This document shows, in pieces, positions 1 through 36,225 of a stretch of DNA of 36,225 nucleotides. A program made the translations under genes and the position numbers. The DNA comes from Oscillospiraceae bacterium (lineage in GTDB: Bacteria > Bacillota > Clostridia > Oscillospirales > Oscillospiraceae): assembly GCA_017518445.1 (NCBI GenBank), contig JAFWVB010000060.1, positions 1 through 36,225 of the forward strand, read 5' to 3'. Position 1 is the first letter of the stretch. Each line of letters starts with the position of its first letter. The notes below the pieces were generated by a model, which was not told the origin of the DNA, made no database searches, and saw only the letters and a list, made by a program, of their open reading frames with translations.

Positions 1-1
1 G

Positions 2-1699
2 ACGCAGACAGCGACGTTTACGTTCACTTCTCCGGCAAAAGCCGAAGGACCCTATGTGCTGCCCGCGAATTTTCCCAACGTGAGCTATAACAGTACAGAC
101 GGGACATACACGTTCTCGCTGACAACGCCGACAAACGGGAGCTTTTACTTCCCAAATCTGCCCTATGGCACTGCCTATGAGGTATCGGAGACGACGTCTG
201 GCGGCAGGTGGCAACTGTGGGATCAAACTGATATTTCCGGCACTCTGACGGGCGACGCCACAGCGACATTCACCAACCGCCAAAAACCGTCGCTTACGAT
301 AAAGAAAACAGTCACTGGCGACGGCGGAAGCACGACGGATTATTTTGACTTCACTCTGGAACTTACCGACGCTCAAGGAAATGACATAGAAAATCTCCCC
401 GCGCCGTATCTGCTCGACGAGAACGGAAACCCGACGGTGAAGAAGGTGGAGGAATGGAATTTTATCGGTTCCGGTAATTACTCCTTCAAGCTAAAGCACG
501 GAGAGTGGTTCAGAATAGACGGACTGCCCATCGGCGCAATGTACGGCTTGACGGAGGTGGATCCAAGTCCATATACCACAACGCTAAACATAACGGGCGA
601 CAAATATACGGACGATCACGGAACGCCGAGGCTTATCGAGTTCGACCCGGGTGATCTGCTCAATCCTACAGTGGTTGACACATACCTGTCCGAGGATACG
701 ACGATAGAGTATATAAACCACAGAGATCGCGATAAGCTCACGATATCGAAGACCGTTACGGGATACGGAGATCCGAATAAGGACTGGACGTTTACGGTCA
801 CGCTTGTTGACCAAGACGGAGCTCCGCTCACGAATATTACCGCGCCGACAGGGGCGACAGGCTGGGACGACAGCGGAAAGAGCAACGGCGTTTACAAGTT
901 CACGCTGAAGCACGGCGAGTCGCTGACGATAACAATGCCGACGGTGTTTACTGCAACAGAACATACTAAGTTTACCGTTTCCGAAGCAGAGGCAGATCAA
1001 GGCGGTTATACAACAACGCTCGATTTTACGTCACTTTTCGGATCGGATACCGGCGCGCTGGCGGACGTTTTTTCGACCAATCCCGGGATAATAGCAGGCG
1101 ACACGGTCGTGGCGTTCAAGAACGACAAGCAGACGCTGAACCTCAAGATCGGGAAGACCGTTGCGGGAAACATGGGCGACAAGACGCGGGAGTTTGAATT
1201 CATGATTAAACTTGAGAAGCCCTCGACGGACCCGAATGCTCCTATGGTTCCGATAACAGGACTTTCAGCTCCGCAGGGCGCGACCGCTTGGCGTGATTTA
1301 GGAAACGGCGAATACAGCTTCAAGCTGAAGCATGGAGATTCATTCACGATACTCGGTCTGCCGTACGGGACGAGGTATTCTGTGGTTGAGATCCAGCCAA
1401 TCGACGGCTACTATGACACGACCTTCGATGTGGACAAAAGGTCGTTAACCGAATACTATGACAACGTTTATATATTCGACCCGCCGCCAAGTACGGAGAG
1501 CCCGCCACCGCCAACATACAGGGCAGTGGTTTCGGACGTGATAACCGAAGACGTTACGATCACGTACACAAACACCAAAGGAAGCACTCCGCCGACTGGT
1601 ATATACGACAGCCTCGGACCCGCGCTTGCGGGATTCGTGACGGCGACAATGCTGCTCGCCGTGTCACGCATCGGAAGGAGGCGGCGTCGCAATGAATGA
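2..1699 (+). CDS. Wall-anchored pilin/adhesin with repeated pilin domains (5' partial)
   Basis: The frame is open from the left edge, so the true start lies upstream. The visible protein has the tail of one repeat and three full repeats of a Cna-B/DUF7601-like pilin domain, beginning near nucleotides 293, 737 and 1142. Each starts with a KTVTG or KTVAG strand and carries an LKHG motif (near 493, 905 and 1324). The C-terminus is a sortase signal: TPPTG at 1586-1600, a hydrophobic segment, then an Arg-rich tail. Such domains in known pilins often form intramolecular isopeptide bonds; the Lys in KTVTG and a late Glu are candidates, not proven. The TGA stop overlaps the start of the next gene, so the two are translationally coupled. 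It is probably the large tip or ancillary subunit of the pilus, exported and linked to the wall by one of the class B sortases downstream. The exact role is inferred from context. Confidence 0.85.
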   Translation, partial: TQTATFTFTSPAKAEGPYVLPANFPNVSYNSTDGTYTFSLTTPTNGSFYFPNLPYGTAYEVSETTSGGRWQLWDQTDISGTLTGDATATFTNRQKPSLTIKKTVTGDGGSTTDYFDFTLELTDAQGNDIENLPAPYLLDENGNPTVKKVEEWNFIGSGNYSFKLKHGEWFRIDGLPIGAMYGLTEVDPSPYTTTLNITGDKYTDDHGTPRLIEFDPGDLLNPTVVDTYLSEDTTIEYINHRDRDKLTISKTVTGYGDPNKDWTFTVTLVDQDGAPLTNITAPTGATGWDDSGKSNGVYKFTLKHGESLTITMPTVFTATEHTKFTVSEAEADQGGYTTTLDFTSLFGSDTGALADVFSTNPGIIAGDTVVAFKNDKQTLNLKIGKTVAGNMGDKTREFEFMIKLEKPSTDPNAPMVPITGLSAPQGATAWRDLGNGEYSFKLKHGDSFTILGLPYGTRYSVVEIQPIDGYYDTTFDVDKRSLTEYYDNVYIFDPPPSTESPPPPTYRAVVSDVITEDVTITYTNTKGSTPPTGIYDSLGPALAGFVTATMLLAVSRIGRRRRRNE

Positions 1700-2480
1700 C
1701 GAGAGCGGGTCCTGGCGGGAGCTCGATTTGGGCGATAAAACCGCCGGAGACAGCGATGCTTCGCCGGACCCGACAGTGAAATACCGCAGGCAGACAAGAC
1801 CGAACTCCGAGCGCGTACGAAGCTGGCGGCAAGCGCCGCCGGACCCTGCGCAAATCAGCGCGCAGAGGCAGGCTCAGACGCGGCAAAGCCCCGCGCAGGA
1901 CCAAAGCGCGGAGCATGAGCAAAGCGCCGAACAGCAAGGCCCAGAGAAGGGGCAGAGCGGCAAGCACGCGCCCGCAAAGAAGAAAAAGCGGCGAAGTCCG
2001 ATAATCGGCTTTCTCGTAAAGCTCGTGCTTTTAGCGGCGATACTGTACGGCGTGTTCACCTTCGTCCTCGGAATGCATATCTGCCACGGAAACCGTATGC
2101 ACCCGTTCATAATGGACGGCGATCTTATCGTGACGTACAAGTTAGAGGCGTATCACGTCGGCGACGCGGTGGTTTATGAAAGCCCGCTCACCGGAGAGAA
2201 GACGATCTCGCGCATCGCGGCGATAGGTGAAAACGAAATACAGATAACCGATGTGGGAGAGCTGCTGATAAACGGCAGTATCCCGGAGGAAAACGTGTTC
2301 TATGCCACAAAAAAGCTCAACGACTCGACGGTGAGCTTTCCGTACCGGATGAGCGGCGGCGGGTATTTCCTGCTCGACGACTACCGGACGATCGGAAAGG
2401 ACAGCCGGATGTTCGGAGAGGTGACGGAAGACGCGCTCTTGGGCAAGATAGTTTATGTTTTTCGAAGAAGAGGAATATAA
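1692..2480 (+). CDS. Signal peptidase I-like pilus assembly protein (SipA-type), catalytic dyad missing
   Basis: 262 residues. Residues 1-100 form a Gln/Ala/Pro-rich charged cytoplasmic tail ending in KKKKRR, followed by one membrane helix (about 103-127) and an S26 signal-peptidase fold. Box B reads GNRMHP (133-138), so Arg135 sits where the nucleophilic Ser should be. Box D reads TISRIAAIG, so Ser173 replaces the general-base Lys. Box E is well preserved (DDYR...KDSRMFG, about 229-242). Family knowledge: the streptococcal pilus-island protein SipA is a signal peptidase homologue that lost the Ser/Lys pair yet is needed for pilus polymerisation. This gene has the same kind of loss and the same neighbours, so I infer a chaperone or assembly role rather than proteolysis. 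The start ATG lies 8 bases before the upstream gene's stop ends and has AAGGAGG at 1676-1682. The long N-terminal tail is unusual for the family. Confidence 0.85.
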   Translation: MNDESGSWRELDLGDKTAGDSDASPDPTVKYRRQTRPNSERVRSWRQAPPDPAQISAQRQAQTRQSPAQDQSAEHEQSAEQQGPEKGQSGKHAPAKKKKRRSPIIGFLVKLVLLAAILYGVFTFVLGMHICHGNRMHPFIMDGDLIVTYKLEAYHVGDAVVYESPLTGEKTISRIAAIGENEIQITDVGELLINGSIPEENVFYATKKLNDSTVSFPYRMSGGGYFLLDDYRTIGKDSRMFGEVTEDALLGKIVYVFRRRGI

Positions 2481-2787
2481 GTCCTCGTTTTCAGGCTTAC
2501 GCCTGAAAGCCGAAAGGGGCTGCAGCCTGCCGCAGCGCACTCGCTATGCTCGCACGTTTGCAGGCTGATAAGTATTTTTCGCATTGGCAAAGCTAATACG
2601 AAAAATGATTTGAATTGATTTTCCCCGCGGGGAAAACTCTGCGAGGCAAATTCCCTTTTGAAGCCCTCCGCGAGGTGGGAGAGTCAAACGCTTCCCCGTC
2701 AGGGGAAGGCGTGGGAATCAAGAAAAACAGTAAAAGCAAAAAAGAAAAATAAAAAATAGAAATATAAACCAAAAAGGAGAAAAAATC
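2481..2787. repeat. Intergenic repeat module A (copy 1): chain of hairpins, then A-rich leader of the next pilin gene
   Basis: This gene-free 307-base gap holds successive palindromes: TTTCAGGC/GCCTGAAA (2489-2508), CAGCCTGC/GCAGGCTG (2523-2567), a stem around ATTTTTCG/CGAAAAAT (2574-2606), the perfect palindrome TTTTCCCCGCGGGGAAAA (2619-2636), and CGCTTCCCC/GGGGAAGGCG (2689-2711). The same series in the same order recurs at 30243-30402 with changed but still pairing stems. From about 2720 the sequence becomes A-rich and carries AAGGAG (2774-2779) for the following gene. No convincing promoter was seen. The first hairpin could act as a terminator for the upstream operon, but it has no T-run. 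Confidence 0.8.
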
Positions 2788-3918
2788 ATGAAAAGGACAA
2801 TCAAAAAAGCATCAGTTTTTCTGCTTGCAGCACTGATGCTCGCGACAATGTTCGTGCCGGCAATGGCGGCGTACACTGCCGTCAGCGTCACGGGAACTCC
2901 CGCAAATGTCAAGTGGGCACATAGTCTTGAAATTACCGATTCGCCGTATAACCTTGACTACGACATTACGTATTCATTTACGGCAGGAGCCGCCGCGGCA
3001 ATGCCAGGCTCGCCCGCAACCGGCGTCAGCGGCGTGCCGACTATCGCTGATATCAGCTACGGTCCGACGGCGGGCGATAATTTCGCGACTGCAGCGAATC
3101 ACAAAATCAGCAAAGAAGCTGCCATAACATGGACGAACGTCAGCTTCACCGAGCCCGGTACATACTACTGGCCGATATCTTCGACCGTGAACAAAGGGTC
3201 CGCTCCGGAGAACGCCAGCACCAATACACAGCACTATCTGTATGCGTTTGTAGCTGACAATAATGGCGCTCTCGAGGTCAACGCGGTCGGCGTTACCACA
3301 CAGGAAAAGGATACTAATGGTGTTCCGACACTTGCGACAAAAACTCCGCCGGTGGATCAGTATCCATCGACGACAAACGACCTGACAGTCAGCAAGACCG
3401 TTACGGGAAACATGGGCTCTAAAGAGCAGTACTTCAAGTTTGAGATTACGGTCACTCTTCCCGCCGGTATCGCCGCAAGAGACTATACCATAAGCGGTAA
3501 CTACGATACCAACGTTCCCGCGACGGCATACAACCAAGCGCAGTCCAACCCCTCCGGCACGATAAATTTGGCCGCGAGTGCCACTGCAACATATACCATT
3601 GATGTCTGGCTGAAGCATGGACAGAGCTTCAAAATCGAGCAGCTTCCGTACAACACGACCTACAGCATCACGGAGTCCAATAACGACGGCTATACGGTGA
3701 CTATAGACAATGCCGGTACGACTGTTAACGGAAACACCGCGACAGGAACCATAACTGACGCGGCGAAAACCGTGGCGTACACCAATAATAAGACCAATAC
3801 GCCGCCGACCGGTATTCTGCTCCAGTACGGCGCGCCGATAGCGGGCGTTCTGCTCGTCGCCGGACTCATGGCAGTCCTGTTTGCGACAAAGCGCAGAAAA
3901 GAGCAGGAAGCGGAGTAA
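2788..3918 (+). CDS. Pilin shaft-type subunit (FctA-like plus DUF7601-like domain), sortase-anchored
   Basis: 376 residues. A signal peptide occupies residues 1-27 (KRTIKK, hydrophobic core, cleavage near AMA-AY). The N-terminal half resembles FctA/Spy0128 pilin domains: a beta-rich stretch ending in FTEPGTYYW and HYLYAFVADNNGALEV. The second half is a DUF7601-like domain (KTVTGNMG near residue 205, LKHG near 275, GYTVTIDNAG near 303). The sorting signal is TPPTG (3799-3813), a hydrophobic helix and KRRKEQEAE. The second domain closely resembles the third repeat of the gene at 2-1699. The strong AAGGAG and isolated position suggest high expression, as expected for a major pilin, but this is inference. 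A class B sortase follows after a repeat-filled gap. Confidence 0.85.
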   Translation: MKRTIKKASVFLLAALMLATMFVPAMAAYTAVSVTGTPANVKWAHSLEITDSPYNLDYDITYSFTAGAAAAMPGSPATGVSGVPTIADISYGPTAGDNFATAANHKISKEAAITWTNVSFTEPGTYYWPISSTVNKGSAPENASTNTQHYLYAFVADNNGALEVNAVGVTTQEKDTNGVPTLATKTPPVDQYPSTTNDLTVSKTVTGNMGSKEQYFKFEITVTLPAGIAARDYTISGNYDTNVPATAYNQAQSNPSGTINLAASATATYTIDVWLKHGQSFKIEQLPYNTTYSITESNNDGYTVTIDNAGTTVNGNTATGTITDAAKTVAYTNNKTNTPPTGILLQYGAPIAGVLLVAGLMAVLFATKRRKEQEAE

Positions 3919-4437
3919 ACCGCTTTTACATCGCGCATAATTAAAAATATCCCTTTGTGTTTTATTTCGGAGCGACAGTTTTAATTGCTCCGCAGGACCC
4001 ATTTTCTTTTACGCAAAAGAAAATGGGTGAAAAGAAATCGCCAAAGGGGGAAGATTCCGAATTTCTTCCCCCTTTGGAAACCCCTAATTAAAACGGCAAA
4101 AGGGAACCGCTTCGTTCCCTTTTAAAACCCTCCGCGTCGGTGGAAAACAAAAGGTGCGGAGTAAAAACGAGTTCGCAAAGAACAAAACCACAAACAAGAC
4201 AAAAAAGGATAGCGTTTCCCTATCTTTTGCGCTTGCCCCGGTCTTTTCGCAACAGCGGAGAGATTCCAAAGAGAACAAAGAGTTCTCTTTGGCCGTTTTA
4301 AGGGTGAGGGGTCAAGGGGAGAGGGGAAATCGGATCCCCTCGCCCCTTGTGCGCTCTTTTGGTGACTTTTCTGACGCATATCAGAAAAGTTACCCTGCGG
4401 AGCAATAAAAGACCGGGAAAAATTTGGAGAGAGTCGA
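3919..4437. repeat. MITE-like intergenic element with terminal inverted repeats and at least six internal hairpins (module B, copy 1)
   Basis: Gene-free 519 bases. A near-perfect terminal inverted repeat bounds 3979-4410: TTTTAATTGCTCCGCAGG at the left and the complement of CCTGCGGAGCAATAAAA at the right (one extra A). Inside are ACCCATTTTCTTTT/AAAAGAAAATGGGT (3997-4028), CCAAAGGGGGAAGA/TCTTCCCCCTTTGG (4041-4077), AAAAGGGAAC/GTTCCCTTTT (4098-4123), CCAAAGAGAAC/GTTCTCTTTGG (4266-4292), a 15-bp stem with one mismatch (4313-4349) and GGTGACTTTTCTGA/TCAGAAAAGTTACC (4361-4394). The first three hairpins recur inverted at 30428-30553. An 84-codon open frame runs through the element, but its residues just follow the palindromes. 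No transposase gene is present; no clear target duplication was seen. Confidence 0.75.
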
Positions 4438-5151
4438 TTGGAAAGAGGAATAAACAAGGCTGTGAACGTGCTGGACACGATGGTGAACACGGTCGTGGTC
4501 ATAATATGCCTGCTGATACTGTTCATAAGCGGATATTCGCTGCTGGACAATGTGTGGCAGGTGCAGGGCGCGTCGGATGACTCTCTTCTCGCGTTCAAGC
4601 CGGTGCTCGACGAGCCGATAAAGCAGGAACAGCTCATATCCGGCAACCAGGTCGCGTGGCTGACGATAGACGACACGGCGATAGATTACCCCGTCATGCA
4701 GGGCGAGGACAATTTTGAATATCTCAACAAGGACCCCTACGGGGAATTCAAGCTCAGCGGCTCGATATTCCTCGATCACAGAAACAGTCCCGATTTTACC
4801 GACGAATACTCGGTGATTTACGGGCATCACATGGAGCACGGCGTTATGTTCGGCTCCCTCGACGCATTCAAGGACAAAAGCTATTTCGATACGCACACCA
4901 AAGGTCACCTTGCGACCGGCGAAAAGGTATACGATATAACACTTTTCGCGGTGTCCTCCGCGGACGCGATGAACGGAACGCTGTTCGATCCGCAGGGGAG
5001 AACGACTTCGGAAATTACCGATTTCCTAAAGGAAAACGCCATAATATATAACGAGCCGGAGGAAGGCAGAAGCATAATCGCGCTGTCGACCTGCGCGGGC
5101 GAGACGTATTACGCAAGACTGCTCGTGTTCGGCACGATAAAAGAACGGTAA
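4438..5151 (+). CDS. Class B sortase
   Basis: 237 residues starting at TTG, chosen because GGAGAGAG lies at 4426-4433 and the protein begins with a typical N-terminal membrane anchor (about residues 15-36). Class B features: WLTIDDTAIDYPVMQG, FLDHRN, then YGHHM with catalytic His130, LSTC with nucleophile Cys219, and YARLLVFG with Arg227. Sortases cut the sorting signal after Thr and join the protein to another pilin or to the cell wall. All wall-anchored proteins in the window carry TPxTG, so this enzyme or its partner at 6214 must accept that motif; class B sortases accepting a non-Leu first position are known from Clostridioides difficile. Which of the two sortases polymerises and which anchors cannot be told from sequence. 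Confidence 0.93.
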   Translation: MERGINKAVNVLDTMVNTVVVIICLLILFISGYSLLDNVWQVQGASDDSLLAFKPVLDEPIKQEQLISGNQVAWLTIDDTAIDYPVMQGEDNFEYLNKDPYGEFKLSGSIFLDHRNSPDFTDEYSVIYGHHMEHGVMFGSLDAFKDKSYFDTHTKGHLATGEKVYDITLFAVSSADAMNGTLFDPQGRTTSEITDFLKENAIIYNEPEEGRSIIALSTCAGETYYARLLVFGTIKER

Positions 5152-5188
5152 AAAACGGCACAAAAACGATGAAAGGAAGTGAAAGGCT

Positions 5189-6172
5189 ATGAAAATGCAA
5201 GGTCGCAGAATAACTGCGTCAGCGCTGCTGGTCGCCCTCGTTTTCTGCCTTTTGCTTGGAAATATCGGCGCGCTTGCGGCGTCGGAAACCATGGATGTGA
5301 GCATACCTGTCTCATGCACGGGCGCGCCGTGTACCGCCGTCTTGCTCGACGGCGCGGGAAATGAGCTGGCACGGCTCGATCTCACGGTAGGTGTTACATC
5401 GTATTTCACCGCCCACTGCGCTGGTCTCGGTGACCACGGCTTCCAAATAAAGCTTATAAATACCGACACCGCGACGGTCATATACGACAAAACCGTGTTC
5501 GACGTCAGCATAACTCTGTTTTACGGCGACGACGGACAGGTGCATTACGTTATGAGCGCAAACCCCGGAAACAAGCCGACGGAGATTATATTCCACAATA
5601 CTCCGAAGACGACGCCTCCGCCGTGTACCGACGATCCGCCGGTCGTGAAGCATGTCCAGGGAAATCCGAAAAAGGCAGAGACGTTTACCTTCGTGCTGAC
5701 TCCGGACGACCCGTCCTATCCGATGCCCGCGGGCAGCGTGAACGGGGTGAAGACCACAACGATAACAGGCGAGGGAATGAGTGAATTCGGAATTATCGAA
5801 TTCACGGCGCCAGGACGATATACCTACACGGTAATAGAGAAAAACGGCGGAGCCGCGGGCTACACCTACGACGACAGCATTTACACGATCGCTTACGACG
5901 TGACGGAGCAAAACGGTGCGCTTTCGGTCGTGAGGACGATATTGAAGGACGGCAAAATAGTCACGGGCTTTAACGTCGTTTCATTTACGAACGTCTATAA
6001 AGAGGATCCGCCGCCGGATAAGCCAAACCCGCCGACGCCGAAAACGGGCGACGACTCTCATCTTTCACTTTGGAAGACTGCGGCGGGCGCGTCGCTCGGT
6101 ATGATATTGCTACTCGGCGCGGTGCTGATATTGACGATAAAAAAAGGCAAAAAAGAGGAGCCGAACGGATAG
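5189..6172 (+). CDS. FctA-like pilin with TPKTG sorting signal
   Basis: 327 residues. Signal peptide about 1-31 (core LLVALVFCLLLG, cleavage near ALAAS). The middle holds a short beta-rich domain with four cysteines after the signal peptide (C43, C48, C77 and one near 149), then a clear FctA/Spy0128-type domain from about residue 155 (VVKHVQGNPKKAETFTF, FTAPGRYTYTVIE, YDDSIYTIAYDVTEQNGAL). The C-terminus has PNPPTPKTG (TPKTG at 6035-6049), a hydrophobic helix and KKGKKEE. Placement between two class B sortases, with AAGGAAGTG upstream, suggests a minor pilin or wall-anchor subunit. The extracellular cysteines could form disulfides. The gene ends with TAG, one of five here to do so; a second in-frame TAG and a TAA follow within 14 codons. 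Confidence 0.85.
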   Translation: MKMQGRRITASALLVALVFCLLLGNIGALAASETMDVSIPVSCTGAPCTAVLLDGAGNELARLDLTVGVTSYFTAHCAGLGDHGFQIKLINTDTATVIYDKTVFDVSITLFYGDDGQVHYVMSANPGNKPTEIIFHNTPKTTPPPCTDDPPVVKHVQGNPKKAETFTFVLTPDDPSYPMPAGSVNGVKTTTITGEGMSEFGIIEFTAPGRYTYTVIEKNGGAAGYTYDDSIYTIAYDVTEQNGALSVVRTILKDGKIVTGFNVVSFTNVYKEDPPPDKPNPPTPKTGDDSHLSLWKTAAGASLGMILLLGAVLILTIKKGKKEEPNG

Positions 6173-6213
6173 ACGGCGACGTCGTATAACGTTTGTGCTT
6201 TTGAGTAGGGATA

Positions 6214-7047
6214 ATGTTGAAAAGCAGGAGAACGCTTATTTTGACGCTGATCCTTGCCGTGCTGGTCATCGTTTTCATCGTGTCGACGTATATGGTCATA
6301 TCCATCGTGACGCAGCAGGAGCAGGAGAAAGAGGCGTTTGACGTTATCGCGGAGTCTGTGAAGCCCCTCCGCGAGGAGCGTGTCATAGACCCTCCGAAAA
6401 AAGAGGCGGCAAAAACGCCGTACGATGACGAAATACCGACGATATTGCCGGAGTATGAGGAGCTTTATACTCAAAATCCGGATATGTTCGGGTGGATATA
6501 TATCGAGGGGACGAAGATAGATTACCCGGTGATGTACACGCCGGAGGAGCCGGAATATTACCTGCGCCGCGCGTTTGACGGGAGCAGTACACAGAGCGGC
6601 ACGCCGTTTATCGACGGCGCGTGCGCACCCGACGGGGATTTCTATCTGATATACGGGCATCACATTAAAAACGGGTCGATGTTCGGCTCGCTGACAAAAT
6701 ACGCGGATAAGACGTGGCGCGACGAGCACCGCGTGATTTGCTTCGACACGCTGTACGAGCGGCGCGAATACGAGGTGATCGCGGCATTTTACGCAGACGC
6801 CGCGCTCGACGAGGGGGAGGGCTTCTTATACTACAAATATACCGACCTCTCCGACAGAGACGTGTTTGACGAGTATGTGAGTCAGGTATCCGAGGCGTCG
6901 ATTTACAAAGAGGCGGTGGACGCCGAATACGGAGACGAGCTGATCGCGCTTTCGACGTGCAGCTATCACACGGGCGACGGGCGCTTCGTCGTGGTGGCAA
7001 AGAGGATAAGCCGACAGAGCGTTCCGGAGAACGTATATGATCGGTGA
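6214..7047 (+). CDS. Class B sortase (second)
   Basis: 277 residues. A membrane anchor at about 7-31 is followed by a charged linker with EKEAFDVIAESVKPL and the class B catalytic domain: WIYIEGTKIDYPVMYTPEEPEYYLRRAF, YGHHIKNGSMFGSL with His149, LSTC with Cys249, and GDGRFVVVAKR with Arg257. The start ATG has only a weak AGGGA close by, so translation may depend on the upstream pilin gene 41 bases away. It differs clearly from the sortase at 4438 (longer linker, different loops), which fits a division of labour between pilin polymerisation and wall anchoring, though which does which is unknown. A strong terminator follows, closing the pilus locus. Confidence 0.93.
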   Translation: MLKSRRTLILTLILAVLVIVFIVSTYMVISIVTQQEQEKEAFDVIAESVKPLREERVIDPPKKEAAKTPYDDEIPTILPEYEELYTQNPDMFGWIYIEGTKIDYPVMYTPEEPEYYLRRAFDGSSTQSGTPFIDGACAPDGDFYLIYGHHIKNGSMFGSLTKYADKTWRDEHRVICFDTLYERREYEVIAAFYADAALDEGEGFLYYKYTDLSDRDVFDEYVSQVSEASIYKEAVDAEYGDELIALSTCSYHTGDGRFVVVAKRISRQSVPENVYDR

Positions 7048-7062
7048 AAACCAAACAGAAAT

Positions 7063-7103
7063 AGAGCTGTATCGTGTAAAAGCGTGCGATGCGGCTCTTT
7101 TTT
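7063..7103 (+). terminator. Rho-independent terminator of the pilus locus
   Basis: A 12-bp stem (left arm 7063-7074, right arm 7087-7098, two G-T wobbles) closes a loop of about 12 bases and runs into six Ts (7098-7103). It lies 16 bases after the stop of the second sortase. Confidence 0.85.
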
Positions 7104-7143
7104 GCCGCATAGCGGGAGGCGTGGATATTATTTGCTCTTGAGG

Positions 7144-7172
7144 TTGAAAAGAGGTCTGTTTTCAGTTATAAT
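7144..7172 (+). promoter_or_regulatory. Sigma-A promoter of the redox island
   Basis: TTGAAA at 7144-7149 and TATAAT at 7167-7172 with exactly 17 bases between. It lies between the pilus terminator and the TPR gene. The leader that follows contains AAAGGAG at 7183-7189 and a second AGGAGG at 7231-7236. Confidence 0.8.
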
Positions 7173-7256
7173 AAATAACTGTAAAGGAGTATTTCGTCGC
7201 GCGGAAATACCGCCGACGGCTGTGAGGAACAGGAGGACGCGCGAAGGCGCGCTTTA

Positions 7257-8075
7257 ATGCTTATGTTTTTATCAAAGGAAGATTACGAGGAGCCGCGCTG
7301 CCCTCTGTCAAGACCGAGCACGGTTGAGACGATACCGACATGGCGCGTGATAGCGAAATTGGACGAGTATTTGAGCCGCAACGATTACGACACCGCGCGC
7401 AGACACCTTGAATACTGGCTTGCCGAGGCGAAGGCGGGAAATGACGAGAGCGGACAGCTCACGGTCATGAACGAGCTTATCGGGCTTTTGCGCAAAACGG
7501 GAAAAAAGGAAGAATGCCTGAACATGGTCGAGGCGACCGTGGCGTTCGCGGAGACGAGCGGCATGGAGGGTACAATAACCATGGGGACGACGCTTATAAA
7601 CGCGGCGACCGCTTATAAGGCGTTCGGCAAGGCGAGCGACGCGATGCCGCTGTTTATGCGGGCGCGGGAGATATACGAGAAAAACATCTCCGGCGCGGAT
7701 AACAGGCTCGGCGGGCTTTACAATAACATGGCGCTCACGGTCATGGAGCTCGGAGATTACAAAGCGGCGAGAGAGCTTTTCCACAAGGCGCTTGAGGTGA
7801 TGATAGAAGTGGACGGTGGCGAGCCGGAGGTTGCGGTCACATACTGCAATCTTGCGGATCTTGCCGCCGCAGACCCGGAGATTGAGGACAAGGGGCGCGA
7901 GATATACGAATGTCTCGACACGGCTAAGGCGTTTCTCGATACCGACGGTCTGCCGAGAGACGGTAATTACGCCTTCGTGTGTGAAAAATGCGCGCCGACC
8001 TTCGGATATTACGGGCATACCGACACGGAGCGGGAGCTTATGAGAAGGTCAAAGGAGATCTACGAACGGGATTGA
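7257..8075 (+). CDS. Tetratricopeptide-repeat protein
   Basis: 272 residues, no signal peptide or membrane helix, so cytoplasmic. It is almost entirely helical with TPR-like pairs: WRVIAKLDEYLSRNDYDTARRHLEYW, then an LLRKTGKKEECLNMVEATVAFAE unit, AATAYKAFGKASDAMPLFMRAREIYEK and NMALTVMELGDYKAARELFHKALEVM. TPR proteins scaffold protein-protein contacts; no partner can be named. It is the first gene after the 7144 promoter and lies 30 bases before fprA, so it probably shares a transcript with the oxygen-defence genes. Start choice is uncertain: ATG 7257 is 20 bases from AGGAGG (7231-7236), with a small GC-rich hairpin (about 7239-7252) between. A short GTG-led frame from 7222 ends in a TAA overlapping this ATG. 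A second ATG is at 7263. Confidence 0.8.
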   Translation: MLMFLSKEDYEEPRCPLSRPSTVETIPTWRVIAKLDEYLSRNDYDTARRHLEYWLAEAKAGNDESGQLTVMNELIGLLRKTGKKEECLNMVEATVAFAETSGMEGTITMGTTLINAATAYKAFGKASDAMPLFMRAREIYEKNISGADNRLGGLYNNMALTVMELGDYKAARELFHKALEVMIEVDGGEPEVAVTYCNLADLAAADPEIEDKGREIYECLDTAKAFLDTDGLPRDGNYAFVCEKCAPTFGYYGHTDTERELMRRSKEIYERD

Positions 8076-8105
8076 GAGTTAATTTTTAAGGAAGGAGTGC
8101 GAAAG

Positions 8106-9896
8106 ATGGATATTTCAAAGGATATAAGATACGTAGGCGTGAACGACCATGAGACGGATATGTTTGAGGGGCAGTATGCCATACCGAACGGAATGTCGTA
8201 CAATTCGTATGTGATACTGGACGAGAAGATCGCGGTCACGGACACCGTGGACAGGAAATTTACACACGAGTGGCTTGACAATATCTCCGCCGCATGCGAC
8301 GGCAGAGCGCCGGATTATCTGATAGTCCACCACATGGAGCCGGGTCATTCGGCAAACATAACGCAGTTTATGAACGCATATCCGAATGCCGTTATAGTGG
8401 CGGGGGCGAAGGCGTTTACGATGATGAACAATTTTTTCGGCAAGGACTATGAGGACCGGCGCGTCGTCGTCGGGGAGGGCGACACGCTTTCGCTCGGCAT
8501 GCATACGCTGACGTTTTTTGCGGTGCCGATGGTGCATTGGCCGGAGGTGATGATGTCATACGACGACGTCGATAAGGCGCTGTTTTCGGCTGACGCTTTC
8601 GGAAAATTCGGCGCGCTCGACGTCGAGGACGAGTGGGACGGCGAGGCGAGGCGATATTATTTCGGCATCGTCGGGAAATACGGCACACAGGTGCAGGCGC
8701 TGCTCAAAAAGATGGCGGGAATCGACATAAGGACGATATGTCCGCTCCACGGACCCGCTGTTTCCGACAAACTCGAGCATTGTGTCGACCTTTACAACAC
8801 GTGGTCGAGCTATGGCGTCGAGAGCGACGGGATAGTGATAGCTTACACCTCGGTTTACGGGAACACGAAAAAGGCGGTCGAGCTTTTGGCGGGCAAGCTC
8901 CGCGAAAAGGGCTGTCCGAACGTGATCGTAAACGACCTCGCGCGAATGGATATGTCCAAAGCCGTTGAGGACGCTTTCCGTTACGGCAAGCTCGTTTTGG
9001 CAACGACGACGTACAACGCGGACGTATTCCCGTTTATGAAGGAATTTATAAATCACCTCACGGAGCGGGCTTTCAAAAACAGAACGGTCGCGCTTATCGA
9101 AAACGGCTCATGGGCTCCGCAGGCGGCAAAGACGATGAAGGCTATGCTGGACGGGTGCAAAAACCTCACGTTTGCGGAAACGCAGGTCAGGATACTGTCC
9201 GCGATGAACGAGGAAAACAAAGCGCAGATAGAGGCGCTTGCGGACGAGCTCGCGAAGGAGTATTCCGCGCGAAACGGCGAGACGGCGAACAAGAACGATT
9301 TTACCGCGCTCTTCAAGATAGGCTACGGACTGTATGTCGTCACGTCAAACGACGGGAAAAAGGACAACGGACTGATAGTTAACACCGTTTCGCAGGTGAC
9401 GGATTCGCCGAACCGCGTCGCCGTGTGCATAAACAAGCAGAATTATTCGCACCACGTCATAAAGCAGACGGGGATAATGAATGTGAACTGCCTGTCGGTG
9501 GACGCGCCGTTTTCGGTGTTCAAGGACTTCGGCTTTCGAAGCGGGAGGACGGTCGATAAATTTGCGGATATGACGCCGCCGCGCTCGGACAACGGGCTCG
9601 CGTTTCTGCCGCAGTATATAAACGCCTTCATGTCGCTGAAGGTGGAGCAGTATGTGGACCTTGATACGCACGGGATGTTCATATGCTCCGTTACGGAGGC
9701 GCGGGTGATGTCCGACAGAGAGACGATGACGTACACGTATTATCAGAAAAACGTAAAGCCAAAGCCGCAGACCGAGGGCAAAAAGGGCTGGGTCTGCAAG
9801 GTGTGTGGATATATCCATGAGGACGAGAAGCTGCCGGAGGATTTTATCTGCCCGCTTTGCAAGCACGGCGCGGCTGATTTTGAACCCATAAAATAA
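8106..9896 (+). CDS. A-type flavodiiron protein fused to flavin reductase and rubredoxin (FprA-Hrb fusion)
   Basis: 596 residues from ATG 8106; an in-frame GTG at 8097 overlaps the GGAAGGAG site and is rejected. Domains: metallo-beta-lactamase diiron domain (about 1-245), flavodoxin domain (about 248-395, starting VIAYTSVYGNTKKAVELL, an FMN phosphate loop), flavin reductase domain (about 405-545) and a short rubredoxin (about 560-596, C564-x2-C567G and CPLC). Family role: reduces O2 to water or NO to N2O in the cytoplasm. In Moorella thermoacetica, FprA is served by a separate Hrb protein (flavin reductase plus rubredoxin); here both are one chain, so NAD(P)H could feed the diiron site directly. 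Iron-ligand motifs HWPE, LFSADAF and CPLHGP are intact, but the first motif reads HHMEPGHS, with Gly80 where an Asp ligand is expected. Rubrerythrin follows 30 bases later. Confidence 0.93.
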   Translation: MDISKDIRYVGVNDHETDMFEGQYAIPNGMSYNSYVILDEKIAVTDTVDRKFTHEWLDNISAACDGRAPDYLIVHHMEPGHSANITQFMNAYPNAVIVAGAKAFTMMNNFFGKDYEDRRVVVGEGDTLSLGMHTLTFFAVPMVHWPEVMMSYDDVDKALFSADAFGKFGALDVEDEWDGEARRYYFGIVGKYGTQVQALLKKMAGIDIRTICPLHGPAVSDKLEHCVDLYNTWSSYGVESDGIVIAYTSVYGNTKKAVELLAGKLREKGCPNVIVNDLARMDMSKAVEDAFRYGKLVLATTTYNADVFPFMKEFINHLTERAFKNRTVALIENGSWAPQAAKTMKAMLDGCKNLTFAETQVRILSAMNEENKAQIEALADELAKEYSARNGETANKNDFTALFKIGYGLYVVTSNDGKKDNGLIVNTVSQVTDSPNRVAVCINKQNYSHHVIKQTGIMNVNCLSVDAPFSVFKDFGFRSGRTVDKFADMTPPRSDNGLAFLPQYINAFMSLKVEQYVDLDTHGMFICSVTEARVMSDRETMTYTYYQKNVKPKPQTEGKKGWVCKVCGYIHEDEKLPEDFICPLCKHGAADFEPIK

Positions 9897-9926
9897 CAAT
9901 ATTTTAATAATAAGGAGGATATAAAA

Positions 9927-10466
9927 ATGGGCAACAAATACGCGGGAACACAGACGGAGAAGAATTTGCAGACGGCGTTTGCCGGAGAATCGCAGGCGAG
10001 AAACAAGTACACATATTTCGCATCGAAGGCGAAAAAAGAGGGGTTTGAGCAGATCGCGGCGCTGTTCCAGAAGACCGCCGACAACGAGAAGGAGCACGCA
10101 AAACTGTGGTTCAAGGAGCTTGACGGCATCGGCAGTACGGCGGAAAACCTCGCCGCCGCCGCGGACGGTGAAAACTACGAGTGGACGGATATGTACGACG
10201 GCTTTGCCAAGACTGCCGACGAGGAGGGGTTCCACGAGCTGGCGGAAAGATTCCGCGGCGTCGCAGCCATAGAGAAGAGCCATGAGGAGCGCTACCGCGC
10301 CCTGCTGCACAATGTGGAGGCGCAGGAGGTGTTCAAAAAGAGCTCCGTAAAGGTATGGGAGTGCCGCAATTGCGGGCATATTGTCGTCGGAGAGAAGGCG
10401 CCGGAGGTATGTCCGGTGTGCGCGCACCCGCAGGCGTATTTTGAGCTTCGCGCGGAAAATTATTGA
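9927..10466 (+). CDS. rbr: Rubrerythrin
   Basis: 179 residues. The N-terminal four-helix ferritin-like domain has the diiron carboxylates and histidine in [21 protein letters not shown] and [11 protein letters not shown]. The C-terminal rubredoxin domain has CRNCG and CPVC, which hold one Fe. Rubrerythrin reduces hydrogen peroxide to water in the cytoplasm of anaerobes, receiving electrons from rubredoxin-type donors; the fused rubredoxin of the upstream FprA is a plausible one. A strong AAGGAGG precedes the start. It sits 30 bases after fprA and 27 before desulfoferrodoxin, so the three oxygen-defence enzymes form one operon. Length and motifs are standard. Confidence 0.96.
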
Positions 10467-10493
10467 TAAATAGCGATAAAAAGGAGAATTGAC

Positions 10494-10868
10494 ATGGAGA
10501 TGAAATTTTTGCGCTGTTCGCACTGCGGGCAGATAGTTGCCGTCGTAAAGAGCGTCGGCGTGCCGATAATCTGCTGCGGCGAGAAGATGAGCGAGATCGT
10601 TCCGGGAACGACGGACGCATCGGTCGAAAAGCACGTGCCGGTATATGAGGTCAAGGACGGCAAGGTGACCGTCGAGATCGGCGCCGCCGTGCACCCGATG
10701 ACGGAGGAGCATTACATAGAATGGGTATCCCTCCAGACGAAAATGGGCAATCAGCGCAAGGCGTTAAAGCCCGGCGACGAGCCGAAGGTGTGCTTTGCGA
10801 TATGCGACGGCGACGAGGTAGAGGCGGTTTACGCATACTGCAATCTGCACTCGCTCTGGAAGGCGTAA
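10494..10868 (+). CDS. dfx: Desulfoferrodoxin (2Fe superoxide reductase)
   Basis: 124 residues. The N-terminal desulforedoxin domain has the four Fe-binding cysteines C8, C11, C27 and C28. The C-terminal neelaredoxin-type domain has the EKH motif (E45-K46-H47), H67, H73, and C116 with H119, the expected ligands of the square-pyramidal catalytic Fe. It reduces superoxide to hydrogen peroxide without making oxygen, and the peroxide can be removed by the adjacent rubrerythrin. AAGGAG precedes the start, and a second in-frame ATG lies two codons later. The gene is complete, with nothing unusual. Confidence 0.96.
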   Translation: MEMKFLRCSHCGQIVAVVKSVGVPIICCGEKMSEIVPGTTDASVEKHVPVYEVKDGKVTVEIGAAVHPMTEEHYIEWVSLQTKMGNQRKALKPGDEPKVCFAICDGDEVEAVYAYCNLHSLWKA

Positions 10869-10892
10869 GACACTGAAACGGGAGGCGGAGAA

Positions 10893-11558
10893 ATGGTCGA
10901 GGCGATAGAGAGACTGCCGTATTGGGACGCGCTCGATGAGAACGAGAGGAAGCTGCTTCGCGGCAGCGCCGTTTTGCGCCGGTATGAGTCCGGAAGTATG
11001 CTTTACGGCGGCTGTGACGGTGAGAGCTGCTTCGGTATGTTCTACGTCGTATCCGGCGAGGTTCGTGCCTATATACTCTCTGACGAGGGGCGTGAGATCA
11101 CGCTTTTCCGACTCGGCGACGGGGAGTGCTGCGTACTCTCCGCCTCCTGCGTAATATCACAGATCAGCTTCGAGACACAGATGGCGGTGACGAGGGATGC
11201 GGAGCTTATTATCGTGCCTTCGTCTGTGTTCGGCAGGCTCGCGGAGAGCAATATCAAGGTGAGGTGCTTTTTGTATGAGCTTGCGACGGAGCGGTTTTCG
11301 ACCGTAATGTGGGTCATGCAGCAGATACTGTTTTCTCGCTTCGACAAGCGGCTCGCGTCGTTTTTTCTGGAGCAGTACGACAAAACGGGCTTAAAAGAGA
11401 TACGCATGACGCAGGAGCAGATCGCGCAGAACGTAAACTCGGCGCGCGAGGTCGTGGCGAGAATGCTCAAGCAGTTCGCCGCCGACGGTCTTATCGAAAA
11501 CAGACGCGGACGGATAATTTTGAAGGATACAGACGGGCTTTTGAAAATAGCCGGATAA
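10893..11558 (+). CDS. Crp/Fnr family regulator, cysteine-rich sensor domain
   Basis: 221 residues. Residues 1-125 form a cyclic-nucleotide-binding-type beta-barrel, then a dimerisation helix and a winged helix-turn-helix at about 165-205 (TQEQIAQNVNSAREVVARML, LIENRRGRIIL). The sensor barrel has Cys at 41, 46, 79, 80 and 86, the last three in GECCVLSASC. This is unlike cAMP-binding Crp and suggests redox, metal or gas sensing, but no classical Fnr N-terminal cysteine cluster is present. It lies 24 bases after desulfoferrodoxin and is followed by a terminator, so it most likely regulates the oxygen-defence operon of which it is the last gene. The ligand is unknown. Confidence 0.85.
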   Translation: MVEAIERLPYWDALDENERKLLRGSAVLRRYESGSMLYGGCDGESCFGMFYVVSGEVRAYILSDEGREITLFRLGDGECCVLSASCVISQISFETQMAVTRDAELIIVPSSVFGRLAESNIKVRCFLYELATERFSTVMWVMQQILFSRFDKRLASFFLEQYDKTGLKEIRMTQEQIAQNVNSAREVVARMLKQFAADGLIENRRGRIILKDTDGLLKIAG

Positions 11559-11572
11559 AAAATATGAAAAAA

Positions 11573-11607
11573 TGCGACTCAGTCACAGAATTGAGCCGCA
11601 CTTTTTT
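11573..11607 (+). terminator. Rho-independent terminator after the Crp/Fnr gene
   Basis: A nine-position stem with one mismatch (TGCGACTCA at 11573-11581, TGAGCCGCA at 11592-11600) is followed by C and six Ts. It separates the oxygen-defence genes from the ccdA-tlpA thiol genes, which then need their own promoter or readthrough; no clear promoter was seen in the 37 bases after it. Confidence 0.75.
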
Positions 11608-11644
11608 GTAAAGTATAAGCGTAACGGGAAAAGGAGGGCGAGCT

Positions 11645-12298
11645 GTGCGGTATATTATAACGTTTTTGGAGGGGATAATATCGTTCATCTCCCCGTGTAT
11701 GCTGCCGATGCTGCCCGTATATGTGACATATTTCGCGGGGAGCGCCGATGAAAAACGGCGCGTATTTCCGAGGGCTTTGAGCTTTGTTTTAGGTTTCACA
11801 CTGGTATTCAGCCTGCTGGGGCTTTTCGCCGGAACGCTCGGCTCGGCTCTCGCGCGATATCAGACCGCGGTCAACATCGTATGCGGCGCGATAGTGATTA
11901 TGTTCGGGCTTTCATATCTCGGAGTGATCCCGATGAATTTTCTAAAGGGCGTAAAGAAAGCGCGTGAGGCGAGCGGCATTTTTTCGGCGTTTCTGTTCGG
12001 AATGATCTATTCACTTAGCCTTACGCCGTGCGTCGGGGCTTTTTTGGGCTCGGCGCTCATGCTGGCGGCGTCCGAGGGCGGCGCATTCAAGGGACTTTTG
12101 CTTTTGCTCGTATACTCGCTCGGTCTCGGCATACCGTTTGTACTGTCGGCGGTGCTGATAGATAAGCTCCGCGGCGCATTCGATTTCATAAAGAGGCATT
12201 ACAAGGTCATAAACGCCGTGTGCGGCGTCTTTCTGATAATCGTTGGAGTTGCGATGGCGCTCGGACTTTTGGGCGAGCTTATGAATATATTTTCCTGA
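11645..12298 (+). CDS. CcdA-type thiol:disulfide transporter
   Basis: 217 residues, six predicted membrane helices, GTG start eight bases after GGAGGG (11631-11636). The redox cysteines are in the typical places: SFISPC (Cys18) in helix 1 and SLSLTPC (Cys129) in helix 4. CcdA/DsbD-family proteins carry reducing equivalents from cytoplasmic thioredoxin across the membrane to an exported thioredoxin-like partner. That partner is almost certainly the TlpA-like gene 9 bases downstream, and the likely electron source is the thioredoxin encoded at 13092. In many bacteria the pair serves cytochrome c maturation or repair of exported disulfides; no cytochrome genes are seen here, so the final substrate is unknown. 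Confidence 0.93.
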   Translation: MRYIITFLEGIISFISPCMLPMLPVYVTYFAGSADEKRRVFPRALSFVLGFTLVFSLLGLFAGTLGSALARYQTAVNIVCGAIVIMFGLSYLGVIPMNFLKGVKKAREASGIFSAFLFGMIYSLSLTPCVGAFLGSALMLAASEGGAFKGLLLLLVYSLGLGIPFVLSAVLIDKLRGAFDFIKRHYKVINAVCGVFLIIVGVAMALGLLGELMNIFS

Positions 12299-12307
12299 GG
12301 TGAGGCT

Positions 12308-12871
12308 ATGAAAAACAAAAAAATCATATTTACGGCGGCGGCTTTGATCATAATAATATTTGCGGCGGGAGTGCTGTATCCCAAGCTCGCCGCAAAGCGT
12401 CCGGCGGTCGATGCCGCGCCTCCCGCGGAGGGGAATAACGTCGAGGCGGCGCCCGATTTCGAGGTATTTGACGCCGCTGGAGAGGCGGTAAAGCTGTCGG
12501 AAAAGGTCGGGAAGCCCGTCGTGGTGAATTTCTGGGCGACATGGTGCGGATACTGCGTTATGGAGTTTCCGTCGTTTGAAAAATGCGCCGAGGAGTACGG
12601 CGATAAGGTCGAATTCATGATGGTCGATCTCACTGACGGGCGCAGAGACACAGTAGAGAGCGCGACGGAGTTTATCGAGGAGAACGGGTACACGTTCCCT
12701 ATCTATTTCGACACGCAGTTCAGTGCCGTCGAGGCTTACGGCGTGAACGGGATACCGATGACGGTCTTTGTGAAAAGCGACGGAAGCGTGCTTTATGAGC
12801 ACGTCGGCGCGATGGACGAGGAGACCTTAAGAGGATATATAGACATACTTACGGGAGGTGCGGAAAAATGA
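12308..12871 (+). CDS. Membrane-tethered TlpA/ResA-like thioredoxin
   Basis: 187 residues. An N-terminal signal anchor (about 6-24) is followed by a short Ala/Pro-rich linker and a TlpA-like thioredoxin fold (about 48-187). The active site is WATWCGYC; the cis-proline loop is VNGIPMTVFV. Exported proteins of this family reduce disulfides outside the membrane, taking electrons from CcdA, whose gene is immediately upstream. The TGA stop overlaps the ATG of the next gene (ATGA), so translation is coupled. Possible substrates include the cysteine-bearing pilin at 5189, but nothing in the sequence proves this. Confidence 0.93.
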   Translation: MKNKKIIFTAAALIIIIFAAGVLYPKLAAKRPAVDAAPPAEGNNVEAAPDFEVFDAAGEAVKLSEKVGKPVVVNFWATWCGYCVMEFPSFEKCAEEYGDKVEFMMVDLTDGRRDTVESATEFIEENGYTFPIYFDTQFSAVEAYGVNGIPMTVFVKSDGSVLYEHVGAMDEETLRGYIDILTGGAEK

Positions 12872-13071
12872 AAATAAAGCTGAATCCGAATACGGAGGTA
12901 GTCAGAACGGTCAAGGAAGGACTAAAAAAGACGGGCGGATACTGCCCGTGCAGGCTCGAGAGGACGGAGAGCAACAAATGTATGTGCCGTGAATTTCGCG
13001 ACCAGATAGACGATCCGAATTACGAGGGCTACTGCCACTGTATGCTGTATTACAAATCACTTGAAGATTAA
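12868..13071 (+). CDS. Small FTR-like (ferredoxin-thioredoxin reductase catalytic) protein
   Basis: 67 residues with three Cys-x-Cys motifs: CPC at 26-28, CMC at 38-40 and CHC at 56-58. This is the signature of the FTR catalytic chain, which holds a 4Fe-4S cluster beside a redox disulfide and reduces thioredoxin with ferredoxin electrons. Plant-type FTR has CPC-x16-CPC-x8-CHC; here it is CPC-x9-CMC-x15-CHC, so the motif order is kept but spacing is redistributed. No variable chain gene is nearby. The start overlaps the tlpA stop by four bases, and thioredoxin lies 20 bases downstream, which supports a role in reducing that thioredoxin. The donor is not known. Confidence 0.8.
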   Translation: MKIKLNPNTEVVRTVKEGLKKTGGYCPCRLERTESNKCMCREFRDQIDDPNYEGYCHCMLYYKSLED

Positions 13072-13091
13072 AAATTAAAGGAGATATTATC

Positions 13092-13400
13092 ATGGCTGAA
13101 ATAACGGTTACAAAGGAAAATTTTGAAAACGAGGTCTTGAAATCCGACAAGCCGGTGCTTCTCGATTTCTGGGCGACATGGTGCGGACCGTGCATGATGC
13201 TCTCGCCCGTTATCGCGGAGATAGCAGAGGAGTATGAGGGGCAGATCAAGGTCGGCAAGGTAAACGTAGACGAACAGCCGGAGCTTGCGGCGTCGTTTCG
13301 CGTCGTCAGCATCCCGACGGTCGTCGTGATGAAAAACGGAGAGGTGACGAACACGGCGGTCGGCTACCGCCCGAAGGAAGAGCTTGTCGCGCTTTTGTAA
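13092..13400 (+). CDS. trxA: Thioredoxin
   Basis: 102 residues, full length. Active site FWATWCGPC near residues 27-35, cis-proline at VVSIPTVVV, and a normal C-terminal KEELVALL. AAAGGAG precedes the ATG. It is cytoplasmic and reduces protein disulfides. Its position between the FTR-like gene and the rhodanese, with ccdA and tlpA upstream, makes it the likely hub between a cytoplasmic reductant and the CcdA membrane relay. No thioredoxin reductase of the NADPH flavoprotein type is encoded in the window. Confidence 0.95.
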   Translation: MAEITVTKENFENEVLKSDKPVLLDFWATWCGPCMMLSPVIAEIAEEYEGQIKVGKVNVDEQPELAASFRVVSIPTVVVMKNGEVTNTAVGYRPKEELVALL

Positions 13401-13410
13401 GGTGCAGATT

Positions 13411-13731
13411 ATGGGGTTTTTAGATATGTTCAAGACGCCGGACATTGACAGCGGCGTTGATGAGTGCAGGGGGACGCGGAACGCCGTCCTGCTCGACGTG
13501 CGCACGGCGGAGGAGTACAGACAGGGGCACATACCGGAGAGCGTGAACGTGCCGCTCGATGAAATAGGACGCGCGGACGGACAGATACCCGACAAAGAGA
13601 CGCCTGTTTTCACCTATTGCCTCAGCGGGGCGAGAAGCGCGCGGGCGGCGGCAGAGCTGCGTCGCAGAGGCTATTCGCGCGTGAAAAACATAGGGGGCAT
13701 AAGCAGCTATTCGGGAAAGATCGTGAGGTAG
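13411..13731 (+). CDS. Single-domain rhodanese sulfurtransferase
   Basis: 106 residues from ATG 13411, with AAGGTG at 13399-13404; a TTG 27 bases upstream overlaps trxA and lacks a site. Rhodanese features: VLLDVRTAEEYRQGHIPESVNVPL, catalytic loop CLSGARS, and NIGGI. Such proteins carry sulfane sulfur as a Cys persulfide. The next gene ends in another rhodanese domain (CQSGLRS), so two sulfur carriers lie side by side, suggesting polysulfide or persulfide handling together with CoA-disulfide reductase. It stops with TAG, five bases before the next GTG start. Confidence 0.9.
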   Translation: MGFLDMFKTPDIDSGVDECRGTRNAVLLDVRTAEEYRQGHIPESVNVPLDEIGRADGQIPDKETPVFTYCLSGARSARAAAELRRRGYSRVKNIGGISSYSGKIVR

Positions 13732-13735
13732 AGAC

Positions 13736-15433
13736 GTGAAGGTCGTCATTATAGGCGGAGTTGCGGGCGGCGCGACCGCCGCCGCGAGGATACGCAGGCT
13801 CGATGAGAGCGCGGAGATAATCATTTTCGAGCGTTCGGGCTATATTTCATACGCCAACTGCGGACTGCCCTACTATGTGGGCGGCGTTATCGAAGACAGG
13901 GGGGAGCTTACTCTCCAGACGCCGGAGAGCTTCCGGGAGAGATTTCGCATAGACGTTAAGGTTCGCCATGAGGTCACGGCGATAGACACGGAGAAAAAGA
14001 CCGTGACCGTGAGGGCGCTTGACGCCGGAAGCGAGTTCGCGGAGAGCTATGACAGGCTCCTTATCGCCACAGGCGCGAGACCCGTAGTGCCGAATATGCC
14101 GGGTGTGGAGCTTGAGAATGTGTTTTCGCTTCGCACCGTCGAGGACGCGGTAAAAATACGCGGATATATAGAGAAAAACGCGCCGAGGTCGGCTGTGATC
14201 GCGGGCGGCGGGTATATCGGCGTCGAGATGGCGGAAAATCTTATAGAGGCGGGGCTTTCGGTCACGATAGTCCAGCAGATGGATCAGCTTTTGGCGCCGT
14301 TTGACGCGGATATGGCGTCGCTTATACACGCGGAGCTTAAAAGACACGGCGCGGTTTTGAAATTCGGGAGCACCGTGGCGGGATTTGAAAAATCCGGCGA
14401 TGGCGTGAAAACGTTCGTAGAGGGCGAAGCGCCGATGGTTTCCGACATTGTGATACTCGCAATAGGCGTCGCGCCGGACACGGCTTTGGCGAAAAAAGCG
14501 GGGCTTGAGCTCGGAATACGGGGCAGTATCGCCGTGAACGAAAAAATGGAGACGTCCGCGCCGGACGTATACGCCGTGGGCGACGCGGTGCAGGTAAAAA
14601 GCGCCGTGACGGGCGAAAATACACTTATATCGCTCGCGGGACCCGCCAACAAGCAGGGGCGCATCGCCGCGGACAATATCTGCGGCGGGCAGAGCCGCTT
14701 TAAGGGTTCGATGGGCTCGTCCGTAATAAAGCTCTTCGATATGACGCTCGCGACGACGGGTATAAATGAGAAAACCGCCGCGGAGCTCGGCATAGATACG
14801 GAGAAGGTTGTGCTGTCTCCGGCTTCGCACGCCTCGTATTATCCGGGCGCGGAAAGCATGGTGATGAAGGTCATATGCGACAAAAAGACGCAGAGACTGC
14901 TCGGCGCTCAGATCGTCGGCGGGAGCGGCGTCGATAAGCGTATAGACGTGCTCGCCGCGGCGATACACGCGGGCATGACGGGACCGGAGCTAAAGGAGCT
15001 CGATCTCGCGTACGCGCCGCCGTATTCATCTGCAAAGGACCCCGTAAATATGGCGGGCTTTATGTTTGAAAATGTTTTCGGCGGGCTTTTGAAGCAGTTC
15101 CATTATGACGAAGTGAGTGAGCTTCCGAGGGACGGAAGCGTGACACTGCTCGACACGAGAACGCGCGGAGAATACGCGCGCGGACATATCGACGGCTTTG
15201 TGAATATCCCCGTGGACGAGCTGCGCGAGCGTATCGGAGAGATACCGGAGAGAAAGACCGTGTACGTCATGTGCCAGAGCGGGCTTCGCAGCTACATCGC
15301 GTGCAGACTTTTGGAGCAGAGAGGCTTTGACTGCCGGAATCTTTCCGGCGGCTACGGCTTTTACAGCGCGGTAATGAAAGACCGCAAGGCGGCGAGAGAA
15401 GCATACCCCTGCGGCATGGAAAAGAGCGAATAA
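13736..15433 (+). CDS. CoA-disulfide reductase with C-terminal rhodanese domain
   Basis: 565 residues, GTG start. FAD-binding VVIIGGVAGGATAAAR at the N-terminus, redox Cys42 in SYANCGLPYYVGG, NAD(P)H-binding AVIAGGGYIGVEMAENL near 155-171, and the second FAD motif DVYAVGDA near 280. A dimerisation domain follows, with YAPPYSSAKDPVN, and residues about 465-550 form a rhodanese with CQSGLRS. Family members reduce CoA disulfide, CoA persulfide or polysulfide with NAD(P)H, and the rhodanese-fused form is linked to sulfane-sulfur reduction. It is the last gene of the thiol run. Substrate preference cannot be read from sequence. Confidence 0.93.
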   Translation: MKVVIIGGVAGGATAAARIRRLDESAEIIIFERSGYISYANCGLPYYVGGVIEDRGELTLQTPESFRERFRIDVKVRHEVTAIDTEKKTVTVRALDAGSEFAESYDRLLIATGARPVVPNMPGVELENVFSLRTVEDAVKIRGYIEKNAPRSAVIAGGGYIGVEMAENLIEAGLSVTIVQQMDQLLAPFDADMASLIHAELKRHGAVLKFGSTVAGFEKSGDGVKTFVEGEAPMVSDIVILAIGVAPDTALAKKAGLELGIRGSIAVNEKMETSAPDVYAVGDAVQVKSAVTGENTLISLAGPANKQGRIAADNICGGQSRFKGSMGSSVIKLFDMTLATTGINEKTAAELGIDTEKVVLSPASHASYYPGAESMVMKVICDKKTQRLLGAQIVGGSGVDKRIDVLAAAIHAGMTGPELKELDLAYAPPYSSAKDPVNMAGFMFENVFGGLLKQFHYDEVSELPRDGSVTLLDTRTRGEYARGHIDGFVNIPVDELRERIGEIPERKTVYVMCQSGLRSYIACRLLEQRGFDCRNLSGGYGFYSAVMKDRKAAREAYPCGMEKSE

Positions 15434-15451
15434 TAAAGCCGCGCGGCGAGT

Positions 15452-15480
15452 TTGCAATTACGGCGGCGATATTTTATAAT
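15452..15480 (+). promoter_or_regulatory. Sigma-A promoter of the ABC-GNAT gene
   Basis: TTGCAA at 15452-15457 and TATAAT at 15475-15480 with 17 bases between, 19 bases after the CoA-disulfide reductase stop. The -10 box runs directly into the palindrome at 15478-15514. Confidence 0.75.
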
Positions 15481-15514
15481 AGTGAGCGACCCCGTTGTGG
15501 GATCGCTCACTATT
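15478..15514 (+). promoter_or_regulatory. Palindrome over the transcription start: operator, 5' hairpin or terminator
   Basis: Twelve base pairs (15478-15489 with 15503-15514, core AGTGAGCGA/TCGCTCACT) plus three more G-C pairs inside an offset. It overlaps the -10 box and predicted start point of the promoter just upstream, as an operator would. As RNA it could also end transcripts from the upstream gene, but the T-tail (TATTTTC) is poor. Confidence 0.55.
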
Positions 15515-15533
15515 TTCAGAGAGGGGCATGGAT

Positions 15534-17873
15534 ATGAACGGCGGAATGCGTTCGATGGGTCCGCGCGGGTTTCTGACGGACGAGGAAAAAAACAACATAC
15601 CGAAGGTCACGAAAAAGCTGCTGCTCCGCATACTGTCGTATCTGAAGCCGTACACGGTGCAGTTCATATTCGTGTTTATCACGATACTGCTGTCCGCCGT
15701 GGTGGGGCTTTTGCCGTCCATCATAACGGGGCGGATAGTCGACGAGGCGCTTGTGGGAGAGAATTTGTCTCTTCTCATAAAGCTGCTTTTGGCGGCGTTC
15801 GGCGCGCTCGCCGTGAGTCAGATCGTCGGCGTCGTGGAAAACTACATAAACGCGTGGATATCACAGCGGATAATCTACGACATGAAAAATCAGATGTACA
15901 GACATCTGCTCTATATGCCGCACTCGTTTTTCACCTCGGAAAAACAGGGCGATATAATCACGCGCATGGACACGGACATATCGGGCGTGAGCTCTGTCAT
16001 ATCCGGCACGCTGTCGTCGATAGTTTCCAATATCGCCACCGTCGTGACGACGCTTGTCGCGCTGTTTTCGATGAGCTGGCAGCTCGCGCTTGTCGGCATC
16101 GTCGTTATCCCGCTTCTCATTCTGCCGACGAGAACGGTCGGCAAGACACGCTATAAGCTCCTGTCCGAGGGGCAGGCGAAGCGCGACGAGATGAATCAGG
16201 CGATAAACGAAACGCTCTCCGCGAGCGGCTCGCTGCTCGTGAAGATCTTTACGCGCGAGGAGAAGGAGTACGACAATTTTGTCGGTATAAACGAGGACGT
16301 GGCGCAGATCGCGATGCGGGAACAGCGCAGCGGAAGCTGGTTTCGCGTCGTCATGGGCATGTTCACACAGCTCGGACCGCTTCTCATATATTTTGCGGGC
16401 GGGCTCGTCATAATACGGCGCTGGGACACAGCGCTCACCATCGGTACGATAACGGCGACGGTCGCGCTCATAAACAGGCTTTACCGACCGGTGGAGTCGC
16501 TTCTCAATATCGGCGTGGATTTCACGCGCTCGCTCGCGCTTTTTACGCGCATATTCGATTACTTCGACCGCGAAAACACCGTCGTATCACCGGAAAACGG
16601 CAAAAAACCGGAGGTCAGGGACGGGAACATCGTTTACGACCACGTCGCGTTCAGCTATGACGGCGAAAAACAGATATTGACGGACGTGAGCTTCACCGTG
16701 CCGGGCGGCAAGATGTACGCGATAGTCGGACCCTCCGGCTCCGGAAAATCCACGGTCGTGAACTTCATACCGCGGCTTTACGACGTGAACGCAGGCTCCG
16801 TCAAGATAAACGGCGTGGACGTGCGGGATTTCGACCTCAAATACCTGCGCGAGCACGTCGGGATAGTCACGCAGGAGACGTATCTCTTCAACGGGACTAT
16901 TTTGGAAAACCTCAAATACGCGAAAAGCGACGCGACAATGGAGGAGATAGAGCGCGCGTGCAAAACGGCGAGCATACATGAGTTAATCTCTTCTCTGCCG
17001 GACGGGTATAACACCGAGGTCGGCAACCGCGGACTCAAGCTCTCCGGCGGCGAAAAGCAGCGCATATCGATAGCGAGGGTGCTGCTGAAAAATCCGGAGA
17101 TACTCATTTTGGACGAGGCGACGAGCGCTCTCGACAGCATATCGGAAAACGCGATACAGGACGCGCTCGAAGTCATGATGGAGGGACGCACGAGCCTTGT
17201 CATCGCGCACCGCCTGTCCACGATATTGAAGGCGGACAGGATACTCGTCGTCAAGGACGGAGTCATAGCCGAGGAGGGCACGCACGACGAGCTTCTGGCG
17301 CAGGGTGGCACCTACCGCGAGCTGTATGAGACGCAGTTCCGCACGGCGATAGATTATGAAGCGGAGCACGGGCAGGTCGCGGCGCTCGATATAAGCACGC
17401 TTTCGACGGAGTACGATACGCGACGCATAACGGAGTCGGATATCGCGGACGTATATAACCTGTACAGGTCGAACGCGCGGTATTACAGGACGCTAAAGGA
17501 ACGGCCGTCGAAAAAGCGGCTGACCGAGGTGATAAGCTCTCTCGATGAGAGCGCGGACGCCTCGCAGATGTTTGTCGGCTTTTACGGAGGCGACGAGCTT
17601 GTGGCGATACTCGACCTCATAATCGGACACCACGACGACAAGAGCGCGTTTATCGGCTGGTTCATGGTCGACGCTGAAAAACAGCGGCAGGGCATCGGCT
17701 CGCAGATATTCGCGGACATACGCGCGTCGCTGAAATCGCAGGGCTTTAACTCCGTGTCGCTCAAATGCCGCTCTGAAAATGCCGACGCTATCGCCTTCTG
17801 GGAGAGCCAGGGCTTTTCGGGCACGAACGATCCGGATGCTCCGGACGTGAAGATCATGTCGAGGGAAATCTGA
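15534..17873 (+). CDS. ABC exporter (permease-ATPase) fused to a GNAT acetyltransferase
   Basis: 779 residues from ATG 15534; ATG 15528 is alternative, but GAGGGG at 15521-15526 fits the later one better. Residues about 25-330 are a six-helix type I exporter domain. Residues about 360-600 are an ATPase with Walker A GPSGSGKST (near 399), signature LSGGEKQR, Walker B ILILDEATSALD and the H-loop IAHR. After a linker, residues about 625-779 are a complete GNAT domain: ITESDIADVYNLYRSN, GWFMVDAEKQRQGIGSQIF with the acetyl-CoA loop, and a typical AIAFWESQGF end. The reading frame is continuous, with no sign of frameshift. Both families are common, but this fusion is unusual. The GNAT side would face the cytoplasm and could acetylate the transported compound or a regulator. 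Substrate unknown. Confidence 0.9.
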   Translation: MNGGMRSMGPRGFLTDEEKNNIPKVTKKLLLRILSYLKPYTVQFIFVFITILLSAVVGLLPSIITGRIVDEALVGENLSLLIKLLLAAFGALAVSQIVGVVENYINAWISQRIIYDMKNQMYRHLLYMPHSFFTSEKQGDIITRMDTDISGVSSVISGTLSSIVSNIATVVTTLVALFSMSWQLALVGIVVIPLLILPTRTVGKTRYKLLSEGQAKRDEMNQAINETLSASGSLLVKIFTREEKEYDNFVGINEDVAQIAMREQRSGSWFRVVMGMFTQLGPLLIYFAGGLVIIRRWDTALTIGTITATVALINRLYRPVESLLNIGVDFTRSLALFTRIFDYFDRENTVVSPENGKKPEVRDGNIVYDHVAFSYDGEKQILTDVSFTVPGGKMYAIVGPSGSGKSTVVNFIPRLYDVNAGSVKINGVDVRDFDLKYLREHVGIVTQETYLFNGTILENLKYAKSDATMEEIERACKTASIHELISSLPDGYNTEVGNRGLKLSGGEKQRISIARVLLKNPEILILDEATSALDSISENAIQDALEVMMEGRTSLVIAHRLSTILKADRILVVKDGVIAEEGTHDELLAQGGTYRELYETQFRTAIDYEAEHGQVAALDISTLSTEYDTRRITESDIADVYNLYRSNARYYRTLKERPSKKRLTEVISSLDESADASQMFVGFYGGDELVAILDLIIGHHDDKSAFIGWFMVDAEKQRQGIGSQIFADIRASLKSQGFNSVSLKCRSENADAIAFWESQGFSGTNDPDAPDVKIMSREI

Positions 17874-17880
17874 TAAAGTT

Positions 17881-17918
17881 AAAAATTCCCCGAGAGCTCG
17901 TGCTCTCGGGGAATTTTT
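17881..17918. terminator. Bidirectional Rho-independent terminator
   Basis: A perfect 17-bp stem (17881-17897 with 17902-17918, core CCCCGAGAGC/GCTCTCGGGG) with loop TCGT, A-run on the left and T-run on the right. It sits between the ABC-GNAT gene and the converging proA, serving both. Confidence 0.93.
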
Positions 17919-17925
17919 TGTAAAT

Positions 17926-19182
17926 TTATCGGATCTGTCCGCTGCCGCGGATTATATATTTGTACGTCGTAAGCTCATTAAGACCCATGGGACCGCGCGC
18001 GTGGAGCTTTTGCGTGGATATGCCTATCTCGCAGCCGAGCCCGAATTCGCCACCGTCGGTAAAGCGCGTCGAGGCGTTCACATATACGGCGGAGCTGTCC
18101 ACTGCGGCGGTGAAATATGCGGCGGAATCCGCGCTCTCTGTTATTATCGCGTCGCTGTGGTGCGTGGAGTGGGCGGCGATATGCGCGACGGCGGCGCGCA
18201 CGTCGGGGACGGTGTCAACAGCAAGGATGTAGTCCAGAAATTCCGTGTCGAAATCGTCGCTTTCTGCGACTTTGCCGTCGATATATTTTGCGGCTTTTTC
18301 GGAGAGGCGAAGCTCCACCGGCGTTTTTCCGGCGGCTTTGCGGTCGCCAGTCAGCCGCTTTTTGAGCATGGGCAGAAAGACGGGGGCGACGCTCTCGTTC
18401 ACAAGGCAGACCTCAGCCGCGTTGCAGACGGACGGGCGGCTCGTCTTGGCGTTTTCGATTATGTCGAGCGCCATTTCGAGGTTTGCGGAGCCGTCCACAT
18501 ATATGTGACAGATGCCCGTGCCGGTCTGTATGCACGGCACTTTCGCGTTTTCGACGCACGAGCGTATGAGCCCCGCGCCGCCGCGAGGTATGAGAAGATC
18601 GACATAGCCGACGGCGGTCATCAGCTCTCTCGCGCCGTCGCGCGAGGTGTCCTCGAGCATATTTATGAGATTTTCAGGCACGCCCTCCGCGCAAAGCCCG
18701 CGCCGCAGAGCCGCGATTATGGCGGCGGAGGAGCGGTATGCCTCCTTTCCTCCGCGCAGGACGCAGACGTTTCCGCTTTTGAGGGCGAGCGCGGCGGCGT
18801 CCGACGTGACGTTCGGGCGGCTCTCGTATATTATCGCGACGACGCCCATAGGCACGCGCGTTTTCTCGATAACAAGCCCGTTCGGGCGGTCTATGCGCTC
18901 CAAAACCGCGCCGACGGGGTCGGGCAGCGCGACGACGTCGCGAATGCCGTCAGCCATCGCGGATATCCGGTCGTATGTGAGCGTCAGACGGTCGAGCATC
19001 ACGTCGCCCATAGAGGCACGGGCGCTTTCTATATCCTCCGCGTTTGCGCGGAGGATATAGTCTGCCGAAGCATCCAAATGTGCCGCCATGGACATAAGTA
19101 TGCGGTTTTTATCCTCCGTGCCGAGAGCGGCGAGATAAGGGACGGCGGATCTTGCGTATTTCAATATTTCAAGCGTCGTCAT
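17926..19182 (-). CDS. proA: Gamma-glutamyl phosphate reductase
   Basis: 418 residues from the ATG at 19182-19180; the longer frame to 19269 overlaps proB, and GAGG lies just upstream of the chosen start. Family motifs: VIYESRPNVTSDAAALALKSGN, LRGGKEA, the catalytic Cys in SRPSVCNAAEVCL, and the C-terminal FTDGGEFGLGCEIGISTQKLHARGPMGL. It makes glutamate-5-semialdehyde with NADPH in proline synthesis, acting on the product of ProB. proB lies immediately upstream with a 10-base gap. Complete and ordinary. Confidence 0.96.
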   Translation of the reverse strand: MTTLEILKYARSAVPYLAALGTEDKNRILMSMAAHLDASADYILRANAEDIESARASMGDVMLDRLTLTYDRISAMADGIRDVVALPDPVGAVLERIDRPNGLVIEKTRVPMGVVAIIYESRPNVTSDAAALALKSGNVCVLRGGKEAYRSSAAIIAALRRGLCAEGVPENLINMLEDTSRDGARELMTAVGYVDLLIPRGGAGLIRSCVENAKVPCIQTGTGICHIYVDGSANLEMALDIIENAKTSRPSVCNAAEVCLVNESVAPVFLPMLKKRLTGDRKAAGKTPVELRLSEKAAKYIDGKVAESDDFDTEFLDYILAVDTVPDVRAAVAHIAAHSTHHSDAIITESADSAAYFTAAVDSSAVYVNASTRFTDGGEFGLGCEIGISTQKLHARGPMGLNELTTYKYIIRGSGQIR

Positions 19183-19192
19183 GTGCTTTACC

Positions 19193-19963
19193 TCACGATT
19201 TTTTCGCGCAGAAGCGCGTCCCGATGTCCTCGCCGTCAAAAAGCGAATAGAGCAGCGACGGATCGGCACCGTTGAGTATCACCACGTCGCAGCCCGCCTC
19301 GGTACACTGCTTTGCGGCGATGAGCTTCGTTTTCATGCCACCCGTGCCGAGACTCGTACCCTCCGCGCCGCCAAGCTCCATTATCTCGTCTGTAAGCTCC
19401 GAAACGGTGCGGATAAGCTTCGCCTCTGCCTCTCTGTGCGGGTCGGCGGTGTAGAGCCCGTCTATATCGGAGAGTATGACGAGCATATCAGCCTTTACAC
19501 TTACGGCGACGAGCGACGACAGCCTGTCGTTGTCTCCGACCTTTATCTCGTCGGTGGCGATCGTGTCGTTTTCGTTTATTATCGGAAGTACGCGCATTTC
19601 AAGGAGCTTCGAGATAGTGTTTTGGAAATTCGCGTATCTGTCCTCATGGCGAAAGTCCGAGCCGGTCAGAAGCATTTGAGCCACGGTGTGGTTGTGCTCC
19701 TGAAACAGCCGGTCGTAGACATACATCAGCTCGCACTGGCCGACTGCCGCCGCCGCCTGCTTTGTCGGGATATCGCGCGGGCGCTCGTGAAGCCCTAACT
19801 TTCCCGCGCCCATGCCGATAGCGCCGGAGGAGACAAGGATTATCTCGACGCCTCTGTTTTTCAGATCACTCAAGGTGCGGCACATCTGCTCCACCCTGCG
19901 AATGTTGATAAGTCCGGACGGATACGCCAGCGACGACGTGCCGACCTTTATGACGACTCTCAT
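19193..19963 (-). CDS. proB: Glutamate 5-kinase, short form without PUA domain
   Basis: 256 residues from the ATG at 19963-19961, with AGGTG just upstream; a GTG three codons earlier is less likely. Amino-acid kinase motifs: VIKVGTSSLAYPSG, ILVSSGAIGMGAGKLG, INENDTIATDEIKVGDNDRLSSLVA, and GTGGMKTKLIAAKQCTEAGCDVVILNG. It phosphorylates glutamate, the first step of proline synthesis. The usual C-terminal PUA domain (about 100 residues in E. coli) is absent; PUA-less forms are known. It is the first gene of a proBA operon on the minus strand. Confidence 0.95.
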   Translation of the reverse strand: MRVVIKVGTSSLAYPSGLINIRRVEQMCRTLSDLKNRGVEIILVSSGAIGMGAGKLGLHERPRDIPTKQAAAAVGQCELMYVYDRLFQEHNHTVAQMLLTGSDFRHEDRYANFQNTISKLLEMRVLPIINENDTIATDEIKVGDNDRLSSLVAVSVKADMLVILSDIDGLYTADPHREAEAKLIRTVSELTDEIMELGGAEGTSLGTGGMKTKLIAAKQCTEAGCDVVILNGADPSLLYSLFDGEDIGTRFCAKKS

Positions 19964-20019
19964 GCAAAACACCTCGTTTTAAGGATTATATTGCTCACCC
20001 TAAAGCCCATATTGCAGAC

Positions 20020-20028
20020 AGTATAACA
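20020..20028 (-). promoter_or_regulatory. Possible extended -10 promoter of proBA
   Basis: On the minus strand TGTTATACT gives a TATACT -10 with a TG extension (TATACT at 20025-20020), about 57 bases before the proB ATG. No good -35 at 17 bases was found. Confidence 0.4.
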
Positions 20029-20095
20029 CAGCCGCAAAAACAAATCCACACTTTATTATTTATTTGCATATACCAATTAAAAATAAAATAGGGGC

Positions 20096-20124
20096 TTGTC
20101 TTGCAGACGGCTAAATGTTAATAT
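20096..20124 (+). promoter_or_regulatory. Sigma-A promoter of the spoU-dprA-topA run
   Basis: TTGTCT at 20096-20101 and TAATAT at 20119-20124 with 17 bases between, about 50 bases before the methyltransferase ATG. It diverges from the proBA promoter region. Confidence 0.6.
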
Positions 20125-20175
20125 GTAAAAAATGCCGCGGCTTTATACCGATTTTGGCCTGAGAGGACAGACAAT

Positions 20176-20940
20176 ATGGCGAAAACCATAACGAGTCGGA
20201 AAAATGAAAAGATTATGCACATCAAAAAGCTCGGCGCGAGCGCGGCGTACAGGCGCGAGTGCGGCGAGACCGTGTGCGACGGCAGAAAACTTTTAAGCGA
20301 GGCGGCGTCGCACGGGATAGAGATAAAGACCGTGCTGTTTTGCGGAGAGGAGCCGGAGGGGCTCGTCGCGGCGGACGTTTGCATGACGCCGAGAGAGCTT
20401 ATCGCCTCCGCGTCGCCTATGGTCACGGCGCAGGACGTTCTGTTTTCCTGCGCAATTCCCGAAATCGGCGCGGAGGAGGACATAGCGGGAAGCTGCATAA
20501 TACTGGAGAACATACAGGACCCCGGCAACGTGGGCGCGATGATAAGGACGGCGAACGCCTTTTCGATAGACACCGTTGCGCTTGTCGGCTCATGCGCCGA
20601 CCCGTTTTCTCCGAAAACGATAAGAGCGTCGATGGGCGCGGTTTTCAGACAGAAGATAGTGAGAACGGACATTGACGGAATAAAGCGGCTTAAAAACCGC
20701 GGCGTCGCGATATACGGCGCGGCGCTGTCGGAGAGAAGCGCGGATATACGCGGCGTGAGTCTCGAAAACGCCGCCGTGGTAATAGGAAACGAGGGCGGCG
20801 GACTTTCGGAGGAAATGCTCGGCGTTTGCGACGGGGAGATAATAATACCGATGAACGCGGACTGCGAATCGCTCAACGCGGGGGCGGCTGCGGCGGTCAT
20901 AATGTGGGAAATGAGGAGAACGAAATCTTATACGGGATAG
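20176..20940 (+). CDS. SpoU/TrmH-family RNA methyltransferase
   Basis: 254 residues. An N-terminal substrate-binding domain (about 1-95, SRKNEKIMHIKKLG) precedes a SPOUT knotted methyltransferase domain with all three motifs: NIQDPGNVGAMIRTANAF, VIGNEGGGLS, and IPMNADCESLNAGAAAAVIMWEM. It transfers a methyl group from S-adenosylmethionine to a 2'-OH of rRNA or tRNA; the exact nucleotide cannot be told. It stops with TAG, and dprA starts 10 bases later, so the two are probably cotranscribed. Confidence 0.92.
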   Translation: MAKTITSRKNEKIMHIKKLGASAAYRRECGETVCDGRKLLSEAASHGIEIKTVLFCGEEPEGLVAADVCMTPRELIASASPMVTAQDVLFSCAIPEIGAEEDIAGSCIILENIQDPGNVGAMIRTANAFSIDTVALVGSCADPFSPKTIRASMGAVFRQKIVRTDIDGIKRLKNRGVAIYGAALSERSADIRGVSLENAAVVIGNEGGGLSEEMLGVCDGEIIIPMNADCESLNAGAAAAVIMWEMRRTKSYTG

Positions 20941-20950
20941 GGTGAAGAGT

Positions 20951-22186
20951 ATGGCGGAACTCAAATATTGGATATGGCTCGCGTCGAGGCGCGGCGTAGG
21001 CAGAAAATCCGCGACGAGGCTTCTCGATATTTTCAATACGCCGGAAAAGCTGTATTTTGCAAGGGAGATCGAATATAAGGCGGCGGGGCTAACGCCGATG
21101 GAGATAAGCTCGCTATCGGATAAGGACCTTGCGACGGCTAATAAGGCGATAGAGGACTGCAGGAGAATGAATTTCGGGATCATAAGCTATGAGGACGCGA
21201 TGTATCCCGAGAGGCTCCGCAATATATACGATCCGCCGCTCGTGCTGTATTACAAGGGCGGGCTTCCGTTTATAGACGATGAGGCGGTGGTCGCCATCGT
21301 CGGCACGAGAACTTGTACGGACTACGGCGTGAAGACCGCCGAGAGGATCGGATATGAATTTGCCGTCTCCGGCGGCGTTGTCGTTACGGGGCTTGCAAGA
21401 GGCATAGACTCAGCCGCGGCGCACGGTGCGCTGAAGGCGGGCGGACGTGTGATCGGCGTCGTCGGCAACGGACTCGACATTGTGTACCCGCCGGACAATA
21501 TCGACATGTACAGAGCGGTAGAGGCGACGGGAGCGATTATAAGCGAATACGCGCCCGGCACTCCGCCGAGGGCGGCGAACTTTCCGCAGAGAAACAGGAT
21601 AATAAGCGGGCTTTCGCTCGGCGTGGTCGTGGTCGAAGCGCCGAAGGCGTCCGGCTCGCTGATAACCGCGTCGCTCGCGCTCGAACAGGGCAGGGACGTG
21701 TTCGCGGTGCCGGGGAATATAGACGCGGCGGCGTGTCTCGGCTCAAATCAGCTTTTGAAGGACGGCGCGGGAACGCTGACCTCCGGCTGGGACCTCGTCG
21801 GAGAGTATATCGGGATGTTTCCGGACAGGCTCAGCCTGCCGAGCCGTAAAACGCAGGCGCCGCAGGAGGCGGTATGCGAAATAGCTCCGGCAAAGGCGTC
21901 CGGCAAAGCGGCAAAACGCGGCGATAAAGTCGAAAAAGAACGGAAAAAAGAGATTGACAAAGACGAAATACTGGAATATATTGACTTGGTCACGGAGAGA
22001 GAGGCGCTTTCGGAGCACGAGGCGCTGATACTCAGGGCGATACTGAATAAAGTCGCGCATATAGATGAAATAATAGAGACGTCGGGGCTTGACGCGCCGA
22101 AAGCGCTCGCCGCGCTGACGATGCTCGAGATAAAGGGCGTCGTTTCACAGACAGAGGGCAAAAAATTCAGGATATTAATCAATTAG
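20951..22186 (+). CDS. dprA: DNA processing protein DprA
   Basis: 411 residues from ATG 20951; a GTG at 20942 lies right at the upstream stop and is rejected. The N-terminal helical domain (YWIWLASRRGVGRKSATRLL) is followed by the Rossmann-like DprA core with VAIVGTRTCTDYG, VVTGLARGIDSAAAHGAL, GRVIGVVGNGLDIVYPPDN and FPQRNRIISGLS. A charged linker (KAAKRGDKVEKERKKEIDK) leads to a C-terminal winged helix (about 345-411). DprA loads RecA on incoming single-stranded DNA during natural transformation. Order dprA-topA-trmFO is typical of Firmicutes. Its stop is TAG, and topA starts 17 bases later. Confidence 0.95.
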   Translation: MAELKYWIWLASRRGVGRKSATRLLDIFNTPEKLYFAREIEYKAAGLTPMEISSLSDKDLATANKAIEDCRRMNFGIISYEDAMYPERLRNIYDPPLVLYYKGGLPFIDDEAVVAIVGTRTCTDYGVKTAERIGYEFAVSGGVVVTGLARGIDSAAAHGALKAGGRVIGVVGNGLDIVYPPDNIDMYRAVEATGAIISEYAPGTPPRAANFPQRNRIISGLSLGVVVVEAPKASGSLITASLALEQGRDVFAVPGNIDAAACLGSNQLLKDGAGTLTSGWDLVGEYIGMFPDRLSLPSRKTQAPQEAVCEIAPAKASGKAAKRGDKVEKERKKEIDKDEILEYIDLVTEREALSEHEALILRAILNKVAHIDEIIETSGLDAPKALAALTMLEIKGVVSQTEGKKFRILIN

Positions 22187-22203
22187 AATGGGGATAGCAG
22201 TAA

Positions 22204-24444
22204 ATGGCAACCGCAAAGAGAAATCTCGTTATCGTTGAGTCGCCTGCAAAGGCAAAGACAATAGGCAAATATTTGGGGAGCGATTACAGAGTCACGGCGT
22301 CTATGGGGCATCTGCGCGATCTGCCGAAGAGCGTGATGGGCGTCGATCTCGAGCACGGATTTGAGCCGGATTATCAGCCGGTGAAGGGACGCGAGGAGAC
22401 GATAGGAGAGCTTCGCAAAGCCGCGAAAAGCAGCAAATGCGTGTACCTTGCGACCGACCCTGACCGCGAGGGAGAGGCAATATCGTGGCACCTCAAGGAG
22501 CTTTTGGGGCTGGACGATAAAAACACGTTCAGAGTGACCTTTAACGAGATAACGAAAAAGGTCGTCACCGAGAGCATCGCAAATCCGAGAGCCATAGATC
22601 AGGACCTTGTGGACGCGCAGCAGGCGCGCAGAATACTCGACAGAATAGTGGGCTATAAATTGAGCCCGCTTCTCTGGAAGAAGATAAAGCGCGGTCTTTC
22701 CGCGGGCAGAGTGCAGTCGGTCGCAACGAGGATAGTCGTTGACAGAGAGGCTGAAATACGTGATTTTGTGCCGGAGGAATACTGGCTTTTAAATCTGCTG
22801 CTCTCAAAAAAGGTCGGCTCCGCCGCGTTCGAGGCGAGGTTTTACGGTGAAAACGGCAAGAAAAAGGAGCTTAAAAGCAAAGAGCAGGTCGACGAGATAA
22901 CGGTGGCGGTCAAGTCGCTGCCGGTGACAGTCGCGGAGATAAAGCGCGCCGACAAGAAAAAGTCGCCCGCGCCGCCGTTCATCACCTCGACGCTTCAGCA
23001 GGACGCGTCGCGCAAGTTCGGCATGACGCCGAGAAGGACGATGTCCATAGCCCAGCAGCTTTATGAGGGCGTGGATATAAACGGCGAGGGTACGACGGGT
23101 CTTATCACATACATGAGAACGGACTCGCTTCGGCTTTCGGACGAGGCGCTTGAGAGCGCGCGTCGGTTTATAACCGAACGTTACGGCAGGGAATATCACC
23201 CCGGCACTGCGCGCAGATTCAAGACGAAGTCAGGCGCGCAGGACGCGCACGAGGCTATAAGACCGACGAACGTTTTCATAACGCCGGAGGATATAAAGGC
23301 GAGCGTTACGTCGGACCAGTATAAGCTCTACAAGCTGATATGGGGCAGATTTGTGGCGTGCCAGATGTCCGCCGCCGTTTATGACAGCGTGTCGGTGGAT
23401 ATCGCGGCGGGGAAATATACGTTCAAGGCGAGCAATTCCGTTGTGAAGTTCGCCGGATATACCGCGGTTTACGAGGAGGGCAGAGACGACGACGGAGAGG
23501 AGACTCAGAGGTCGATGCCGAAGCTCTCCGAGGGCGAGGAGCTGAACGTAAACGATATAAAAAGCGAGCAGAAATTCACTCAGCCGCCGTACAGATTTAC
23601 CGAGGCTACGCTCATAAAGGAGATGGAGGAGACGGGCGTCGGACGTCCGAGCACATACGCGCCGACTGTCTCGACGATACTCGACAGGGAATACGTCGTC
23701 AAGGACGGCAAATATATAAAGCCGACGCCGCTCGGAGAGGTCGTGACGGGGCTCATGAAAGAGCGGTTCCCGGACATAGTCGATCTCAAATTCACGGCGA
23801 ATATGGAGGAAAAACTCGACGACGTCGAGAAGGGACAGAAATACTGGAAGGATCTTTTGGGTGAATTTTACAGCCCGTTTATGGACTCTCTCTCCAATGC
23901 TGAAAAGGCGCTCGAGGGAGAGCGGATAAAGGTTCCGGCAGAGGTTACCGAGGAGAAATGCCCTGTCTGTGGGAAAAACCTCGTTGTCAAGTCCGGCAGG
24001 TTCGGGAGATTTTTGGCGTGTCCCGGGTATCCGGAGTGCAGCTTCACTGAGCCGCTCGTCATAGAGATGCCGGGCAAATGCCCGAAATGCGGCGGGCGAA
24101 TACTGAAGCGCACATCGAGAAACGGCTATGTTTTCTATGCCTGCGAAAAAGGCGCCGCCTGCGGCTTTATGACGTGGGACGTGCCGGTCAAGGACAACTG
24201 CCCCGAGTGCGGGAAAACGATGTTCAAGGCGTCGGGTAGGGGCTTTAAGAGACCGTTCTGCACCAATGAGGAGTGCCGTAATTTCACACCGCAGGATAAG
24301 CGCGGCTACAAGAAAAAGACTGACGGCGACGGAAAGACCGCCGGAGACGCGAAGAAAAAAACGGCGTCATCCGCAGGCAAAAGAACGTCCGCCGCGAAAA
24401 AAACGGCGGCAAAGACCGCGCGTAAAAAGGCGGATAAGCAGTAA
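22204..24444 (+). CDS. topA: DNA topoisomerase I
   Basis: 746 residues. TOPRIM domain with [17 protein letters not shown] (Glu12) and the metal-binding DPDREGE (85-91). Catalytic Tyr303 lies in [10 protein letters not shown]. Three C-terminal Zn ribbons begin near residues 586, 626 and 666 (CPVCG, CPKCG, CPECG), followed by a Lys/Ala-rich tail of about 45 residues. The enzyme relaxes negative supercoils. The basic tail is probably for DNA or RNA polymerase contact; such low-complexity tails are common in this family. Start ATG fits the conserved N-terminus; the ribosome binding site (GGGGAT) is modest. Confidence 0.96.
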
Positions 24445-24446
24445 CC

Positions 24447-25757
24447 ATGTCGAATGTCACAGTCATAGGCGCGGGGCTTGCCGGCTGCGAATGCGCGTGG
24501 CAATTGGCAAAGCGCGGTATTGAGGTAGTGCTTTGCGAGATGAAGCCGCAAAAAAGAACGCCCGCCCACAATTACGACGGCTTTGCGGAGCTTGTCTGCT
24601 CGAACTCCATGCGCGGGGACGACCTCTCAAACGCGGTTGGGCTCTTGAAAGAGGAGATGCGTCGGCTAGGAAGCCTCATAATCTCATGCGCGGACGAAAC
24701 GCGCGTGCCCGCGGGCGGCGCTCTCGCCGTTGACAGGACGGCGTTTTCGGATGCGGTTACACAAAAAATAAAGGCGCATCCGCTCATCACCGTGAGAGAG
24801 GGCGAGATCGCGGATATACCCGACGGGCATACGGTTATCGCGACGGGACCGCTGACGAGCGACGCGATGGCGGATCGCATTTCGGAGATAACAAAAAGCG
24901 CAGGCTATCTGTATTTCTACGACGCCGCCGCGCCGATAGTGACGGCGGAGAGCGTCGATATGGAGCGCGCGTATTTTGCGTCGCGTTACGGCAAGGGAGA
25001 CGCGGACTATATAAACTGCCCGATGGACGCGGAGGAGTATGCGGCGTTTTGGCGCGAACTCTGCTCCGCCGAGGAGGCACGGATACACGGCTTTGACGAC
25101 GGCGGCGTTTTCGAGGGCTGTATGCCCGTTGAGGTCATGGCTCGGCGAGGTGAGGACACGCTGCGTTTCGGACCGCTGAAGCCGGTAGGACTTGAGGACC
25201 CGCGCACGGGTAAGGAGCCTTACGCCGTGGTTCAGCTCCGGCGTGACAACGCGGCGGGCTCGCTCTACAATATAGTCGGCTTTCAGACGCATCTGAAATT
25301 TCCGGAGCAAAAGCGGGTGTTTTCGATGATACCGGGGCTTGAAAACGCGGAGTTTGTCAGATACGGCGTCATGCACAGGAATACATATCTCAATTCGCCA
25401 AAGCTGCTCGACAGGTATTACAGGCTGAGTTCGGACGGGCGCATCAGCTTTGCCGGACAGATGACCGGAGTCGAGGGCTACGTCGAGTCGGCGGCGTCGG
25501 GTCTGCTCGTCGGGATAGAAAAATCGAGGGAGCTTTCGGGGCAGCCGCCGGCGGATTTCCCGCAGGAGACGGCAATAGGCGCGCTTGCGCTCTATATAAG
25601 CAGCGACGCGATAGTGAATTTTCAGCCGATGAATATAAATTTCGGGCTTATAGCGCCGCTCGGATATAAAATCAAGGGCAAGCGCAACAAAAACGCCGCG
25701 ATCTCGGAGAGGGCGCTCGGCGTTTTGGAGATAATGATTACGGAGGGCAGAGTATGA
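24447..25757 (+). CDS. trmFO: Folate-dependent tRNA (uracil-54) C5-methyltransferase
   Basis: 436 residues. FAD-binding [19 protein letters not shown] at the N-terminus, then [27 protein letters not shown] and a conserved C-terminal [12 protein letters not shown]. TrmFO uses methylenetetrahydrofolate and FADH2 to make m5U54 in the tRNA T-loop, unlike the SAM-dependent TrmA of enterobacteria. It starts two bases after the topA stop, and its TGA overlaps the plsX ATG, so it is tightly coupled on both sides. Complete and ordinary. Confidence 0.95.
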
Positions 25758-26782
25758 GGATCATCGTTGACGCAATGGGCGGAGACAACGCGCCGATGGC
25801 GGCGGTCGAGGGCGCCGTTATGGCGGCGCGCGAATTTGATACCAGAATAATACTCACCGGAAGGGTCGAGGAGATACTGAAATGCTTTGAGGCGCTCGGA
25901 GAAAAGGAGCTTCCGCGCGGTATTGAGATCGCGGACGCGCCGGAGGTCGTCGAGATGGAGGACGATCCCGCCTCCGTGATAAGGACAAAGCCGGACTCGT
26001 CGATGGCTGTCGGGCTGAAAATGCTGCGCGACGGCGCGGCTGACGCGATGGTTTCTGCCGGCAGCACGGGCGCGCTTTTATCCGGAGCGACGCTTATCAC
26101 AAAGCGGATAAGGGGCATAAGGAGGGCGGCGCTCGCGCCGTTTCTGCCGAACAAGGGCGACGGCGTTCTGCTCATAGACTGCGGCGCAAACGCGGAGTGC
26201 AATCCGGAGTATCTGCTGCAGTTTGCCTTCATGGGCTCGTATTACGCAAAGACCATGCTCGGTTTTGAGTCGCCGAGCGTCGGACTTTTGAACATAGGGG
26301 CAGAGGAGACGAAGGGGACGGAGCTTCAGCGCGGCTCTTACGCGCTGCTGCGCGCCGCCGGAGACGCGGGGCGGATAAATTTCGTTGGCAATGTAGAGGC
26401 GCGCGAGGTCATGCTCGGCGCGTGCGACGTTATCGTTACGGACGGTTTTTCGGGAAATATTTTCCTCAAGGGCATGGAGGGCGTCGGCATGTTCATAATG
26501 TCCGAGGTCAAAAACGTGTTTATGAAGAGCAAAAAGACTAAGATAGCCGCCGCAATGGTTAAAGACGAGCTTTCGGCGCTGAAGAAAAAAATGGACCCGT
26601 CGGAGATCGGCGGGACGGCGCTGCTCGGCATATCGAAGCCCGTTATAAAGGCGCACGGCTCGTCGGACGCATACGCTATAAGAAGCGCGATAATGCAGGC
26701 GATAAACACCGCAAAAAGTGGCGTGACGGCGCTTATCGAGGAAAATATCGGGTATATGCGGCTTAGCGGCGGAGAAGAATAA
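25754..26782 (+). CDS. plsX: Phosphate acyltransferase
   Basis: 342 residues. Typical N-terminus [19 protein letters not shown], then [52 protein letters not shown] and [16 protein letters not shown]. PlsX converts acyl-ACP to acyl-phosphate for membrane lipid synthesis, working with PlsY. It overlaps the trmFO stop by four bases. acpP follows 112 bases later under its own strong promoter, a common arrangement because acyl carrier protein is needed in larger amounts. Confidence 0.95.
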
Positions 26783-26813
26783 AGCGTGTTTCGGATATAT
26801 GTCCAAAAAGCAG

Positions 26814-26842
26814 TTGACAAATCATGCTATACGGCATAATAT
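26814..26842 (+). promoter_or_regulatory. Strong sigma-A promoter of acpP
   Basis: Consensus TTGACA at 26814-26819 and TAATAT at 26837-26842 with 17 bases between. It lies between plsX and acpP, so acpP-rnc can be expressed apart from the upstream run. Confidence 0.8.
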
Positions 26843-26894
26843 TCTTGTGGCGGTATTTTTAATATCACATGAATTTCCAACGGGGGTATAAATA

Positions 26895-27125
26895 ATGCTT
26901 GAGAAACTTAAAAAACTTATTGCCGAACAGTTCGCTGTCGATGAGGACAGCATAACTCTGGAGACGTCCTTTGTGGACGATCTCGGCGCGGATTCTCTAG
27001 ACCTTGTCGAGCTTTCGATGAGCCTCGAGGAGGAGTTCGGCGTCTCCGAGACGGACGACGAGACTCTCGCCCGCCTTCGCACTGTCGGAGATGTTTTTAA
27101 TTTTATCTGCAATAACGACAACTGA
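26895..27125 (+). CDS. acpP: Acyl carrier protein
   Basis: 76 residues, acidic. The phosphopantetheine attachment Ser34 lies in DDLGADSLDLVELSM. It carries fatty-acyl chains in the cytoplasm. The ribosome binding site is GGGGGT rather than AGGAGG, weaker than its neighbours, in contrast with the strong promoter. Position between plsX and rnc is the usual Firmicute order. Confidence 0.96.
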   Translation: MLEKLKKLIAEQFAVDEDSITLETSFVDDLGADSLDLVELSMSLEEEFGVSETDDETLARLRTVGDVFNFICNNDN

Positions 27126-27182
27126 TCGCCGTTTCCGCGGGCTTTTTCCGGCGCGTTTACGGTTCACCTTTTAGGAGTACAG

Positions 27183-27857
27183 ATGACTGAATTTGAACAG
27201 AGGCTTGGCTATACCTTCAAAAATGCGGCGCTTCTCGAAAACGCGCTCACACACAGCTCATACGCGAACGAAAACCGCTGTGCCTGCGGCAGCAACGAGC
27301 GGCTCGAGTTTTTGGGAGATTCCATACTCGGCATGGCGGTGGCCGGGTTTCTGTACAAAAACTGCCCCAATATGCCGGAGGGAAAGATGTCGCGGCTTCG
27401 CGCGGAGCTTGTCTGCGAGGACAGCCTTTACGAGGTCGCAAAAGAGCTGCGGCTCGGAGACAGTCTGCGCCTCGGTCACGGTGAGGAGAGAAGCGGCGGC
27501 AGAGAGCGCCCGAGCATCCTTGCGGACGCGGTGGAGGCGGTCATAGCGGCGATATATCTCGACTCCGGCGCGGATATGGCAAAAAAAGTCATAAACAGGT
27601 TTATTTTGAGCCGGTTTAAGGCGGACGGGAAGTTTGTCAACCGCGACTGGAAAACGGCGCTTCAGGAGTATGTTCAGCGCGAAGCGGGGCACAGACTTGA
27701 ATATGTGCTCATAGGAGAGCGCGGACCGGACCACAGCAAGATATTCACCGTGAGCGCCGTTATCGACGGGCAGACCGCCGGTACGGGCGACGGGCGAAGC
27801 AAGAAAGAGGCGGAGCAGACGGCGGCTAAAAGCGCGCTTGAAAAATTTGAGAGATAA
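27183..27857 (+). CDS. rnc: Ribonuclease III
   Basis: 224 residues. Endonuclease signature NERLEFLGDS (38-47, with catalytic Glu42 and Asp46), second acidic site ILADAVEAVIAAIYLD, and a C-terminal double-stranded RNA-binding domain (about 155-223, ending SKKEAEQTAAKSALEKF). It cuts double-stranded RNA in rRNA processing and turnover. TTAGGAG precedes the start. A long stem-loop lies seven bases after the stop. In many Clostridia rnc is followed by smc and ftsY; here only the radical SAM gene follows. Confidence 0.96.
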   Translation: MTEFEQRLGYTFKNAALLENALTHSSYANENRCACGSNERLEFLGDSILGMAVAGFLYKNCPNMPEGKMSRLRAELVCEDSLYEVAKELRLGDSLRLGHGEERSGGRERPSILADAVEAVIAAIYLDSGADMAKKVINRFILSRFKADGKFVNRDWKTALQEYVQREAGHRLEYVLIGERGPDHSKIFTVSAVIDGQTAGTGDGRSKKEAEQTAAKSALEKFER

Positions 27858-27863
27858 AGATAA

Positions 27864-27889
27864 GGGCTGCCCCAGCCTTGGGGCAGCCC
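27864..27889 (+). other. Perfect 10-bp hairpin between rnc and the radical SAM gene
   Basis: GGGCTGCCCC (27864-27873), loop AGCCTT, GGGGCAGCCC (27880-27889), with no T-run after it. It could block exonucleases, act as a weak terminator, or be a target of RNase III itself, which is known to control its own mRNA in some bacteria (there in the 5' leader). Function unknown. Confidence 0.7.
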
Positions 27890-27915
27890 ATGCTGCATAC
27901 AAGAAGGAGAGCTAA

Positions 27916-28917
27916 ATGCCGAAAAAAAGCATAATACCGGTTTTTGTGCCGCATCTCGGCTGTGCGCACGACTGCGTTTTCTGCAATCAGCGGCGCATAT
28001 CCGGGCAGACGGAGCCGATGTCGGCTCGCGGCGCGGATGAGGCGATAAGACGCTCGCTCGACAAAATCGGATACGGTGCTGAGATCGAGGTCGCTTTTTA
28101 CGGCGGCAGCTTCACGGCAATACCGCCGGAGGAGCAGGAGGCGCTTTTGGGCGTCGCCGCGAATTTTATCTCGGCGGGGCGCGTCAGCTCCTTAAGGCTC
28201 TCGACGAGACCGGACTGCATAGACGCCGACACGCTCGACAGGCTGAAGCGGTACGGCGTCGGTACGATAGAGCTCGGCAGCCAGTCGATGTGCGACGACG
28301 TGCTGAAAAAAAGCGGGCGCGGCCACACGGCGGAGGACACAAAAAAGGCGGCGGCGCTGATTAAGGAGCGCGGATTTTCGCTTGTGCTCCAGATGATGAC
28401 GGGGCTTCCCGGCGATACGCGGGAAAAGGCGCTTTTTACGGCGCGGGAGATCGCGTCGCTGGAGCCGTCCGGCGTGCGGATATATCCGACGGTGCTCGTG
28501 CGCGATACGGCGCTTTACGAGCTGTGGAAAAGCGGAAAATATAAAGAGCACACCGTCGAGGAGGCGGTGGAGTGGTGCGCGGACATAGTTACGGTTTTTG
28601 AGGACGCGGGCATACCCGTCATAAGACTCGGACTCAACCCGACGGAGGCGCTGTCGGAAGGTGACGCGGCGGGCGGCGCGTATCACCCGGCGCTCGGCGA
28701 GCTTGTGCGAAGCAGGAGTTATCTCCGACGTGCGGAGGCGGAGATAGAGGCGCGCGGCGGGAGCGCGCGAACGCTCGGCGTAGAGCGCAGTCAGATCTCG
28801 ATGGCGGTCGGACAGAAGAAGTGTAATATTCTCGCGCTTGAGAAGAAATTCGGGCTTCGAGGGCTGAAAATAATTGCCGCCGACGTAAAGCGCGGCGAGA
28901 TAGAGGTAACGGAGTAG
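27916..28917 (+). CDS. Elp3-like radical SAM protein
   Basis: 333 residues. The 4Fe-4S motif C16-x3-C20-x2-C23 lies in VPHLGCAHDCVFCNQRR, followed by EVAFYGGSFTAIP, RLSTRPDCID, GVGTIELGSQSM and LQMMTGLPGDT, which resemble the radical SAM half of Elp3 and YhcC-type proteins. No acetyltransferase half is present, so tRNA Elongator chemistry is not implied. Proteins of this kind often sit next to rnc and smc in Clostridia; their reaction is not known to me. AAGGAG precedes the start. The gene stops with TAG, then has another in-frame TAG and a TGA. Confidence 0.85.
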   Translation: MPKKSIIPVFVPHLGCAHDCVFCNQRRISGQTEPMSARGADEAIRRSLDKIGYGAEIEVAFYGGSFTAIPPEEQEALLGVAANFISAGRVSSLRLSTRPDCIDADTLDRLKRYGVGTIELGSQSMCDDVLKKSGRGHTAEDTKKAAALIKERGFSLVLQMMTGLPGDTREKALFTAREIASLEPSGVRIYPTVLVRDTALYELWKSGKYKEHTVEEAVEWCADIVTVFEDAGIPVIRLGLNPTEALSEGDAAGGAYHPALGELVRSRSYLRRAEAEIEARGGSARTLGVERSQISMAVGQKKCNILALEKKFGLRGLKIIAADVKRGEIEVTE

Positions 28918-28958
28918 AGACGGCGGCTCGCCGTCCGGAGATAGTTTTGGAGGTGCGA

Positions 28959-30227
28959 ATGAAAAGGGGGAAAAAACGGCTGATCGCCGCGATGCTCATG
29001 GCGGTCACGGTGTGGAGCTTTATTTCGGCCGGCTCCGCGGCTTTTGCGGCGGCAAAGCCGGGAACTGCGGTCAAGGTGACGCTTCCGGGGTTCAAGGTGA
29101 CCATCAACGGTAAAGAGCGCGAAAACCGATACAGCGAATACCCGCTTTTGGTCTATAAGGACATAACATATCTCCCGATGACATACAATGACGCGAGATT
29201 TTTAGGACTCAGGAGCGATTGGAGCGAAAGCGCCGGACTTTCCGTAACGGCGGGGGCAACGCCGTCGGAGTCATACTCGCCCTATGCGCGCAAGACCGGA
29301 AACGCGGCGTCTTACAGCGCAAGGGTCGCGTCGCTCAAAATAAAGGTCAACGGCAAGTCCATAGATAACGCAAAGGAGCAGTATCCGCTTTTGCTGTTCC
29401 GCGACGTGACATATTTCCCGCTCACATGGCGGTTTTGCGTCAATGAGTTCAACTGGAGCTACAGCTGGAGCGAGGCTAAGGGGCTTGTTATAAACTGCAA
29501 GAGCCGATCCGCGCCCGCGATAGAGATGCAGAGGTTCATACTGCACACGGCGGGCGCCACGGAGGACGGTTTTTCCGGCACCAACAGCATCGAAGCCGCG
29601 GACAATTCCTATAAAAACGGATACAGATGGCTTGAAGTCGATTTCAACTGGACGTCAGACGAAAAGCTTGTCTGCGTACACGACTGGGGCAATTGGAATA
29701 AGCATATGGGAAGAGGCGTTTTTGAGCCTGTCAGCTACAGCGAATTTATCCGCATAAGCGATGAGGCGAATGTATATCACGCCTTTACGCCGGACAGCCT
29801 GGAGGCGTGGCTTGAAACGCACCCCGGTGCGATGATAGTGACCGATGTGAAGGAGAACAACGTAGAAGCCATGAGCATTATAAGGTGGAACAATCCGGGA
29901 ATGATGGACCGCCTTATCGTGCAGATATATTCCTTCGACGAATACGAACAGATAAAATCGCTTGGGTATAAGAACATTATCCTCACGATGTATAAGCTGT
30001 CGTGGGCGGATTACCACGATTTCAATAAAATAGACGCCCTTATACGCAATACGGACGTCGTCGCCGTCGCGATGGACGCCGTTGATTATACGCGCGATGT
30101 GTTCGAGCATATAAAGGCGACCGGCATACCCGTTTATGTCCATACGCTGAATACAGGAGCCGAGCAGAGGGCGTGGTTCGATAAGGGCGCTTACGGGATA
30201 TACACCGATGTTGGCGATATGCGATAA
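28959..30227 (+). CDS. Secreted GDPD-like phosphodiesterase with two N-terminal stalk repeats
   Basis: 422 residues from ATG 28959 (GGAGGTG at 28949-28955; the in-frame TTG at 28947 is rejected). Signal peptide about 1-32 (cleavage near AFAAA). Residues about 38-185 hold two copies of a beta-rich unit like the copper amine oxidase N-terminal/stalk domain: YPLLVYKDITYLPMTYNDARFLG and YPLLLFRDVTYFPLTW, each ending in a WSE-x-GL strand. Residues about 192-422 are a glycerophosphodiester phosphodiesterase barrel: FILHTAGA, NSIEAADNSYKNGYRWLEVDFNWT with the Glu-x-Asp pair, and VCVHDW with the catalytic His. The usual HRG near the start is HTAG here, so activity is likely but not certain. A role in degrading lipid head groups or teichoic acid is inference. 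It stands alone, followed by the repeat region. Confidence 0.82.
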   Translation: MKRGKKRLIAAMLMAVTVWSFISAGSAAFAAAKPGTAVKVTLPGFKVTINGKERENRYSEYPLLVYKDITYLPMTYNDARFLGLRSDWSESAGLSVTAGATPSESYSPYARKTGNAASYSARVASLKIKVNGKSIDNAKEQYPLLLFRDVTYFPLTWRFCVNEFNWSYSWSEAKGLVINCKSRSAPAIEMQRFILHTAGATEDGFSGTNSIEAADNSYKNGYRWLEVDFNWTSDEKLVCVHDWGNWNKHMGRGVFEPVSYSEFIRISDEANVYHAFTPDSLEAWLETHPGAMIVTDVKENNVEAMSIIRWNNPGMMDRLIVQIYSFDEYEQIKSLGYKNIILTMYKLSWADYHDFNKIDALIRNTDVVAVAMDAVDYTRDVFEHIKATGIPVYVHTLNTGAEQRAWFDKGAYGIYTDVGDMR

Positions 30228-30659
30228 AATAAGCGCGGTTCATTTTCAGGCTGACGCCTGAAAGCCGAAAGGGAAACAGCCTGCGGCATCGCACTCGCTA
30301 TGCTCGCACGTTTGCAGGCTGAGAAGAATTTTTCTCGCCGGCAAAGCCGACGAAAAAATAACGTGACTTTATTTTATCTGCGGATAAAACTCTGCGAGGC
30401 TTTTTTACATCCGTCGCGGAAGGATTCAAAAGGGAACGAAGCCGTTCCCTTTTGCCGTTTCAATTAGGGGTTTCCAAAGGGGGAAGAAATCGGAATCTTC
30501 CCCCTTTGGCGCTTTCTTTTCGTCCATTTTCTTTTGCGTAAAAGAAAATGGACCCTGCGGAGCATAAAATAAGAGCGAGCACAAAAGAAAAAAGTTGCCC
30601 CGCGGAGCGAATAAATAAAAAATCCACTCCGCGGAGCAAATGACAATAAAAGCTCTGCG
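30228..30659. repeat. Composite repeat region: module A (copy 2) joined to module B (copy 2, inverted relative to copy 1)
   Basis: Gene-free 432 bases. Module A (30243-30402) repeats the hairpin series of 2488-2650 in the same orientation: TTTCAGGC/GCCTGAAA (30244-30263), CAGCCTGC/GCAGGCTG (30277-30321), an AAA-loop stem (30328-30359), and TTTTATCTGCGGATAAAA (30372-30389) in the place of the palindrome at 2619. Module B (30428-30563) is the reverse complement of 3986-4123: AAAAGGGAACG/CGTTCCCTTTT (30428-30453), CCAAAGGGGGAAGA/TCTTCCCCCTTTGG (30474-30509), GTCCATTTTCTTTT/AAAAGAAAATGGAC (30522-30553), then CCTGCGGAGCA. A further CCGCGGAG/CTCCGCGG hairpin is at 30600-30634. It may also terminate the genes converging on it; no coding capacity is seen. 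Confidence 0.82.
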
Positions 30660-31376
30660 TTATAATTTCCGTCCCCACCCGTTCAGCGGATACCTCTGTA
30701 TCGCCCCGAATATCTTCGACCGCAGATCGGGATATTTATCCCCGAGCGACGCGACAAGCTCCTTGACATCGTGCCGCTTGCTCGCCGTATCCATCGGACA
30801 AGAGTTTTTTACTATGGGGAGCTTCAGACGGGTTGAGTACGATATGACGTCTTTTTCCGCGACGTAAAGCATCGGACGGAGCTGATATATGTCGCTGCGG
30901 CTCAAATATGTCACTGGCTGAAAACAGCTCAGCCGCCCCTCGTAAAGTAGCGACAGCAGAAACGTCTCCACCGCGTCGTCATAGTGATGACCTAGCGCGA
31001 TCTTATTTATACCGAGCTCATTCATCGTCCGGTGAAGCACTCCGCGACGCATTTTGGCGCACATGGCGCACGGATTTTTTTCCTGCCGCTCCTCGAACAC
31101 TATCTGCTTTATGTGCGTTTTCCGTATCGTGTACGGCACACCGAGCCGCCGGCAAAGCTCCGCGACCTCGGAAAAATCCATGTCGCCGAAGCCCATGTCG
31201 AGCGTTATCGCGTGTACCTTGAAGCGCTGCGGCATATATCGGGAGAGCTCCGCGAGCGCGCACAGCAGCGAGAGCGAGTCCTTGCCGCCGGAAATACCGA
31301 CGGCGACCGTATCGCCCGATTCTATCATCGAGTAATCCTCGATACAGCGCCTTATGGCGCCTGCGATGTCTGTCAT
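30660..31376 (-). CDS. TtcA-like tRNA 2-thiocytidine synthetase family protein
   Basis: 238 residues from the ATG at 31376-31374, with GGGAGG seven bases upstream. PP-loop SGGKDS at 29-34 binds ATP; C103-x2-C106 in NPCAMC and a third Cys in KNSCPMD fit the cluster-binding pattern of TtcA; GHHYDDAVETFLLSL is the family motif. TtcA-type enzymes activate a tRNA base with ATP and thiolate it using an Fe-S cluster. Low similarity to TilS in the PP-loop is expected, but the cysteines favour TtcA. It faces the GDPD gene across the repeat region. A CGGCGCAA/TTGCGCCG hairpin lies just upstream. Confidence 0.88.
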   Translation of the reverse strand: MTDIAGAIRRCIEDYSMIESGDTVAVGISGGKDSLSLLCALAELSRYMPQRFKVHAITLDMGFGDMDFSEVAELCRRLGVPYTIRKTHIKQIVFEERQEKNPCAMCAKMRRGVLHRTMNELGINKIALGHHYDDAVETFLLSLLYEGRLSCFQPVTYLSRSDIYQLRPMLYVAEKDVISYSTRLKLPIVKNSCPMDTASKRHDVKELVASLGDKYPDLRSKIFGAIQRYPLNGWGRKL

Positions 31377-31393
31377 TTTATGTCCTCCCAAAG

Positions 31394-31416
31394 CGGCGCA
31401 AGTAAATTTTGCGCCG
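31394..31416 (-). promoter_or_regulatory. Hairpin in the leader of the ttcA-like gene
   Basis: A perfect 8-bp stem CGGCGCAA/TTGCGCCG with loop GTAAATT lies about 18 bases upstream of the start codon on the minus strand, next to the ribosome binding site. Could be an operator or a translational control element. From 31417 to 31518 I see only AT-rich sequence. Confidence 0.45.
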
Positions 31417-31518
31417 TGAAAATTTGAAATTTGAAAGTGAGTAAATCGAAGAAAAACAGAGAAAAACTGAGATTTAACGAGTTTATCTCATGCTAAATAA
31501 AAAAATACAAATTTACTG

Positions 31519-31547
31519 TTGACACCGAAGCGCGTTTGTGTTATAAA
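31519..31547 (+). promoter_or_regulatory. Sigma-A promoter of rplM-rpsI
   Basis: Consensus TTGACA at 31519-31524 and TATAAA at 31542-31547, 17 bases between. The expected start near 31554 gives a 5' leader of about 135 bases. Confidence 0.85.
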
Positions 31548-31552
31548 AATAA

Positions 31553-31641
31553 GGCGCGTTCGGGCAAACTTATTGTAAATTCAAGCACTGTTTTTGTCAA
31601 ATGCTTTTCTGTGGCGCGCCGCCGGTTGGGCAATAGCCGGC
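31553..31641 (+). promoter_or_regulatory. Structured leader of rplM, probable ribosomal-protein autoregulatory RNA (L13 leader type)
   Basis: The leader folds into a long-range stem GGCGCG (31553-31558) with CGCGCC (31615-31620), extended by wobble pairs, followed at once by a hairpin GCCGG/CCGGC (31621-31641). Firmicutes are known to carry an L13 leader at this place. I could not match the family consensus by eye, so the assignment rests on position and the presence of structure. Confidence 0.5.
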
Positions 31642-31689
31642 TGAAATACGGTTTAATATTTTATATATGATAATTTTGGAGGAAGCAAA

Positions 31690-32121
31690 ATGTCTACTAC
31701 ACTGGCAAAGAAGGAGACCGTTTCGCGTAAATGGTACGTCCTTGACGCTGCGGGATAGCCTCTCGGCAGGACCGCCTCGACCGCCGCTGTTCTGCTTCGC
31801 GGAAAGCACAAGGTCGATTACACACCCAACGTCGACTGCGGCGATTTCGTGGTCATCGTAAACGCGGAGCAGGCAGTTTTGACCGGCAATAAGCTCCGTG
31901 ACAAGTATTACCGCCGTCACAGCGGCTGGATCGGCGGACTCAAAGAGGTACAGTACGCCACGCTCATGGCTGAAAAGCCGGAAAAGGCGATGGAGCTCGC
32001 CGTTAAGGGTATGCTCGCGAAAAACAGCCTCGGCAGCAAGCAGTTCACACGCCTCAAGGTTTACCGCGGCGCGGAGCATAAGAACGCCGCTCAAAAGCCG
32101 GAAGCATGGGACAAGGATTAA
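31690..32121 (+). CDS. rplM: Ribosomal protein L13, reading frame interrupted by TAG at codon 23
   Basis: From ATG 31690, with GGAGGAAG (31677-31684) upstream, the frame encodes a normal L13 of 143 residues, but codon 23 is TAG (31756-31758). The sequence on both sides is canonical: KWYVLDAAG before it and PLGRTAS after it, with later hallmarks [29 protein letters not shown] and [11 protein letters not shown]. In other L13 proteins this position is Lys or Gln (as in DAxGK-LGR), so TAG is one base from AAG or CAG. No frameshift is needed. L13 assembles early into the 50S subunit. Options: assembly or sequencing error, a suppressed amber codon, programmed readthrough, or internal restart (a GTG at 31849 would drop a third of the protein). 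The neighbour rpsI is intact, 14 bases downstream. Confidence 0.9.
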
Positions 32122-32135
32122 GGAGGTAAACTGAT

Positions 32136-32540
32136 ATGTATACAAGCAAAAAGCCTTATATGTACGGCACGGGCAGAAGAAAAGCTTCTGTCGCGAGAGT
32201 TCACCTCTATCCCAACGGCTCCGGCGCAATCACGATAAACGGCAGAGATATAAACGACTATTTCGGTCTTGAAACTCTCAAGCTCATCGTAAACCAGCCG
32301 TTCACGACCACCTCCACCGTCGGCAAGTTCGACGTTGAGGCGACCGTTACCGGCGGCGGCGTCACCGGACAGGCGGGCGCAATCCGCCACGGCATCGCGA
32401 GAGCTATGCTCCAGGTGGACGAGAACTACCGTCCCGCTCTAAAAGCCGCGGGGCTTCTGACCCGCGACCCGAGAATGAAAGAGCGCAAAAAGTACGGTCT
32501 CAAGGCAGCCCGTCGCGCGCCTCAGTTCTCGAAGAGATAA
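32136..32540 (+). CDS. rpsI: Ribosomal protein S9
   Basis: 134 residues. [21 protein letters not shown] at the N-terminus, [19 protein letters not shown]-like core, [24 protein letters not shown] at the C-terminus, whose basic end reaches the P site of the 30S subunit. AAGGAGG precedes the start. Cotranscribed with rplM, the standard pair. Because rpsI follows the TAG-bearing rplM, premature termination there could also reduce its expression by polarity. Confidence 0.97.
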
Positions 32541-32548
32541 AATATTTC

Positions 32549-32585
32549 AAAAGCCTCGGAACTTCAACGCTTCCGAGGCTTTTTA
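32549..32585 (+). terminator. Rho-independent terminator of rplM-rpsI
   Basis: Perfect 13-bp stem AAAAGCCTCGGAA (32549-32561) with TTCCGAGGCTTTT (32571-32583), continued T-run. Confidence 0.95.
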
Positions 32586-32618
32586 TATGGATCGGCGGTT
32601 TATGAGATTTGTGATTGC

Positions 32619-32647
32619 TTGACTGCTTCTGCGGCATGAGGTATCAT
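32619..32647 (+). promoter_or_regulatory. Sigma-A promoter of the HTH membrane regulator
   Basis: TTGACT at 32619-32624 and TATCAT at 32642-32647 with 17 bases between. About 150 bases of leader follow. Confidence 0.65.
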
Positions 32648-32717
32648 ATCCGAGGAAATGAAAGCGACAGAAGCGCGGCGGCGCGGAAAAACATATTTAC
32701 GGTCGCTTCGTAACCGC

Positions 32718-32758
32718 CGGTTGCGTAATTGACGGGTACGCTTTCTTGTATGCAACCG
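32718..32758. promoter_or_regulatory. Inverted repeat upstream of the HTH gene, possible operator
   Basis: CGGTTGC at 32718-32724 and GCAACCG at 32752-32758, 27 bases apart, about 50 bases upstream of the start codon of a DNA-binding protein. Could be an autoregulatory site or a leader hairpin. Confidence 0.35.
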
Positions 32759-32804
32759 CGTTTTCCCGTATGATCGGGTCATCACGAAACAGGAGGATTT
32801 GATC

Positions 32805-33791
32805 ATGATACTCGCAGATAAGATTATCGACCTAAGGAAAAAGAACGGCTGGTCACAGGAGGAGCTGGCGGAAAAGCTGGGGGTGAGCCGCCAGTCTGTT
32901 TCAAAATGGGAAAGCGCACAGTCTATTCCGGATATGGGCAAAATACTGCGGCTGTCCGAACTGTTCGGAGTAAGCACGGACTATCTGATGAAGGATGAGC
33001 TTGAAGCCGTTGAAGCAGTTGCTGTTCCGGAAACAGACAGCGTTGCAAAAACCGTATCTATGGAAGAGGCGTCCGCATTCCTTCAGCAGAAGACACAGAA
33101 TGCCGGCAGAGTCGCTCTGGGCGTTTTCCTCTGCATACTTTCGCCCGTTCTGCTGATATTGCTCGGCGGCGCGCAGGAATACGGCAAGCTCGCCCTCACG
33201 GAAAATCAGGCGGGCGGGCTCGGTCTGATCGCGCTGTGTCTGCTGATCGGCTGCGCGGTCGCCCTGTTTGTGGTTTCCGGACTTCGAATCAGCAGATATG
33301 AGTACTTGGAGAAGGAGCCGATAGACACGCTTTACGGCATCAGCGGCATGGTGAACGAGCGCAGGGAACGTTTTCGCCCTGTTTATGCGCGTCAGCTTAC
33401 CATAGGCATCGTGCTCTGCGTTCTGGCTACGGTCCCGATAGGTATCAGCCTGCTTTTCGGCGGCGACGACGAGTTTATTCATGTCGTCGCGACAGCGAGT
33501 TTGCTTGCGCTCATAGCCTTCGGGGTAATGCTGATCGTTCGCGCTTCGGTAGTATGGAGCGGATTTCAGATTCTTTTGGAGGAGGGCGACTATACCAGAG
33601 AGGCAAAGGAAGAGCAAAAGGCAAACGCGAATTTTGCCGGTATCTACTGGCTTACAGTAACGGCGGTCTATCTGGCGTGGAGCTTCTATACAGACAATTG
33701 GGAGCGCACCTGGATCATATGGCCTGTTACCGCGGTCGCATACGGCGTCGTGTTTGCCATAGCGAAAGCTCTCAAAAGAAAAAACGGATAA
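32805..33791 (+). CDS. XRE-family HTH regulator with C-terminal membrane domain
   Basis: 328 residues from ATG 32805, eight bases after AGGAGG; the in-frame TTG 32799 is too close to it. Residues 1-65 are a Cro/C1-type helix-turn-helix (LRKKNGWSQEELAEKLGVSRQSVSKWESAQSIPDMGKI, LFGVSTDYLM). After a linker of about 35 residues there are about six hydrophobic segments (near 103, 131, 202, 228, 283 and 305). Such HTH-membrane proteins are common in Firmicutes and are thought to regulate genes in response to envelope signals, but the signal is unknown. It stands alone between two terminators. Confidence 0.85.
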   Translation: MILADKIIDLRKKNGWSQEELAEKLGVSRQSVSKWESAQSIPDMGKILRLSELFGVSTDYLMKDELEAVEAVAVPETDSVAKTVSMEEASAFLQQKTQNAGRVALGVFLCILSPVLLILLGGAQEYGKLALTENQAGGLGLIALCLLIGCAVALFVVSGLRISRYEYLEKEPIDTLYGISGMVNERRERFRPVYARQLTIGIVLCVLATVPIGISLLFGGDDEFIHVVATASLLALIAFGVMLIVRASVVWSGFQILLEEGDYTREAKEEQKANANFAGIYWLTVTAVYLAWSFYTDNWERTWIIWPVTAVAYGVVFAIAKALKRKNG

Positions 33792-33823
33792 AACAAGCGC
33801 CCCTTTGAGGGCGCTTGTTTTTT
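33791..33823 (+). terminator. Rho-independent terminator after the HTH gene
   Basis: Perfect 12-bp stem AAACAAGCGCCC (33791-33802) with GGGCGCTTGTTT (33809-33820), then Ts. The stem core is the same as in the terminator at 34868-34895. Confidence 0.92.
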
Positions 33824-33857
33824 ATGGCGGCGTATATTAAGCGCCGGCAATTCACCA

Positions 33858-33886
33858 TTGACATTGTGTTTAGAATGATGTAAACT
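33858..33886 (+). promoter_or_regulatory. Sigma-A promoter of the degV gene
   Basis: TTGACA at 33858-33863 and TAAACT at 33881-33886 with 17 bases between, 34 bases before the TTG start. Confidence 0.75.
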
Positions 33887-33920
33887 AATATTCGATATTA
33901 GATACAAGGGGGCATACGCA

Positions 33921-34796
33921 TTGTTCAAGGTAATGACAGACACCTCGGCAAATCTGCCTACAGAGCTTGCCGAGAGGCACGATATAACCGTTATCCCGTT
34001 TTCATATTTTGTAAACGGAGAACGACACACCAGCCTTGAAACCGAAAATTTCGACGGTGAGAGCTTCTACGCCGCCATGCGCTCCGGCGCGGATGTGACT
34101 ACATCGCAGATAAATCCTCATCAGTACATAGAGGCGATGCGCCCCGTTCTGGAAAATGGCAGAGATATCCTCTTTGTCGGGATGTCCTCCGGCGTAAGCG
34201 GGGCATATAGCTGCGCGGAGATAGCGGCGGAGGAGCTTCGCCCCGATTATCCGGAGCGCAAGATCCGCCTTGTGGACACGCTCGGCGCTTCTCTCGGAGA
34301 GGGGCTGCTCGTCCTGCGCGCGGTGCGCGACAAGGTGGCAGGGCTGTCTTTGGACGACGTATATAATAAGCTCATGGACTTGCGCCACCGTCTGTGCAAC
34401 ATCTTCACGGTGGACGATTTGAAATATCTGCGAAAGGGCGGCAGGCTCTCGAATTTTTCCTTTATTGTCGGCACACTGCTGCAAATAAAGCCGCTTCTAA
34501 AGGGGAACGAGGAGGGGAAGATCGTCGCATTTGCCAAGCTGCGCGGCAGGAAAAAGGCGTTGGAGGAGCTTGCAAACCGGTATGACGAGTATGTCGTCGG
34601 CGCAGATGAGCAGACCGTGGGAATCGCACACGCGGACTGCCCGGAGGACGCGGCGCGCCTTGCGGAGCTTTTGCGCCGCAACAACCCGCCGAAGGATATT
34701 TTGACCGTCGGGTACGAGCCTGTTACGGGCTCCCATGTCGGACCCGGAACTCTGGCGCTGTTTTTTGAGGCGAGAGAGGGCTGCAGGGCGATGTGA
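33921..34796 (+). CDS. DegV family fatty-acid-binding protein
   Basis: 291 residues, TTG start with AAGGGGG at 33906-33912. The protein starts FKVMTDTSANLPTELAERHDITVIPFSYFVNG and carries the DegV hallmarks VTTSQINPHQYIE, FVGMSSGVSGAYSCAEIAAEEL, VDTLGASLGEGLLVL, FTVDDLKYLRKGGRLS and a C-terminal TGSHVGPGTLALFF. DegV/FakB proteins bind fatty acids; FakB forms hand them to the FakA kinase to make acyl-phosphate for phospholipid synthesis. No fakA is seen nearby, so whether this is a FakB is open. Monocistronic between its promoter and a terminator. Confidence 0.93.
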   Translation: MFKVMTDTSANLPTELAERHDITVIPFSYFVNGERHTSLETENFDGESFYAAMRSGADVTTSQINPHQYIEAMRPVLENGRDILFVGMSSGVSGAYSCAEIAAEELRPDYPERKIRLVDTLGASLGEGLLVLRAVRDKVAGLSLDDVYNKLMDLRHRLCNIFTVDDLKYLRKGGRLSNFSFIVGTLLQIKPLLKGNEEGKIVAFAKLRGRKKALEELANRYDEYVVGADEQTVGIAHADCPEDAARLAELLRRNNPPKDILTVGYEPVTGSHVGPGTLALFFEAREGCRAM

Positions 34797-34867
34797 ACGC
34801 CGGCGCGAAATATCGTTACGACAGCGGTATTCCGATATAAAAAACCTAAAATCAGCGACATTATTGT

Positions 34868-34899
34868 ACAAGCGCCCGCGGAAATGGGCGCTTGTTTAT
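34868..34899 (+). terminator. Rho-independent terminator after degV
   Basis: Perfect 10-bp stem ACAAGCGCCC (34868-34877) with GGGCGCTTGT (34886-34895), then TTATT. T-run is short. Confidence 0.82.
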
Positions 34900-34920
34900 T
34901 ATTTGTTTACATTCTAATTG

Positions 34921-34949
34921 TTGAAATATCCAATTTTACATTATATAAT
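34921..34949 (+). promoter_or_regulatory. Sigma-A promoter of the V-type ATPase operon
   Basis: TTGAAA at 34921-34926 and TATAAT at 34944-34949 with 17 bases between, in a very AT-rich stretch. The leader of about 70 bases ends in AAGGAGG. Confidence 0.82.
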
Positions 34950-35028
34950 ATACAAATGTTATACAAAATATCCATAATTCGGCATTAAGCAAACAAATCA
35001 AATTAAATAAATTTTTAAGGAGGTGCCT

Positions 35029-35592
35029 ATGGAATTACAGATTCAAGATCTCGTTACCTCTATCCGCAGAGAGGGACTTGACGCGGCAAAGGTCGAAGCG
35101 GAATCTATTATTTCAGAAGCAAAAAAGAAGGCGGAGTCGATAGTAAGCGGCGCAAAAACCGAGGCGCAGCAGTATAAAGACTCTGCTGAAAAAGAGATCG
35201 CCATTCTCAAGGAAAGCGCCCGTGTCGGCGCGGAGCAGGCGAAGCGCGACGCCGTATTGGCTTTCGAGACGGAGATAAAAGCCGTCTTTGAGAGAATACT
35301 GGCGTCCGGCGTCCGTAAGGAGCTCAGCGGCGAAGGACTCGGCAAGCTGATACGCGCCGCCGTATCCGGAGAAAATCTCGCGGACTATGCGGCTGAGGTC
35401 GCGGAAGTTACCGAGGAGCTTAAAAAAGAGCTTGCGGACGAAATCAAAAACGGACTCGAGATCAGACCGGCGAAAAACGTACAGCACGGATTCCGCTTGG
35501 CTTCAAAGGACGGCTCTGGCTACTTTGACTGCTCGGAGGACGGGATAATGGAGATGCTGACGCCCTACTTCAGAGAGCCGGATTTCCGGTAA
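35029..35592 (+). CDS. V-type ATP synthase subunit E
   Basis: 187 residues from ATG 35029, with AAGGAGGTG upstream; a GTG at 35023 is part of that site. The N-terminal two thirds is a long charged coiled coil (about 15-90: AAKVEAESIISEAKKKAESIVSGAKTEAQQYKDSAEKEIAILK), followed by a globular C-terminus, the layout of subunit E of V/A-type ATPases, part of the peripheral stalk. First gene of the operon. Stalk subunits diverge strongly, so the call rests on coiled-coil layout plus position before the DUF2764-like gene and subunit A. Confidence 0.85.
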   Translation: MELQIQDLVTSIRREGLDAAKVEAESIISEAKKKAESIVSGAKTEAQQYKDSAEKEIAILKESARVGAEQAKRDAVLAFETEIKAVFERILASGVRKELSGEGLGKLIRAAVSGENLADYAAEVAEVTEELKKELADEIKNGLEIRPAKNVQHGFRLASKDGSGYFDCSEDGIMEMLTPYFREPDFR

Positions 35593-35607
35593 CAGAAGGA
35601 GGCGGCT

Positions 35608-36129
35608 ATGGCTTCATATCATTATCTGACGGCAAGCCTGCCGGAAGTGAGAGCTGACGGGGATATGCCCCTTACATACAAAGAGTTCCTAAAGCTCTGT
35701 CAATCCAATGTCAGTGAGAAGGAATACGCGCTTTTGGAGAGCCTTACCCTCGATTCAACGGAGGGTCCGCTCATAGAGGACTGGGCGAAATTCTATGGCA
35801 TGCTGACGAAGGAGCTGAATTATCAGCGAAGCATTAGTCTCGGCAAAAGCTGTTCCTCGGCTTACGACAAGGACGGGCTTATTTCGCAGGTCGTCGCGTC
35901 CGCGCTCGCCGCGAAAAATCCGCTTGAGGCGGAGCGCATACTTCTAGAATACGAGTTCGGACAGCTCGATCAGCTTGTGGGACTGCACATGTTCGACAGC
36001 CATGTGCTGTTCGGATACGCCTTAAAACTTAAATTATTGGAGCGCCTCACGAGTTTTGAGCAGACCCGTGGGAAAGAGGAATTTCAAGGTCTGTTTGAAG
36101 AATTGCAGCGGCGCGTATATAGTTTGTAA
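35608..36129 (+). CDS. DUF2764-like V-type ATPase accessory or central-stalk subunit
   Basis: 173 residues, no signal or membrane helix. It opens with YHYLTASLPEVRADGDMPLTYKEFLKLC and is mainly helical, with ERILLEYEFGQLDQLVG and ALKLKLLERL near the C-terminus. I recognise it as the DUF2764 type found between subunits E and A in V-ATPase operons of Bacteroidetes, spirochaetes and some Firmicutes, where it may replace subunit C/AC39. It is shorter than many members. GAAGGAGG precedes the start, and the gene sits 15 bases after subunit E and 12 before subunit A. The function is inferred from position. Confidence 0.65.
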   Translation: MASYHYLTASLPEVRADGDMPLTYKEFLKLCQSNVSEKEYALLESLTLDSTEGPLIEDWAKFYGMLTKELNYQRSISLGKSCSSAYDKDGLISQVVASALAAKNPLEAERILLEYEFGQLDQLVGLHMFDSHVLFGYALKLKLLERLTSFEQTRGKEEFQGLFEELQRRVYSL

Positions 36130-36141
36130 TGGGAGTGTTAT

Positions 36142-36225
36142 ATGAATATAGCAACAGGATATGTGACCGGAGTCAACGGAAACCTCATAAAAGTCGGTTT
36201 CGATGGCTCTGTGCGCAAAAATGAA
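36142..36225 (+). CDS. V-type ATP synthase subunit A (3' partial, first 28 codons)
   Basis: Only 28 codons are inside the window: ATG at 36142 after GGGAG, giving MNIATGYVTGVNGNLIKVGF, which matches the start of V/A-type ATPase catalytic subunit A (beta-barrel strand with G-V-NGNL-I-V). The gene order E, DUF2764-like, A supports it. The nucleotide-binding part lies beyond the right edge. Confidence 0.85.
   Translation, partial: MNIATGYVTGVNGNLIKVGFDGSVRKNE

Follow-up and report, generated by a model that had tools for sequence, protein, structure and literature searches.

A short hairpin repeat of Oscillospirales is probably an IS1182-type miniature transposon with RNA-like stem changes that probably arose in DNA

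Insertion sequences of the IS1182 family prefer palindromic targets. IS1272 (TnSha1) of staphylococci, which belongs to this family, is reported to target hairpins, to delete part of the hairpin upon insertion and to make no target duplication, and palindromic targets are cited for other family members (PMC4923244). Several kinds of gene-less repeats are also known in bacteria. Prokaryotic MITEs are short, non-coding, high-copy elements with terminal inverted repeats and target duplications (PMC10969869). Pneumococcal BOX elements are modular, intergenic, rich in stem-loops and apparently parasitic, and they vary in the number of boxB units while the sequence of each module is conserved (PMC3049150). 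REPs and BIMEs are mosaic, palindromic intergenic repeats (PMC2817692).

Here, we compare these systems with module A, a repeat that occurs twice in a window of 36,225 nucleotides (the whole stretch of DNA that was analysed) from an Oscillospiraceae bacterium. Module A shares with the IS1182 family the terminal inverted repeats of IS1182 copies in related genomes, as well as terminator hairpins as targets, but it has no transposase gene and duplicates the whole hairpin, where IS1272 is reported to delete part of it. Like MITEs, it is short, non-coding and high in copy number, has terminal inverted repeats and target duplications, and shares some of its genomes with an IS relative. Unlike MITEs in general, it consists internally of hairpins in a fixed order, whose stems vary freely between conserved linkers, and it duplicates an entire target hairpin, the length of which varies. 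Like BOX, it is modular, intergenic, stem-loop-rich and apparently parasitic in a Firmicute host, whereas the number of its hairpins is nearly fixed and their stems vary. We consider module A most likely to be a gene-less MITE of the IS1182 (DDE) type with hairpins that evolve as DNA cassettes, of which the window holds end-decayed relics.

Anatomy and distribution of module A

Both window copies are present on the + strand at the positions of the original prediction, and each starts no more than about 15 bp after the stop codon of a + strand ORF. Copy 1 (2485–2648) starts 5 bp past the stop of ORF 1692–2480, and copy 2 (30240–30402, with decayed ends) lies 13 bp past that of ORF 28947–30227. 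The predicted interval holds genuine copies but falls short of the full preserved element, as complete copies elsewhere reach the ends CAGnnTGTC.../...GACAnnCTG. A complete element measures about 200 bp and contains neither an ORF nor a transposase gene.

Read from 5' to 3' on the originally described strand, the family consists of H1, a linker, H2 around a small H2b, GAGAAGTA, H3, GATTTGACTTTA, H4, AACTCTGCGAGGC (H5) and a T-run. The stems are almost freely variable and yet Watson-Crick paired, the linkers are conserved, and in H3 both the 7-nt loop and the apical mismatch are conserved. In copy 2, all on the + strand, H1 is TTTCAGGC-TGAC-GCCTGAAA (30244–30263), with a 5' arm that in complete copies overlaps the left terminal inverted repeat. 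H2 (CAGCCTGC / GCAGGCTG, 30277–30321) encloses the conserved CACTCGCTATGCTCGCAC segment with a 2-bp H2b, and H3 (30328–30359) has the near-apex mismatch as C.A, which is A.C in most copies. The linker ahead of H4 (30360–30371) reads AACGTGACTTTA, the family consensus being about GATTTGACTTTA; H4 follows as TTTTATC-TGCG-GATAAAA (30372–30389), and then the H5 mini-hairpin CTC-TGC-GAG, GC and the T-run (30390–30406). The right terminal repeat (yGACAnnCTG), which in complete copies lies 3' of H5 and the T-run, is lost here. In copy 1, also on the + strand, the hairpins are at 2489–2508 (H1), 2523–2567 (H2), 2574–2606 (H3), 2620–2637 (H4) and 2638–2646 (H5).

Alignment of the two copies bears out that hairpin order, loops and linkers are common to both, and that stems differ on both sides together. 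One changed stem is TTTTCCCCGCGGGGAAAA at 2620–2637 and TTTTATCTGCGGATAAAA at 30372–30389; another, which closes an AAA loop, is CATTGGC-AAA-GCTAATA in copy 1 and CGCCGGC-AAA-GCCGACG in copy 2. Both copies fold better than dinucleotide shuffles (z -3.4 and -3.2). The window copies were found to have no terminal repeats and no target duplication, and we infer them to be old relics with decayed ends.

About 250 copies were collected, and a covariance model was built on H2–H5. Searches with this model found module A in 35 of 99 related genomes, often with 25–35 or more copies and with up to 82 per genome, and in two of 299 genomes of a phylum-wide sample, both from the window's own family. Five copies are present in the genome of the window itself (1.3 Mb, 82% complete). 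Module A was found in Oscillospirales only, and the named carriers are Oscillospiraceae and other Oscillospirales such as Flavonifractor, Pseudoflavonifractor, Oscillibacter, Intestinimonas and Evtepia. In one genus, four species have 59–82 copies each and a fifth has none. This patchy spread resembles that of mobile DNA. A plasmid search with module A gave no match, and a phage search gave two weak partial matches. In Rfam, nothing in the window scored above the gathering score, and copy 2 had only chance-level matches at a loose threshold (E up to 5). The statement that module A belongs to no named family thus holds as far as Rfam is concerned, but its ends are those of IS1182, a named transposon family. 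PMC8040213 lists, among its contents, palindromic RNA candidates from human microbiomes, and module A may already have been listed there anonymously.

Termini, targets and partner elements

Termini that match CAGnnTGTCrAArAA or its inverted complement with at most two mismatches were found on the left in 38 and on the right in 33 of 143 copies, with 23 copies having both; shuffled controls gave none on either side. The same locus-specific sequence stands on both sides of 36 of 125 Oscillospiraceae copies (31 direct, 5 inverted), against 1 of 374 in the null set. These flanking duplicates are mostly hairpins of about 20–35 bp, usually perfect and variable in length, and their offsets are near-fixed, typically 4–7 nt ahead of H1 and about 15 nt past GAGGC. 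Commonly, they have an A-run at the outer left and a T-run at the outer right, and they look like intrinsic terminators. The family shows features of MITEs: terminal inverted repeats, target-site duplications, short non-coding dispersed copies and an autonomous relative with the same ends. The duplicated terminator hairpins also agree with the insertion of IS1182-type elements at palindromic or hairpin targets. The DDE transposase of the IS1182 family is encoded in the proposed partner only, module A itself having no ORF.

Candidate partners came from a search of the relatives for IS1182 transposase (NF033551). Three IS1182 elements (L363, L364 and L365) have the ends CAGTCTGTC(A/G)AA, as in module A, and the same ends are found in degraded or partial IS1182 elements (L370, L385 and L386). 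L363, with the protein domains DDE_Tnp_1_6 and DUF772, and L365 are flanked by perfect direct duplications of a whole terminator hairpin, 30 bp and 34 bp long, respectively. L363 and L364 have an H1-like hairpin on the left terminal repeat and a further hairpin just inside the right one, so that sub-terminal hairpins at both ends are another trait shared with module A. L364 is an intact IS1182 in a genome (G011) that also contains 12 copies of module A. The presence of IS1182 was ruled out as a predictor of module A, as IS1182 genes occur in 11 of 35 carriers and in 20 of 64 non-carriers, with no correlation. They are absent from most element-rich genomes, including G066, G089 and G033. Such a lack of correlation is expected if many copies outlive their transposase, and it is also a weakness of assigning module A to IS1182.

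The shared ends and targets suggest that IS1182 transposase moved the module A copies. An IS1182-family transposase acting in trans would insert module A, often at the hairpin of an intrinsic terminator, and the inserted element would come to lie between two copies of that hairpin. As the whole terminator is duplicated, the element can be bordered by a terminator at both ends after insertion. Movement can be followed on one viral contig (L192) that encodes a portal and a major head protein, in which two near-identical direct copies of module A bracket the head gene (740–2270). Neither copy has an obvious terminator duplication. None of 47 related phage loci contains module A. At the loci that were inspected, one gene follows directly on the other, and the gap between them holds a ribosome-binding site. 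Judged from these sequences, the two copies are a case of recent movement, which demonstrates insertion and not the enzyme. The original prediction had left a role as RNA, as cruciform DNA or in a mobility mechanism that needs the hairpins as options. Among these, mobility is strongly supported by the IS1182-like ends, the duplicated terminator hairpins and the phage copies.

Covariation of the stems and exchange of hairpins

Collecting genomic copies, building a covariance model and testing for covariation, as had been proposed for this repeat, revealed strong covariation far beyond that of shuffles. Pairing is kept in nearly all copies, in agreement with the claim that folding has been maintained. 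In 90 copies, 530 cells were changed on both sides where 141 were expected in shuffles, and the covariation score was 0.431 versus 0.119; none of 500 shuffles reached the score or the two-sided count. A second set of 82 distinct copies replicated this result. Chance as the source of the covariation is excluded.

The pattern of these changes is unlike that of RNAs from the same genomes. G-U makes up 0.7–0.8% of the standard pairs in module A, versus 12.5% in SRP RNA and 9.1% in tRNA. Changes on both sides outnumber those on one side by 530:15 and 542:15 in the two sets, compared with 136:49 in SRP RNA. The further step from paired changes to selection on RNA is not supported, since there are hardly any wobble pairs or one-sided intermediates, replacement affects entire stems and the copies lie in both orientations to their neighbouring genes. 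Among 141 copies, the neighbouring genes are convergent at 58, co-directional at 41 and 24 (the two orientations) and divergent at 18. There is no obligatory orientation, which argues against a cis-acting mRNA element. The RNA-like matching changes of the stems thus probably arose in DNA and not by selection on RNA.

How stems change can be observed in genus g67, where ten loci that are orthologous by their flanks between species have hairpins that differ singly or in groups. At one locus H1 alone is replaced, at another H1 is kept and H2–H4 are replaced, at a third H3–H4 are kept, and at two everything is replaced. The stem alleles at these loci are alleles common elsewhere in the genome. Within 40 copies of one g67 genome, each hairpin is drawn from a small set of alleles, with no pairwise association between hairpins (p 0.15–0.98). 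The alleles are likewise unassociated in 41 further copies, taken from two other g67 species (p 0.06–0.96), and when all 82 g67 copies are pooled, weak association appears in the adjacent pairs H1–H2 and H2–H3 only. In this genus, stem replacement thus proceeds hairpin by hairpin, with free assortment across copies. The exchange probably takes place in DNA, through ectopic recombination or through replication template switching at hairpins; stems would thereby stay palindromic, and the outcome would resemble RNA covariation. Replacement of whole stems produces covariation without wobble intermediates. Template switching is documented as making and repairing perfect stems in one step (PMC8794818). 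The evidence for cassette exchange is from genus g67 only, and that for ends and targets from Oscillospiraceae copies; as these are different lineages, the two halves are linked by shared architecture only.

A structured non-coding RNA, either a cis-acting 3'-UTR element or a trans-acting sRNA with stems kept by compensatory mutation under selection, would fit the very strong covariation, the conserved linkers and H3 loop and the folding better than shuffles. In Oscillospiraceae copies, mismatches are A.C on the originally described strand and thus G.U on the other, as in an RNA from that other strand. However, the low share of G-U relative to the 9–12.5% in real RNAs of the same genomes, the near absence of one-sided changes, neighbouring genes in all four orientations and the lack of an Rfam match make selection on such an RNA improbable. 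The same holds for the presence of module A in only 35 of 99 relatives and its absence from a congener of element-rich species. The excess of A.C, although significant in Oscillospiraceae copies, is absent or reversed in genus g67, so this strand asymmetry was dropped as proof of an opposite-strand RNA. The UNCG-type loop of H4 (TGCG) was also rejected as diagnostic, as many copies share it unchanged whereas it varies freely among those of g67. Even less credible is a REP/BIME-type element mobilised by a REP-associated Y1 (HuH) transposase. Module A is intergenic, palindromic, high-copy, mosaic and often at gene 3' ends, as BIMEs are (PMC2817692), but its ends and target duplications are of the IS1182 type. 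Its variable palindromes and conserved linkers are the reverse of what is seen in REPs and BIMEs. No co-occurrence of Y1/RAYT with module A was found, and Y1_Tnp (PF01797) is absent from carriers G000, G066, G089, G033, G042, G044, G024, G031 and G057, most of which are high-copy.

The stems could also change mainly by template switching within a copy, one arm being rewritten from the other, without exchange between copies. This process yields perfect stems and multi-base compensatory changes in a single event (PMC8794818), and the nested extra palindromes in one H3 loop (L027) agree with it. It is nevertheless doubtful as the main process, because, within one genome, identical stem alleles are met at many loci and in free combination, and because the alleles at orthologous loci are also frequent at other loci of the genome. 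Mobility, as in an IS1182-type MITE, does not by itself account for the strong conservation of the linkers and the H3 loop. These may be binding sites for the transposase or a host protein, or have a residual RNA role. An extension of the MITE interpretation, also rather unlikely, starts from the duplication of a host terminator hairpin at each insertion: target hairpins would be captured as internal cassettes and swapped among copies, so that the family would form a self-renewing library of palindromes with conserved function in the linkers only. If such hairpin recruitment takes place, RNA-like covariation is a by-product of transposition and recombination.

Module A provides a clear natural case in which covariation far exceeds every shuffle control and is probably not evidence of selected RNA. 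Searches for new RNAs in metagenomes that rely on covariation should take warning from it, and wobble frequency together with hairpin linkage offers them a simple check. The analysis also describes a probable terminator-targeting mini-transposon family in abundant gut Oscillospiraceae that appears to duplicate whole terminators, and the family is material to test palindrome exchange between genomic copies.

Neighbouring repeats and genes

A second high-copy hairpin repeat, module B, adjoins module A at 30403–30575 (+ strand). It has a second, inverted window copy at 3979–4147 (- strand) and a weaker one at 4255–4410 (+ strand). The window's genome contains about eight copies with 91–94% identity, and by sequence module B is almost confined to this genome. 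It adjoins module A at two loci, and the pair of modules recurs at G000:C3:130-460.

The intergenic regions of genus g67 are mosaics of several palindromic modules, which are nested and vary in order by species (L207, about 7940–8480 and 14430–15060; L213, L215 and L218). Intergenic arrays of this genus contain TTTCAATnAnAGGGG-hairpin segments with a layout similar to module B. In the sister genome (G099), the corresponding intergenic regions are short and plain. At about 110–300 of L027, several perfect palindromes, nested in one another, enlarge the H3 loop; among them is the loop motif GTGATACATG in inverted orientation. This is possibly a snapshot of palindrome growth.

Judged by eye, positions 1–7047 of the window hold a cluster of surface proteins with repetitive domains and C-terminal membrane anchors, together with sortase-like genes (ORFs 2–1699, 2788–3918, 4438–5151, 5189–6172 and 6214–7047).
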